64,000 nt of DNA from the NCBI GenBank assembly GCA_021851875.1, contig JAJZQI010000003.1, forward strand, positions 62,001-126,000, read 5' to 3'. Of this stretch, positions 1 through 64,000 are shown piece after piece. Made by a program: the position numbers and the translations under genes. The first letter of the stretch is position 1; each line of letters starts with the position of its first letter. Under the pieces are notes generated by a model. The model was not told the origin of the DNA and did not search any database. It was given only the letters and a program-made list of their open reading frames with translations. This stretch comes from Pseudomonadota bacterium (lineage in GTDB: Bacteria; Pseudomonadota; Gammaproteobacteria; Burkholderiales; JAJZQI01).

Positions 1-76
1 ACAGAAAGGCGCCCGCCACGGCAAAGGCCAGCAAGGCCAAAGTGGTGCGCAGGGCGATGCGGGCAACGGTTTGCAT
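1..76 (-). CDS. rnfG: RnfG, electron transport complex subunit G (N-terminal fragment)
   Basis: Only the first 25 codons lie in the window; the gene continues past the left edge. They encode MQTVARIALRTTLALL and then more hydrophobic residues, fitting the single N-terminal membrane anchor of RnfG, which in the family carries a covalent FMN on its periplasmic side. The ATG shares bases with the rnfD stop (TGATG), so translation is probably coupled. The call rests mainly on the position directly after rnfD in a complete rnfA-B-C-D order; the FMN-attachment motif lies outside the window. Confidence 0.75.
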   Translation of the reverse strand, partial: MQTVARIALRTTLALLAFAVAGAFL

Positions 77-1101
77 CAGTCCGGGCTCCCTTTCTTATGG
101 GCATTTTTATGGCCGAATACGGGCGGCTGGGTGTGGGCATCGATCAGCGGCACGCACAGGTTCAGCAGCAGGACGGCGAAGGCAACTCCATCGGGATAGC
201 CGCCAAAGGTGCGGATGAAGAAGACCAGCAAGCCGATGCCGGCGCCGAAGATCAGTTTGCCGCGCGGGGTGGTGGCGCCGGTGACCGGGTCGGTGGCGAT
301 AAAGAAGGCGCCCAGCATGGCTGCGCCGGTGAACAGGTGAAATACCGGCGAGACGTAGCGGTCGGCGTCAATCATCCAGAACAGGCCGCTGACGGCGAAC
401 AGCGAACCGAGCATGGCGGCGGGGATATGCCAGGTGATGATGCGCTGCTGCCAGAGGAACAGGCCGCCGAACAGGTAACCCAGCGCGACCATTTCGCTGC
501 CTTTGCCGCCCAGCAGGCCGAAAATGGGCTGTTTGACGATCTCGCCGAGGGTCAGGTCCAGTTTCAGCTGGGTCTTGGCGGTATCCAGCGGCGTGGCCAT
601 GGTCAGCCCGTCAAGCGGCGGGCTGCTGCCGAAGATCAGGCGGAAGCTTTCGCCCAGGCCGGGTGCGGCATGCAAACTGTCCGGCGTCAGCCACTGGGTC
701 ATGTAGGCGGGGAAGGAGATCAGCATGACGGCATAGCCGACCATGGCGGGGTTCAGCAGATTGTTGCCGATGCCGCCATACAGGTGTTTGGCCACCACGA
801 TGGCAAACAGGCAGGCCACGACAGTCAGCCACCACGGGGCGGTGGCGGGCAGCGACAGGGCCAGCAGCCAGCCGGTCACCAGCGCGCTGCCGTCGGCCAG
901 AAAGGGGAGTACCGGCTGCCGGCGCAATTTCAGCATGACAGCTTCTGCAGCCAGTACGGTCAGGCTGGCCAAGACGATTTGCACCACCACGGCCGGGCCG
1001 AAGTAATAGATATAGGCAAACAGGGCGGGCAGCAGCGCCAGCATGACCTTGAGCATGATGACGTTGACGCTGATGGTCTGGCGAAACAGGGGAAGCCGCA
1101 T
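76..1101 (-). CDS. rnfD: RnfD, electron transport complex subunit D
   Basis: Polytopic inner-membrane subunit of the Rnf complex, which couples ferredoxin:NAD electron transfer to ion movement. The 341 residues contain many hydrophobic helices, for example around residues 15-55, 75-105 and 115-135. The segment DGLTMATPLD (Thr170) fits the context in which NqrB/RnfD proteins bind FMN covalently to a Thr. The C-terminal half has FIATDPVTGATTPRG, also typical of RnfD. It starts 2 bases after rnfC ends and its stop overlaps the rnfG start, so it belongs to the same transcript. The length is normal for the family. Confidence 0.95.
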   Translation of the reverse strand: MRLPLFRQTISVNVIMLKVMLALLPALFAYIYYFGPAVVVQIVLASLTVLAAEAVMLKLRRQPVLPFLADGSALVTGWLLALSLPATAPWWLTVVACLFAIVVAKHLYGGIGNNLLNPAMVGYAVMLISFPAYMTQWLTPDSLHAAPGLGESFRLIFGSSPPLDGLTMATPLDTAKTQLKLDLTLGEIVKQPIFGLLGGKGSEMVALGYLFGGLFLWQQRIITWHIPAAMLGSLFAVSGLFWMIDADRYVSPVFHLFTGAAMLGAFFIATDPVTGATTPRGKLIFGAGIGLLVFFIRTFGGYPDGVAFAVLLLNLCVPLIDAHTQPPVFGHKNAHKKGSPD

Positions 1102-1103
1102 GT

Positions 1104-2768
1104 TCAGTTACCTGTCGAGTCGGGAGGCTGCTGCGCCATTTCGCGGATTTTGGCGCGGCGGGCCTCGATTTCGGCAATTTCCTGCTGCTTCTCGGGCGGC
1201 AGGTTATCGGTGTTTTGGGGTTGGACCTGGGCTTTTTTGGCCTTGGCGCGCTCCAGCGCGGCTTCAATGGCCGCTTTCTTGGCGGCTTTTTCCGCTTCCG
1301 CGTCGCTGCCGGTTTCAGCCGGGGCTTCGGCGGTTTTCGCGCCGGCGGCTTTTTGCGCCAGCCGTTCGGCCCGTTCCTGTTTTTCCCGCTCCAGACGGAA
1401 GGTGCGGAACTCGTGCCGGTTGCGGGCCGTGTCGGCAGCGGTTTTTTCCTGTTCGCGGGCCCAGATTTCGCTCTTGGCAAAGCGGTAGTAATCGACCAGC
1501 GGGATATGGCTGGGACAGACGTAATCGCAGCAGCCGCACTCGATGCAGTCGAAAATGCCATATTCCTGCGTTTTGCCGAAATTGCGCGATTTGGCATGCC
1601 AGTACAGCTCGAACGGCTGCAGCTCGGCCGGACAGGCTTGCGCGCAGCGGCCGCAGCGGATGCACGGCATGGCGGGCGGGGCCGACGGGAACAGCGCCTC
1701 GGAGGCTGCGATCACGCAGTTCATGGCCTTGGTGACGGGCAAGCCCGGCGAAGTCAGCGGGATGCCCATCATCGGCCCGCCCATGATATAGCGCGCGGTG
1801 TCGGCTTTGGCGCCGCCCGCGGCTGTGAGCAGATGCTCGACCGGCGTGCCGATGAGCGCTTCGTAGTTGCCGGGCCGTTCGACATTGCCGCTCACCGTGA
1901 CGATGCGTGACAGCATGGGCTCGCCCAGATGCACGGCGCGATGCAGGCTGTAGGCGGTGGCGACGTTGAAGACCTGCACGCCGATGTCGGTGGAGCGGCC
2001 GCCGGCAGGCGGCTCCTTGCCGGTCAGCACGCGTGTCAGCTGCTTGGCGCCGCCGCCGGGGTAAACGGTCGGAACGGCCACGACCTCCACCGGAAAGGTC
2101 ACCCGGGCGGCAGCGGCCTGCATGGCGGCGATGGCTTCCGGTTTGTTGTCCTCGATGCCGATCAGCACTTCGGTCGGGTGCAGCATGTAGCCCATGATTT
2201 CGATGCCGCGCAGAATGTCTTCCGCCCGCTCCCGCATCAGGCGGTCGTCACAGGTGATGTAAGGTTCGCATTCGGCGCCGTTGATGATCAGCGTTTGCGT
2301 TTTTTGCCTGGCGCCGGGATTCAGTTTGATGAAACTGGGAAAGACGGCGCCACCGAGACCCACCACGCCCAGGTCGCGGATGCGGTTGCGCACGGCGGAG
2401 GGGTCCATTTCGCGGTAACGCAGCGGTTCATGCGTGAACCATTCGTCCTGGCCGTCCGCCTCGATGATCACGCACAGATCCGCCAGACCGGAAGGGTGGG
2501 GGACCGGGGCCGGCCCGACGGCGATTACCTTGCCCGAAGTGGGGGCGTGGATGGCGGCGGAAACGTAGCCTTCCGGCTGGCCGATGATCTGTCCCTTGAG
2601 GACGCGTTCACCGACGCTCACCAGCGGCTTGGCCGGGTTGCCGATATGCTGGCGCAGCGGCACAAACAGGCGCTCCGGCAGCGGCAGGCCGGCGATCGCC
2701 TGCTGGTTGGACTCGCTTTTATGCTGCGGTGGGTGCACGCCGCCGTTGAACTTCGCCAGTTTTCTCAT
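1104..2768 (-). CDS. rnfC: RnfC, electron transport complex subunit C
   Basis: Soluble NADH/flavin-handling and Fe-S subunit of Rnf. I chose [10 protein letters not shown] at 2768 as the start because its ATG overlaps the rnfB stop (ATGA) and it gives 554 residues with the usual RnfC N-terminus; the reading frame stays open further upstream, but that part overlaps rnfB. Visible parts are the N-terminal barrel-sandwich ([19 protein letters not shown]), the NADH-binding-like core ([11 protein letters not shown]) and two 4Fe-4S motifs, [12 protein letters not shown] and [12 protein letters not shown]. The tail is rich in Ala, Lys and Glu, a shorter form of the extension seen in enterobacterial RsxC. 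Confidence 0.95.
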
Positions 2769-3334
2769 TGCGGCTGCTTTTCCGTGGCGATGGGACGAAT
2801 GGGAATGATCGGATATTTCCACTTCCAGTTGCTCAGCGTTTCGGCAATCGGCTGCATGGTGATGCAATCGACCGGGCAGGGCTCGACACACAGTTCGCAG
2901 CCGGTGCACTCGCTGGCGATGACGGTATGCATGTGCTTGGCCGCGCCGAGAATGGCGTCGACCGGACAGGCCTGGATGCAGAGGGTGCAGCCGATGCAGG
3001 TGTTCTCGTCGATGACGGCAACGGATTTGGGTTTTTCCTCGCCGTGCTCGGCGTTCAACGGCTTGTATTCGCGTCCCAGCAGTTCGGCCAGTTTGCGCAC
3101 GCCTTCGTCGCCGCCGGGCGGACACTGGTTGATGTCGGCCTCACCGCTGGCGATGGCCGTGGCATAGGGTTTGCAGCCGGGGAAACCGCACTGGCCGCAC
3201 TGGGTCTGCGGCAGGATGGCGTCGATCTTGTCCACCAGCGGGTCGCCTTCGACCTTGTAGCGTACCGAAGCAAAACCCAGCACGCTGCCGAGCAGCACAG
3301 CCAGGAAAACCATGACGAGAATGGCAGAGAGCAT
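2765..3334 (-). CDS. rnfB: RnfB, electron transport complex subunit B (ferredoxin-like)
   Basis: Ferredoxin-like electron entry subunit of Rnf, 189 residues. An N-terminal membrane helix (residues 1-24) is followed by the RnfB-type cluster segment [13 protein letters not shown] and then by two bacterial ferredoxin motifs, [12 protein letters not shown] and [12 protein letters not shown], giving three predicted 4Fe-4S clusters. It starts directly after the rnfA stop with no gap and overlaps rnfC by four bases. Length and domain order match the proteobacterial family. Confidence 0.95.
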
Positions 3335-3910
3335 TTATTTGACCAGCCCCGCAAACCCCATGAAGGCAATGCTCATGAGTCCTGCCGTGATCAGCGCGAT
3401 GGGCGTGCCCTTGAACGGCGCCGGCACATCGGCGCCTTCCAGCCGCTCGCGCATCGAGGCGAACAATACCAGCACCAGCGTGAAGCCAATGGCGCCGCCG
3501 GCGCCGTAAAACAGCGATTGCAGGAAGTTGTGGTTATTTTGCACGTTGAGCAGGGGGATGCCCAGCACGGCGCAGTTGGTGGTGATCAGCGGCAGGTAGA
3601 TGCCGAGCACCTGATACAGCACGGGGCTGGTTTTCTGGATGAACATTTCAGTGAACTGCACGATGCCGGCGATGACGACAATGAAAGTCAGCGTGCGCAG
3701 GTAGAACAGCTCGGTGCCCAGCAGGTAATGATTGATCAGATAGCTGGCGCCGGAGGCGACGGTGAGCACAAAGGTGGTCGCCGCACCCATGCCGATGGCG
3801 GTTTCCAGTTTTTTCGACACGCCCATAAAGGGACACAGGCCAAGAATCTTGACCAGAACGATATTGTTGACCAGTACCGTGCCGATAAGGAGGAGGATAT
3901 AGTCTTCCAT
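3335..3910 (-). CDS. rnfA: RnfA, electron transport complex subunit A
   Basis: Inner-membrane subunit of Rnf, 191 residues. It is homologous to RnfE/NqrD/NqrE, with about six helices and the conserved start [20 protein letters not shown]. The ATG at 3910 gives this canonical N-terminus; the frame is open to 3967 but the extra residues are not RnfA-like. The segment [12 protein letters not shown] carries one of the Cys residues thought to ligate an Fe-S centre with RnfE in related complexes. It is the first gene of rnfABCDG, with a promoter-like sequence just upstream. Confidence 0.95.
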
Positions 3911-3937
3911 TGCGCCCGCCAGTTTGCCGATGGGCTT

Positions 3938-3967
3938 ATTATCCCTTGCCGGGCGCGCCGGAGGCAA
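3938..3967 (-). promoter_or_regulatory. Putative sigma-70 promoter of the rnf operon
   Basis: On the minus strand, TTGCCT (3967-3962) and GATAAT (3943-3938) are separated by 18 bp, leaving about 30 bases to the rnfA ATG. Hexamers and spacing are reasonable for sigma-70; no transcription start is proven. Confidence 0.45.
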
Positions 3968-3978
3968 GCATTGGTGAA

Positions 3979-6783
3979 TTATGTCGCGTTAAGTTTTTGT
4001 CGTGCCAGGAGTTGCTCCAGCGGCTCCGGCTGACTGATGCCGTAGCCTTGCGCGAAGTCTACGCCAATGAGTTTGAGAATGTCGAGAATGGCATCGTTTT
4101 CCACAAATTCTGCGATGGTTTTTTTGCCCATGACGCGGCCGATGTGGTTAATGCTCTGAACAAAGGCCCGGTCCAGCGGGTCGCTGACAATGTCGCGCAC
4201 GAACACCCCGTCGATCTTGATGTAATCGATCGGCAAGTGTTTGAGGTAGGCGAACGAGGACATGCCCGAGCCGAAATCGTCGAGCGAGAAACTGAAGCCC
4301 AATGCTTTCATTTCGCGAATGAATTGGGTGGCAATGGATAAATGGCTGATGGCGGCTGTTTCGGTAATTTCAAAACAAATCCGCCTGGTATCCAGCGGCA
4401 AGGCGGCCAGTTCCTGCCGAATGAAGTCGCTGAACGATTCGTCGGCCAATGACTGACCGGACAAGTTGATCGAAAAACCGAGGGCGGCACTTGTCCGGGC
4501 CGCCTTGAAGCTGTGGCGCACGACCCAGCGGTCAATTTCACCCATCAGGCCGAAACGCTCGGCGGCCTGTATGATGGCTGCCGGGGCTTTGAGCTGGCCC
4601 TGTTCGTCGATAAAGCGCACCAGGATTTCGTAATGGCTGCTGCCGTTCTGCACGGGGCGGATTTCCTGGGCATACAGAACCAGGCGGTTTTCCTTGATCG
4701 CTGCACGGATACCTGCCGCCGCCTCCAGTTCCTTGACCTGGACATCGCTGCTGTCAGTATCCTGCTGGTAAAGATGGACGCGATTGCGGCCCTTGCGTTT
4801 TGCTTCATAACATGCCATGTCGGCGGCCGACATAATGCCGGCGGCGGACATATTGCCGGCATTGAATATGACCAGCCCGATTGAAACGCCCACGTCAAAG
4901 AATTTGCCCTCCCAGGCAAAGCGGTATTCGGCAATCGTGCCACGCAATTGCTCGGCGATTTCCAGCGCACGCGGCGTGGGACAATTGTCCAGCAGGATGC
5001 CGAATTCATCGCCGCCCAAGCGGGCCAGCAAGTCGGCCTGACGGATTTCTTTCTGCATCAGATTGCCCAGCTGGCGCAGCAATTCATCGCCGGCGGTATG
5101 TCCTACCGTGTCATTCACCAGTTTGAACTGGTCAAGATCGATGTACAGGCAGGCCTGGCTTTCTCCGGCCGGCGAAGACTCCAGTTCATGCAAACGCAGT
5201 TCGAAGGCGTAGCGGTTGGCCAGGCCGGTGAGCACGTCGTGGGAGAGCTGCCAGATCATCTGCTTGGACATGGCGCGCTTTTCCGATACGTCGTGAAATA
5301 CCATGACGGTACCGATCAGTTCATGCGTGTGGCTGAAGATCGGCGCGGCCGAATCTTCCACCGCATACTGGCGGCCGTTGCGTGCGATCAGTGCAGTGTG
5401 TTCCAGCATGTCGACGGTGGCGCCTTCTCGCCGGCATTGTTCAACCGGATTTTCCAGGTTGCTGCCGGTTTCCTCATTGATCAGCGTCATGATGCGATGC
5501 ACGGGCAGGCCGATTGCTTCGTATTGCGGCCAGCCGGTGAGGTGCTCGGCAATTTTGTTCATGAAGGTGACGCGTCCCTCGGCGTCGGTGGTAATGACCG
5601 CATCGCCGATGGATGAGAGGGTGATTTGCGCCAGTTCCTTTTCTTCGAACAATTGCGTTTCGAGCAGTTTTCTGTGGGTGATATCCGTATTGATGCCGGT
5701 CATCCGTACTGGTTCTCCCGCCGTGTTGCGAATAACCGCACCGCGGTCCATGACCCAGAAATAATAACCGTCCTTGTGGCGGGTACGGTATTCGACGTCA
5801 TAGATCTCGGATTCGCCTGCCAGATGCCGGGCGAGCGCTTGTTTGACGCCAGCCAGATCGTCCGGATGGACATGGTCCTCCCAGGTTCGCGGCGAATCGC
5901 TCAATTCATTCGGCTGGTAGCCGCGCAGACTTTTCCATTGATTGGAGAAATACACGTGATTGTGCAAATCCCAATCCCACAGCCCGATATTGGCGTTGCG
6001 CAAGGTCATGTCGAAGCGGGCTTCGTTTTTTGCCAGTTCCTGGCGGGTCGATTCGAGGTCCTGTTCGCGGCTGGCGAGACGGTCCAGCATGGTGTTGAAG
6101 TCATCCGCCAGGCAGGCGGCTTCGTCTTCTCCGGGCAGCTCCACACGGGCATTCGTCGCGCCGTGTTTTACTTTGTCCATGGTCTGACGCAGGGTGTCGA
6201 GGCGGCGGGTCAGGCGCTGGGCCATCAGCCAGGCCAGTATGCTGCCTATCAGAATGGCCAGCAGCGTGTAGGCCATGCCGTTAATGCTGGCCTGACGCAA
6301 TTTGCTGAGCGTGGCTTTCTCGGTCATGCCGATGCGGGCCCAGCCGATGATCTGACGGTTTACCGTGATCGGCGCGGCCCCGTCGGACAAGGCCTGGCTG
6401 CGCGCACTCCAGAAAAAGGTGCGGGACTGCAGCATCGCGCGGCTCTTTGCGTCGACCAGCGTCTTGCCGATCTTCGAACTGTCGCTGTGTGCCAAGACTA
6501 CGCCGGCCGGATCGACCAGCATGGCGTAGCGGATTTCCGGATCTTTGTTCTGCGCATTGATCAGCTCGGACATGCCGGCGTAGTCGCGCGACAGTACCCA
6601 GGCAGAAGCGGCAACCGAAAGGTTTTCCGCGCGGATGCGGGTCTGGTCGAGCTGACGCTGCAACAGGAAGTCACGCTGACGCTCGACCAGGTCGTAGACA
6701 AAAATGCTCATCATCACGGCATGCACCAGCACAACACCGAGAATCAGCTGGCGCCGCAACGATTTATTCAGAAAACGCAACAC
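3979..6783 (-). CDS. Membrane HAMP-PAS-PAS-GGDEF-EAL protein (c-di-GMP synthesis/degradation)
   Basis: A 934-residue bifunctional-type c-di-GMP protein. Transmembrane helices at about residues 12-32 and 168-190 flank a periplasmic sensor region; a HAMP segment (190-240), two PAS/PAC domains (about 255-375 and 380-500), GGDEF and EAL follow. The cyclase motif GGDEF is intact (590-594) and preceded by the inhibitory-site pattern RQAD (581-584). The EAL motif reads EIL (719-721), but downstream phosphodiesterase motifs such as NLSGQSL, ITET and DDFGSG (835-840) are kept, so the domain may still be active. The start is GTG, 2 bases after the stop of the PhnD-like gene, with AGGA upstream. Net activity cannot be read from sequence. 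Confidence 0.93.
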
Positions 6784-6785
6784 GA

Positions 6786-7736
6786 TCAGTCCTGTCTGCC
6801 TCTTTGGCCGGGTTGGCGTTCATAGGTATCCAGCGGGCGCACCTCGCGGCTGAATATGCGGATGAACTGGCGTACCGGTTCGTACGTGCGGTCATCAGCC
6901 GTTGCAAAGGGGTACATGCCCATTTTCTGCAGTACGGCACGGCCCGCTGTTGTGTTCGGCATATCCAGCAATACGGCACGGACTTGCTTGACGATGCCGG
7001 CGGGAACGTCGTCACGCGCCATTAATGAATTGTTGATGAGGGGGGGCGTCTCCCAGACGACGACAAGTTGCGCCGCTTCCTCCGGATGCGCCTTGATGAA
7101 GTTGCGCCAAGGAGGCTGCCAGGTTGAGGCGAGGTCCGATTGCTTGTGGTAGGTCGCGAGTATGGACGATTCTTGCGAACCGACATAGAGGTTGGTGACG
7201 TCTGTGCTGACGTCGATGCCATGATCCTGCAGGAACTTTTGTGACAGCATGGTGGCGGCTATGGCGGTCGGGGCCGGGTATGAAATGGTTTTACCCTTGA
7301 GTTGACTGAAAGAGTGAATGCCGCTATCGCGCCGGGCAATAAGAATGCCATGGAAGTCCGCATCTGCACCCATTTTGGCAAAAACATGATAGCCGTTTAG
7401 TTGACCCAGTAAGGTTTGGTATGGGTTGGGCAGAAGAAACTCAACCGAGCGCCGACGGATTTTATCTTCAAAGGCCGCGTAATCACGCGATGCCTCCAGT
7501 TTGAATTTGGCATCGGGAATGCGCTCGCTCAGATAATCCGTCAGCGGACCAAACACGCTGGCGAGCATTTCTGGATTGTAAAGCGGGTGTACGGCGAAAC
7601 GGTAGATTGTCCGGTCTTGTCGCGTTTCGGCGTAATGCGGCGCATAGTTCTGCGCTTCAGGTTTACCGCAACCGCTGGCAAGCAGGGTCAGACCTGCCAG
7701 CAATAACAGTTGCCATGCCCTGATCCAGTGAGGCAT
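6786..7736 (-). CDS. PhnD/SsuA/transferrin-type solute-binding lipoprotein
   Basis: A 316-residue periplasmic binding protein with a lipoprotein signal peptide: hydrophobic stretch about 8-21 followed by the lipobox LASGC (Cys at about 23). The fold resembles phosphonate-binding PhnD, with RFAVHPLYNPEMLASVFGPL near the N-terminus, LLPNPYQTLL, and GKTISYPAPTAIAATM around the hinge. No permease or ATPase of an ABC transporter lies nearby; the next gene is a membrane GGDEF-EAL protein 2 bases downstream. I infer a sensory rather than transport role, presenting a ligand to the periplasmic part of that enzyme. The ligand is unknown; phosphonate, phosphite or another oxyanion is only a family-based guess. 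Confidence 0.88.
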   Translation of the reverse strand: MPHWIRAWQLLLLAGLTLLASGCGKPEAQNYAPHYAETRQDRTIYRFAVHPLYNPEMLASVFGPLTDYLSERIPDAKFKLEASRDYAAFEDKIRRRSVEFLLPNPYQTLLGQLNGYHVFAKMGADADFHGILIARRDSGIHSFSQLKGKTISYPAPTAIAATMLSQKFLQDHGIDVSTDVTNLYVGSQESSILATYHKQSDLASTWQPPWRNFIKAHPEEAAQLVVVWETPPLINNSLMARDDVPAGIVKQVRAVLLDMPNTTAGRAVLQKMGMYPFATADDRTYEPVRQFIRIFSREVRPLDTYERQPGQRGRQD

Positions 7737-7784
7737 TCGATGATCCTGCTGTAGTGAAGTAAGAGATTTTTTAGTTATGAGTTA

Positions 7785-7813
7785 AATCTAGCTTGTGCGC
7801 TAGCCGTTGTCAA
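7785..7813 (-). promoter_or_regulatory. Putative sigma-70 promoter of the PhnD-like/GGDEF-EAL pair
   Basis: Minus-strand TTGACA (7813-7808), spacer exactly 17 bp, then TAGATT (7790-7785), about 50 bases before the lipoprotein ATG. The spacer contains a small inverted repeat, CTAGC-N6-GCTAG, that could be an operator or just a short hairpin. The -35 match is perfect, making this one of the better promoter candidates here. Confidence 0.6.
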
Positions 7814-7823
7814 AAGCCGTGGG

Positions 7824-8912
7824 TCAGGTTTTTTTCGTTCCGGCCAGATCTTCCTCCAGCCCTGGGTAGGTGATTTCTCCGGCATGAATGTTCAGTCCTG
7901 CAGCCAGGCCCGGATGGCCGTCGAGGGCGCTCAGGCCATTCCGTGCGAGCATTTGCACATAGGGACGGACGGCCTGCGTCAGCGCCAGCGTCGAGGTGCG
8001 GGCAACGGCGGCGGGCATGTTGGCGACGCAGTAATGCACTACACCGTGCGCCAGGTAGACGGGCTCGCTGTGCGTGGTGGGGTGCGACGTTTCGCTGATG
8101 CCGCCCTGGTCGATGGAAATGTCCACCAGGACGGCGCCTGCGGGCAGCAGGCGCATATGCTCCGCAGTCAGCAGACGCGGGGCGTGGCGACCGGGGACAT
8201 AGGCCGCACCGATGACGGCATCGGTGTTCGGCAGCAGGCGGCGCAGGGTATCGTCGTGCGAGAAGCCGGTCTTGAGGGCCGGGCCGAAACGCTGCTGCAG
8301 CTCCCGCAGGCGAGCCGGGTTGCGGTCCAGCAGGGTCACGTCGGCCCCCATGCCGAGGGCGATTTGCGCGGCATTGCTGCCCGCCATGCCGCCGCCGATG
8401 ACGAGCAGGCGAGCCGGCTCGACCCCCGCCGCGCCGGCGAGCAGGACGCCGCGCCCCTGTTGCGGCAGGGTCAGGTAATGAGCGGCATACTGGGTCGCCA
8501 GGCGACCGGCGATTTCCGACATGGGGGCCAGCAGAGGGGTGTGACCTGCCCGGTCGGAAATCGTTTCGAAGGCGATGGCGCTGACCTGCCGTTGAATCAG
8601 CTCCTGCGCCAATTCCGGCGCCGCCGCCAGGTGCAGGTAGCAAAACAGCAGCTGGCCGGGACGCAGCAAGGGATACTCCGCGGCTTGCGGTTCTTTGACC
8701 TTCAGCACCAGATCGGCGGCATAGACATCAGCCGCCTTGCCCAGCCGGGCGCCGGCGGCCATATAGTCGGCATCGCTGAAACCGATGGCTTTACCCGCGC
8801 CATGTCCTACCGTGACGCGGTGTCCATCGGCCACATATTCGGCAACGTCGGCCGGCGTTGCCCCGACGCGGAACTCATGGTCTTTGATTTCTGCTGGAAT
8901 GCCGATATGCAT
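7824..8912 (-). CDS. ald: Alanine dehydrogenase
   Basis: NAD-dependent enzyme interconverting L-alanine and pyruvate plus ammonia; 362 residues, close to the family's usual 370. The N-terminus MHIGIPAEIKDHEFRVG is typical. The catalytic Lys in KVKEP (Lys73) and the His in CYLHLA (His94) are present, as are the Rossmann loop VIGGGMAGSNAA and the conserved DISIDQGG segment. It stands alone between an FKBP gene and the PhnD-like gene, and its 3' end abuts the promoter of the latter. It could supply pyruvate to the PDH operon that lies upstream on the same strand. Confidence 0.95.
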   Translation of the reverse strand: MHIGIPAEIKDHEFRVGATPADVAEYVADGHRVTVGHGAGKAIGFSDADYMAAGARLGKAADVYAADLVLKVKEPQAAEYPLLRPGQLLFCYLHLAAAPELAQELIQRQVSAIAFETISDRAGHTPLLAPMSEIAGRLATQYAAHYLTLPQQGRGVLLAGAAGVEPARLLVIGGGMAGSNAAQIALGMGADVTLLDRNPARLRELQQRFGPALKTGFSHDDTLRRLLPNTDAVIGAAYVPGRHAPRLLTAEHMRLLPAGAVLVDISIDQGGISETSHPTTHSEPVYLAHGVVHYCVANMPAAVARTSTLALTQAVRPYVQMLARNGLSALDGHPGLAAGLNIHAGEITYPGLEEDLAGTKKT

Positions 8913-8971
8913 GCTCGTTCTCCTCGGGCATTTTCATCATAGCAGCACGATCGCCGGCTTGCTGCCGCGGA

Positions 8972-9337
8972 TCAGCGGACGGCCAGCAGCTCCACCTCGA
9001 ACAGCAGCGCCGCATTCGGCGGGATAACGCCGCCGGCGCCGTATGCGCCGTAGCCCATTTCGGACGGGATGATCAGGGTGCGCTTGCCGCCCACCTTCAT
9101 GCCGGCGACGCCGACATCCCAGCCCTGAATGACCCGGCCGGCGCCCAGCGGGAAGACGAACGGCTCGCCGCGTTCAACCGAGCTGTCGAACATGTCGCCG
9201 CGGCCGTCCGGCTGGCCGGCGTCGTACAGCCAGCCGCTGTAGTGAACGGTGACACGGGTGGAGGGCGTCGCCTCGGTACCGTCGCCAATCACGTGATCGA
9301 TGGTAATGAGTTCAGTTACGGTGCTGGGCAGATCCAT
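8972..9337 (-). CDS. FKBP-type peptidyl-prolyl cis-trans isomerase
   Basis: A single FKBP domain of 121 residues without signal peptide, so probably cytoplasmic. Recognisable motifs are VTVHYSGWLYD near the N-terminus, FDSSVERGEPFVFPLG, VIQGWDVGVAGMKVGGKR and IPPNAALLFEVELL. The Asp, Phe, Val-Ile and Trp residues forming the proline pocket are all there. It sits between pyrD and ald on the minus strand, with gaps too wide to claim coupling. Confidence 0.93.
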   Translation of the reverse strand: MDLPSTVTELITIDHVIGDGTEATPSTRVTVHYSGWLYDAGQPDGRGDMFDSSVERGEPFVFPLGAGRVIQGWDVGVAGMKVGGKRTLIIPSEMGYGAYGAGGVIPPNAALLFEVELLAVR

Positions 9338-9368
9338 TATTGTTTCCTTGCGTACGTGGATGGGGCGA

Positions 9369-10385
9369 TTATTTCAGGTTTTGCAGGGCGTCGGCAACTT
9401 CGCGCACCAGCCCAGGACCGCGGTAAATGAGACCGGTGTAGATTTGCACCAGACTGGCCCCCGCATGCATTTTCTCTGCCGCGTCGGCGCCAGACAGGAT
9501 GCCGCCCACGCCGATGATGGGGAGGCGGCCCTGCAGGTGCTGCGACAGTTGGCGGATCACCGCGGTGGAGGACGCTCTGACCGGGGCGCCGGAAAGGCCG
9601 CCGGTTTCGTTGCCATGCGGCAGATGGGCCACGGCATGGTGGTCAATCGTCGTGTTGGTGGCGATAACACCATCAAACTTGTGTTTCAGCAGCAGCTCGG
9701 CAATATCGGCGATCTGTTCGCCGGTCAGATCGGGCGCGATCTTCAGCGCAATCGGCGTGTATTTGCCGTGCTGGCTGGCCAGCTTGTCCTGTTCTTCCTT
9801 CAGCAGCGACAGCAGCTTTTCCAGCGCATCGCGTTCCTGCAGCTGACGCAGATTCCTGGTGTTGGGCGAGGAAATGTTGACCGTGACATAGGAGGCATTG
9901 GTATACACGCGGCGCAGGCAATGCAGGTAGTCTTCATGCGCGTTTTCCACCGGCGTGTCGAAGTTCTTGCCGATGTTGATGCCCAGCACGCCCTTGAATT
10001 TGGCGTAATACTCGACATTGTGGATCAGCGCCTCGACGCCGTGGTTATTGAAGCCCATGCGGTTGATGATGGCCTGCGCCTTGGGCAGGCGGAACAGGCG
10101 GGGTTTAGGGTTGCCCGGCTGGGGGCGGGGGGTGACGGTGCCGATTTCCAGAAAACCGAAGCCCAGTTGCGCCAGCGCACGAATGTAATCGCCGTTCTTG
10201 TCCAGCCCGGCTGCCAGACCCACCGGATTGGGGAATTCGATGCCCATGACGGTTCGGGGACTGTTGGGGACCGGCAGCGAATGCAGCAGGCCGAGCGCAT
10301 TCATGCGGTTGAGCACGGCAAGCGTGAGATTGTGCGACGTTTCAGCATTCAGCTGAAACAGAAATGGACGTAGCAAAGAATACAT
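9369..10385 (-). CDS. pyrD: Dihydroorotate dehydrogenase (quinone), class 2
   Basis: Fourth step of pyrimidine synthesis: oxidation of dihydroorotate to orotate with electrons passed to quinone at the inner membrane. The 338-residue length and N-terminal membrane-associating segment [18 protein letters not shown] are those of class 2 enzymes. Core motifs include [27 protein letters not shown] with the catalytic Ser, the segment ATNTTIDH, and the FMN phosphate loop GVGGILSG. It lies downstream of the PDH operon but is separated from it by a strong hairpin. Confidence 0.96.
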
Positions 10386-10451
10386 GAAATCAGATCACAG
10401 TTAATTAAGATGGCTAAAGCTTGAAAGTGCCTGCCAGTATAGTCTCTCTAA

Positions 10452-10487
10452 ATGAAAACGGCGTGGCAAAAGCCACGCCGTTTTCAT
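10452..10487 (-). terminator. Intrinsic terminator of the pdh operon
   Basis: A perfect 15-bp stem (ATGAAAACGGCGTGG and its complement) around a six-base loop, 12 bases after the stop of the E2-E3 gene. On the minus strand the 3' arm ends in TTTTCATTTAG, a modest U-rich tract. The perfect stem makes termination, or at least 3'-end protection, likely. Confidence 0.75.
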
Positions 10488-10498
10488 GGGTTGCCGTT

Positions 10499-13468
10499 TC
10501 AGGCCGATTTGGCCGTGCGGCGCAGACGTGACTGCAGACGTCGGGCCAGTTCGCCGAACAGTTCGGTCTGGGTCGGGTGCGGGAAGATGGCTTCCGCCAC
10601 CTGGCTCAGCGTCATGCCGCCGGACACCATCATGACGGCCGCGCCGATCAGGGTGTCGGTGTGGTCGGCCAGGAAGTGCACGCCGATGATCTTCTGGCTG
10701 GCCTTGTCGGCCACCAGCTTGATCATGCCGGCGGTTTCCAGCGCGATCATGGCCTTGGCGTCGATGCTCATCGGCATCTTGGCTTCCACCGCGTCGATGC
10801 CCTTGGCCTTGGCTTGCGCCACTGACAGGCCGACAAAACCGGCTTCCGGACGGCTGAAGGTCACGCCGCAATCCAGATCCTGGTTGTACTTGCGCGGATG
10901 GCCGGTCAGGCCGGATGCGGCAACGCGGCCTTGGGTGGCGGCTGTGTGCGCCAGCATGTAACCGCCGATCACGTCGCCCACCGCGTAGATGTGCGGCGTG
11001 CTGGTGCGGCAGGACAGGTCGGTCTTGATGGCCGCGCCATCGAGCGCCACGCCGGCCGATTCCAGATTGAGCTTGCTGGTATCCGGGCGCTTGCCGGTGG
11101 CCATCAGCACGTAGTCGCAGGCGAATTCGTGGGTCTTGCCTTCGCCGTCGGCGTACTTGATCAGCATATTGCCCGGCGTACCGGAAATTTCGCTGATCTT
11201 GGCGGAAGCCACAACCGGGAATTCGGCGGTCAGGATGGTGGTCAGCTGCTTGGCGATTTCGTCTTCGATCTCGGCCAGGATGCGGTCTTTCGCTTCCAGC
11301 ATGAGGATCTCGGCGCCGAAATCGCGCCAGATCTGCGCCATTTCCACACCGATCACGCCGCCGCCGACGATACCCAGACGCTTGACCGGCTTATCCAGGT
11401 TCCACACGGTGTCGGAAGTAATCACGCCGCCGGAAGTGAGGCTTTCCCTGGCGCCCGGAATCGGCGGTACGAACGGCGGCGCGCCGGTGGCGATCACCGC
11501 CGCGCCGAAGGTGACCTTGTAGGCGTCGCCCTGGGCCGGCTGGATTTCCGCGGTGTGCGCGTCGATGAAGCGGGCAAAGCCTTCGCGTACGTCGATTTTC
11601 ACACCTTTGTCGGTCTTCAGCGCCATTTCGCCGCGGGTCTGCAGAATGCCCTTGCGGTGCGCTTCCAGCTTGTCCCACACCATCTTCGGCTGGCTGGTGC
11701 CGTCCACGCCCTTGTCGGCATCATGCGCGCGGTCGCGGATGATGTCGGCTGCGTGGCGCCAGGCCTTGGACGGGATGCAGCCGCGCCAGAGGCACTCGCC
11801 GCCGGGCAGCGGGGCATTGTTGACCATCATCACCTTGACGCCGTGTTCGGACAGGTCGCGGGCGCAATCTTCGCCGCCGGGGCCGCCGCCGATCACCAGC
11901 ACTTGAACATCCCAATTACCTTCCGGAATGGCCGGACCGGCCGGCTGTACGCCTTCCATCCAGGAATCCGGGTTTTCGATGATCTGCTTCAGGTCAGCCA
12001 GGTAGGCGGCTACGTGCGCACCGTTGACCACACGGTGATCGCCGGAAATGGTGACCGGCATGCCTTGCTCGGTGGTGGCGGCAATCGCCATGATGGCGGC
12101 GATGCCCGGGGTCGGGATAGCGGTGAAATGCGACACCCCGAACATGCCCATATTGGAGATGGTGAAGGTCGGGTTGGCGTACTCGGCCGGCGCCAGCTTG
12201 CGCGCGCGGGCGCGCGGCATCAGGTCGTTCCATTCGTTTTGCAGGGTTTCCAGCGATTTCTGCTCGATGTTGCGCAGAATCGGCACCACCAGACCGCCGC
12301 CGTCGGACGCCACGGCAATACCGTAGTCGTGGTTGTCACGCTCGACGATGCGGTCGATCGGCTGGTAGGCATAGTTCATCATCGGGTGCTTGCCCATGGC
12401 CACGGAACAGGCCTTGGCGATGGCGACGGTGACGGATACCTTGCGCGCCTTGGCGGCGGCAATCAGTTTGCCCGGCTGGATGTTGACCGTGACGTAGAAG
12501 GTCGGGATGGTCAAGGAAGCGGTCATGGAATGCGATACCGCTTTTTCCATGGCGGTCATGGCGCGCCCGTTGCCGGGGATCTGCACCTGCGGCAGGGTGT
12601 GTGCCACTTCCGCCATGGACGGACGGGCCTTGGCCACGTCGGCGGCGACGATCACGCCATCCGGGCCGGAGGCGGATACGCTGGCCAGGTCCACGCCGGT
12701 CTGGCCGGCCAGCTTGCGCGCATACGGGGTGGCGTGGCGGTTGGCCGGACGGGCGGCCGGCGCAGCGCCGGTCTGAGGGATGTGGCTGGTGTCCACCTGG
12801 TGTGCCGGAGCGGCAGCAACCGGTGCAGCCGCCTTGGGCGCGGCATGGCCTTCGCTGCTGGCGACCACCTTATGGTCCTTGGAAAGGGTCACTTCACCGG
12901 TGTGGACCTTGTCTTCGCTCTCGACAATGAAGCCCATCGGGTGGCCGACCGGAATCACGCTGTCGACGCCGGCGATCGGGCCGGACAGGTAGCCTTCCTG
13001 GAACACTTCCACGTCCATGATGGCCTTGTCGGTTTCTACCGTGGCGACGATGTCGCCGCGGTTGATTTTCTCGCCCGCCTGTTTTTCCCAGGTCACCACG
13101 GTGCCTTCGGTCATGGTGTCGGACAGCTGCGGCATCAGGATCGGCGCGCCGGCGTCGTGCGGAATGATGTCTGCATCCACCTTGCGGGTCACCACTTCTT
13201 CCTTGGCGATGGCGACATCGCCGGCGGTGTCGCTGACATAACCGAGCGCGGCGCCTACCGGTACGGTGGCGCCCAGTTCGGCCAGCGGGCCGCAGAGGTA
13301 GCCGTCGGCAAAGACCTCCACATCCATGATGGCTTTGTCGGTTTCGACAGTAGCGACGATGTCACCGCGGTTGATTTTCTCGCCCGCCTGTTTTTCCCAG
13401 GTCACCACAACCCCTTCCGTCATGGTGTCGGAGAGTTGCGGCATGGTGATGACGTAATGTGCAGACAT
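10499..13468 (-). CDS. Fused pyruvate dehydrogenase E2-E3: lipoyl-lipoyl-PSBD-acyltransferase-dihydrolipoamide dehydrogenase
   Basis: One 989-residue frame holds two PDH subunits that are normally separate. Residues 1-80 and 105-185 are lipoyl domains, with lipoyl-lysines Lys45 and Lys148 in ETDKA. An Ala/Pro-rich linker leads to a peripheral-subunit-binding domain (about 245-279) and the acyltransferase core (295-500), where His478 lies in GDHRVVNG; Asn482 stands where most E2s have Asp. After a short linker, E3 begins: FAD loop GGGPGG (527-532), redox pair Cys559/Cys564, NAD loop VGGGVIG (701-707), and the His964-Glu969 dyad. The frame is unbroken across the junction and every E3 signature is kept, so a true fusion is more likely than an error. 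It is the third gene after pdhA-pdhB. Confidence 0.93.
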   Translation of the reverse strand: MSAHYVITMPQLSDTMTEGVVVTWEKQAGEKINRGDIVATVETDKAIMDVEVFADGYLCGPLAELGATVPVGAALGYVSDTAGDVAIAKEEVVTRKVDADIIPHDAGAPILMPQLSDTMTEGTVVTWEKQAGEKINRGDIVATVETDKAIMDVEVFQEGYLSGPIAGVDSVIPVGHPMGFIVESEDKVHTGEVTLSKDHKVVASSEGHAAPKAAAPVAAAPAHQVDTSHIPQTGAAPAARPANRHATPYARKLAGQTGVDLASVSASGPDGVIVAADVAKARPSMAEVAHTLPQVQIPGNGRAMTAMEKAVSHSMTASLTIPTFYVTVNIQPGKLIAAAKARKVSVTVAIAKACSVAMGKHPMMNYAYQPIDRIVERDNHDYGIAVASDGGGLVVPILRNIEQKSLETLQNEWNDLMPRARARKLAPAEYANPTFTISNMGMFGVSHFTAIPTPGIAAIMAIAATTEQGMPVTISGDHRVVNGAHVAAYLADLKQIIENPDSWMEGVQPAGPAIPEGNWDVQVLVIGGGPGGEDCARDLSEHGVKVMMVNNAPLPGGECLWRGCIPSKAWRHAADIIRDRAHDADKGVDGTSQPKMVWDKLEAHRKGILQTRGEMALKTDKGVKIDVREGFARFIDAHTAEIQPAQGDAYKVTFGAAVIATGAPPFVPPIPGARESLTSGGVITSDTVWNLDKPVKRLGIVGGGVIGVEMAQIWRDFGAEILMLEAKDRILAEIEDEIAKQLTTILTAEFPVVASAKISEISGTPGNMLIKYADGEGKTHEFACDYVLMATGKRPDTSKLNLESAGVALDGAAIKTDLSCRTSTPHIYAVGDVIGGYMLAHTAATQGRVAASGLTGHPRKYNQDLDCGVTFSRPEAGFVGLSVAQAKAKGIDAVEAKMPMSIDAKAMIALETAGMIKLVADKASQKIIGVHFLADHTDTLIGAAVMMVSGGMTLSQVAEAIFPHPTQTELFGELARRLQSRLRRTAKSA
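13001..13447 (-). repeat. Tandem duplication of the lipoyl-domain coding sequence
   Basis: Two units (13310-13447 and 13001-13138) lie 309 bases apart in register within the E2-E3 gene. Their 46-residue products differ at only two positions (Thr/Leu at the first residue, Val/Thr at the thirteenth). The DNA is also close, including an identical block of roughly 44 bases around 13056-13099 and 13365-13408. This indicates recent duplication or gene conversion between the two lipoyl domains. Confidence 0.85.
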
Positions 13469-13500
13469 GCTGTAAATCCTTGTGAGTGGCGCGTAAAGTT

Positions 13501-13543
13501 TAAGGGGCGAGGGCAGGTTTTATCCCGCTTGCCTCACCCCTTA
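13501..13543 (-). other. Imperfect hairpin between pdhB and the E2-E3 gene
   Basis: TAAGGGG at 13501-13507 pairs with CCCCTTA at 13537-13543, and GAGG-CA pairs with TGCCTC inside it. A further GCGTAA/TTACGC pair lies just outside (13491-13496 with 13541-13546). There is no U-tract, so it is more likely a processing or stabilising element within the operon than a terminator. Function is inferred. Confidence 0.4.
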
Positions 13544-13557
13544 CGCCCTGTCATTTT

Positions 13558-14541
13558 TTATGCTTTGCCAAACATTTTCAGAACAGCCTGGACGATGTCC
13601 TTGGCGCTCGGAACAGCCGCTTTTTCCAGCGTGTGGTTGTACGGAATCGGCACGTTCTTGGCCGATACGCGCACCGGCGCGGCATCCAGTTCGAAGAAGC
13701 ATTCCTCGTTGATGATGGCCATCACTTCGGAGCCCACGCCAACCGGCGCTTCGGCTTCCTCGGCGATCAGTGCGCGGTGGGTCTTGGCAACGGATTTCTT
13801 GATGCCGGCACGGTCCAGCGGGGCCAGCGAGTACAGGTCCACCACTTCGGCATTGATGCCGTGCTGCTTGTTGAGGATTTCAGCTGCCTGCAGACACCAG
13901 TGAACGGATACGTTGTAGCCGAACAGGGTGATGTCGCTGCCGGGACGGGCCACTTCGGAGCCTTCCAGCGGCAGGAAATATTCTTCATCCGGCACTTCGC
14001 CCTTCATGTTGTACATGAGTTCGTGTTCGTTGATGAACACCGGGTCGTTGCTGCGGATGGCGGACTTGAGCAGACCGTAAGCCTGGCGCGGGTTGGATGG
14101 AGTCACAACGCGCAGACCGGCAATACCCATGAAGACTTTTTCCATACGGGCGGAGTGCTGCGCGCCCAGCTGGTGCGCGCAACCGCCGGGAGAGCGCACG
14201 ACAATCGGTGCTTCCAGCTGTCCGCCGGACATGTAGCGTACTTTGGCGGCGGAGTTGAACAGCTGATCCATTGCCAGCCAGGCAAAGTTGACCGACATGA
14301 TTTCCACAATCGGGCGCACACCGAGGAAACCGGCGCCAACGGCCAGACCGGTAAAGCCGCCCTCGGAAATCGGCGTGTCCATCACGCGTTTTTCGCCGTA
14401 TTTTTCATACAGGCCCTTGGTGGCCTTGTAGGTGCCGCCGGCCACGCCGATGTCTTCACCCATACAGATGACCAGCGGGTCACGCGCCATTTCTTCGTCG
14501 TGGGCGCGCAGAACCGCTTCCCAGAACATGATTTCAGCCAT
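13558..14541 (-). CDS. pdhB: Pyruvate dehydrogenase E1 component, beta subunit
   Basis: Beta subunit of the heterotetrameric E1, which decarboxylates pyruvate with thiamine diphosphate and acetylates the lipoyl groups of E2. I take ATG 14541 (MAEIMFWEAVLRAHDEEM) as the start: an AAGGAAGGAA stretch precedes it and 327 residues is normal. Conserved E1-beta features are CMGEDIGVAGGTYKAT, the segment DTPISEGGFTGLAVGA with the thiamine-contacting Glu, and the C-terminal EAEAPVGVGSEV region. Twenty-five bases separate it from pdhA. Confidence 0.95.
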   Translation of the reverse strand: MAEIMFWEAVLRAHDEEMARDPLVICMGEDIGVAGGTYKATKGLYEKYGEKRVMDTPISEGGFTGLAVGAGFLGVRPIVEIMSVNFAWLAMDQLFNSAAKVRYMSGGQLEAPIVVRSPGGCAHQLGAQHSARMEKVFMGIAGLRVVTPSNPRQAYGLLKSAIRSNDPVFINEHELMYNMKGEVPDEEYFLPLEGSEVARPGSDITLFGYNVSVHWCLQAAEILNKQHGINAEVVDLYSLAPLDRAGIKKSVAKTHRALIAEEAEAPVGVGSEVMAIINEECFFELDAAPVRVSAKNVPIPYNHTLEKAAVPSAKDIVQAVLKMFGKA

Positions 14542-14566
14542 GCTTATTCCTTCCTTGGGTTCCGGC

Positions 14567-15529
14567 TCAGTCGGCCAGCACGTATTTTTCGAGATCGGCC
14601 ACGTTCGGCTCCGGGGACTCCTCGGCGAACTTGACCACTTCGTTCTCGATGTAGTTGTCGATTTCCTTTTCCATGGCGGTGAATTCATCCATGGTGATCT
14701 GGCCGGCTTCGATCAGACGGTCGCGCAGAATGAAAATCGGATCGCGTTTCTTCCAGTGCTCTTCTTCCTCGCGGGTACGGTAGCCGCGCGAGTCGGACAT
14801 GGAGTGGCCGCGATAGCGGTAGGTCATCAGCTCGAGGAAGTAGGGGCCCTTGCCGCTGCGCACATGATCAACCGCCTTGCGCGCCGCGTCGTATACCACG
14901 TCGATATCCTGACCATCCACCTGGTTGGCTTCGATATTGTAGGCGCACATGCGCTTGTACTGGTCGGTGACAGAGGTGGAACGGTCAATGGCGGTGCCGA
15001 TGCCGTACAGGTTGTTCTCGCACACGAACAGCACCGGCAGTTTCCACAGCGCGGCCATGTTCATGGTTTCGTGGAAAGCGCCCTGGTTGTTGGCTGCATC
15101 GCCCAGGAAACAGATGGCGATTTCGTCGCCGCCCTTCAGTTGAATGGCCTTGCCCATGCCGGCAGCCAGCGGGAAGGGGCCGCCTACCAGCGCATAACCG
15201 CCCATGAAGCGGTTGGGGGCGTCGAAAATGTGCATGGAGCCGCCGCGGCCCTTGGAGCAGCCGGTCTCCTTGCCGTACAGCTCGGCCATGACGGCTTTCG
15301 GGTCGGCGCCGCACAGAATGGCGTGTACGTGATCGCGATAACCGGTGATCACATAATCATGGCCGGGGCGGGCGGCTTCCATCACGCCAAAGGCACAGGC
15401 TTCCTGGCCCGGGTAGAGGTGCAGGAAACCGCCGATCTTGCGTTCGATATAGGCCTGGTAGCAGCGTTCCTCGAAGCGGCGCGCCAGCACCATTTTGCGC
15501 AGAACCTGCTTTTTGTCTTCCAGTTTCAT
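14567..15529 (-). CDS. pdhA: Pyruvate dehydrogenase E1 component, alpha subunit
   Basis: Alpha subunit of E1, 320 residues from the ATG at 15529 (MKLEDKKQVLRKM), preceded by GAAGGAA at good spacing; an upstream in-frame ATG at 15568 has a poorer site. The thiamine diphosphate fold is seen in YRDHVHAILCGADP, GCSKGRGGSMHIFD and the GDG-like motif GDAANNQGAFHE, where Ala replaces the second Gly. VCENNLYGIGTA and YRYRGHSMSD are standard, the latter being the flexible phosphorylation-loop region of eukaryotic homologues. It leads the pdhA-pdhB-E2E3 operon. The substrate could be another 2-oxo acid, but no branched-chain genes are nearby. Confidence 0.94.
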   Translation of the reverse strand: MKLEDKKQVLRKMVLARRFEERCYQAYIERKIGGFLHLYPGQEACAFGVMEAARPGHDYVITGYRDHVHAILCGADPKAVMAELYGKETGCSKGRGGSMHIFDAPNRFMGGYALVGGPFPLAAGMGKAIQLKGGDEIAICFLGDAANNQGAFHETMNMAALWKLPVLFVCENNLYGIGTAIDRSTSVTDQYKRMCAYNIEANQVDGQDIDVVYDAARKAVDHVRSGKGPYFLELMTYRYRGHSMSDSRGYRTREEEEHWKKRDPIFILRDRLIEAGQITMDEFTAMEKEIDNYIENEVVKFAEESPEPNVADLEKYVLAD

Positions 15530-15594
15530 CCGTGATTCCTTCAAGCGACTTATCTTGAGTGTCGGCATCGTTGTTTCGTCTTGATTCTGCCGCC

Positions 15595-15607
15595 TGTACC
15601 ATGTACA
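15595..15607. promoter_or_regulatory. Palindrome upstream of pdhA, possible operator
   Basis: TGTAC-CAT-GTACA is a perfect 5-bp inverted repeat with a 3-bp centre, about 66 bases upstream of the pdhA start in the divergent pdhA/aminopeptidase gap. It does not match the enterobacterial PdhR operator. Binding is a guess from symmetry and location. Confidence 0.25.
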
Positions 15608-15745
15608 ACGGTCGAGCGATGTCCGACTGTAATTCTCTATTTACCCTAATGATATCGGGCCAAACAAACTTGCTATCATTACGAAGTTGAGCGATTTGGT
15701 CAAGTTAAACTTGCGCGAATTGCTCCCTTTTGCGGAGCGGTTTTT

Positions 15746-17170
15746 ATGATAAAAATACTTGAAAATGAACTGGTTAGCTTGAAGCGTGAGGGGCAGGTCC
15801 TGTGTCTGCTGCCGGCAGAGGAAAAAGCCGGTTTTCCGGCGGAAGAGCTGGTGCGGCGGGTGCGGCAATTGCTCAAGCGCAAAGGCGGCAAATGGGCGGA
15901 TTTGGCCAAGACGCCGCTGGCAGGGGATTTGCCGGAAGGCGGCAGGGTTGTCTGGCTGAGTTGCGCTGCGGGGAAATCCGCCTTTGAGCGCCAGTCCTTG
16001 TTGGCCAAGGCCGCTCGGCTGCTGCTCGAAGAGCGGCCCAAACGGGTGGCCGTGGTGGCGGGCGAGGCGCAGGCGCAGTGGCTGCAGGACGCACTGTATG
16101 TGCTGCAGGTGAATGCGGCCGCCTTGCCGAGCAGCAAGCGCGACAGCGAAAAAACCAGTTTGCGGGAAATTGCCGCATACGGCGCCCAGGTCGAAAACGC
16201 GGCCATGGCAATGGCAGTCGCACAGGGCAACACCCTGGCGCGCAGTCTCACGGCGTTGCCGGCCAATCAGCTGACGCCTGCGCTATACCGGCAGCGCGTG
16301 CGCGAGCTGGCAAAGCAGCAGGACTGGGAGATTGAAGAATATGATCTGAAGCAACTGCGCAAAATGGGGGCGGGCGCCTTTGTCGCCGTGGCGCAGGGCA
16401 GCCAGGACGACGGCGCGGCCATCGTCAGGATTACCCGTAAAGGTGAAAAAGGCGCCGGCAAGGTGGGGCTTGTTGGCAAGGGTATCTGTTTCGATACCGG
16501 TGGGCACAACCTCAAACCGGCCCGCTACATGCACGGCATGCATGAGGATATGAACGGTTCGGCGGTCGTGTTGGGCATCCTGCTGGCGGCCGATATGGCT
16601 GGGTTGCCACAACAAATCACCGGCTGGCTGGCTCTGGCGGAGAATCATATCAGTCCGACGGCCTACAAGCAGAACGAAGTGGTCAAGGCGCTCAACGGCG
16701 ATACCATCGAAATTGTCCATACCGATGCGGAAGGCCGCATGGTGCTGGCCGATACCCTGACGCTGGCATCGCGCGCCAAGCCCGATGTGCTGCTTGATTT
16801 TGCGACCTTGACCGGCAGTTGCATCACGGCTCTGGGCAATCGCTATTGCGGTTTGTTCGGCAACGACGAACGCTGGCTGGATAAGGCGCTCAAGGCGGGG
16901 AAGGAAAGCGGCGAGCGCTTGTGTGCCTTTCCGTTCGACGGCGATTACGACGCGGCGCTGGAGAGCAAGGTGGCCGACGTGAAGCAGTGTACGCTGGACG
17001 GGGATGCCGACCACATTCTGGCGGCGCGTTTTTTGTCGCGCTTTGTGGAAAAGCAGGTGCCCTGGCTGCATGTCGATCTGGCGGCCAGCCGCAATGAGGG
17101 CGGACTGGGTGCGCTGACGACGGATTTGACCGGTTTCGGGGTGGCCTGGTGTATCAGGCTGCTGTCCTAG
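15746..17170 (+). CDS. M17-family leucyl aminopeptidase
   Basis: Cytosolic metallo-aminopeptidase of 474 residues. The N-terminal macro-like domain (about 1-150) is divergent, while the catalytic half keeps all metal ligands expected for M17: Lys245 and Asp250 in VGKGICFDTGG, Asp268 in HEDMNG, and Asp327/Glu329 in HTDAEGR. The catalytic Lys257 and Arg331 are also present. The stretch GGHNLKPARYMHGMHEDMNG departs from the usual GG-I-S-x-KP pattern of PepA, so I do not assign pepA or pepB. The gene converges on a diguanylate cyclase, and the two stop codons share the bases CTAG. Confidence 0.9.
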   Translation: MIKILENELVSLKREGQVLCLLPAEEKAGFPAEELVRRVRQLLKRKGGKWADLAKTPLAGDLPEGGRVVWLSCAAGKSAFERQSLLAKAARLLLEERPKRVAVVAGEAQAQWLQDALYVLQVNAAALPSSKRDSEKTSLREIAAYGAQVENAAMAMAVAQGNTLARSLTALPANQLTPALYRQRVRELAKQQDWEIEEYDLKQLRKMGAGAFVAVAQGSQDDGAAIVRITRKGEKGAGKVGLVGKGICFDTGGHNLKPARYMHGMHEDMNGSAVVLGILLAADMAGLPQQITGWLALAENHISPTAYKQNEVVKALNGDTIEIVHTDAEGRMVLADTLTLASRAKPDVLLDFATLTGSCITALGNRYCGLFGNDERWLDKALKAGKESGERLCAFPFDGDYDAALESKVADVKQCTLDGDADHILAARFLSRFVEKQVPWLHVDLAASRNEGGLGALTTDLTGFGVAWCIRLLS

Positions 17171-18693
17171 CCGGGGGTGCCGGCCTGCTCCCGCAGGCTG
17201 CAATACCAGGTGTTGCGGCCGGCCCGTTTGGCTTCGTACATAGCCGAGTCGGCCACCTTGACGATGTCGTCCACCGTCCTGGCGTCGCGCGGGTAAATGG
17301 CAATGCCGATGCTGGCGCCGATCTGCACGGTGTCGCTCAAAATGCTAAAGGGCAGACTCAGCTGGCTGATGATTTTCTCCGCCACCTGGATGGCGGCCTG
17401 GCAGTCGCGCACTTGTTGCAGAATGACGGTGAACTCGTCGCCGGCAATGCGGGCAACCGAGTCGCTGTCGCGCACGGTCTGCGTCAAGCGGCTGCTGACC
17501 TGGCACAGCAGTTCGTCGCCGGCCGCATGGCCTAGCCGGTCATTGACCTGCTTGAACAGATCAAGATCGATAAAGAACAGGCATATGGTTTCGTCGTTGC
17601 GCTTGGCCAGGTGCACCGCCTGTTCCAGCCGATCATAGAACAGCAGGCGGTTGGGCAATCCCGTCAGCGTGTCGTGGTGCACCATGTATTCCAGTTTTTG
17701 GGTGGCCTCGCGCCTTTGCATCTCAGCCATGGCGCGGTCGGTCACATCGCTCATGGTTAGCAGCAGATTGCTGATCTCGCCCTGATCATCAATGATCGGA
17801 TACAGCGCCCAATCCCAGTAGCTGACCCTTCGTTCAGGATGATCCTTGTGCTCCACGGTTTTGGCATGGGCAAAATACGGTTCGCCTGCTTGGCGGACAA
17901 AGCGAAAGATCTCCATATCTTCGGCATCCGGAAACAGGCCGAAATGATTTTTACCGACGTAATAATCGGGTGTCCGATTGTCTGCCTCGGCATAAGCTGT
18001 ATTCACGCGGATGTAATTGAAGTTCGCATCCATGTAGGCAATCTTGCCTGGCAGGCTGGAAAAAATTTTTTCCAGCAGGCTGTTTGCCTGACTCAGCTGC
18101 TCCTCGACTTGTTTGTAGGCGGAAACATCGTGCAACACGGCTGTGAAGGTGCTATGCCGCCCGTGGCGGACTTCGCTGACAGCCAGCTCCAGCGGAAAGA
18201 TTTCACCGTTGGCGCGTTGTCCCTGCAACTGGCGTTTTTGTCCTATGACGCGAGCGATATGGGTTTTTAAATAGCGCTGCAGATGAGCATCATGCTGACT
18301 TCGGTAGGGCTCGGGCATCAGGATGCTGACGTTTTTGCCAATAACCGACTCGTCGGGATAGCCAAAAATATTTTCTGCCGAAGGGTTGAAGGTGATGATA
18401 GTGCCTTCTTCGTCAATGGAAATAATGGCTTCGCCAGCCGATTCGATGATCGCGTGGCTTTCAGCGTAGGCTGTTTCATATGCCGAGTTGAGTGGACGGA
18501 AGAACCACAGCCACAGCAGGGGGGCGCAGATCAGGCTGAGCAGCAGCGGGTCGAACAGAATGGCAAAGAGCGGGGGAGGTTCCTGTTCATCCAGCGTGAG
18601 CGGGATCAGAAACATGATAGCTGTTTCCGCTGTAGCGATAATCAGCAGAAGGCCAATAAACAACTGCAGCGGTGAATGATTATTGTGTTTCAT
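17167..18693 (-). CDS. Membrane PAS-PAS-GGDEF diguanylate cyclase
   Basis: 508 residues with two N-terminal helices (about 9-31 and 46-66) joined by a short loop, two PAS domains (about 78-195 and 205-325) and a C-terminal GGDEF domain. The active-site motif is AGDEF (417-421), a common active variant, with an inhibitory-site pattern RDSD (408-411) five residues upstream. No EAL domain follows, so it should only make c-di-GMP. The first PAS contains EEGTIITFNPSAENIFGY, typical of the general PAS fold; its ligand is unknown. It ends against the aminopeptidase and has no co-directional partner. Confidence 0.93.
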   Translation of the reverse strand: MKHNNHSPLQLFIGLLLIIATAETAIMFLIPLTLDEQEPPPLFAILFDPLLLSLICAPLLWLWFFRPLNSAYETAYAESHAIIESAGEAIISIDEEGTIITFNPSAENIFGYPDESVIGKNVSILMPEPYRSQHDAHLQRYLKTHIARVIGQKRQLQGQRANGEIFPLELAVSEVRHGRHSTFTAVLHDVSAYKQVEEQLSQANSLLEKIFSSLPGKIAYMDANFNYIRVNTAYAEADNRTPDYYVGKNHFGLFPDAEDMEIFRFVRQAGEPYFAHAKTVEHKDHPERRVSYWDWALYPIIDDQGEISNLLLTMSDVTDRAMAEMQRREATQKLEYMVHHDTLTGLPNRLLFYDRLEQAVHLAKRNDETICLFFIDLDLFKQVNDRLGHAAGDELLCQVSSRLTQTVRDSDSVARIAGDEFTVILQQVRDCQAAIQVAEKIISQLSLPFSILSDTVQIGASIGIAIYPRDARTVDDIVKVADSAMYEAKRAGRNTWYCSLREQAGTPG

Positions 18694-18772
18694 GGCTCCT
18701 GGGGCTGACGCCGTCAGCGCACAACATTCATTTCAGCATAGCAGGTTTGCGCCGCCACATTGCGGCAAGCGA

Positions 18773-19054
18773 TCAGGGCGCGGGGCCGAAATGCGCCAAC
18801 AGCTTCTCGCCGTCCGGCAGGCTGGCGGAATCGGGATAAAAGGCGCTTTCGCCCGTGCTGATGGCTTTTTGCAGCCAGGGCCGGCATGTGCCGCACTCGA
18901 TGCTGGCGCCGGTGGACAGGGCGATCAGGTCGATGTCGGGGCCCAGCACATGGGTCATTTCCAGCAGTTCGGCAAAGCTGATTTGCTTGCAGACGCAACG
19001 GTCGATGCGAATTCGCGGCACGGCAGTGTTTTCCGGCTGTGTTAAAATTGCCAT
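18773..19054 (-). CDS. BFD-like [2Fe-2S] ferredoxin
   Basis: A small protein of 93 residues from ATG 19054. CVCKQISFAELLE near residue 20 and CGTCRPWL about 40 residues later give the C-x-C ... C-x2-C pattern of the bacterioferritin-associated ferredoxin (BFD) fold, here placed in the middle rather than at the N-terminus. BFD releases iron from bacterioferritin in some bacteria, but no bacterioferritin gene is visible, and the same fold occurs as an accessory domain elsewhere. The function is therefore left open. It is divergent from aroC with only 29 bases between starts, so the two promoters must overlap. Confidence 0.75.
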   Translation of the reverse strand: MAILTQPENTAVPRIRIDRCVCKQISFAELLEMTHVLGPDIDLIALSTGASIECGTCRPWLQKAISTGESAFYPDSASLPDGEKLLAHFGPAP

Positions 19055-19083
19055 TATTCTAATGCAAACGGGCACGCTCTCCC

Positions 19084-20187
19084 ATGTCTGGCAATACCTT
19101 CGGCACACTCTTCACGGTCACGTCTTTCGGCGAATCGCACGGTCCCGGCATCGGTTGCGTGGTGGATGGCTGCCCGCCCGGGATGGCGCTGAGCGAGACT
19201 GATATCCAGCTGGAACTCGACCGCCGTAAACCGGGTACCAGCCGGCATGTGACGCAGCGCCGCGAAGCGGATGAGGTGGAAATCCTCTCCGGCGTGTTCG
19301 AAGGCAAAACCACCGGCACACCCATCGCCCTGCTGATCCGCAATACCGATCAGCGCAGCAAGGATTACGGCAATATCGCCCAGACCTTTCGCCCGGGACA
19401 CGCCGACTACTCCTACTGGCACAAATACGGCATCCGCGATTACCGCGGCGGCGGCCGTTCCTCCGCGCGCGAGACCGCTGTGCGGGTGGCGGCCGGCGCC
19501 ATTGCCAAAAAATGGCTGAAGGAAAAATACGGCGTGCTGATTCGCGGCTATATGACGCAGATCGGCGACAAGGTCATCCCGTTCAACAGCTGGGACGAGG
19601 TGGGCGAAAACCCCTTCTTCGCTCCCAACAACGCCATTGTGCCGGAGCTGGAAGACTATATGGATTCGGTTCGTAAGGCGCTCGATTCGGTCGGCGCGCG
19701 CCTGCGGGTGGTAGCGGAAAATGTGCCGGTCGGCCTGGGCGAGCCGGTGTTCGACCGGCTGGATGCGGAAATCGCCTACGCCATGATGAGCATCAACGCC
19801 GTCAAGGGCGTGGAAATCGGCGCCGGCTTCGACAGCGTGGCCCAGCGCGGCTCGGTGCACAGCGACGAATTGACGCCGCAAGGTTTCGCCAGCAATCACG
19901 CCGGCGGTATTCTGGGCGGCATCTCCACCGGCCAGGATATCGAAGTCTCCATCGCCATCAAGCCGACTTCCAGCATCGCCCAGTCGCGCCGTTCCATCAA
20001 CCTGCAGGGCGAGGCGGTGATGATGGAAACCCACGGGCGGCATGATCCCTGCGTCGGTATTCGCGCCACTCCCATCGCCGAAGCCATGCTGGCTCTGGTG
20101 TTGATGGATCACGCCTTGCGCCAGCGGGCGCAAAATGCCGATGTGGTGGTGAGCACGCCGCGCATTCGCGGTCGTATCGGCGACTGA
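19084..20187 (+). CDS. aroC: Chorismate synthase
   Basis: Final step of the shikimate pathway, converting EPSP to chorismate with reduced FMN; 367 residues, as expected. The start [20 protein letters not shown] and the motifs [22 protein letters not shown] and HGRHDPCVG are the family signatures, including the catalytic His residues. No other aromatic-pathway gene is near. A GC hairpin follows before the MFS gene. Confidence 0.97.
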
Positions 20188-20194
20188 AGCGCGA

Positions 20195-20219
20195 CCGGGG
20201 CGCCTGCCGGGCGCCCCGG
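20195..20219 (+). other. GC-rich hairpin between aroC and the MFS gene
   Basis: CCGGGGCGCC pairs perfectly with GGCGCCCCGG across a five-base loop, 8 bases after the aroC stop and 11 bases before the next ATG. There is no U-tract, so it is not a classical terminator; it may limit read-through or translation of the transporter gene. Confidence 0.5.
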
Positions 20220-20230
20220 CCGGCAACGAT

Positions 20231-21391
20231 ATGCTGCATAACGTACCCTACTGGCGCCTGTCCGGTTTCTATTTTTTCTATTTTGCCTTTGTCGGCATCA
20301 TGTCGCCCTACTGGGGGCTCTATCTCAAGTCGCTCGGCTTCGCCTCGACGCAGATCGCCGTGCTGATTTCCCTTGCTACCGTGATGCGCATGTTCGCGCC
20401 GACCCTATGGGGCTGGCTCGCTGACAAGCGCGGCAAACGGGTGGATATTGTCCAGCTGTCGGCTTTGCTGGCGCTGTTTTTCTTTCTTGGCGTGTTTGTC
20501 GACAGTCATTTTTCCTGGCTGTTCGTGGTGCTCGCGCTGATGAGCTTTTTCTGGAGCGCCTCGCTGCCGCTGGTGGAGGCGCTGACCTTATCCCATCTGA
20601 AAGACGCCGCACATCATTATGGCCGGGTGCGCTTGTGGGGCTCCGTCGGTTTTATTTTTATGGTGGTGGGGTTGGGGTACTGGCTCGATTTTCATCCTGT
20701 CGGCACCATACCTTGGTTTGTGCTCGGCAGCCTGGCCGGCTTGCTGCTGCTGTCGCGCCATATTCCCGAGGGGCAGGTTGCCCCGCATGGTCACAAACAG
20801 GGCAGCATCTGGCATGTGCTGCGTCAGCCGGAAGTGCTGGCGCTGATTGTGGCCTGTTTTCTCATGTCGGCGGCGCACGGGTCTTACTACATCTTCTATT
20901 CCATCTATCTGGTCGATCATGGCTACAGCAAGTCGCAGGTCGGCTGGCTGTGGGCCATTGGCGTGGTGAGCGAGATTGTCGTGTTTCTGTTCGCGCCGCA
21001 CTTGTTCAAGCGCTTTTCCGCGGCCGCGGTGCTGCTCGCCAGCCTGCTGCTGGCGACGGTGCGTTTCGCCATCATCGCCTGGGCGGTGGATGTGGCCGCC
21101 CTGATGGTGCTGGCGCAGGGGCTGCATGCGGCGACTTTCGGGGCGTTCCATGCCGCGGCCGTGTCGCTGGTGCACCATCATTTCCACGGTCGGCACCAGT
21201 CCAAGGGGCAGGCCTTGTACAGCAGTGTGGCATTCGGTGCCGGCGGCACCTTTGGCGGCTTGCTGTCAGGCTATCTGTGGGACAGGGCGGGGGCCAGCTG
21301 GACATTTACCGGCTCGGCGCTGTCCGCTTTCTTCGGGGTGCTGGTGTTCGGGCTGGCCATGTCGGCGCACAGACGCCGCATGCCGTCTTGA
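20231..21391 (+). CDS. MFS transporter (MFS_1-like / phenylpropionate-transporter type)
   Basis: 386-residue membrane protein with about twelve predicted helices. The N-terminus (VPYWRLSGFYFFYFAFVGIM) and the LWGWLADKRGKR loop between helices 2 and 3 resemble the HcaT/PPP subgroup of the major facilitator superfamily, which includes the 3-phenylpropionate transporter. Substrate cannot be inferred; no catabolic genes are adjacent. The ribosome-binding site is weak and lies just behind the hairpin that follows aroC, so expression may be low or coupled. Confidence 0.85.
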   Translation: MLHNVPYWRLSGFYFFYFAFVGIMSPYWGLYLKSLGFASTQIAVLISLATVMRMFAPTLWGWLADKRGKRVDIVQLSALLALFFFLGVFVDSHFSWLFVVLALMSFFWSASLPLVEALTLSHLKDAAHHYGRVRLWGSVGFIFMVVGLGYWLDFHPVGTIPWFVLGSLAGLLLLSRHIPEGQVAPHGHKQGSIWHVLRQPEVLALIVACFLMSAAHGSYYIFYSIYLVDHGYSKSQVGWLWAIGVVSEIVVFLFAPHLFKRFSAAAVLLASLLLATVRFAIIAWAVDVAALMVLAQGLHAATFGAFHAAAVSLVHHHFHGRHQSKGQALYSSVAFGAGGTFGGLLSGYLWDRAGASWTFTGSALSAFFGVLVFGLAMSAHRRRMPS

Positions 21392-21406
21392 AGTTTGCCG
21401 AGCGGC

Positions 21407-21841
21407 TTACTTGTCGCTGCCGCGGTGCGGGCAGGGGTTCTTGCTGCAGTCGACGTACAGATACAGCGAATGGTCGTGAATGGTGAAGCCGCGCTCCTGC
21501 GCAATGGCTTTCTGCCGCTGTTCGATTTGCTCGTCGTAAAACTCTTCCACCCGGCCGCATTGCATGCAGACCAGATGATCGTGGTGACCGCCCTGATTGA
21601 GTTCGTAAACCGCCTTGTCGCCTTCGAAATGGTGCCGCACCAGCAAGCCGGCCTGTTCAAACTGGGTCAGCACGCGGTAGACGGTGGCCAGTCCGACGTC
21701 ATCCCCTTCCGACAGCAGCTGGCGGTACACGTCGTCGGCCGTCATGTGGCGGACATCGCTTTCCTCAAACAGATTGAGAATCTTCAGGCGGGGGAGGGTG
21801 GCTTTGAGGCCGATATTCTTCAGGTCGGAGGGTTTGCTCAT
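21407..21841 (-). CDS. fur: Ferric uptake regulator Fur
   Basis: Iron-responsive repressor of 144 residues. The winged-helix part (RLKILNLFEESDVRHMTADDVYRQL ... VGLATVYRVLTQFEQAGL) and the dimerisation part with HHDHLVCMQCGRVEEF are those of Fur rather than Zur or PerR. A second Cys pair lies in DCSKNPCPH near the C-terminus, as in many proteobacterial Furs. It is divergent from bamE across 93 bases, the arrangement typical of proteobacteria. I saw no convincing Fur box in that gap. Confidence 0.96.
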   Translation of the reverse strand: MSKPSDLKNIGLKATLPRLKILNLFEESDVRHMTADDVYRQLLSEGDDVGLATVYRVLTQFEQAGLLVRHHFEGDKAVYELNQGGHHDHLVCMQCGRVEEFYDEQIEQRQKAIAQERGFTIHDHSLYLYVDCSKNPCPHRGSDK

Positions 21842-21934
21842 CGTTGCTCGCGTGCAAGGTGGCTTTGCGGTATTATCGTGACTTTTAGAATAACATGACT
21901 TGGCGGGTGTGCAAACGCACCTGTGGGGTTCCCG

Positions 21935-23167
<1,233 letters not shown>

Positions 23168-23179
23168 TAAGCAATTTTG

Positions 23180-23243
23180 CCGCGGCCATAATTTTCTCTG
23201 GCTGCGGTGTAAAGCGGGGGTCGACCAAATCGCCCCCGTTTTT
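23180..23243 (+). promoter_or_regulatory. carA leader: stem-loop followed by terminator-like hairpin (candidate attenuator)
   Basis: The first stem is CCGCGGCC/GGCTGCGG (23180-23187 with 23200-23207, one G-U pair). The second is CGGGGG/CCCCCG (23215-23220 with 23233-23238), extendable inward by CGA/TCG, and is followed by TTTTT (23239-23243). The second hairpin is a proper intrinsic terminator located between the carA promoter and the start codon. It may end dapB transcripts, attenuate carA, or both. Pyrimidine or arginine control is an inference from the genes downstream. Confidence 0.6.
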
Positions 23244-23269
23244 CACATCTTCACGTTGCAGGAGCTATA

Positions 23270-24409
23270 GTGTCTGGTCGTAACCGCAAACCTGCCATTC
23301 TGGTGCTGGCTGACGGAACGGTGTTCCGCGGCGTTTCAATCGGGGCTGATGGTCATACCGTGGGCGAAGTGGTGTTCAATACCGCTTTGACCGGCTATCA
23401 GGAAATTCTTACCGATCCCTCTTACTGCCGACAAATTGTGACGCTGACATATCCGCATATCGGCAACGTCGGTGTCAACCCGGAAGACGAAGAGTCTGCC
23501 AAAATCTATGCCAGCGGCCTGATCATCCGTGATTTGCCGCCGGTGTCGAGCAACTTCCGCAAAACCCGGGAACTCACTGCCTATCTGTCCGAGGCGGGCG
23601 TTCAGGGCATTGCCGATATTGATACGCGCAAGCTGACCCGCGTGCTGCGCGAAAAGGGCGCGCAGGCCGGCTGCATCATGGCCGGCGAAGTGGATGAAGC
23701 CCGCGCGCTGGAACTGGCGCGCGGTTTCCCGGGGCTGGCCGGCATGGATCTGGCCAAGGAAGTCAGCTGCAAGGCGCCGTATGCCTGGGAAGAGGGCGAG
23801 TGGAAGTTGGGCAGCGGTTTCACCAAGCCGGAAAACAATCCTTACCATGTGGTGGCCTATGACTTCGGTGTGAAGCGCAACATCCTGCGCATGCTGACCG
23901 AGCGAGGCTGTCGCGTCACCGTCGTGCCGGCGCAAACGTCGGCCGAAGACGTGCTCAAATACAATCCGGACGGCGTATTCCTGTCCAACGGTCCGGGCGA
24001 TCCGGAGCCGTGTGATTACGCCATCAAGGCCATCGGCGAGTTCGCCGCGCGCAAAATCCCGCTGTTCGGCATCTGCCTGGGGCACCAGTTGCTGGGCCTG
24101 GCTTCCGGCGCCAAGACGCTGAAGATGAAATTCGGCCATCACGGCGCCAACCATCCGGTCAAGGATCTGGTTAAGGGCACGGTGGCGATTACCAGTCAGA
24201 ACCACGGTTTTGCCGTGGATGCGGCCAGTCTGCCTGCCCATGTCGAGACCACCCATGTGTCGCTGTTCGACGGCAGCCTGCAGGGCATCCGCCGTACCGA
24301 TTGTCCGGCGTTCAGCTTTCAGGGGCACCCTGAAGCCAGTCCGGGCCCGCACGACGTGGCCTACCTGTTCGACCAGTTCGTCGAACTGATGCAACAACGC
24401 AAACACTAA
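23270..24409 (+). CDS. carA: Carbamoyl-phosphate synthase, small (glutaminase) subunit
   Basis: Class I glutamine amidotransferase subunit providing ammonia to CarB for arginine and pyrimidine synthesis; 379 residues. GTG is chosen as start because AGGAG sits eight bases upstream and the protein begins with [18 protein letters not shown]. The catalytic Cys is in [13 protein letters not shown], and the His-Glu pair in [13 protein letters not shown] near the C-terminus. It is expressed from the structured leader just upstream and is followed by carB after 44 bases. Confidence 0.97.
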
Positions 24410-24443
24410 GGAGTACGGGGCGGCGACGCAGTGCGCCAGCCCC
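24408..24443 (+). promoter_or_regulatory. Shine-Dalgarno and hairpin between carA and carB
   Basis: AAGGAG (24408-24413) overlaps the carA stop but lies 40 bases from the carB ATG, while no good site lies close to that ATG. Between them a stem forms: GGGGC/GCCCC (24417-24421 with 24439-24443) plus GGCG/CGCC with one bulge. Folding would bring the site to about 13 bases from the ATG. This reading is an inference. Confidence 0.35.
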
Positions 24444-24453
24444 ATAGCAGCCC

Positions 24454-27663
<3,210 letters not shown>

Positions 27664-27675
27664 GGAAGCACAACA

Positions 27676-28152
27676 ATGCAAAAAATACCGTTAACCGTGA
27701 CCGGCGCAGAGCAGCTGCGTGAAGAACTGCACCGTCTGAAGACGGTCGACCGTCCGAATGTCATTGCCGCCATTGCCGAAGCGCGTTCGCACGGCGATCT
27801 GTCGGAAAATGCCGAGTACGATGCGGCGAAAGAACGCCAGGGTTTCATCGAAGGCCGCATTGCGGAAGTCGAAGGCAAACTGTCCAATTCGCAGATCATC
27901 AACCCGGTGGAAATCGATGCCGACGGCCGCTGCGTATTCGGCGCCACGGTCGAACTGGAAGACCTGGAATCGGGCGATAACGTGTCCTACCAGATCGTCG
28001 GCGACGACGAGGCGGACATCAAGCTGGGCAAGATTTCCATCAGTTCGCCGATTGCCCGCGCGCTGATCGGCAAATACGCCGGCGATGTCGCCGAAGTGCA
28101 GGCGCCCGGCGGGATTCGCGAATACGAAGTGCTGGACGTGAAATATATCTGA
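27676..28152 (+). CDS. greA: Transcription elongation factor GreA
   Basis: 158-residue factor that stimulates transcript cleavage by backtracked RNA polymerase. The N-terminal coiled coil (about 8-75) contains the acidic tip segment [18 protein letters not shown], and the C-terminal FKBP-like domain ends with [18 protein letters not shown]. It starts 12 bases after carB with AAGGAAG upstream, so it is probably co-transcribed with carAB, as in many betaproteobacteria. Confidence 0.97.
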
Positions 28153-28162
28153 GGCCCGAGAG

Positions 28163-28612
28163 ATGAAAAACCTGGCGGACAATATTGCTCTTCTGAGTTT
28201 GACCCTGTGGGTTGGGGCCTTGTTCGCCATTGGCTACATCGCGGCGCCGGTTCTGTTCAACACCCTGCCGACCCTTCTGGCCGGCAATGTGGCCGGGCAT
28301 ATGTTTACCTGGGTGAGCTATACCGGGCTCGCCGCCGGCTTCTACCTGCTGGTGTACCAGCTGTATTACCAGGGGCTGTCGGTAATGAAGCGGGCGCCAT
28401 TCTGGCTGGTGCTGATCATGCTGCTGATCACCATAGGCATCCATTTCGGTATTTCGCCGGTGATGCAGGGCCTGAAGGAACAGGCGTTGCCGCGCGATGT
28501 GATGGCGAGCGCGTTTCGCAACCGTTTTGCCGCGTGGCACGGCATTTCCAGTATCATCTACCTGGTGCAAACCCTGCTGGGCTTGTGGCTGGTGACGGTC
28601 TGGCGTAAATGA
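28163..28612 (+). CDS. DUF4149 membrane protein
   Basis: 149 residues with four predicted helices (about 8-28, 45-70, 78-98 and 125-146). Pattern and position after greA match the DUF4149 family, whose function is unknown. The conserved N-terminal part LTLWVGALFAIGYIAAPVLF and the mid-protein loop FRNRFAAWHGISS are visible. It is 10 bases downstream of greA and should belong to the carAB-greA transcript. Confidence 0.85.
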   Translation: MKNLADNIALLSLTLWVGALFAIGYIAAPVLFNTLPTLLAGNVAGHMFTWVSYTGLAAGFYLLVYQLYYQGLSVMKRAPFWLVLIMLLITIGIHFGISPVMQGLKEQALPRDVMASAFRNRFAAWHGISSIIYLVQTLLGLWLVTVWRK

Positions 28613-28647
28613 AGTGCCTGGCTGCCGCAGCAGACAGCCAAAGCACT

Positions 28648-28947
28648 TTAGTCCTGCGGCAGTTTGATTTCCGGTTTTTCCGCCGGACGGTAGAACACCA
28701 GCGTCTTGCCGATGTGCTGTACCGGCGCCGCAGCGAGGCGTTCAGCCATTTCAGTGAAAATCGACTCGCGCAGCGCGCGGTCGTCGCCCGCGACTTTGAC
28801 TTTGATCAGTTCGTGCGCCTTGAGTGCGCGGTCGGCTTCGGCCACCACCGCATCGGTCAGGCCGGCTCCGCCGATCATGACGACGGGGTTGAGGGCATGG
28901 GCCAGCGAGCGCAGATAACGGCGTTGTCCCGAGGTCAGGTTGAGCAT
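28648..28947 (-). CDS. yhbY: YhbY-family RNA-binding protein (CRM domain)
   Basis: 99-residue protein consisting of one CRM domain, which in E. coli associates with pre-50S ribosomal particles. Signatures are LTSGQRRYLRSLAHALNPVVMIGGAGLTDAVV, the GGxG-type loop of CRM domains, and HELIKVKVAGDDRA. It is divergent from rlmE with 33 bases between starts, the pairing seen in many proteobacteria and consistent with a shared role in large-subunit maturation. Confidence 0.94.
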   Translation of the reverse strand: MLNLTSGQRRYLRSLAHALNPVVMIGGAGLTDAVVAEADRALKAHELIKVKVAGDDRALRESIFTEMAERLAAAPVQHIGKTLVFYRPAEKPEIKLPQD

Positions 28948-28980
28948 GCTTAACTTTCTTGCAAATCATTATTTTATCCG

Positions 28981-29607
28981 ATGAAACGAACTAAAACCAG
29001 TCGCGCCTGGATGCAGGAGCATGTCAACGATTTCTACGTGAAGCAGGCCAAGGAGCAGGGTTATCGCTCGCGTGCCGCATTCAAACTGCTGGAAATCGCC
29101 GAGCGCGACAAGCTGTTTCGCCCGGGGATGATCATAGTCGACCTGGGAGCCGCACCGGGCGGCTGGTCGCAGGTCGCCGCGCAGCAACTGGACGGGCGCG
29201 GCAAGGTGGTGGCGCTCGACTTGCTGGAAATGGCCGCCATTCCCGGCGTGACTTTCCTGCAGGGCGACTTTACCGAAGCGGGGCCGCTGCAGGCGCTGGA
29301 AGCGGTGCTGGGCGGAGCGAAAGTCGATTTGGTGTTGTCCGATATGGCGCCCAACATGAGCGGCGTGAACGTGACCGACCAGGCAAAAAGCTTTTACCTG
29401 GCCGAACTGGCGCTGGATTTCGCCGTGCACCACATGCAGCCGGAGGGAGTTTTCCTGGTGAAGATTTTCCAGGGCGCCGGTTTCGAAGAGTATGTGAAAG
29501 CGGCCCGTGCCGCCTTCAAGAAAGTGGATATGCGCAAGCCGAAGGCGTCGAGAGACCGGAGCAATGAAGTTTATCTGCTGGGGCGCGGGCTGAAGCAGGT
29601 GGATTAA
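28981..29607 (+). CDS. rlmE: 23S rRNA (uridine2552-2'-O)-methyltransferase RlmE (FtsJ/RrmJ)
   Basis: 208-residue SAM-dependent enzyme modifying U2552 in the ribosomal A-loop. The N-terminus [20 protein letters not shown], the SAM loop [24 protein letters not shown] and the K-D-K-E tetrad residues (Lys in YRSRAAFKL, Asp in SDMAP, Lys in LVKIFQG, Glu near SNEVY) are all there. In many relatives ftsH follows immediately; here transaldolase does. Confidence 0.97.
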
Positions 29608-29678
29608 ATCATTGTCCGCTGTTTTTCTTGTCATGACGGTATGCTATAAAAAGAAAGGCCACAACAAGGAGAACAACG

Positions 29679-30758
29679 ATGAATCATTTGCTGGAAATCC
29701 GTCAGCTGGGCGAGAGCATCTGGCTGGATAATCTGTCCCGCACGCTCCTGCGGGAGGGCGTCCTGAGCAAGCGCCTGGAAGAGGACGGCGTGTGCGGCGT
29801 CACTTCCAATCCATCCATTTTCTACAAGGCCATTTCCGAGAGTCCCTATTACAAGGATGATCTGGCGCGCCTCAAGGCGTCGGAGCCCGGCATCGAGCGC
29901 CGTTATGAGGCGCTGGCCATTCCCGATGTGCAGGAAGCCTGCGACCTGTTGCTGCCGATCTTTAACATCAGCGGCGGGAACGACGGTTATGTGAGCCTGG
30001 AAGTGTCACCTTATCTCGCGGACGACGAAGAGAAAACCGTGAGCGAGGCGCATCGCCTGAAGGCGGCGGTGAATCGCGTCAATCTGCTGGTGAAGGTGCC
30101 CGCAACGCCTGCGGGGATACGCGCTTTCGAGCGGCTCACCGCTGACGGCGTCAACGTCAATGTCACCCTGATCTTCTCGCTGCAGCATGTGCTGCATGTG
30201 TTTGAGGCCTATATTCGCGGACTGCGCGCGCGCCTGGCCGGCGGCGGCGATATCAAGACGGCCAAGGCGGTGGCCAGCCTGTTCCTCAGCCGGGTGGATA
30301 CGCTGGTGGACAAGCAGCTGGCGGCCATAGGCTCGCCCGCTGCGCTGACATTGCAGGGCAAGTCTGCGGTCGCCATGGCGAAGCTGGCCTACCAGCGGTA
30401 CAACGATCTGTTCCATGGCGCGCCCTTTGCCGAGCTGGAAAAGGCCGGCGCTCGACCGCAATATCTGTTGTGGGCCAGCACCGGAACGAAGAACCCGAAC
30501 TACAGCGACGTGATGTACGTCGAACCCCTGATCGGCAGGGAAACCATCAACACGGCTCCCGATGCCACACTGGATGCCGCGCGTGACCATGCCCGCGCCA
30601 TGCTCAGCATCGAAGAGGGCGTGCCGGAGGCGCAGGCGCATTATCTGAAGCTGGAGCAGCTGGGCATCAGCATGTATCAGGTGGGCGAGCAGTTGCAGCA
30701 GGAAGGCGTGAAACTGTTTGCCGAGGCCTTCGATAAATTGCTGGAGCTGATGCGGTAA
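29679..30758 (+). CDS. tal: Transaldolase
   Basis: Non-oxidative pentose-phosphate enzyme moving dihydroxyacetone units between sugar phosphates; 359 residues, in the range of the longer bacterial TalA-like forms. Schiff-base Lys lies in NLLVKVPAT, and the N-terminal GVTSNPSIFYKAI and C-terminal YVEPLIGRETINTAP match the family. It works with the gnd-zwf-pgl genes found about 26 kb away. A weak promoter (TTTTTC, 17 bp, TATAAA ending at 29650) may precede it. Confidence 0.95.
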   Translation: MNHLLEIRQLGESIWLDNLSRTLLREGVLSKRLEEDGVCGVTSNPSIFYKAISESPYYKDDLARLKASEPGIERRYEALAIPDVQEACDLLLPIFNISGGNDGYVSLEVSPYLADDEEKTVSEAHRLKAAVNRVNLLVKVPATPAGIRAFERLTADGVNVNVTLIFSLQHVLHVFEAYIRGLRARLAGGGDIKTAKAVASLFLSRVDTLVDKQLAAIGSPAALTLQGKSAVAMAKLAYQRYNDLFHGAPFAELEKAGARPQYLLWASTGTKNPNYSDVMYVEPLIGRETINTAPDATLDAARDHARAMLSIEEGVPEAQAHYLKLEQLGISMYQVGEQLQQEGVKLFAEAFDKLLELMR

Positions 30759-30770
30759 CAGCCTGCTGCG

Positions 30771-30812
30771 GGCAATAAAACAAGGGCGCCAAGGCGCCCT
30801 TGTTTTATTGCC
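30771..30812. terminator. Bidirectional terminator between tal and the glycosyltransferase gene
   Basis: A perfect 20-bp inverted repeat (30771-30790 with 30793-30812) leaving two central bases, so really a shorter stem with a four-base loop. Both arms carry AAAACAAGGGCGCC or its complement, which gives a U-rich 3' end on either strand. It sits between two convergent genes. Confidence 0.88.
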
Positions 30813-30833
30813 CTGTACGCGTAACTCTTTGCC

Positions 30834-32420
30834 CTATTCCTCGGGCCGGTAGAGAACGGTGAAATCGGCATATTTGATCGACGGCAGATTGCCGCGCCAA
30901 ACCACGGACATGCCCGGCGGTACCGGTTTGTTCGTCTCGATGAGCGCATAAGAGCAGTTGTCGCCGGGCAGCGTCAGATAATAGTCGAACAGCTTGCGGT
31001 TGCCGGCGGAGAGGTGGCTCAGGTCGACGCAGGCCTGCTGTGCCGGCAAAACGCTGCGTACCTGTTGGGACAGCGGATACAGACTGCGGTTGTAGTCCAG
31101 CCAGCCGGCCAAGAGCAAGCCGATAATGCTCCAGATCAAGGTGGCGCCGCTGGCCCATATCCATAAAACGCAGCGCTGCTCGGTACCTTGCCGCCAGCGC
31201 GACATGACTGCCCAGGCGACGGTGAGCAACACGACGATGAACGTGATACTCCAGGAAACGGCCGGCAGGTGTCCCGGCGCCAGCTTGCCAAGATGGCGCG
31301 CCAGGGTGGCCGGCACGCCGAGCTGCAAAACGATCCAATAGAACCAGAACAGGGCGGCGAAGAACAGGATCGTCATCATGCCGAACCAGTAGAAGCCGTT
31401 GATCCAGCCGCGCCTGACGTATTGCAGCGCGGCCGCAGCCAGGAATGCCAAAGGCAGCAACAAGGGCAGCTTGTCCAGTTCGCGCAGACTGGAGAAAGCG
31501 AACACCAGCCAGCAAAGCGTCAGCAGAAGCGCCGGGTAAAACGGTCTGACATCCGCCGCGCGTTTAAACAGGCGCGTGCCGCCGATGAGCAACAGCGGCA
31601 GCGTGGGCCAGGTAAACCAGGACAGCGTCTCCAGTTGTTCCTTGAACGGTTTGCTGAACGAGAAACGCAGCCATTCCTGCTGCAGCCAGTTGTGCAGATA
31701 GTCCGGGTGGGTGTGCGCCAGCAGGCCGAGCCAGAGCGCGGCGAACGGGAGGAACAGCGCCACGCTGAGCGAAGCGAATGCGCGATAGCCGGGCAGTGGC
31801 TTGCCGGGCAGCAAGGGCAGCAGCAGCAGCGTGAGGCCGAATGCCACGGGCGTCATCAGCCCGTGGCCGAGAAAACCGATCAGGGAGCCGCCGGCCGCCA
31901 GTGATGCGGCCAGGTAGGGGCGCAGCGAATAAAGGCTGAACGCCGCCAGGATGAGGCCCATGCCGGCGGCGGCAGTGACGGCCGGGATCAGCCCGTGAGA
32001 CGGGGCGATGAAGCCGAGGCTGGCCAGAAGCGCCAGCGGGGCAATGTGGCTGCGGTTGGTCGGCAGGGTGAAATGGGCGGCGACAGTCAGGCTGGCCAGC
32101 GCGATCAGGGTGAACAGGGTGCTGGCGATGCGTGCGCCGTCATGCAGGGACAGCAGCGGGCTGAACAGTTTGGCCGTGAGCGCGGCAGTCCAGAAGAGCA
32201 GGGGCGGGTGCTCGTTGTAGCTGCCGCTGTCGATGACCGGCGCGAGCTGCAGGCCGGCCTGCAGCTGTCCTAAAATCGCGGCAAAACTATTGGTCTCATT
32301 GGGCAGCCAGGGTTGGTGAAAAAGCCCGGCCAGCAGCCATATGGCCGCGAGCGCAAGCGTCGGAAATGCCGCGCGCCAACTGAAGTGACGCGGGGGGGTG
32401 GATGGAAGCGCTTCAAACAT
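30834..32420 (-). CDS. Membrane glycosyltransferase of the PMT/ArnT (GT39-like) superfamily
   Basis: About 528 residues with roughly twelve hydrophobic helices and a soluble C-terminal part of around 90 residues. The first periplasmic loop has HQPWLPNETNSF followed by YNEHPPLLFW; position and the HPPL motif match polyprenol-phosphate-sugar transferases such as ArnT. The catalytic D-E pair of that family reads N-E here. I use ATG 32420; a TTG at 32441 with GAAGG upstream, adjacent to the malic-enzyme stop, is the alternative. Acceptor and sugar are unknown; lipid A or protein are both possible. Confidence 0.75.
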   Translation of the reverse strand: MFEALPSTPPRHFSWRAAFPTLALAAIWLLAGLFHQPWLPNETNSFAAILGQLQAGLQLAPVIDSGSYNEHPPLLFWTAALTAKLFSPLLSLHDGARIASTLFTLIALASLTVAAHFTLPTNRSHIAPLALLASLGFIAPSHGLIPAVTAAAGMGLILAAFSLYSLRPYLAASLAAGGSLIGFLGHGLMTPVAFGLTLLLLPLLPGKPLPGYRAFASLSVALFLPFAALWLGLLAHTHPDYLHNWLQQEWLRFSFSKPFKEQLETLSWFTWPTLPLLLIGGTRLFKRAADVRPFYPALLLTLCWLVFAFSSLRELDKLPLLLPLAFLAAAALQYVRRGWINGFYWFGMMTILFFAALFWFYWIVLQLGVPATLARHLGKLAPGHLPAVSWSITFIVVLLTVAWAVMSRWRQGTEQRCVLWIWASGATLIWSIIGLLLAGWLDYNRSLYPLSQQVRSVLPAQQACVDLSHLSAGNRKLFDYYLTLPGDNCSYALIETNKPVPPGMSVVWRGNLPSIKYADFTVLYRPEE

Positions 32421-32441
32421 ACGGGCTATCGGCCGGGTCAA

Positions 32442-33644
32442 TCAACCTTCGCGTGACGCCGCTGCAACTTGCGGCGGAATGCGCTCTATCAGACGGGGAT
32501 CGAATGGCTTGGGCAGAATGTATTCTTTGCCGAATTCAAGCGCATCCAACTGGTATGCCGCCAGCACGCTGGCCGGCACCGGCTCCTTGGCCAGCGCCGC
32601 GAGCGATTTGACGGCGGCGATCAGCATCGGCTGGGTGATCCGTTTGGCGCGGGCATCCAGCGCTCCCCGGAAAATGAAGGGGAAGCCCAGTACATTGTTG
32701 ACCTGATTGGGAAAGTCGGAGCGTCCGGTGGCCATGATGAGATCGTCGCGGGCGCTGTGTGCGGCGGCGGGCAGAATCTCCGGGTCGGGATTGGCCAGGG
32801 CGAAAACGATGGGTTTGGCGGCCATCAGCTTGATCATGGCGGGAGTGACCAGGTTGGGGCCGGATACGCCGATGAAGACGTCGGCGCCTGTCATGGCGTC
32901 GCTGAGCGTCCGTTTGCCGGTGGCTTGGGCAAATTCCTGTTTGCGGCTGTTGAGATCGCTGCGGCCGCTGTGGACAACGCCTTTGCTGTCTACCAGCAGA
33001 ATGTTGTCGCGCTGGGCGCCCATGGCCAGCAGCAGGTTCATCGAGGCGATGCCGGCGGCGCCGGCGCCGAGGCAGACGATTTTTGCCTGTGCCAGCGACT
33101 TGCCCTGCAATTCCAGCGCGTTGAGCAGGCCGGCGCAAATAATGACGGCTGTGCCGTGCTGGTCGTCATGGAACACCGGGATATCCAGTTTTTCCTTCAG
33201 TACGGCTTCGATTTCAAAACAGTGCGGCGCAGCGATGTCTTCCAGGTTGATGCCGCCGAAAGTGGGCGCAATGGCGACCACCGTATCGATGAAATGCTGC
33301 GGGTCGCGCGCGTTCACTTCGATGTCGAACACGTCGATGTCGGCAAAACGCTTGAACAGCACCCCCTTGCCCTCCATCACGGGCTTGCCGGCCAGCGCGC
33401 CGACATTGCCCAAACCCAGCACCGCCGTGCCGTCGGTAATGACGGCAACCAGATTGCCCTTGCTGGTGTAGCGGTAAGCGTTGGCCGGGTCCTTGTGAAT
33501 CTCGCGTACCGGCTCGGCTACGCCGGGCGTGTATGCCAAAGAGAGATCCAGTTGCGTCTGGCAGGGTTTGGATGATTCGACCGATACTTTGCCGGGACGG
33601 GGGAACTCATGGTAGTCGAGGGCTTGCTGGCGTTTGTCGGACAT
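32442..33644 (-). CDS. Malic enzyme (short form, no phosphotransacetylase domain)
   Basis: Oxidative decarboxylation of malate to pyruvate with NAD(P). At 400 residues it is the catalytic part only; the C-terminal phosphotransacetylase-like region of the 750-residue MaeB type is absent. Motifs: [13 protein letters not shown], the catalytic Tyr-Lys region [21 protein letters not shown], the metal-binding FHDDQHGTA, and the Rossmann loop [10 protein letters not shown]. Cofactor preference cannot be read with certainty. It lies upstream of the glycosyltransferase with no gap and downstream of rpmE. Confidence 0.93.
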
Positions 33645-33750
33645 GGGTTTGGGTCTGCTTCAAGTGGCAAATGATTATTTTAGCGTGTCTGCTGCGTCGT
33701 TGCTGCTTTTTCCCGTCATTTTCCCGTCGCGCAGGGCGCGCGGAAAATGA

Positions 33751-33776
33751 AAAAGGCAGCCCTTGGGCTGCCTTTT
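33751..33776 (-). terminator. Terminator downstream of rpmE
   Basis: AAAAGGCAGCC and GGCTGCCTTTT form an 11-bp stem with a CTTG loop. On the minus strand it is followed by TTCATTTTCC, so the U-rich run is good. It starts 17 bases after the rpmE stop. Confidence 0.85.
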
Positions 33777-33793
33777 GCAGAATCGCGACAGGC

Positions 33794-33997
33794 TTACTTC
33801 ATCGCATATTTCTGACGGAATTTCTCTACGCGGCCAGCGGTGTCGACGATCTTCTGCTTGCCGGTATAGAACGGGTGGCAGGAGGCGCAAACTTCGATGT
33901 GCAACGCTTTGTTCATGGTGGAACGGGTCTTGAAGCTGTTGCCGCAAGAGCAGGTCACCTGAATTTCTTCGTAAGTCGGGTGGGTATCGGCTTTCAT
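33794..33997 (-). CDS. rpmE: 50S ribosomal protein L31
   Basis: 67 residues from the second of two adjacent ATGs ([14 protein letters not shown]); the AAGGA site fits this one at seven bases. The Cys pairs CSC and CASC mark the zinc-binding form rather than the zinc-free paralogue, so the protein can serve as a zinc store. It is downstream of rho, as in many bacteria, with its own terminator. Confidence 0.96.
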
Positions 33998-34100
33998 CAT
34001 TCGGTCCTTGGTTAACACGGGGTGTGCGTGTAAAGGGCAGCATTATCCCCTTGATTCGATTATTTTGCAAGAGGGGCCGTTGCCGGCCGCTCTTGGCGGG

Positions 34101-35360
<1,260 letters not shown>

Positions 35361-35470
35361 GCTGACCCCAGGCGGGAGAGTGTCATTGAATGGTGGAGGG
35401 ATTGTGAATCAGATTTGCACGTTATATACAATTGTAATGTACAGTTGCATAGCAGACGGGCTGCGGTGCG

Positions 35471-35503
35471 GTGCCGGGGTTTTTAAACTGTCCTGCCCGG
35501 CAC
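35471..35503 (-). other. Hairpin in the trxA-rho gap
   Basis: GTGCCGGG and CCCGGCAC form an 8-bp stem around a 17-base A/T-rich loop, 25 bases after the trxA stop. No U-tract follows on the minus strand, so intrinsic termination is doubtful. It could belong to the rho leader. Confidence 0.35.
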
Positions 35504-35527
35504 GATTACGGCGAAGAATAAGCGAGT

Positions 35528-35854
35528 TTAGACGTTGCTGTCAATAAATGCGGTCAACTGGGACTTCGACAGGGCGCCGACTTTGGTGGCTTCAACGTTG
35601 CCGTTCTTGAACAGCATCAGGGTCGGAATGCCGCGGATGCCATATTTGGGCGGGGTGGCCTGGTTTTCGTCAATGTTGAGCTTGGCGATTTTCAGGCGGC
35701 CGGCGTATTCCTGCGCCACTTCGTCCAGTACCGGGGCAATCATCTTGCAGGGACCGCACCAGTCAGCCCAGTAGTCCACCAGAACCGGCAGGGATGATTG
35801 CAGCACTTCTTCTTCGAAGTTGTCGTCAGTGACGTAATGAATATGTTCGCTCAT
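35528..35854 (-). CDS. trxA: Thioredoxin
   Basis: 108-residue thioredoxin with the active site WCGPCK (32-37), the cis-proline motif [11 protein letters not shown] and the buried Asp at residue 27. Reduces ribonucleotide reductase and cytosolic disulfides in the family. Order trxA-rho-rpmE on one strand is common in proteobacteria. Confidence 0.97.
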
Positions 35855-36017
35855 GCGGATCCTCTAGGTGGCTTGATATTGAAGTCATGCGGCCCGTTAT
35901 CGTGGCGCGGGCGGTTGGCAAAGCTTCAAGTTAAACGCTATGCTAGCGAAAAAATTCCGTGATGGGAAGTCTCAAAAATGTTTTTCAATGGCTGGTAATA
36001 AATAAGGGTAACAAGAT

Positions 36018-36341
36018 ATGGCCTACGTCGTAACCGAATCCTGCATTCGCTGTAAATACACGGATTGTGTGGAAGTTTGCCCGGTGGACTGTTTCCGCGA
36101 AGGACCAAACTTTCTGGTCATCGATCCGGACGAATGCATCGACTGCACCCTGTGTGTGCCGGAATGTCCCGCCGAGGCGATTTTTGCCGAGGATGACGTG
36201 CCGGCCGAGCAGAAGTCGTTCATTGCGCTGAACGCGGAATTGTCCAGGACCTGGAAGCCCATTATCGAGCGCAAGGATCCGCTGCCCGACGCCGATGAGT
36301 GGGTGGAGGTCAAGGACAAGCTTTCCATGCTGGAGCGTTGA
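36018..36341 (+). CDS. fdxA: 7Fe ferredoxin FdxA ([3Fe-4S][4Fe-4S])
   Basis: 107 residues. The N-terminal motif [20 protein letters not shown] and the second motif [13 protein letters not shown] match the FdxA/Azotobacter FdI type, which holds one 3Fe-4S and one 4Fe-4S cluster. The C-terminal half ([20 protein letters not shown]) is the usual extension. It is divergent from trxA across 163 bases. It might exchange electrons with Rnf, but nothing in the sequence shows that. Confidence 0.96.
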
Positions 36342-36419
36342 GCTCTTTTCCTTCCTTGCTAATTCGGCGCGACTGGCTAAGCTTGAAGTAGGCACGCGGG
36401 CCGGAAAATGGATTCGCGC

Positions 36420-36803
36420 TTAATTGGGAGCGGATACGAGGGAAGGGGGTGTGGTATGCGACACGCTTTTCTTGCCATGCAGCGGGAACTGCCGCTGCAT
36501 GATCAACACGGTGGCAAACAGGTCGTTCAGTGGCATGTGTTTCGTGACATGGGCGAGGCGGACGAGTTTGCCGATCACATCATGCTGGGCGATGACCAGT
36601 TGCTCGTGGGCGGCGCGGCGCGCGACAGTGTGGGCGAATTCTGGTGGGTGGGCGTTGAAGTGGGCGACCTGTCTCATTGGGGTAATCTGACAGCCGTAAA
36701 CAAACACGCCGCCTAGCCGCTTTCGTGCGGCCGGGCGAGGCGTTCCAATACGGTGCGCAACGCACACTCCTTGTGCGGAGGGGAGTGGCGAAGGCCGCTC
36801 CAT
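36420..36803 (-). CDS. Uncertain small ORF in the fdxA-ybiB gap
   Basis: The 565-base gap between fdxA and ybiB holds open frames on both strands. This minus-strand frame (127 codons, or 85 from ATG 36677) has higher GC in third than first codon positions (by my count about 76% against 67% over 36456-36716), as real genes here should. The overlapping plus frame (36456-36716, good GGAAGGGGG site) shows the reverse, which suggests it is the shadow. The likely core contains AHEQLVIAQHDVIGKLV and LNDLFATVLIMQRQFPL. I do not recognise it. The long form would cover the NtrC-like site, favouring the shorter start. It may also be non-coding. Confidence 0.35.
   Translation of the reverse strand: MERPSPLPSAQGVCVAHRIGTPRPAARKRLGGVFVYGCQITPMRQVAHFNAHPPEFAHTVARRAAHEQLVIAQHDVIGKLVRLAHVTKHMPLNDLFATVLIMQRQFPLHGKKSVSHTTPPSLVSAPN
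36761..36777 (+). promoter_or_regulatory. NtrC-like enhancer site upstream of ybiB
   Basis: CGCACACTCCTTGTGCG: GCAC and GTGC half-sites separated by 7 bases, the geometry of NtrC sites (TGCAC-N7-GTGCA type). It lies about 80 bases upstream of a consensus sigma-54 promoter, a usual enhancer distance. A second partial dyad, GTGCG-CAA-CGCAC (36753-36765), overlaps it. The outer bases are not consensus T/A. Confidence 0.5.
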
Positions 36804-36849
36804 GCCATCTGCCTAAATAAAGTCAATAACATAGCCCGGCTTTTGGTGA

Positions 36850-36866
36850 TGGCACAGGTCTTGCTA
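36850..36866 (+). promoter_or_regulatory. Sigma-54 (RpoN) promoter of ybiB
   Basis: TGGCAC-AGGTC-TTGCTA matches the -24/-12 consensus TGGCAC-N5-TTGCW at every defined base, with the GG and GC spaced correctly. Expected start of transcription is about 36875-36877, some 30 bases before the ybiB ATG at 36907. Confidence 0.85.
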
Positions 36867-36906
36867 AACATTCTGCGATCTTAATTTTTCGTCAGATTGC
36901 GGAATT

Positions 36907-37893
36907 ATGGAAGCCTACTCCCATTTGTTAAAAGAAATCGGTCGCGGCACGCATGGCAGCACCTCGCTGTCGTTCAGCGAGGCCGAAAGCCTGTTCGGTG
37001 CCATGCTGGATGGCGGTGTGCCGGACATGGAGCTGGGTGCAATCCTCATGGCCTTCCGCTTCAAGGGTGAGTCGGTGGATGAGCTGGCCGGTTTTCTTTC
37101 CGCCCTGTCGAGCCGCATCAATCAGTTGCAATGGGACCACAGCGAGCTGCGGCCGGTTGTTCTGCCGAGCTATAACGGCGCCCGGCGGCAGGCCAACCTG
37201 CTGCCCTTGCTGGCCATGTGGCTGCGCAACCTCGGCATCCCGGTGCTGATCCATGGCACCTTGGGCGGTAATGGGCGCATTGCCAGCGCCTATATCCTGC
37301 GCGAACTGGGCATCATGCCCTGCGCCTCGATTCGCGAAGCGGAAGAGCGGCTGGTGCGCGACGGCATTGCGTTTGCGCCGATTTCCCTGCTGGCGCCCGG
37401 TTTGGCCAATCTGCTGATGCTGCGCCAACGCCTGGGGGTGCGCAGCAGCGCGCACAGTCTGGTCAAGCTGATCGATCCGTTTGTGAACGGCGGTTTGCGT
37501 ATCGTGAGCGTCAGTCACCCGGCCTATCTGGCAACGATGCACGATCTGCTCGGCATCATGGGGGCCAACGCCCTGCTGCTGCGCGCCACCGAGGGAGAGG
37601 CTTTTGCCAACCCCAAGCGCCGTCCGGCCATGACGCTGTTCCAGAACGGCGAATCAAAGCTCATGTTCGAAGCGGAAACGGGGGCGATCAAGGAATTGCC
37701 CAATCTGCCGCAAAGTATCGACGCGGCCACGACGGCCGAATGGTCGCGCAAGGTGCTGGCGCACGAGGCTGCCTTGCCTTCGCCGCTGGCCAATCAGCTG
37801 GCCTGCTGTCTCTATGGCGCGGGCGGTGCGGTCGATCTGGCGCAGGCCAAGGCGATTGTCGCGGTGGAAACCGGGACATTGCTGGCGGCCTGA
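36907..37893 (+). CDS. ybiB: YbiB-family nucleic-acid-binding protein (TrpD-like fold)
   Basis: 328 residues resembling anthranilate phosphoribosyltransferase: an N-terminal helical domain (YSHLLKEIGRGTHGSTSLSFSE ... ELGAILMAFRFKGES) and an alpha/beta part with VLIHGTLGGNGRI. The TrpD substrate loops are not conserved, and no trp genes are near; YbiB (TrpD2) of E. coli binds DNA or RNA instead of making phosphoribosyl-anthranilate. A sigma-54 promoter and NtrC-like site lie directly upstream, implying nitrogen-responsive expression. I know of no settled physiological role. Confidence 0.85.
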   Translation: MEAYSHLLKEIGRGTHGSTSLSFSEAESLFGAMLDGGVPDMELGAILMAFRFKGESVDELAGFLSALSSRINQLQWDHSELRPVVLPSYNGARRQANLLPLLAMWLRNLGIPVLIHGTLGGNGRIASAYILRELGIMPCASIREAEERLVRDGIAFAPISLLAPGLANLLMLRQRLGVRSSAHSLVKLIDPFVNGGLRIVSVSHPAYLATMHDLLGIMGANALLLRATEGEAFANPKRRPAMTLFQNGESKLMFEAETGAIKELPNLPQSIDAATTAEWSRKVLAHEAALPSPLANQLACCLYGAGGAVDLAQAKAIVAVETGTLLAA

Positions 37894-37995
37894 CTGCCGT
37901 GCATGAGTTGTTTCATCGCCTGCGGCAGCGTGTTTGAATTGCTGTGTCAATCCAGATAAATAGATCGTGAAATAGGCGATTAAATTACTCAAGTA

Positions 37996-38024
37996 TTGAG
38001 CGCCTGCCGGCCCTTGGCTATAAT
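37996..38024 (+). promoter_or_regulatory. Sigma-70 promoter of sodB
   Basis: TTGAGC (37996-38001), 17-bp spacer, TATAAT (38019-38024). The -10 is perfect. It lies about 60 bases upstream of the sodB ATG. Confidence 0.75.
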
Positions 38025-38085
38025 GGCCCTTGCTAGTTTGCCAGGATGCCTGGCGTCACCGATTTCAAATTCAGGAGAGATTTGC

Positions 38086-38670
38086 ATGGAACACCAGTTG
38101 CCCGCATTGCCTTATGCCATGGACGCACTGCAGCCGCACATGTCCAAGGAGACCTTCGAGTACCACTACAGCAAGCACCATCAGGCATATGTAACCAACC
38201 TGAACAACCTGATCAAGGGTACCGAATTCGAGAACCTGGGCCTGGAAGACATCGTCAAGAAGGCGCCGGCCGGCGGCGTATACAACAATGCCGCTCAGGT
38301 GTGGAACCATACCTTCTTCTGGAGTTGCATGAAACCCAACGGCGGTGGCGAGCCGACCGGTGCGCTGGCTGACGCCATCAAGGCCAAGTGGGGTTCTTTT
38401 GACGAGTTCAAGAAAGCCTTCCAGGCGTCTGCCGTAGGCAACTTCGGTTCCGGCTGGACCTGGCTGGTGAAAAAGGCCGACGGCAGCGTCGACATCGTCA
38501 ATATGGGCCCGGCCGGTACTCCGCTGACCACCGGCGACAAGCCGGTGTTGACCGTCGATGTGTGGGAGCATGCCTACTACATCGATTACCGCAATCTGCG
38601 GCCGAAGTTTGTTGAGACTTACCTCGGCAGCCTGGTGAACTGGGATTTTGCTGCTGCAAACTTTGCCTGA
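38086..38670 (+). CDS. sodB: Superoxide dismutase (Fe type)
   Basis: 194 residues from ATG 38086 ([15 protein letters not shown]), which follows CAGGAGAG. Metal ligands fit the family: His in [11 protein letters not shown], His in NHTFFW, and Asp/His in [13 protein letters not shown]. The tract [11 protein letters not shown] and the Gln in [11 protein letters not shown] favour iron over manganese, though cambialistic use cannot be excluded. No signal peptide, so cytoplasmic. Confidence 0.95.
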
Positions 38671-38690
38671 TTAAGCTTCGGCAGTCAGAC

Positions 38691-38730
38691 AAAGCCGCAT
38701 CGCCTATGGCGCATGCGGCTTTTTTATTTT
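38691..38730 (+). terminator. Terminator of sodB
   Basis: AAAGCCGCAT plus CGCC pair with GGCG and ATGCGGCTTT, with a single bulged C and a three-base loop; TTTTTTATTTT follows. It ends 20 bases before the convergent diguanylate cyclase stop and may act in both directions. Confidence 0.88.
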
Positions 38731-38750
38731 GTCGCTGATGCGCTGTTAGT

Positions 38751-39785
38751 TCAGAACAACTCGATGTCGCTACCGGCTTCGGAGGCGGGCGGTTTGATCA
38801 GTCCGGCCGCCAGCAGCTCGCTATACTGCTGCACCTGATTGCGGCCATGTCCTTTGGCATAGTAAAGGGCGATGTCGGCCTGTTCGATAATGCTGGTCGG
38901 GAGCAGATTCGCCAGGATGCGAGTGAAGCCGATGCTGACCGTAATATGACCAACCTGGGGGAACTCGTGGGCCTGGATGCGTTCACGGAAGCGGGTCAGG
39001 GCCGAGAATGCCTGAGCATCGGTAATGTTGCGCAAAATGACCAGGAATTCCTCGCCGCCAAAGCGGAAGAGCCAGTCTTCGGCGCGAAACGTCTCTTCCA
39101 TGAGGCGGGCAAAAATGAGCAACACCTCGTCACCGTACAGATGACCAAAGGTGTCATTCACTTTCTTGAAGAAGTCGATATCAAGCAGGCAGAGAAAGTG
39201 GTGCGTTGTCACGTCTTTGATGCGCTTGCCGCGATGCCGGGTGTCTTCGATGGCGTCAATGATGCGGGCGTCAAATTTCTTGCGATTGAAGAGCGATGTC
39301 AGCGTGTCCCGTTCACTGTCGTGAATAAGCAACAGATAATTTGAGTGGATGCGCAGGAATGCGTCCACAATCCGGTCAGTTTCCGCTGAGGGGGAAAGAG
39401 CCTCGATGGATAGACAGCCATAAGTTCCGTCGATCCCCTCTACCGGGTAGTAGGTGCGCGTATGCCCGTCAGCGAGCAATTCCGCTGAGGTTGTGCCTGA
39501 ATTGATGCAGGAAAGACAAGCGGCAAAATCACTGCCCGGCAGCGGCTGCATCGGTGTATCCGGGCCTGGATTGCCGCTGTGCGCAACGGGATAGACCCAG
39601 ATGATGTCGTCGATATACTGCAGCTCGTAAAGCACAATGCTGCTGGACGGGATGAGCTCCGGCAGCGTATCAACCAGACATTTTTCCAGTGCGTGCTGGT
39701 CACGTTTTTCTGTGAGCCTGACCAACGACTCGAGCAGACGGGTCGGTTCCTTGCTTGCGGTGCTGCTGGTCAGAGCACTGTTCAT
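38751..39785 (-). CDS. Cytosolic GGDEF diguanylate cyclase with N-terminal sensory region
   Basis: 344 residues from ATG 39785; the frame is open to 39857 but would run into dut. Residues 1-150 form a GAF-like region without membrane helices (ELIPSSSIVLYELQY, TYGCLSIEAL); two Cys in FAACLSCINSG could bind something. The GGDEF domain (about 160-320) has GGEEF at 243-247 and the inhibitory-site pattern RAED (234-237). It follows coaBC-dut on the same strand with a 37-base gap, so it may be read from their transcript. Its C-terminal 20 residues are not part of the domain. Confidence 0.92.
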   Translation of the reverse strand: MNSALTSSTASKEPTRLLESLVRLTEKRDQHALEKCLVDTLPELIPSSSIVLYELQYIDDIIWVYPVAHSGNPGPDTPMQPLPGSDFAACLSCINSGTTSAELLADGHTRTYYPVEGIDGTYGCLSIEALSPSAETDRIVDAFLRIHSNYLLLIHDSERDTLTSLFNRKKFDARIIDAIEDTRHRGKRIKDVTTHHFLCLLDIDFFKKVNDTFGHLYGDEVLLIFARLMEETFRAEDWLFRFGGEEFLVILRNITDAQAFSALTRFRERIQAHEFPQVGHITVSIGFTRILANLLPTSIIEQADIALYYAKGHGRNQVQQYSELLAAGLIKPPASEAGSDIELF

Positions 39786-39822
39786 GCGCGTCTCGGGTGA
39801 AGGGGTTATATGGTTATTGTAG

Positions 39823-40296
39823 TTAAGATTGACCTGTGCTGCCAAACCCGCCTTCACCGCGGTCGCTGCTGTGAAAGTCTTCTACGATGCGGAAGCCGAC
39901 ACGTTTCACCGGAACAATCACCATTTGCGCCAGCCGTTCCATCGGGTTGAGGGTGTAGACCGTGTTGCCGCGGTTCCAGGTGGAGATGAACAGCTGCCCC
40001 TGGTAATCGGAGTCGATCAAGCCCACGAGATTGCCGAGCACGATGCCGTGCTTGTGGCCCAGCCCTGAGCGCGGCAGGATCATGGCGGCGTAATTGGGGT
40101 TGCCGATATGCACGGCGAGGCCGGTCGGAATCAGGTGCGTTTGTCCCGGGTGGATTTCCAGCGGCGCTTCAATGCAGGCGTACAAGTCCATGCCGGCGGA
40201 GCCGCTGGTGGCGTAGCCGGCTGCCGGTTGCCCGTGAGCCCGGTCGATGAGCGGGCGAACGCGTGGGTCGAGAATCTTCACTTCAATCTGCATCAT
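39823..40296 (-). CDS. dut: dUTP diphosphatase
   Basis: Trimeric enzyme removing dUTP and supplying dUMP; 157 residues from the first of two ATGs ([10 protein letters not shown]). The five dUTPase motifs are visible: [49 protein letters not shown] and [10 protein letters not shown] at the C-terminal tail. The longer open frame (to 40413) runs into coaBC. It lies 13 bases after coaBC, the same pairing as dfp-dut in E. coli. Confidence 0.97.
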
Positions 40297-40309
40297 GGCG
40301 GTGAACTCG

Positions 40310-41509
40310 CTATTTCTTCGTTGTGCGGTAGAGCTGGGCGATATGCGCGATAAGCTGCCGGGCCAGCTGCATTTTGTTGCCGCGCGGCAGCGGATGGGCG
40401 CCGGCATCGTCAAACAGGGTCAATTCGGATTCGTCATTGCCAATGGCGTCCTGCGCCAGATTGGCAGCCAGCAGCGGCAGATTTTTGCGATGCCGCTTCA
40501 GTTCGGCGAATTCGTACAGGTTTTCCGACTCGGCGGCAAAGCCCACGCAGAACGGCGGATTGGGTTGATTGACCACATTGGCGAGGATGTCGGGGTTGGG
40601 CGCCAGTTCCAGCGTCAGGATGTGCGCATCCTTCTTGATTTTCTGCTCGCTCGGGTTGAGCACATAGTAGTCGGCGACGGCCGCCACGCTGATGAAGATA
40701 TCGGTATCCGGCAGGTTCTCATTGACCGCGGCCAGCATGTCCTGGGCGCTGATGGCGGAAACGAAGCGCGCCTGAGCGGGCGGATGCAGGCAGGTTTGGC
40801 CGCTGATCAGCGTGACCCGGGCGCCGGCTTCAAGCGCCGCACGTGCAACGGCATAGCCCATTTTGCCCGAGCTGAGGTTGGTGATGCCGCGCACGGCGTC
40901 GATGGCTTCGAACGTGGGGCCGGCGGTGATCAGGATGTTTGCGCCCGGCAGCAGCTTGGGCATGAAGAACGCTTCAATGGCTTCGAGCAGATCGGCCGGT
41001 TCCAGCATGCGCCCCATGCCCTCTTCGCCGCATGCCTGTTCCCCGCTGGCGGGCCCCAGCAGGCCGATGCCGTCCTGCCGCAGCAGCGCGGCGTTGCGCT
41101 GGGTGGCGGGGTTTTCCCACATTTGCCGATTCATGGCCGGCGCAACCAGCAAAGGGCAGTCGCGCGCCAGGCACAGGGTGGAGAGCAGATTGTCCGCTAC
41201 CCCCTGCGCCAGTTTGGCGATAAAATCGGCACTTGCCGGGGCTATGACGACGGCATCGCGGTCGCGGGTGAACTCGATGTGCGCCATGCCGTTATCAATA
41301 CGGTTGTCCCACAGGCTGGTGAATACCGGTTTGCCGGAAAGGGCTTGCAGGGTGGCCGGGGTAATGAATTCGCAGGCCGCTTCAGTCATGACCACCTGCA
41401 CGTCCATGCCGGCCTTGACCATGAGGCGAACGAGCTCGGCGGATTTGTAAGCGGCGACGCCGCCGGTAATTCCGAGGAGAATGCGTTTACTCGATGTGAA
41501 GTCGCTCAT
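40310..41509 (-). CDS. coaBC: Bifunctional phosphopantothenoylcysteine decarboxylase / synthetase (CoaBC, Dfp)
   Basis: Two steps of coenzyme A synthesis on one 399-residue polypeptide; ATG 41509 ([17 protein letters not shown]). The N-terminal flavin-dependent decarboxylase (CoaC) has [32 protein letters not shown] with the catalytic His/Asn context and the Cys in [13 protein letters not shown]. The C-terminal synthetase (CoaB) begins near [20 protein letters not shown] and has VGFAAES and the KKDAH segment. Divergent from radC. Confidence 0.97.
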
Positions 41510-41577
41510 GGAGTTTGGGCCTGGTTCTTGTCTATTTTTTTTGCAGTGTAACTCATACAACACACAGGGAAAAGGGT

Positions 41578-42252
41578 ATGGCAATCAGTGATTGGCCAGA
41601 GGGCGAAAGGCCGCGCGAGAAATTGCTGGATAAGGGGCCGGCGAGTCTGACGGATGCAGAGTTGCTGGCCATCTTTTTGCGCACGGGAGTGACGGGCAAA
41701 AGTGCGGTCGATCTGGCGCGGGAGTTGCGCGCCAGGTATGACAGTCTGTCACGGCTTTTCGCTGCGGAACTGGATGATTTTTGCGCCGTGTCCGGCATCG
41801 GGCCGGCCAAGTACGCGCAGTTGCAGGCTGTGTGGGAGTTGGCGCGGCGCGCTTTGGCGGAGCGGATGCACGAGCGCGAGGTGCTGGGTTCGCCGCAGGC
41901 GGTGCGTGATTATTTGCGCATGACGCTGGGCGCGCTGCCTTACGAGGTATTTACGGTCGTGCTGCTCGATGCGCAGAACCGCTTGCTGGGGGTGGAGGAA
42001 CTGTTTCGCGGCACCTTGACCCAGACCAGCGTGTATCCACGTGAAGTGGTCAAGCTGGCGCTGCGCCATAACGCGGCCGGCATCATCCTGGCGCATAATC
42101 ATCCCTCGGGCGTGGCCGAGCCGAGTCAGGCGGACAGAATGCTGACAAAGCAGTTGCAGGACGCTTTGGCGTTGGTGGATGTGCGGGTGCTGGATCATTT
42201 TGTGGTGACGGCCGGCCGGGTGTGTTCGTTTGCCGAATCGGGCTATATGTGA
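41578..42252 (+). CDS. radC: RadC / JAB-domain protein
   Basis: 224 residues from ATG 41578 ([17 protein letters not shown]), preceded by an AGGGAAAAGGG run. An N-terminal helix-hairpin-helix-like part ([15 protein letters not shown]) is followed by a JAB/MPN metalloprotease-like domain with [14 protein letters not shown], where the His residues and Asp bind zinc in relatives. Despite the name, a DNA-repair role is not established for the family. It is next to rpmBG, as in E. coli. Confidence 0.95.
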
Positions 42253-42279
42253 GTCATCGGCGACTTGACTTGAATGGAC

Positions 42280-42309
42280 TTGAACACTTTGCCATTTTTA
42301 TGGTATAAA
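42280..42309 (+). promoter_or_regulatory. Sigma-70 promoter of rpmB-rpmG
   Basis: TTGAAC (42280-42285), 18 bp, TATAAA (42304-42309), followed by the rpmB ATG about 30 bases later. Confidence 0.6.
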
Positions 42310-42340
42310 TCCGCTTTTTCCGAATTCTGGAGTCCAAGCC

Positions 42341-42577
42341 ATGGCCCGTGTTTGCCAAGTGACCGGTAAAAAGCCGATGGTGGGGAACAATGTCTCCCAC
42401 GCCAACAACAAGACCAAGCGTCGTTTCCTGCCGAACCTGCAGAACCGTCGTTTCTGGGTTGAAAGCGAAAACCGCTGGGTGCGTCTGCGCCTGTCTAATG
42501 CCGGTTTGCGTTTGATTGACAAGAACGGTATCGATGCTGTGCTCGCCGACCTGCGCGCACGCGGCGAAGCTGTTTGA
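42341..42577 (+). CDS. rpmB: 50S ribosomal protein L28
   Basis: 78 residues, [20 protein letters not shown] at the N-terminus and [19 protein letters not shown] in the middle, as in the proteobacterial protein. Co-transcribed with rpmG, 20 bases downstream. Confidence 0.98.
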
Positions 42578-42597
42578 TTTAAGAGCAGGAAAATATC

Positions 42598-42753
42598 ATG
42601 CGTGAAAAGATCAAGCTTGAGTCCAGCGCCGGTACCGGCCATTTCTACACCACGACCAAGAACAAGCGCACCATGCCGGAAAAAATGGAGATCAAGAAAT
42701 TTGATCCCGTTGTCCGCAAGCATGTGCCGTACAAGGAAACCAAGCTCAAATAA
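42598..42753 (+). CDS. rpmG: 50S ribosomal protein L33
   Basis: A 51-residue protein ([20 protein letters not shown] at the N-terminus, YKETKLK at the end). It has no Cys pairs, so it is the zinc-independent form. AGCAGG lies upstream of the ATG. Found by reading the sequence after rpmB; a terminator follows. Confidence 0.97.
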
Positions 42754-42777
42754 TCGAGCGCAGCTTCCCTCTTGGCG

Positions 42778-42808
42778 TAAAAGGGCCTGTCTATGACAGG
42801 CCCTTTTA
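42778..42808. terminator. Terminator of rpmB-rpmG
   Basis: A perfect 14-bp stem (TAAAAGGGCCTGTC and its complement) with a TAT loop; the 3' arm ends CCCTTTTACTTTTG. The kinase gene that ends from the other side, 32 bases away, may share it. Confidence 0.9.
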
Positions 42809-42839
42809 CTTTTGACGGCTGAGAAAGTTTGGGGGACGT

Positions 42840-45344
42840 TCAGTCGATATGTGAAGCCAGTGGAAAGCTGATGCAGAATGTGGTGCCCGCCTCAATCCGG
42901 CTGGTGTACCGGATGTTGCCATGCATCAGTTCGACCAGTGCTTTGGTGATGCTCAGCCCCAGTCCCGTGCCGCCGCGGTGACGTGCATCGGATGAGTCGG
43001 CCTGGGTGAATTTCTCGAACAGTTTGTCGGCGAATTCGCTCGGAATGCCGATGCCGTGATCGGTTACGCAGATTTCCACATTTGTGTCGCATAACGTGAT
43101 GCCAAGCTCGACTTGTCCGCCTTCATGCGAGAACTTGGCAGCATTGGACATCAAGTTGGACATGATCTGGGCGAAGCGCGTCGGGTCGACATCGATGACA
43201 ACGCTGTCATTGATCTGATCGGTCAGAACGTAAGTCACGGAGTACTGGCTGGCGTAATCACGGTTGCTGGCGAGTGCCTGCTGCAACAGGGCGTTCAGTC
43301 TGTGCGGCGCCAGTACCAGATTCAGTCTGCCGGACTGGATCCGGTCCATGTCAAGGATGTCATTAATGAGCGTGAGCAGGCGCTGGCTGTTATCACTGGC
43401 GATATCGAGCAGGCTGTGGGCCTCTTTGGGCAAGGGCCCGACGGCACCGGCGGTAACCAGCCCGAGTGTGCCTATAATCGAGGTGAGCGGCGTGCGCAGT
43501 TCGTGGCTCACGGTGGAAATGAACTCGCTTTTCAGACGGTCGACCTGTTTGCGCTCGGATATGTCGGTGTGAATGCCTACCATGCGAATCGCACGGTTGT
43601 CGGCGTCGCGCTGGATCATGGCGCGGCTGAGAAACCAAAGGTAATGACCATTCTTATGCCGCATGCGGTACTCTAAATGAATATGGTTCGCTCCGCTTTC
43701 TATGGCGTCCTGGGTCTGGGCGAGGATCTGCTCCCGCTCGTGCGGGTGCAGACGGGATATCCATTCGTCTTCGCCAATGCCGATTTCATTGTCGGCATAG
43801 CCCAGCATTTCTTTCCAGCGCGGCGAACGGTAGCAATGGTGCCGCAGAATATCCCAGTCCCACAGGCCGTCGTAGGCACCCTGCACAGCGAGATCGAAGC
43901 GTTCTTCGCTGAGCCGTAACGCTTCTTCCGCTTCATGGCGTTCGGTGATGTCGCGGATAATGCCTACGTACACGCGCCCGTCATGCGAGTCAATCTTGCG
44001 AACCGCCAATTCCATGGGAAAGGTCTGGCCGTTTTTACGCATGCCGATGACTTCGTGACGGTCGCCATAAGACAGGTCGCTCGAGTCGCTGGAAATAAAC
44101 TCATCGGGGCTGCTGAGCAGCGCTGAGGCATGCAGCCCCAGGATTTCATCGTGCGTGTATGCAAACATTGCTTCCGCAGCCTGGTTGGCTGACATGATGG
44201 CGCCATACTGATTGGTGGTCACGATACCGTCTGCTGCGGCACCAAGGACAGCATTCAGGCGTGATTCCCTTTCCCGCGCAGCCTCGGACATTTCCAGTGC
44301 GAGACGATGGGCGCGCTGTCTGTGGGTGGACAGTTGCCAGATGATCAGGGCCAGCAATACGCTAAGCAGGCTGCCTGAGACGACAGCGATGCGTGAGGGG
44401 CTGTGATCAATGCCTGCCTGGAAGGCATGCGTGGTGTGAAATACCAGCGTCCACTGGTGCTGGTCGACGGTAATGGGAACCGTTTTTCTGAAAAGCACGG
44501 CGTGGTTTTTCCCCGTTCTTGCGTCATTGTCGTACATCATGGTGCTGCTGTCGAGCGGGCCGGCGCCATCGTAAATCTCCGTGTCGATTTCCTTCAGTTC
44601 GTCATGCTGGTCCAGCAGGCCATCAACCAGGTCGTTGATGCGGAATGGGCTGTAGACGTAGCCGCGTAAGGCCGTGCGGCGTTCCTCGACGGTGCGAATA
44701 GGGGCGCCTTTGCGGTACAGCGGAGCGTACATAAGAAAGCCGGCCTGAATGTCCTGGTCGGTTTCCTGCACAAGTTTGATTTTGCCGGACAGGACGGGCT
44801 CGCCGCTATCGCGGGCAAGTGCCATGGCAGCGTGACGAACCGGTTCGGCAAACATGTCATAGCCGAACGCGCGCTTGTTGCGAAAGTCGAACGGTTCAAG
44901 ATAAATAATGGCTGTGTAGGGATTGCGCGTGCCGGCCGGTTTGACGCTGTAGTCCGGAAACCCTTCTGCGCGTACACGGTTGATATGTGCTTGCAATTGA
45001 TCTGCGGGGATCACCTCGGCGTAACCGACGCCCTGTACGCCGGGAAGAATATGCCGCAGTTCGAGTGATTCCGTGTAGCTGCGCCATTCGCCACGGGTTA
45101 CCGAGTCGCTGGCTTTGAACAGGCCAACGCCACCAAGCAGAATCGCTTCATAAGCATACATGCGTTGCCGCAGTAGAGCGGTGGTGGATTGGACCGCCTT
45201 TTCGAAATTGAGGCGCGCCCGGTTTTCAATGTTGTTTTCCAGGGTTTTCCAGACCAGGCCGGTCAGCGAGAGGGTGATGATCAGTGTCAGGACAAACAGA
45301 ATCGGCGGTAGAAGGTCGCTATGCTTGTGGGAATGGACTGCCAT
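42840..45344 (-). CDS. CHASE-PAS-PAS sensor histidine kinase
   Basis: 834 residues. A helix at about 12-33 and another at 318-338 enclose a periplasmic CHASE domain (RHILPGVQGVGYAEVIP, then NKRAFGYDMFAEPVRHAAM). Two PAS domains follow (about 360-475 and 480-600), then HisKA with phospho-acceptor His614 in FISTVSHELRTPLTS, and a HATPase domain with NLMSNAAKFS, DHGIGIP and GGTGLGLSI. There is no receiver domain, and no response regulator gene is near, so it is an orphan kinase. CHASE domains bind small molecules outside the cell; the ligand is unknown. Its second PAS resembles that of the GGDEF-EAL protein at 3979 (WDWD followed by RSPRWKEMLGY). Confidence 0.94.
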   Translation of the reverse strand: MAVHSHKHSDLLPPILFVLTLIITLSLTGLVWKTLENNIENRARLNFEKAVQSTTALLRQRMYAYEAILLGGVGLFKASDSVTRGEWRSYTESLELRHILPGVQGVGYAEVIPADQLQAHINRVRAEGFPDYSVKPAGTRNPYTAIIYLEPFDFRNKRAFGYDMFAEPVRHAAMALARDSGEPVLSGKIKLVQETDQDIQAGFLMYAPLYRKGAPIRTVEERRTALRGYVYSPFRINDLVDGLLDQHDELKEIDTEIYDGAGPLDSSTMMYDNDARTGKNHAVLFRKTVPITVDQHQWTLVFHTTHAFQAGIDHSPSRIAVVSGSLLSVLLALIIWQLSTHRQRAHRLALEMSEAARERESRLNAVLGAAADGIVTTNQYGAIMSANQAAEAMFAYTHDEILGLHASALLSSPDEFISSDSSDLSYGDRHEVIGMRKNGQTFPMELAVRKIDSHDGRVYVGIIRDITERHEAEEALRLSEERFDLAVQGAYDGLWDWDILRHHCYRSPRWKEMLGYADNEIGIGEDEWISRLHPHEREQILAQTQDAIESGANHIHLEYRMRHKNGHYLWFLSRAMIQRDADNRAIRMVGIHTDISERKQVDRLKSEFISTVSHELRTPLTSIIGTLGLVTAGAVGPLPKEAHSLLDIASDNSQRLLTLINDILDMDRIQSGRLNLVLAPHRLNALLQQALASNRDYASQYSVTYVLTDQINDSVVIDVDPTRFAQIMSNLMSNAAKFSHEGGQVELGITLCDTNVEICVTDHGIGIPSEFADKLFEKFTQADSSDARHRGGTGLGLSITKALVELMHGNIRYTSRIEAGTTFCISFPLASHID

Positions 45345-45457
45345 GCTGGAGCGGGTTCCTTTGTCCGTGATCGTGACGACTGTGAGCTTAATTGTGGCAG
45401 GTTAAGAAGAAATGGCAAATGGACTGGTTACAATGATGTGTTTGTGCTGATCTGAAA

Positions 45458-45490
45458 ATAAAAAAGGGAGCTTGCGGCTCCCTTTTTTAT
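45458..45490 (-). terminator. Terminator of the desaturase gene
   Basis: ATAAAAAAGGGAGC pairs with GCTCCCTTTTTTAT over a TTGCG loop, 14 bp. It lies 14 bases beyond the desaturase stop, with a U-rich 3' arm on the minus strand. Confidence 0.88.
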
Positions 45491-45503
45491 GTTACAACTC
45501 TGA

Positions 45504-46658
45504 TCAAGCGTAGCATTTGAGGTTGCGCGCAAAATCGGCGAGGGCGGCAATGTTGCTGGCCTCGGCTTTTTTGACCCAGTCCTGCAGGTTGCTCAGCAGC
45601 TGTTCCTTCGACAGGGAGGAACGCTCCCACAGGGCGGAGAGGTCCTGGCGCAACTGGTAGATTTTGGCCAGCTGGCTGTTTTCGCCCAACGCTTTCTTCA
45701 GTTCGGTCATTTCCTGCTCTTTCAGGTTGCGCTCATCCAGATGCAGCCAGCGGCGCAGTGCGTTGGCCTGATCGGAGCTGCCCAGCTTGGACAGTTCGGC
45801 ATGCCATACCGTTTTTACCGAGCGGCCAAATTTGGTCATGACGTCATAACGGTGAGTGATGACCGCCTGCAGGGTATCCATGTCGATCTTGGCCTTGCTG
45901 GTGTCCCAAACGATCCTGGGGGCCATTTTTTTGACCTTGGCCAAACCGAGCATTTCCATGATGCGGATATACATCCAGCCGATGTCGAACTCGTACCACT
46001 TGCTCGACAGCTTGGCGGAACTGCCATAGGCGTGGTGGTTGTTGTGCAGTTCTTCGCCGCCGATCAGGATGCCCCAGGGAAGAACGTTGGTGCTGGTGTC
46101 TTCGCAGTGGAAGTTGCGATAACCCCAGTAGTGGCCGATACCGTTGATGACGCCGGCGGCAAACAGCGGGATCCAGATCATCTGCACGGCCCAGATGGTA
46201 ATGCCGATCGGGCCGAACAGAATGACGTCGGCAATGAACATCAGCTTGATGCCCAGGCCGCTGCGCTTGCTGTAGATGTTGCGCTCAACCCAGTCGTCCG
46301 GCGTGCCGTGACCGTATTTGTCCATGGTGGCGTCTACCTTGGACTCCGCCCGATACAGCTCGGCGCCTTCAAACAGGACTTTTTTGATGCCGAAAAATTG
46401 CGGGCTGTGCGGGTCTTCAGCGGTTTCGCAGGTGGCGTGATGTTTGCGGTGGATGGCGGTCCACTGCTTGGTGACCATGCCGGTGGTCAACCACAGCCAG
46501 AAGCGGAAGAAATGGCTGACAACAGGAGACAGTTCCAGCGCCCGGTGAGCGGAATGGCGGTGCAGGTAGATGGTGACGGCGGCAATGGTGATGTGAGTGA
46601 ACACCAGTGCGACAACGACATAACCCCACCAGGGAAGATCAATCAGGCCAGCGAACAT
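45504..46658 (-). CDS. Acyl-CoA/acyl-lipid delta-9-type fatty acid desaturase
   Basis: 384-residue membrane di-iron enzyme. The three histidine boxes are HRHSAH, HRKHH and HNNHH, with helices around residues 8-30, 40-60 and 150-185. It resembles bacterial DesA-type aerobic desaturases that adjust membrane unsaturation. After the last box about 165 residues follow, the final part rich in charged helices (ELKKALGENSQLAKIYQLRQD); relatives have a similar tail. Requires O2 and an electron donor not encoded next to it. Flanked by its own terminator, so monocistronic. Confidence 0.92.
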   Translation of the reverse strand: MFAGLIDLPWWGYVVVALVFTHITIAAVTIYLHRHSAHRALELSPVVSHFFRFWLWLTTGMVTKQWTAIHRKHHATCETAEDPHSPQFFGIKKVLFEGAELYRAESKVDATMDKYGHGTPDDWVERNIYSKRSGLGIKLMFIADVILFGPIGITIWAVQMIWIPLFAAGVINGIGHYWGYRNFHCEDTSTNVLPWGILIGGEELHNNHHAYGSSAKLSSKWYEFDIGWMYIRIMEMLGLAKVKKMAPRIVWDTSKAKIDMDTLQAVITHRYDVMTKFGRSVKTVWHAELSKLGSSDQANALRRWLHLDERNLKEQEMTELKKALGENSQLAKIYQLRQDLSALWERSSLSKEQLLSNLQDWVKKAEASNIAALADFARNLKCYA

Positions 46659-46744
46659 ATATTTCAGACTCCAATGTCCAAATTAAGGATACGAGGACCT
46701 ATTGTAAAGTATGCGCAAATAACTGCAAGTTATATTTTATAACT

Positions 46745-48004
46745 TCATGACAGAATACGGATTTCCCGCTGCGGGTAGGGAATGCTGATGGCGTTTTCCC
46801 GGAAGGCGTGCCAGATGGCCAGGTTGATTTCCGAGCGCAGCGACATCTGGCCTTCCTCCGGGTCCTGGATCCAGATCGACAGGGCCAGGTTGATGCCGCT
46901 GTCGGCAAATTCTGTCAGATAGGCTTTCGGTTCGGGATCATGCAGTACGCGCGGGGAATGGCGGGCGATATCGAGCATGAGCTGCATGGCTCGTTCAAGA
47001 TCGCTTTCATAACTGATCTGGATCGGGATGCGGATCATGATCAGCCGGTTGGTGTAAGACTGGTTGACGACCACCGAGCTGATGAAGGTTTCATTGGGAA
47101 TGATGGACTCGGTGCCGTCGAGGCCTTTCAGCACCGTGTAACGTGCCGTCAGATTGCTGACTTCGCCGTAGCGGTCGCCTACCTGGATCATGTCGCCCAG
47201 GTGCACGGACTTGTCCAGCAGGATGATGAAGCCGCTGATGTAGTTGCTGGCGATTTTCTGCAAGCCGAAACCCAGACCCACACCCAGCGCGCCGCCGAAT
47301 ACCGACAGCACCGTCAGGTCGATACCGGCGCCCGCCATGGCGAGAATGACGCCCACCACGATCAGCAGGGCGCGGCCGGCCTTGGTGATGACGACGCGCA
47401 CGTTCATGTCGAGCGTTTCCGTGCGCATCACGCGCGCTTCCAGCAGCTTGCCCAGCCACAGGGCGAGCAGCATGGTGATGGCGACGGAGATCAGCCCCTG
47501 CAGCACGGTGAGCAGGGAAATGTGTTTGTGGCCGATGTTGACGCTGATGTCGTCCAGGTTCTTGAGCAGGTCCGGCATGATGCCGGTAATCTGAAAAGCC
47601 AGGCCGAACCAGACCAGCGTGGCGATCACGCGCTCCCAGTACAGCATGGCGGGGCTGGGGGAGAATGCATGCCGCAGCAGGTAGACGACAAAGCGGATCA
47701 GCGCCAGCGCCAGCAGCAAGTCTGTCGCGATGTTGAGGATGTAAACGCTCTGCCACTTGTGCAGAATGGCCTTGCCGATGGTGATAATCAATACGGCGAC
47801 CAGGGGGAAGGCAATGCGGTTGATGCCGCCGGCCCCGAATTGCCAGTGCGGTGAAATACGCGCAGTAATGCGGCGGATGATGCCGTCGGTCATCCAGGCT
47901 ACCAGCAGGCTGGCAGCAATGATGGCGGTTTGGCGCAGAACAGAGATTTTCTCGAAGTGCTCGAAAAAATCGCGCATGGCATCGGGCATGAATTGGAGCA
48001 GCAT
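46745..48004 (-). CDS. MscS-family mechanosensitive ion channel
   Basis: 419 residues from ATG 48004 (MLLQFMPDAMRDFFEHF). Four or five N-terminal helices are followed by the MscS pore helix region LSVFGGALGVGLGFGLQKIASN, the GLQ/KIASN signature, and the cytoplasmic beta domain SVHLGDMIQVGDRYGEV ... IPNETFISS. The size is nearer to larger MscS homologues than to the 286-residue E. coli MscS. It starts 20 bases after rsmB and probably ends the purM-purN-DUF3108-DUF3108-rsmB run. Confidence 0.92.
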   Translation of the reverse strand: MLLQFMPDAMRDFFEHFEKISVLRQTAIIAASLLVAWMTDGIIRRITARISPHWQFGAGGINRIAFPLVAVLIITIGKAILHKWQSVYILNIATDLLLALALIRFVVYLLRHAFSPSPAMLYWERVIATLVWFGLAFQITGIMPDLLKNLDDISVNIGHKHISLLTVLQGLISVAITMLLALWLGKLLEARVMRTETLDMNVRVVITKAGRALLIVVGVILAMAGAGIDLTVLSVFGGALGVGLGFGLQKIASNYISGFIILLDKSVHLGDMIQVGDRYGEVSNLTARYTVLKGLDGTESIIPNETFISSVVVNQSYTNRLIMIRIPIQISYESDLERAMQLMLDIARHSPRVLHDPEPKAYLTEFADSGINLALSIWIQDPEEGQMSLRSEINLAIWHAFRENAISIPYPQREIRILS

Positions 48005-48023
48005 GTGCAAGCCTATCAGTGTT

Positions 48024-49298
48024 TCAGGGTACGACCGGATGGTCGGTCCGTCGTTCAAGCACGGCGGCAAAGAAGCCGTCCGTGTTGTGGTTGGCCGGAT
48101 TCAATTTCAGGTATTCGCCTGTTTGAAGCGGAATATGCTGCTGCCTGAGCACACTGTCAACCGGGACCAGCTGGTAGTCGGGATGCGTGGCGAGAAAGTG
48201 ACTGACAATAGCCTCATTTTCTTCCGGCAGCAGGCTGCATGTGGCATAAATCAGCCGGCCGCCGGCTTTCGGCAGTTTGGCTGCCGCATTGAGAATACTC
48301 GCCTGCTTTGCCGTCAGTTCGGTGATGCCGACCGGGGACTGGCGCCATTTTAGATCAGGATTGCGCCGTAGCGTGCCGAGACCGCTGCAGGGGGCGTCCA
48401 CCAGTACGCGGTCGATCTTGCCGGCCAGGCGCTTGAGTTTGCTGTCGTTTTCGCTGTTGATCAGCTGCGGCGTAATGTTCGACAGGCCGGAGCGTTTCAG
48501 GCGCGGCTTGAGGTTGTTGAGGCGCTTCTCCGATACGTCAAAAGCGTACAGGCGGCCCTGTGAATTCATCAGGGCGCCCAGCAGCAGGGTTTTGCCGCCT
48601 GCGCCGGCGCAAAAATCCACCACCATGTCTTGTCGGCGCGGCTCCATGAGCAGGCCGAGAAGCTGACTGCCTTCGTCCTGCACTTCGACTTTGCCAGACA
48701 GGAACAACGGATTCTTCTGTAACGCGATTTTGTTGCCCAGGCGGACGCCCAGCGGCGAGTAGGGCGTCGGATCGGCTTCGATGCCCTGATTGGCAAATTC
48801 CTGCAGCACTTCGGCGCGCGTGGTGAGCAGCGGGTTGATGCGCAGATCAAGCGGCGCCGGCTGTTGCATGGCTTGCCCCAGCTGCGCCAGCTGCTCGTCT
48901 GACAGGAGCGGGTGGAGTTTCTCATACAGCCAGTCAGGCAGATCGAGTCGCGCGGCAGGAGAAAGCTGTGCAGCTGCCTGCTTGGCCTGTTTGATGGCTG
49001 CGGCTTCGTCCCCCTTGAGCAGGTCCGCCAGGGCGCGTACCGACAGTCCCTGCGATTGGGTCAGCCAGCGCGCCAGCAGCAGGCGCGGCGTGGCTTCGGG
49101 CAGGCCGAATTCCAGGCTGGCCTTGCGGCGTATCACGCCGTACACGGCCTCGGCCATAAAGGCGCGGTCGCTGGCACCCAGTTTCGGGTGTTCACGGAAG
49201 AAGTGGCTGATCACGGCATCGGCCGGGTGCTCGAAACGGAGCACCTCGGCCAGCAGGCGTGCCGTTTCGCGAAATCGTATGGGGCTGATATCCATCAT
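48024..49298 (-). CDS. rsmB: 16S rRNA (cytosine967-C5)-methyltransferase-type protein RsmB
   Basis: 424 residues with an N-terminal NusB-like domain (about 1-140) and a C-terminal RsmB/NOP2 methyltransferase domain. SAM and catalytic motifs are VDFCAGAGGKTLLLGALM, DAPCSGLGTLRRNPDLKW (Cys in PCSG) and YATCSLLPEENE (catalytic Cys in TCS). fmt/def, the common partners, are not here; instead it follows two DUF3108 genes. Which of two adjacent ATGs is used is unclear. Confidence 0.92.
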   Translation of the reverse strand: MMDISPIRFRETARLLAEVLRFEHPADAVISHFFREHPKLGASDRAFMAEAVYGVIRRKASLEFGLPEATPRLLLARWLTQSQGLSVRALADLLKGDEAAAIKQAKQAAAQLSPAARLDLPDWLYEKLHPLLSDEQLAQLGQAMQQPAPLDLRINPLLTTRAEVLQEFANQGIEADPTPYSPLGVRLGNKIALQKNPLFLSGKVEVQDEGSQLLGLLMEPRRQDMVVDFCAGAGGKTLLLGALMNSQGRLYAFDVSEKRLNNLKPRLKRSGLSNITPQLINSENDSKLKRLAGKIDRVLVDAPCSGLGTLRRNPDLKWRQSPVGITELTAKQASILNAAAKLPKAGGRLIYATCSLLPEENEAIVSHFLATHPDYQLVPVDSVLRQQHIPLQTGEYLKLNPANHNTDGFFAAVLERRTDHPVVP

Positions 49299-49303
49299 GG
49301 AGC

Positions 49304-50353
49304 CTATTTTTGTGCGGCCGTCTGAGAGGCGGCGGGGTTGGTGTCTGTCTGTGACGCTTGATCCGGTTGACGCAGAATGCGCAAGCGCTGTTCGGCAACT
49401 TCACCGTTTTTGTCGCTGAAGCGGATACGTAGCGGCAGGTAGTGCTGGGCTACGCCCAGCCAGATATCGACTTTCTCCTTGCCGTCGCCGCCTGTGCGAC
49501 GCAACAGCAATGCCTTTTGCGGCCCCAGCGGAGTGTCGACATCCTCTATTGTCGTGGCTTCGTATTCCTGACGCAAGAAGCTGCGACCATTAGTCATGTA
49601 GAAGCTGAATATTTTGTCCGGCTGCGCCGTCAGCGCAAACTGATACAGGAAACTGAGGAAGTCGAGGCTGCCTGGCTGTAACGGCGCTGTTTGCTGCGGC
49701 TCGGCAGTGCTGCCGTACTGAAGTTGGGCATGATCCCAGTCAAAGTGGGCTTCCTCCAGTGCGTGGCTGCCGCGCTTGGTGCTGAAGTAGTCGGGCTGCA
49801 AGCCGGCTGCCGTAATTCGTCCCCGGCTGGTCTGGGTAAACTGCCCCGCCTGGAAGAGCGAGAACAGGCCGGTTGCTTCGGCAGCGCTGCTGAAATGGTA
49901 ATGGTCGCCGTCGATGCTGAGGTGGTGGATAACGCGGCCGACGATCAATCCCTGCGTGCCTTTAATCAGGTCGTAGGTCAGCTCAAGTCGTGCCGGCAGG
50001 CTGCGGCTGCTTGCCGTTTTGCTCGGCGGCGTGGGCGGTGGAGAGGGCGCAGGAACGGCCGGGGCGGAGGCGGGTTGGGCTGCGGCAGAGGCTGCGGGGG
50101 CGGACATGTCCGGCGTGGCCGCTTGCGTCAGCGCGTCGGTCGCTGTGGCGTGTGGTTGCGGGCGATGTACGGCGGCAGGCAGCGGTATTGGCTTGGCCGG
50201 GGCCGGTGCGGGCGGGGACGGAGGAGGTAGCAGGACCGCATCAAAATGAGCCGGCATGGTTTCAGGGAGGGGCGATTTGACATGCGGCAGAGCCAGCACA
50301 GCGACATGCAACAACACGGAAATCAGCAGTGCCCAAAACAGGGGTTTGCGCAT
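49304..50353 (-). CDS. DUF3108 protein with N-terminal membrane anchor and Pro-rich linker
   Basis: 349 residues: a membrane helix (about 5-22), a linker rich in Pro, Ala and Ser (30-125), then a DUF3108 domain (about 128-320) with LELTYDLIKGTQGLIVGRV, QTSRGRITAAGLQPDYFSTKRG and FYMTNGRSFLRQEYE. A hydrophilic Gln/Thr tail ends it. The domain resembles the protein encoded by the next gene upstream, so they are probably paralogues. The layout suggests a periplasmic domain tethered to the inner membrane. Function unknown. Confidence 0.85.
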   Translation of the reverse strand: MRKPLFWALLISVLLHVAVLALPHVKSPLPETMPAHFDAVLLPPPSPPAPAPAKPIPLPAAVHRPQPHATATDALTQAATPDMSAPAASAAAQPASAPAVPAPSPPPTPPSKTASSRSLPARLELTYDLIKGTQGLIVGRVIHHLSIDGDHYHFSSAAEATGLFSLFQAGQFTQTSRGRITAAGLQPDYFSTKRGSHALEEAHFDWDHAQLQYGSTAEPQQTAPLQPGSLDFLSFLYQFALTAQPDKIFSFYMTNGRSFLRQEYEATTIEDVDTPLGPQKALLLRRTGGDGKEKVDIWLGVAQHYLPLRIRFSDKNGEVAEQRLRILRQPDQASQTDTNPAASQTAAQK

Positions 50354-50375
50354 GGTCCGTGTTGCCGTCAGTAGC

Positions 50376-51080
50376 TTACTTGATTGTCAGGCGGGTGAGT
50401 ACCTGTTCCAGCATGCCGTCCTTTTCCTCGATTTCAACACGAACCGGGAAAAACAGTTTCCCCGGCGCCAGCCAGAAGTCCGAGCGCTTGGAGTCTTTCT
50501 CCGGTCTCCGGCTGTAATGCAGCACAGTCATCTCTCCCGCACCCGTCATGGTCTTTTCCAGTCCGGCATGGTTGAATTTTTGCGTGATGATGCTTTTGCC
50601 GTTGGTGTGCTGCAGCGTGACCACGTCTTTGTTATGCGGCATGAACATGAACTGATACATCATGCTGATGCGGTCCTGCAAATTGGCCGGCAAGGGTTCG
50701 GTGGTGGTCTGCCCGTCGTGTTTGAGGGTCAGCAGATGTTTATTCCAGTCGAAATCGGCGCTGACTACGCGCTTAGGGTCATTGCCGCGCCAGTGTTCAA
50801 AGTGCAGCGGTTGCAGCCCGTCGGCGGTGACGCGGCCGCGGCTGACGAGTTTGACCGAGCCTTTGGTGAACCAGGCAAAGACCCCGGTCGCCCGGGTTTC
50901 GCTAACCAACGTATAGGTTTTCCCTTTGCGCTGCCAGTCTTCCTTGGCTTCGCCGACTTGCTGGCCCATCTTGAAAATGGCGTAGCTGGCCGTGATACGG
51001 TTGGGCATTTCGGCGGCTTGGGCCGGCAGGCTGGCGCTGGTGGCCAGAAGCAGACTCAGAGCGGCGTAGAACGTCTTCAT
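50376..51080 (-). CDS. Secreted DUF3108 protein
   Basis: 234 residues with a cleavable signal peptide (MKTFYAALSLLLATSASLPAQAAE would be cut after AQA). The mature protein is almost entirely a DUF3108 domain: ITASYAIFKMGQQVGEAKEDW, VSRGRVTADGLQPLHFEHWRG, then FMPHNKDVV and LAPGKLFFPVRVEIEEKDG. Its ATG overlaps the purN stop (ATGA), so it is translationally coupled to a purine gene, an arrangement common in betaproteobacteria. The family's role is not established. Confidence 0.87.
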   Translation of the reverse strand: MKTFYAALSLLLATSASLPAQAAEMPNRITASYAIFKMGQQVGEAKEDWQRKGKTYTLVSETRATGVFAWFTKGSVKLVSRGRVTADGLQPLHFEHWRGNDPKRVVSADFDWNKHLLTLKHDGQTTTEPLPANLQDRISMMYQFMFMPHNKDVVTLQHTNGKSIITQKFNHAGLEKTMTGAGEMTVLHYSRRPEKDSKRSDFWLAPGKLFFPVRVEIEEKDGMLEQVLTRLTIK

Positions 51081-51732
51081 GGGGCGGTCTCGCAGTCTAG
51101 GGGTGGGTGGATGAGCGTCGCACTTGCGGCGGCGCAGTCATTTTTCAACACGACACGGTTGCCGTCGATGGTCAGCCGGCCTTGCATGAACCAGCGCACC
51201 GCCTGGGGAAAGATGCGGTGTTCCTGGGTCAGCACCCGAGCGGCGAGCGCGGCTGCCGTATCGTGCGGCATGACCGGCACGGCGGCCTGGATGATAATGG
51301 GGCCGTGGTCCAGTTCGGCGGTGACGAAATGGACGGTACAGCCGTGCATGCGCACGCCCTCATCCAGCGCGCGCTGGTGGGTGTGCAAACCGGTAAAGGA
51401 CGGCAGCAGGGATGGGTGGATGTTGATCAGCCGGCCGGCATAACGGCTGACGAAGCTGCCGCTGAGCAGACGCATGTAGCCGGCCAGCACCACCAGCTTG
51501 GGCGAGTAGCTGTCGATCCGCTTGATCAGTTCTGTATCGAAATGGCTGCGATCGGCGTATTGCCTGTGATCCAGTCCGATGGCGTCGATGCCGTGCTGGC
51601 GGGCGTGTTCGAGTCCGCCAGCGTCCGGCCGGTTGCTGATGACGGCAACGATGTCGCCGTCCAGTTCCTGCTGCAGCAGGGCTTCAAGGTTGCTGCCGCG
51701 GCCGGAGATGAGGACGACGATGTTGCCGGCCA

Positions 51733-51733
<1 letters not shown>
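51077..51733 (-). CDS. purN: Phosphoribosylglycinamide formyltransferase (PurN)
   Basis: Third step of purine synthesis, using 10-formyl-THF; 218 residues from ATG 51733, whose ATG overlaps the purM stop. The longer open frame to 51931 runs through purM and is not used. Signatures: LISGRGSNLEALL at the phosphate loop, INIHPSLLPSFTGLHTHQRAL with the catalytic His, and DHGPIIIQ with the Asp. Confidence 0.97.
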
Positions 51734-52782
<1,049 letters not shown>

Positions 52783-52847
52783 GCTATAATCTCGCTCTGG
52801 TTGCTCTCGATAATTTCAGTATTTTACCCCAAATCGGCCTTATAACC

Positions 52848-53525
52848 ATGCAGCAGTTACTGCTTACTCTGACAGATCCCCCGCCGCCGTCGTTCGATAA
52901 TTTCGTTTGCGGCAAGAACTGGGAAGTGCTGGCCACATTGCAAAAATGGCTGCAGCAGGGGGCGCGCGAAACGAGCTTGTATCTGTGGGGCGAGCCGGGC
53001 AGCGGCAAGTCGCATCTGCTGGCGGCCACGCAGGAGGCCGCCCGGCGGAACGGGCTGGTCTGCGCCTGGTTGCGCGGCGAAGACTTGCTGGCGCAGCAGC
53101 GGATGGACGTATTGCCCCAGTGGGTGCTGGTGGATGATGTCGGGCAGCTGACCGAGCCGCAGCAGATCGCGCTGTTCGATTTGTACAACCGCCTCAAGCA
53201 GCAGGGCGGCAACCTGCTGGCGGCAGGGCCGGTGCCGCCGGCCCTGCTGGGGGTGCGGGAGGATTTGTCCACCCGGCTGGGCTGGGGGCTGGTCTACCGC
53301 CTGCAACCCTTGAGCGAGGCCGACAAGGTGGCGGCCATGGTGGCCCACGCCGAGTCGCGCGGTTTTAATCTTTCATTGGAAATCGCCCAGTATCTCATGC
53401 GTCACTGGCGCCGGGATTTGCCGGCTTTGATTCAGGCGGTAGATGCGCTCGACCGTTATTCGCTGCAGCAGCGAAAACCCGTCACGCTGGCGGTACTCAG
53501 GCAAGCCTTGTCACAATTCAATTGA
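52848..53525 (+). CDS. hda: DnaA inactivator Hda-like AAA+ protein
   Basis: 225 residues. The N-terminal MQQLLLTLTD fits the beta-clamp-binding motif (QL-x-LxL type) of Hda, and the AAA+ part has Walker A GEPGSGKSH, Walker B LVDDVGQL and a DnaA-like lid (EADKVAAMVAHAESRGFNL). It lacks DnaA's DNA-binding domain IV. In E. coli Hda with the clamp triggers ATP hydrolysis by DnaA after initiation. A possible promoter (TTGTCT, 19 bp, TATAAT at 52785-52790) lies in the divergent gap with purM. Confidence 0.92.
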   Translation: MQQLLLTLTDPPPPSFDNFVCGKNWEVLATLQKWLQQGARETSLYLWGEPGSGKSHLLAATQEAARRNGLVCAWLRGEDLLAQQRMDVLPQWVLVDDVGQLTEPQQIALFDLYNRLKQQGGNLLAAGPVPPALLGVREDLSTRLGWGLVYRLQPLSEADKVAAMVAHAESRGFNLSLEIAQYLMRHWRRDLPALIQAVDALDRYSLQQRKPVTLAVLRQALSQFN

Positions 53526-53804
53526 TACCCGTTTACGGCTATGCATGCGTCATTAGTGGTTGATTTGCAGTAACTTTTTCTTGTGGCCGTTCGCCGATGG
53601 GGATGCTACACTGCAAAAAATACAATAATTCCGGCAGTCCGGCACTGCAAATAAATACGCCATAAAACTCTCTTCCCGGCGGTTGCCGGGCGATGCTCCT
53701 GTTGGCGGGCACTGTCTGGACAGGGTTTGGTGATGCCGGAAAATACAATTCGTCCAAGACGGGTCGGTCAATAACAATAATGACCCGGATGGTAAAGAGA
53801 CAGC
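53526..53804. other. Intergenic stretch between hda and the GGDEF-EAL gene
   Basis: 279 bases with several short dyads, such as CCCGGCGGTTGCCGGG near 53675 and CCGGCAGTCCGG near 53633, but no U-tracts. I looked for a c-di-GMP riboswitch because of the gene downstream and recognised none. Short frames here are weak. It is probably a leader plus promoter region. Confidence 0.4.
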
Positions 53805-56138
53805 ATGGCCGTAATATCCAAAAAAGCAAACAAACAACCGCCAATCCGGTCGCATTTCGTAGTGGGAATCGGCTTTGCCATTCTGATGATCTGGCTGGTG
53901 CTGGCGGGGTTGTTTACCATTCAGCAGCTGCGTGAAAACCGCATGCTCACGGTCGAGCTGATTTCCGCTGCGACAACCAAATCCCGTTTGCTTGACACGC
54001 TACGGCATATTGCCCGCGAGCGCGAAGAGCGTCTGTTTGTCATGGTGGATACGCCGGGCGCATTCGAGATTGACGGCCTCAAACAGCAGTTTTCCTCTCT
54101 GGCCAGCGAGTTTCTCGTTGCGCGTCGTCAGTATGACAGCCTGCCGCACAGCGATGCCGAACGTGCCCAGTTTGCCCGTACGCTGGAGGGCGTGCGGGTC
54201 GCGGCCGCTTCGCAGCAGGAGGTGATTCAGCTGATCGACGCCGGCAATACCCTGATGGCCTATTCAATGCTTTTTAAGCAGGTCGTGCCGGCGCAGGCGA
54301 AGGTCATGCGTTTGTACAGCGAGTTGATCGATTTGCAGCAAAAGGAGACCGAGTCGGCCATTGCCACGATGAATCGCAAGAGTCTGGAAAACCAGGAGCA
54401 GGTTGGTTTGCTGGTCGGCATGACGCTGTTCACCGGCATGCTCGTCGTATCCATTGTGATTCGCCGCACGAGTGAGATCGAAGAAAACCTGCAGCGCGAG
54501 AAAGAGCTGGCGCAAGTGACATTGCACTCGATTGCCGATGGCATTTTGACCACCGATCAATATTGCCGGGTGAATTTTGCCAACCCCAGTGCGGTCAGAT
54601 TGCTGGGCTGGCGGGCGGATGAGGTGCGGGGCATGAAATTGTCCGAGGTGCTGCATGCGATCGATCCGGCAACGGGTATCGATCTTGTGCTGCCGGATCC
54701 GATGCAGCCGGAGGATTATCTGCAGCTCAATGCGGAACGCATGACCGTGCTTGGCCGTTTCGGCGACGCCTTTTCCGTGCGGATGACCGCTTCCCTGCTG
54801 CAGGATATGAACGGGGAAATGATGGGTGCCGTGCTGGCCTTCCAGGATATGACCGAAGCGCACCGGCTGCAGACGCGGCTGGCCTGGCAGGCGTCGCATG
54901 ACCAGCTGACCAGCCTGAAAAATCGCTATGGCTTCGAGGCCGATCTGGCGCGTGTGCTGGAAACCGGCAAGACGGACAGGCAACAGCATGTGATGATGGT
55001 GCTCGATCTCGACCAGTTCAAAGTGGTCAACGACACCTGCGGCCATCTGGCGGGCGACCAGTTGCTGGTGCAGGTGGGCTTGATGATTGAAGCGCATGTC
55101 CGGCGTGGCGATGTTGTTGCCCGCTTGGGCGGTGATGAGTTCGGCGTGTTGCTGGAAAACTGCCAACTGGAGATCGGCGAGCGCGTGGCAGAAAAAATCC
55201 GCAAGGAACTGGCGGAATACCGCTTCTCCTGGGAAGACAAGTTTTTTACCGTCGGCGTCAGCATCGGTGTCGTTCCCCTGACCATGCATACGGGTTCGCC
55301 CTCGCAGGCGATCAGTGCGGCGGATGCCGCGTGCTACGTGGCCAAACAGCATGGCAGAAATCGCGTGCACGTCCTGCGCGGCGATGAGGAAATTGCCCAG
55401 AAGCATACCGAAATGCAATGGGTTGCCCGCATCGGCAAGGCAATCGACGAAGGTCGGCTGCAGCTGTACTTCCAGCGCATTGTGCCGCTGGCTGCCGGCT
55501 GCCAGGAAGAAGAACATTGCGAGGTGCTTGTCCGTATGCTGGACGAAGAAGGCAAAGTGGTCCCGCCAGGCGTATTTATTCCTCCGGCCGAGCGCTACAA
55601 CTTTATGCCTACGGTCGACCGCTGGGTCGTTCGCACCTTGTTCAGCCGCCTGGCTGCGCAGCCGACGGACAAATATTACGCCATCAACCTGTCCGCCCAG
55701 TCGATTGGCGATCCGGAGTTCCATGAATTCCTGCTCCAGCAACTGGGCACGGAAGGGGTTAAGCCAAACCGGTTGTGTTTTGAAATTACCGAAACCTCGG
55801 CGATTGCCCAGATGGGCGTGGCGCAACGGCTTATTGCGGCATTGCAATTGCGTGGCTGCACGTTTGCCCTGGATGATTTCGGTAGCGGCATGTCTTCCTA
55901 CGCTTACCTGAAAAACCTCAAGGTGGATTACCTCAAGATCGACGGCGCGCTGGTGCGCGATACGGCGCACGACACGGTCGATTTCACCATGGTGGAGTCG
56001 ATTCACCGCATTGGCTGCGCCATGGGAATCAAGACCATTGCCGAGTTCGTGGAAAATCAGGAAACCCTGGATTGCCTGCGGCGTATCGGCGTGAATTACG
56101 CCCAGGGTTATTTCATCCACCAGCCCGAGCCCATGTAG
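53805..56138 (+). CDS. Membrane PAS-GGDEF-EAL protein
   Basis: 777 residues. Helices at about 18-40 and 200-220 bracket a periplasmic helical bundle (residues 41-199, rich in E, R and Q, like 4HB sensor modules). A PAS domain (about 232-352), GGDEF (about 360-520) and EAL (about 535-775) follow. GGDEF is intact at 442-446 with the inhibitory pattern RRGD (433-436). The EAL motif reads EVL (573-575); NLSAQS, EITET and DDFGSG are present. Sequence of the GGDEF-EAL part resembles that of the protein at 3979-6783, so they look like paralogues. Whether it makes or degrades c-di-GMP needs assay. Confidence 0.93.
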   Translation: MAVISKKANKQPPIRSHFVVGIGFAILMIWLVLAGLFTIQQLRENRMLTVELISAATTKSRLLDTLRHIAREREERLFVMVDTPGAFEIDGLKQQFSSLASEFLVARRQYDSLPHSDAERAQFARTLEGVRVAAASQQEVIQLIDAGNTLMAYSMLFKQVVPAQAKVMRLYSELIDLQQKETESAIATMNRKSLENQEQVGLLVGMTLFTGMLVVSIVIRRTSEIEENLQREKELAQVTLHSIADGILTTDQYCRVNFANPSAVRLLGWRADEVRGMKLSEVLHAIDPATGIDLVLPDPMQPEDYLQLNAERMTVLGRFGDAFSVRMTASLLQDMNGEMMGAVLAFQDMTEAHRLQTRLAWQASHDQLTSLKNRYGFEADLARVLETGKTDRQQHVMMVLDLDQFKVVNDTCGHLAGDQLLVQVGLMIEAHVRRGDVVARLGGDEFGVLLENCQLEIGERVAEKIRKELAEYRFSWEDKFFTVGVSIGVVPLTMHTGSPSQAISAADAACYVAKQHGRNRVHVLRGDEEIAQKHTEMQWVARIGKAIDEGRLQLYFQRIVPLAAGCQEEEHCEVLVRMLDEEGKVVPPGVFIPPAERYNFMPTVDRWVVRTLFSRLAAQPTDKYYAINLSAQSIGDPEFHEFLLQQLGTEGVKPNRLCFEITETSAIAQMGVAQRLIAALQLRGCTFALDDFGSGMSSYAYLKNLKVDYLKIDGALVRDTAHDTVDFTMVESIHRIGCAMGIKTIAEFVENQETLDCLRRIGVNYAQGYFIHQPEPM

Positions 56139-56325
56139 CGCAAATGCCACCCGCGGCGCAACTTTTGCATTAATCGGGCGTCATATCCTGTAATCTTCAC
56201 ATTGCTCTGTCAGAATGGCTTGTATCTGGCTCCTGTCCTTGATATTGCCGGATTTCCAGCTATCTCTTTAAAGAGTGGCGCCAAGTAAAAACAGTTCTGG
56301 GTTCAGTTTTTCTAAGGGGAGCAGT

Positions 56326-57240
56326 ATGAAAATCGGCATGGTCGGACTGGGTCGTATGGGTGGCAACATGGCACGACGCCTGAGCAAGGGCGGTATGGAT
56401 GTGGTGGCATGGAACCGGAGTTATGACGTGACCGTCGAGCTGGCGCAGGAGTGTGGACTGACGCCAGCCTCCAGCCTCACCGATCTGGTTGGCGAACTGG
56501 ACACGCCGAGCATCGTCTGGCTGATGCTGCCGGCGGGCGATGCGACCCAGGCGGCCATTGAGGAGATTGTTCCCATGCTGGCCCCCGGCGATATTCTGGT
56601 GGACGGGGCCAATGCGTTTTACAAGGACTCCCAGCGGCGCGGCGAAGAGCTGCGGGCGTTGGGCATCCATTTTGTCGATGCCGGGGTTTCCGGCGGCGTA
56701 TGGGGGCTTGCCAACGGCTATGCCATGATGGTGGGCGGCGATGACGAAGCGGTCAAGCAGCTCGAACCTTTCATCAAGGTGCTCGCCCCGGCAGCGGACA
56801 AGGGTTGGCTGCATTGCGGCCCCACCGGCTCGGGGCATTTCGTCAAAATGGTGCACAATGGCATCGAGTACGGCATGATGCAGGCCTTTGCCGAAGGTTT
56901 CGCGCTGATGGGCGCCAAGCAGGAATTCCACTTGGATCTCGCCGCCATCGCCGAAATGTGGCGTCACGGCAGTGTGGTGCGATCCTGGCTGCTCGATCTG
57001 ACCGCCGAGTTCCTGCAGAGCGATCAGAAGCTGGACGACATCCGTCCCTTCGTGGCCGATTCGGGCGAGGGGCGCTGGACTGCGCTCGAAGCCGTTGATC
57101 TGGGTGTGCCGACACCGGTCATGAGTCTGGCGCTCATGATGCGTTTTGCCTCGCAGGGCTCCAACGACTACTCGGCCAAGCTTCTGGCCATGATGCGCAA
57201 GGGCTTTGGCGGTCATGCCGTACACGGGGGGGGCAAATGA
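56326..57240 (+). CDS. gnd: 6-phosphogluconate dehydrogenase, decarboxylating (short type)
   Basis: 304 residues from ATG 56326 (MKIGMVGLGRMGGNM), preceded by AAGGGGAGCAG. This is the ~300-residue class rather than the 470-residue E. coli Gnd. The nucleotide loop is GLGRMGGN, the substrate region DAGVSGGVWG, and catalytic Lys/Asn lie in FVKMVHNGIEYG. After the second strand it has WNRS, a basic residue often linked to NADP use, but many short-type enzymes use NAD. First gene of gnd-zwf-pgl; its stop overlaps the zwf start. Confidence 0.94.
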   Translation: MKIGMVGLGRMGGNMARRLSKGGMDVVAWNRSYDVTVELAQECGLTPASSLTDLVGELDTPSIVWLMLPAGDATQAAIEEIVPMLAPGDILVDGANAFYKDSQRRGEELRALGIHFVDAGVSGGVWGLANGYAMMVGGDDEAVKQLEPFIKVLAPAADKGWLHCGPTGSGHFVKMVHNGIEYGMMQAFAEGFALMGAKQEFHLDLAAIAEMWRHGSVVRSWLLDLTAEFLQSDQKLDDIRPFVADSGEGRWTALEAVDLGVPTPVMSLALMMRFASQGSNDYSAKLLAMMRKGFGGHAVHGGGK

Positions 57241-58727
57241 TAACCGGCGAACAGGCGATAGAAACCCCCTGCAGCTTTGTGATCTTTGGCGCCACCGGCA
57301 ATCTGGCCACCATCAAGCTGTATCCGTCGCTGTATTCGCTGGAAGAAGCCGGCAAGCTGCCGGAGGACATGCACTTTGTCGCCTTTGCCCGGCGCGAGTG
57401 GGATGATGATACGTGGCGCAACTACTTGCGGGAGTCGCTGGAGAGCAAACTGAAAGACCGGTTTGACGACCAGTTGTTCGAACAGTTTGCCGCCCGCTTC
57501 ACTTACTATCGTGGCGAGCTGCACGAACAGGCCTCGTACGAGGGGTTGAAGAACGTGCTGGCGGCACCGCGCATGGGTAACTGCACCAATGTGGTGTTCT
57601 ACTTTGCCATCAAACCGTCGGAATTCGCCACAGTGGTGAAGAATCTTGACGAATCGGGGCTGAACAAGCCGCGGGGCCTGCACCGCATCGTGGTGGAAAA
57701 GCCGTTCGGTCACGACATCGAAAGCGCCAAAATGCTCAACGAGCTGATGCACAAGCATTTCGACGAGGAGCAGATTTACCGCATCGACCACTATCTGGGC
57801 AAGGAAACGGTGCAAAACCTGCTGGTGTTCCGCTTTGCTAATACCCTGATCGAGCCATTGTGGAATCGCAATTTCATTGATCATGTGCAGATTACCGTGG
57901 CGGAAGATATCGGTATCGGCAGCCGGGCGGATTACTATGACAGGGCCGGCGCCCTGCGCGACATGCTGCAGAACCATCTGATGCAATTGCTGACCCTGGT
58001 GGCCATGGAGCCGCCGCCGGCGCTCGAAGCCGACGCCTTGCGCGACGAAAAGGTCAAGGTGCTGCGCTCCATTCGCCCCATTCCGCGCCGTTCCGTGCAT
58101 GCCCATGCGTTTCGCGCCCAGTATGCTGCCGGTGCCATTCATGGTCATCCGGTTCCCGGCTATCAGGACGAGGCCGGCGTGGAAAAACACTCGATCACCG
58201 AAACCTATGTGGCGGCCAAGTTCTATATCGACAACTGGCGTTGGCGCGGCGTACCGTTTTATCTGCGGACGGGCAAGCGGCTGGCGGTGTCCAATTCCAT
58301 GATCGCCATCCGTTTCCGCCATCCGCCGCAGCAGCTGTTCCGCGAGACGCCGCTGGAAAGCATCGACCCCAACTGGGTGGTGCTGTCGCTGCAGCCGACC
58401 GAGAGCATGCATATGGAGATCCACGTCAAGCAGCCGGGCCTGGGCATGGATACGCGCGTGATCCAGCTGAATGCGTCCTACCGCAAAATGCACGAAACGC
58501 CGCTCGATGCCTACGCCACCTTGATTCTGGACGTGCTGGAGGGCGATCGGACCCTGTTCATCCGTTTCGACGAAGTGGAATGGTCGTGGCGGGTCGTGGA
58601 TCCCATTCTGAAATACTGGGAGCAGGAGCGCGACTTCATTCACACGTATCCGGCCGGGTCATGGGGGCTGCACGAGTCCAGCCGTCTGTTCGATAGCGAA
58701 GACCAGGAATGGCGTAACGAGCTGTGA
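57237..58727 (+). CDS. zwf: Glucose-6-phosphate 1-dehydrogenase
   Basis: Entry of the oxidative pentose-phosphate route; 496 residues. Nucleotide-binding FGATGNLATIKLYPSL (Asn where many have Asp), EKPFGHD, and the catalytic motif RIDHYLGKETVQN with the His-Lys of the active site are present, together with FYLRTGKRL. The ATG overlaps the gnd stop (ATGA) and the zwf stop overlaps the pgl GTG, so the three are translationally coupled. Confidence 0.97.
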   Translation: MITGEQAIETPCSFVIFGATGNLATIKLYPSLYSLEEAGKLPEDMHFVAFARREWDDDTWRNYLRESLESKLKDRFDDQLFEQFAARFTYYRGELHEQASYEGLKNVLAAPRMGNCTNVVFYFAIKPSEFATVVKNLDESGLNKPRGLHRIVVEKPFGHDIESAKMLNELMHKHFDEEQIYRIDHYLGKETVQNLLVFRFANTLIEPLWNRNFIDHVQITVAEDIGIGSRADYYDRAGALRDMLQNHLMQLLTLVAMEPPPALEADALRDEKVKVLRSIRPIPRRSVHAHAFRAQYAAGAIHGHPVPGYQDEAGVEKHSITETYVAAKFYIDNWRWRGVPFYLRTGKRLAVSNSMIAIRFRHPPQQLFRETPLESIDPNWVVLSLQPTESMHMEIHVKQPGLGMDTRVIQLNASYRKMHETPLDAYATLILDVLEGDRTLFIRFDEVEWSWRVVDPILKYWEQERDFIHTYPAGSWGLHESSRLFDSEDQEWRNEL

Positions 58728-59419
58728 GCGCGCAGCCCGCCGCCCACTGGCGTGTGCTGCTCGACACGCAAGCCGTGTGCGACACGGCCATACAGCGTAT
58801 CGCGCAGGCTGCCTGCCAGGCGTTGGCCGAGCGGGGCGCATTCCACATCGTGCTGGCCGGCGGCGGCACGCCCAAGGCGGTCTACGAAGCCTTGCCGGCC
58901 TTGCCGACGGACTGGTCGCGCTGGCACGTTTATTACGGCGACGAACGCTGCCTGCCGCCCGAGCATGCCGACCGCAACAGCCGGATGGCGTGGCAGGCGT
59001 GGCTGTCGCGCGTGGCCGTGCCCGCCGGCCAGCACCACATCATGCCGGCGGAACTGGGACCCGTGCGGGCGGCTGAACGCTATGCGAAAGTGGTGTCCGG
59101 GGTGCGGTTTGATCTGACCTTGCTGGGGCTGGGAGAGGACGGCCATACGGCCAGCCTGTTTCCCGGCAATCCTCTGGGTGACGCGGCCGGCTCGGCAGAT
59201 GTGCTGGCGGTGAGCAATGCGGCCAAGCCGCCGCCGGAGCGGGTATCGTTGTCGGCCGCGTGTCTGTCCCGCAGCCGGGAAGTGATTTTTCTGGTAAGCG
59301 GGACGGCCAAGCGCGATGCTGTCCGTCGCTGGCGTGCCGGGGAAGATATTCCTGCCGCCCACATTCATTGCGGCGTCGGCGTTGACGTACTGCTTGAAAG
59401 CGCGTCTTTGCCGCAGTAG
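58724..59419 (+). CDS. pgl: 6-phosphogluconolactonase
   Basis: 231 residues starting with GTG that overlaps the zwf stop (GTGA). Family features are VLAGGGTPKAVYEAL at the phosphate loop, YYGDERCLPPEHADRNSRMAW, and LGLGEDGHTASLFPG with the catalytic His. Completes gnd-zwf-pgl as a compact oxidative pentose-phosphate operon, which gives NADPH and ribulose 5-phosphate. Confidence 0.96.
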   Translation: MSAQPAAHWRVLLDTQAVCDTAIQRIAQAACQALAERGAFHIVLAGGGTPKAVYEALPALPTDWSRWHVYYGDERCLPPEHADRNSRMAWQAWLSRVAVPAGQHHIMPAELGPVRAAERYAKVVSGVRFDLTLLGLGEDGHTASLFPGNPLGDAAGSADVLAVSNAAKPPPERVSLSAACLSRSREVIFLVSGTAKRDAVRRWRAGEDIPAAHIHCGVGVDVLLESASLPQ

Positions 59420-59442
59420 CTGCATTTCCTCGCCGGCATGTT

Positions 59443-60330
59443 TCAGCTGGCGTAGTGGAATTGCTCCATCGCTTCTTCCGCGATTTCTTTCTCTTCGCTC
59501 TCGGCAATGTCCAGTTGGGTCAGGACAAATTCCCTGTGCGCGTACCACTCGCTGCCGTCGCGCCGGTTGATCAGATCATGAATACGCAGCGCAAACTGCA
59601 GTGCGGCGATTAATTGTCGCGTGCCAGGGCTGGCGTTCTCTACGTCGTGGTGGTCGCGAATGGCTTCTGTAATCAGATCGGGCAGCTTCCAGTTGCGCGC
59701 GACCAGATGACCGACTACGGTGTGGCTGGTGTTGTGCTTGTCGTCCTCTTCCGGAATGGCGGGCCAGTTCAGCGCATCGTTTTGCTTGAGCGCGGCGCAA
59801 TAGCCGGGCAGTTTGTTCATCAGGATGGGGATGCCGCAGTCGCAGAACATGCCGGCCGTGAATGCCTGTTCAGGCGAGATGCTGCGGATTTTCAGCGAGT
59901 CGGTGATGATGGCGGTGAGCAGGCCGATTTCATTGAACCGGTCCCACAGGGCGGCATAGGCCTTGGGGTAACTGGCCCCGCTGACCGCTTTGCGCAGCGA
60001 TTCGCTGCGAATGATGCTGGTGGTCTGTCTCAGGCCCAGCACCGGAATCGCCTGTTCAATGGTGGCGGGTTTCTTGCGCAAACCGAAAACCGGCGAGCCG
60101 GCGAGCCGGAACACCGCTGCGGAGAGCCCGACATCCTTGCTGATCAGCTGGGCAACCGAGCGCAGATCAATGTCTTCATTGCGGGCCATCTCTTCGATCT
60201 GAGTGAGGATTTCCGGCCGCGGCGGGATGACTACGCCGCCTTCCAGCACGCGATCGATTTCTTTTTGGCTTATTTTTCCGGCAGTGTTTGGGTTTTTGGC
60301 CGCTTCGGCCTGGGTGGCTGGTTTGTTCAT
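59443..60330 (-). CDS. HDOD-domain protein
   Basis: 295 residues. A short N-terminal stretch of about 35 residues is followed by one HDOD domain (about 35-240: IPPRPEILTQIEEMARNEDI, SKDVGLSAAVFRLAGS, AIPVLGLRQTTSIIRSES). HDOD is an HD-related output domain in which the metal ligands are usually lost; relatives influence signalling and motility, but no specific activity is established. It ends the minus-strand run glgB-pgi-cupin-HDOD and is convergent with pgl. Confidence 0.9.
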   Translation of the reverse strand: MNKPATQAEAAKNPNTAGKISQKEIDRVLEGGVVIPPRPEILTQIEEMARNEDIDLRSVAQLISKDVGLSAAVFRLAGSPVFGLRKKPATIEQAIPVLGLRQTTSIIRSESLRKAVSGASYPKAYAALWDRFNEIGLLTAIITDSLKIRSISPEQAFTAGMFCDCGIPILMNKLPGYCAALKQNDALNWPAIPEEDDKHNTSHTVVGHLVARNWKLPDLITEAIRDHHDVENASPGTRQLIAALQFALRIHDLINRRDGSEWYAHREFVLTQLDIAESEEKEIAEEAMEQFHYAS

Positions 60331-60351
60331 GTGTGATGTCAGATCAATGAG

Positions 60352-60636
60352 TCAGGCGGAAATATCGCCAAAAGCATAGTGTTTGCGCACGGGGTGGAGA
60401 ATTTCCCAGGTGCACGACAGACCGGCGGGAAAGGTGACAAGATCGCCTTTCTTGATGCGCACGGCCGCCCCGTCCGTCGGGGCGACGATGACATCCCCTT
60501 CCAGCAGATAACAGGTCTCGCTGTCATCATAGGTCCAGGGGAAGGTGGAAATATCTTTTTGCCAGATCGGCCAGCGCAATACTTCGAGCGCGCTCAGGCG
60601 TTCTTCGCTCGGATCGTGTTCAATGTGAATGTTCAT
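60352..60636 (-). CDS. Small cupin protein
   Basis: 94 residues from ATG 60636, whose bases overlap the pgi stop (ATGA). One beta-barrel cupin domain resembling the DUF861/EutQ-like group: [31 protein letters not shown] with the Glu-Gly turn, [10 protein letters not shown]. The two-His metal site of typical cupins is incomplete, so metal binding is doubtful. Tight coupling to pgi suggests a sugar-phosphate link, but function is unknown. Confidence 0.83.
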
Positions 60637-62291
60637 TTCGGGTTGAAGCGGTTGCGGTTCTGTTTGTAGTAGTTTATCAGATTGTTTGTTGAGGAATCGT
60701 GACTGGAAATCTTGCCTGCCACGGCCAATTCGGGTTGGATGACAACGGCCAACTGTTTGCCCAGTTCGACGCCCCATTGGTCGAATGAGTTGATGTTCCA
60801 GATGATGCCCTGCACGAACACCTTGTGCTCATAGAAGGCGACGAGCGTGCCGAGAGTACGCGGATCAAGGCGCGGCAACATGATGGAATTGGACGGTTCG
60901 TTGCCGGGGAACAGCTTGTGCGGCAGCAGCTTGAGTATCTGGTTTTCATTCAGGCCTTGCGCGGTCAATTCGGCGCGGACTTCCGCCTCGTTCTTGCCGC
61001 GCATCAGGGCTTCGCCCTGGGCAAAAAAATTGGCCAGCAGCAGGTTCTGGTGTTCGCCCATCGGGTGGGCTGCCTCGATCGGCACGATGAAGTCGCAGGG
61101 GATCAGGCGCATGCCCTGGTGAATCAGCTGGTAGAAGGCATGCTGGCCGTTGGTGCCGGGCTCGCCCCAGATGATCGGGCCGGTCGGGTAGTCGACAAAC
61201 TCGCCGTCGCGGTTGACGCGCTTGCCGTTGCTTTCCATGTCGAGCTGCTGCAAATAGGCGGGCAGGCGGCGCATGTACTGGTTGTAGGGCAGAATGGCGT
61301 GCGTATCGCAGCCGAAAAAGTTGTTGTACCAGACGCCCAGCATGCCTGCAAGGACGGGAATGTTCTGTTCCAGCGGCGCGGTGCGGAAATGCTCGTCCAT
61401 GTCATGGCCGCCCTGCAGGAACTGCTCGAAATTGTCCATGCCCACGGCGATGGCGATCGGCAGGCCAATGGCGGACCAGAGCGAGTAGCGCCCGCCCACC
61501 CAGTCCCAGAACTCGAACATGTTGGCCGTGTCGATGCCGAATTTGCTGACTTCCTGGGCATTGGTGGAGATGGCCACAAAATGCCTGGCAATGGCCGCCT
61601 CGTGCTTGGCATGTTCCAGAAACCAGCGCCGGGCCGACTGGGCGTTGGTCATGGTTTCCAGGGTGGTGAAGGTTTTCGAGGCAACGATGAACAGCGTGGT
61701 TTCCGGATTGAGGCCGCGTTCCGTCTCATACAGGTGGTTGCTGTCGATATTGGAGACAAAATGAAAGCGCATCGACGGTTTGCCGAATTGCAGCAGGGCC
61801 TCGGTCGCCATGGCCGGTCCGAGATCGGAGCCGCCGATGCCGATGTTGACGACATCGGTAATGGCTTTGCCGGTATAGCCTTTCCAGTCGCCGTTGCGTA
61901 CCCGCTCGGTGAAGCTGCGCATCTGCGCCAGCACTGCGTTGACCCCGGGCATCACATCCTGGCCGTCCACCAGAATAGGGCGATTGCCGCGGTTGCGTAG
62001 CGCCACGTGCAGCACTGCGCGGTCTTCGGTGGTGTTGATATGCTCGCCGTTGAACATGCGAGCGCGCCACTCTTCCAGCTTCTGATCGCGGGCCAGGTTC
62101 ATCAACAGGCCGATGGTTTCGTCACAGATGCGGTTTTTCGAGAAGTCGAACAGGATGTCGTTGATCTCGAAGGAGTAGCGGCTGAAGCGCTGGGGGTCCT
62201 GGGTGAACCAGTCGCGCATGTGTTTGCTGGCGATGGTTTGCTGGTGTTTTTGCAGGGCTTTCCAGGAGTAGAGCTGAGTAGGGCTGCTCAT
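60633..62291 (-). CDS. pgi: Glucose-6-phosphate isomerase
   Basis: 552 residues from ATG 62291 ([10 protein letters not shown]), preceded by GAGGA at five bases; another ATG four codons upstream has no better site. Family motifs: [44 protein letters not shown], and [15 protein letters not shown] with the catalytic His. Links glycogen and glucose 6-phosphate with the converging zwf gene. The next gene upstream, glgB, ends 65 bases away. Confidence 0.97.
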
Positions 62292-62356
62292 ATGCGTCCT
62301 CATCGTGTTGTGGCTGCCGGGCGAGTCAGTCTTGCGTGCCCGGCAAGCTGTTCTAA

Positions 62357-64000
62357 TTATTTTTGCAACTGCAAAATAATGCCGCTCAGGGGGGGCAGTG
62401 TCAGTTCCAGCCTATGCGGGAATCCCATCCAGCTGGTGTTTGCCGTGGTCAGCGGGAGATTGCCCGTGTTGCTGCCGCCATAGTAGGCGGCATTACTGTT
62501 AAAGGCCTCATTATACACGCCGCTGCAAGGTACCCCGATACGGTAGCCCGAGCGGGGTACCGGCGTGAAGTTGAGGCAGATTACTGCAAAGGAGCCATCC
62601 CGCGCCTGGCGCATATAGGACAGGATGGATTGATCGGCATCATGGCAATCGATCCAGCTGAAACCCTGGCTGTCGAAATCCAGGTCATGCAGCGCCGGCA
62701 GGTCGCGGTACAGGCGGTTCAGGTCTTTTGCCGCAGACTGTATGCCGCGGTGCCAGTCGATATCGGTCAAATGCCATTCGAGCGCCGCGTTCACATTCCA
62801 CTCGCGTCCCTGGCCAAATTCGTTGCCCATGAAGTTGAGTTTCTTGCCGGGGTAGGTCATCTGGTAGGTGAGCAGCAAGCGCAGGTTGGCAAATTTCTGC
62901 CAGGCATCGCCGGGCATTTTGTCCAGCAGGGAGCGTTTGCCGTGCACCACCTCGTCATGCGAGAAAGGCAGGACGAAGTTTTCCGTGTAGGAATACAGCT
63001 GGCCGAAAGTCAGGTTGTTGTGGTTATAGCGGCGGTAGACCGGATCAAGCGCCATATAGTGCAGCGTGTCGTTCATCCAGCCCATGTTCCACTTCATGGA
63101 AAAACCCAGTCCGCCAAGATAGGTCGGGCGCGATACCATGGGCCAGGCGGTGGATTCTTCCGCCAGGGTCAATGCGCCGGGAAAGCATTCATGGACCATG
63201 ACGTTGAGCTCGCGCAGAAAATCGATCGCTTCCAGGTTCTCCCGTCCGCCGTATTTGTTCGGCAGCCATTCGCCTTCCTTGCGCGAATAATCGAGATAAA
63301 GCATGGAGGCGACCGCATCGACCCGCAAGCCGTCGATGTGGAAGGAGTCGAGCCAGTAATGGGCGCTCGATATCAGAAAACTTTTGATCTCGTTGCGGCC
63401 GAAATTGAAAATGTGGGTGCCCCAGTCCTGGTGCATGCCCAAGCGCGGGTCTTCGTGTTCATACAGCGCGGTGCCGTCGAAATAGGCCAGGGCGAAACCG
63501 TCGCGCGGGAAATGCGCCGGCACCCAGTCGAGAATCACGCCGATGCCGGCCTGATGGCAGGCATCGACAAAGGCGCGAAACCCGTCCGGGCTGCCGTAAC
63601 GGCTGGTCGGCGCAAAATAGCCGGTCGACTGGTAGCCCCACGATTCGTCCAGCGGATGTTCCGTTACGGGCAGCAGTTCGATGTGCGTGTAGCCCAGCGA
63701 GGCGACATAGGGAATGAGTTCCGCAGTCAGCTCCGGCCAGTTGTAAAAGCGGCCATCGGCGTGTTTGCGCCAGCTGCCCGCGTGCACTTCGTAGATGTTC
63801 ATGGGGCGATGCAGCCAGTCGTGATTGCGCCGCTGCTCCATCCAGCTGTGGTCCTGCCAGCCATGCGCCGCTTCGGCAACAACACGGGAGGCCGTGCCGG
63901 GCCGCATTTCCCAGCCGCGCGCATAGGGGTCGCCCTTGAGCAGTATCTGCCCGGAATGCCGATTGCGGATCTCGAATTTGTACAGTGAACCGGTTGCCAG
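62357..64000 (-). CDS. glgB: 1,4-alpha-glucan branching enzyme GlgB (C-terminal part)
   Basis: 548 codons are in the window; the N-terminal part lies beyond the right edge, since the frame is open to 64000 ([24 protein letters not shown], typical of the start of the core). GH13 motifs: DWVPAHFP, the nucleophile Asp in [15 protein letters not shown], the acid Glu in [10 protein letters not shown], and [13 protein letters not shown]. The C-terminal beta domain ends with [13 protein letters not shown]. It creates alpha-1,6 branches in glycogen and heads the minus-strand run into pgi. Confidence 0.96.

Follow-up and report, generated by a model that had tools for sequence, protein, structure and literature searches.

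A conserved predicted sigma-54 promoter, probably activated by NtrC, upstream of ybiB in a bacterial order

The ybiB locus and its promoter element

The window, as we call the 64 kb (64,000-nucleotide) stretch of DNA that was analysed, carries a ybiB gene preceded by fdxA and a small open reading frame, orf86. The protein encoded by ybiB scores 375.6 bits against the YbiB profile NF006005 (cut-off 185), which places it within the TrpD2/YbiB family. YbiB is a protein with a solved structure and two known partners, nucleic acid and ObgE, but its role is not settled. The features of the locus are as follows.

36456-36716, + strand: gene for a small protein of 86 aa (orf86), between fdxA and ybiB
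36753-36757, no strand assigned: GTGCG, a putative third half-site, proposed from its sequence and its co-variation with both dyad arms in the congener
36761-36777, no strand assigned: CGCAC-N7-GTGCG, putative NtrC enhancer dyad, proposed from a congener copy at equal distance and from phased NtrC-type sites in relatives
36850-36865, + strand: sigma-54 -24/-12 promoter element TGGCAC-N5-TTGCT, from an exact match, its presence in the congener and conservation of the site class
36876, + strand: predicted transcription start, 12 bp past the GC of the -12 element
36907-37893, + strand: ybiB, TrpD2 family DNA-binding protein, 328 aa

The promoter element, TGGCACAGGTCTTGCT, lies 57 bp from the ybiB ATG at 36907 and has the GG at -24 and the GC at -12 with the right spacing (TGGCAC-N5-TTGC). 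It is the single exact match to TGGCACN5TTGCW in the entire window. The earlier note's assignment of an RpoN consensus to this site is sound. Matches with up to two mismatches number 40 against 45.9 expected, so that two-mismatch matches carry no meaning by themselves. Transcription from sigma-54 promoters standardly starts 12 bp downstream of the -12 GC, a geometry that would place the start of the ybiB transcript at 36876.

The flanking genes display features of their own. The longer open reading frame of orf86 has no match in Pfam or NCBIfam, and 27 of its 49 differences from the congener fall at third codon positions. Shortly after ybiB is sodB (38086-38670, + strand), which is found within about 1 kb of ybiB in many relatives (loci such as L131, L105 and L111); in some of them, a PP2C-type phosphatase gene also follows ybiB.

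Conservation of the promoter across the order

An order-level search of 399 genomes (E up to 1e-60) returned 128 ybiB loci from 124 genomes, a count that includes one locus with only 5 bp of upstream sequence (L189), which was nevertheless dropped from the tree described below. Within 250 bp upstream of ybiB on the sense strand, an exact -24/-12 site is present at 35 of the 128 loci and a site with at most one mismatch at 55, the latter spread over 18 of 32 families. Reversed, antisense and complemented patterns give no sites at all, the interior of the gene gives no exact and one one-mismatch site, and the expectation from DNA elsewhere in the same loci is 0.15 exact and 0.92 one-mismatch sites among the 128. 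A chance origin of the promoter was rejected on the basis of these controls, and the contrast between 55 conserved sites and control counts of 0-1 lends the RpoN reading strong support.

Similar comparisons were made at the level of the class, where 44 of 369 genomes matched and 28 of the 30 ybiB loci returned were checked. No sigma-54 site with up to one mismatch was found within 300 bp of ybiB in any of the 28. At three of these loci nasA lies upstream and cobA downstream, and at one cobA alone lies downstream; one nasA match is 1.1 kb upstream, and one cobA match is on the other strand.

The sole other genome of the same family in the comparison set (G001, hereafter the congener) provides a closer view. 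It contains TGGCATAGCTCTTGCT at the identical distance of 57 bp from the ybiB ATG, and the spacing of 89 bp to the -24 element is likewise retained by TGCACACTCCTTGTGCA, a TGCAC-N7-GTGCA dyad. The sequence that separates this dyad from the promoter, by contrast, has largely diverged.

Upstream dyad and NtrC-type sites

The earlier note also described an NtrC-like dyad before the promoter. The dyad is indeed present, beginning 89 bp before the -24 element, and may equally be written CGCACA-N5-TGTGCG; yet the bare pattern GCAC-N7-GTGC is found three times in the window where 2.97 occurrences are expected, so that the dyad is not significant taken alone. Scored against the NtrC-type enhancer consensus, which we take to be TGCACYA-N3-TRGTGCA, it is a weak match (9 of 14 positions, shuffle p about 0.5), whereas the congener dyad matches at 11 of 14. 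The window dyad gains weight from the congener, where the changes are symmetric: the half-sites GTGCG, CGCAC and GTGCG of the window become GTGCA, TGCAC and GTGCA, all three arms changing together, and the dyad symmetry is thereby retained. The first of these, at 36753-36757, forms GTGCG-CAA-CGCAC with the left dyad arm and may be functional. By eye, a weak IHF-like stretch is visible between dyad and promoter.

Elsewhere in the order, the region that begins 150 bp and ends 30 bp before the -24 element was scanned for sites that agree with the consensus TGCACYANNNTRGTGCA at 11 or more of its 14 positions. Such strong NtrC-type sites occur in 26 of the 55 promoter-bearing upstream regions and are lacking in 29, as compared with a mean of 0.82 in shuffled sequence (the largest count over 100 shuffles being three) and none for the reversed pattern. 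The interior of the gene gives one such site in 55 loci, and one of the 73 upstream regions without a sigma-54 site has one. The earlier note had called for such a comparison of both sites upstream of ybiB in relatives. The sites are also in helical phase. With each family and position counted once (24 entries) and the period scanned over ten values, the mean resultant is 0.69-0.71 at 10.5-10.75 bp, a value equalled in none of 2000 random draws, and position -89 of the window dyad falls in the same phase.

Regulators and sigma-54 sites in the host genome

The host genome encodes both rpoN (TIGR02395, 486.9 bits, cut-off 277.35) and ntrC (TIGR01818, 718.5 bits, cut-off 558.6). Ten enhancer-binding protein matches are present, of which five are strong: NtrC, NifA (735 bits, cut-off 528.85) and three that pass none of the cut-offs shown. 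The core TGGCACN5TTGC occurs 26 times genome-wide, compared with seven occurrences of the reversed control pattern. Family scans of ten open reading frames downstream of exact cores identified an ammonium transporter, a pair of NMT1-type binding proteins that may serve nitrate-type transport, a FeMo-co-domain radical SAM protein, a class V aminotransferase, a pilin and a hook-length protein. PEP carboxylase and dihydrouridine synthase, also among the ten, are not typical, and the last reading frame has no family. NifA and the exact sites before the FeMo-co radical SAM gene and the nearby class V aminotransferase gene (G000:C18; L029, L060, L062) make nitrogen fixation by this organism probable. 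The ammonium transporter gene, amtB, has TGCACCGTAATAGTGCA 68 bp upstream of its sigma-54 site, and the cobA-nirB operon has TGCACCAATATGGTGCC 71 bp upstream of a one-mismatch site, a layout shared with the ybiB promoter region.

It could be that the ybiB promoter is activated by an enhancer-binding protein other than NtrC, such as NifA or one of the three further strong activators, a supply of candidates that makes this reading conceivable, as does the poor match of the window dyad to the NtrC consensus. We nonetheless consider it unlikely, given the phased NtrC-type sites of relatives, the TGCAC-N7-GTGCA dyad of the congener and the layout that ybiB has in common with nasA, nirB and amtB. 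NifA sites have the motif TGT-N10-ACA, and none is seen by eye next to the window dyad. Activation by NtrC, as proposed in the earlier note, is favoured by family-wide enrichment and phasing, by ntrC itself and by the amtB and cobA-nirB arrangements, but not by the 9 of 14 positions that the window dyad matches.

ybiB within nitrate-assimilation clusters

Among the 73 ybiB loci without a site of their own, 36 adjoin nasA, nirB or cobA as judged by tblastn. At these first thresholds the 128 loci are divided into 50 with the promoter only, five with both promoter and cluster (all in one family), 36 with the cluster only and 37 with neither; the Fisher p for this division is 9e-7, calculated over loci that are not independent. 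Neighbouring genes were called crudely, by a longest-ORF rule, in choosing open reading frames for family searches, and the counts come from tblastn.

Fifteen cluster genomes, picked by hand, were read further upstream, and 14 of them contain a sigma-54 site with no more than one mismatch. In 11 genomes the site lies just before nasA; of the other three sites, one precedes nirB, one precedes cobA-nirB on the opposite strand, and one is 515 bp ahead of ybiB. No such site was seen on this further reading in the remaining genome, G009. For three of the 11 nasA genes the longest reading starts at or before the site, and the later start codons of relatives fall after it. The upstream sites in 14 of 15 genomes suggest that the ybiB copies of these clusters are probably under sigma-54 control too.

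An alternative origin for the promoter in the window would be that it is a former nasA promoter, a real site whose nasA gene is absent here, with nitrogen control inherited by position rather than selected. In other families, relatives of orf86 do precede the promoter of nasA or of ybiB (L106, L107, L243, L237, L238, L251), and some relatives have the order orf86, promoter, nasA, ybiB: in three genomes of family f35 an orf86 relative precedes the nasA promoter, and in G029 fdxA stands in front as well. However, 50 loci that fall outside the nas/nir/cob pattern retain the element in front of a stand-alone ybiB, as would not be expected of a decaying relic, and such an origin seems distinctly improbable.

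Distribution of the two arrangements on the YbiB tree

A rapidly built protein tree with 127 rows, rooted at its midpoint and subject to a long-branch warning, is split in two (SH-aLRT 92). The clade containing the window (89 rows) comprises 50 rows with the promoter only, five with both, 25 in clusters and nine with neither, so that 80 of 89 fit a pattern. The second clade (38 rows) has no sigma-54 site directly before ybiB; 11 of its members lie in clusters, and it accounts for 27 of the 36 tree rows with neither pattern. In the window's clade, a two-mismatch site is present no more than 600 bp away in eight of the nine unfitting rows, about one being expected from a background of 1-7 per 128 loci per 250 bp. 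Four loci of the second clade (f8, f32) were read further, and no nirB/nasA/cobA cluster was seen there.

Four genomes of one family (G047, G090, G232, G375) contain two ybiB copies, with a site before one copy only. The locus pairs are:

L144 and L178
L145 and L175
L146 and L159
L147 and L154

Family f47 includes two genomes whose second copy, the one that has no promoter, is separated by no more than about 3 kb from a nirB/nasA/cobA cluster.

Interpretation

That the site is a chance resemblance and a sigma-70 promoter alone drives ybiB is very improbable, for although two-mismatch matches and the dyad both stand at chance level in the window, exact sites occupy this position at 35 of 128 loci, where 0.15 would be expected, and the congener retains both place and distance.

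Very probably, the sigma-54 promoter drives ybiB, most plausibly through phosphorylated NtrC, and ybiB belongs to an NtrC/sigma-54 regulon conserved across the order. When fixed nitrogen is scarce, phosphorylated NtrC would bind about 90 bp upstream and switch on the promoter, with the transcript beginning near 36876. In the order as a whole, ybiB would come under this control by one of two routes, either through its own -24/-12 promoter or within a nasA/nirB/cobA operon behind the promoter of that operon. The conserved promoter and NtrC-type site suggest that nitrogen shortage is the condition under which cells produce YbiB, and nitrogen-dependent production of the protein is a supported prediction from these elements.

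For E. coli YbiB, binding to nucleic acid and to the Obg GTPase has been shown. Conceivably, then, YbiB is in this order a dedicated nitrogen-stress protein, driven by NtrC during nitrogen limitation or nitrate use, which through these partners tunes ribosome assembly or translation to the nitrogen supply; we offer this as a tentative idea that may well prove wrong. The LexA operon of E. coli ybiB pointed to the SOS response. The conserved NtrC/sigma-54 link and the frequent placement in nitrate clusters point to another, testable setting, nitrogen limitation, and the promoter offers a testable clue to the job of YbiB in these bacteria.

The gene ybiB is not known to belong to any described Ntr regulon, and it is here a candidate addition to that regulon across a whole bacterial order. 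In the open-licence literature we found no link of YbiB to NtrC, sigma-54 or nitrate, and no report of trpD2 with nitrogen and RpoN, though earlier accounts could be present in other literature or use different names for the gene. The excerpts consulted of PMC5445326, PMC5491218, PMC3916325, PMC5979394 and PMC8467165 mention no nitrogen control of YbiB under any of its names; those of PMC5979394 contain two rows labelled 'glycosyl transferase family protein'.

Comparison with known systems

E. coli YbiB belongs to the same protein family as that of the window, with 40% identity. Its Arg92 and Arg123, reported in the portions consulted of PMC10123104 to bind ObgE, align with invariant arginines in an alignment of seven YbiB proteins. 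The E. coli gene sits behind dinG in an operon described as LexA-regulated (PMC10123104, same portions), whereas the loci of the order differ: dinG was not found next to ybiB at any of the 128.

The nasA/nirB/cobA operons of the order have, before the first gene, a sigma-54 site of the type seen in the window together with an NtrC-type site, of which the window has a putative counterpart, and ybiB often lies inside the cluster. In the host, by contrast, ybiB is separate from nirB, which sits on another contig.

Enteric NtrC/sigma-54 promoters of the glnAp2 type combine a TGGCAC-N5-TTGC core with an upstream enhancer of the TGCAC-N7-GTGCA type. The core and the presence of ntrC and rpoN are common to these systems and the host genome, and the dyad of the window is a putative enhancer of the same type; what distinguishes the window is its single weak dyad and its target gene, ybiB.
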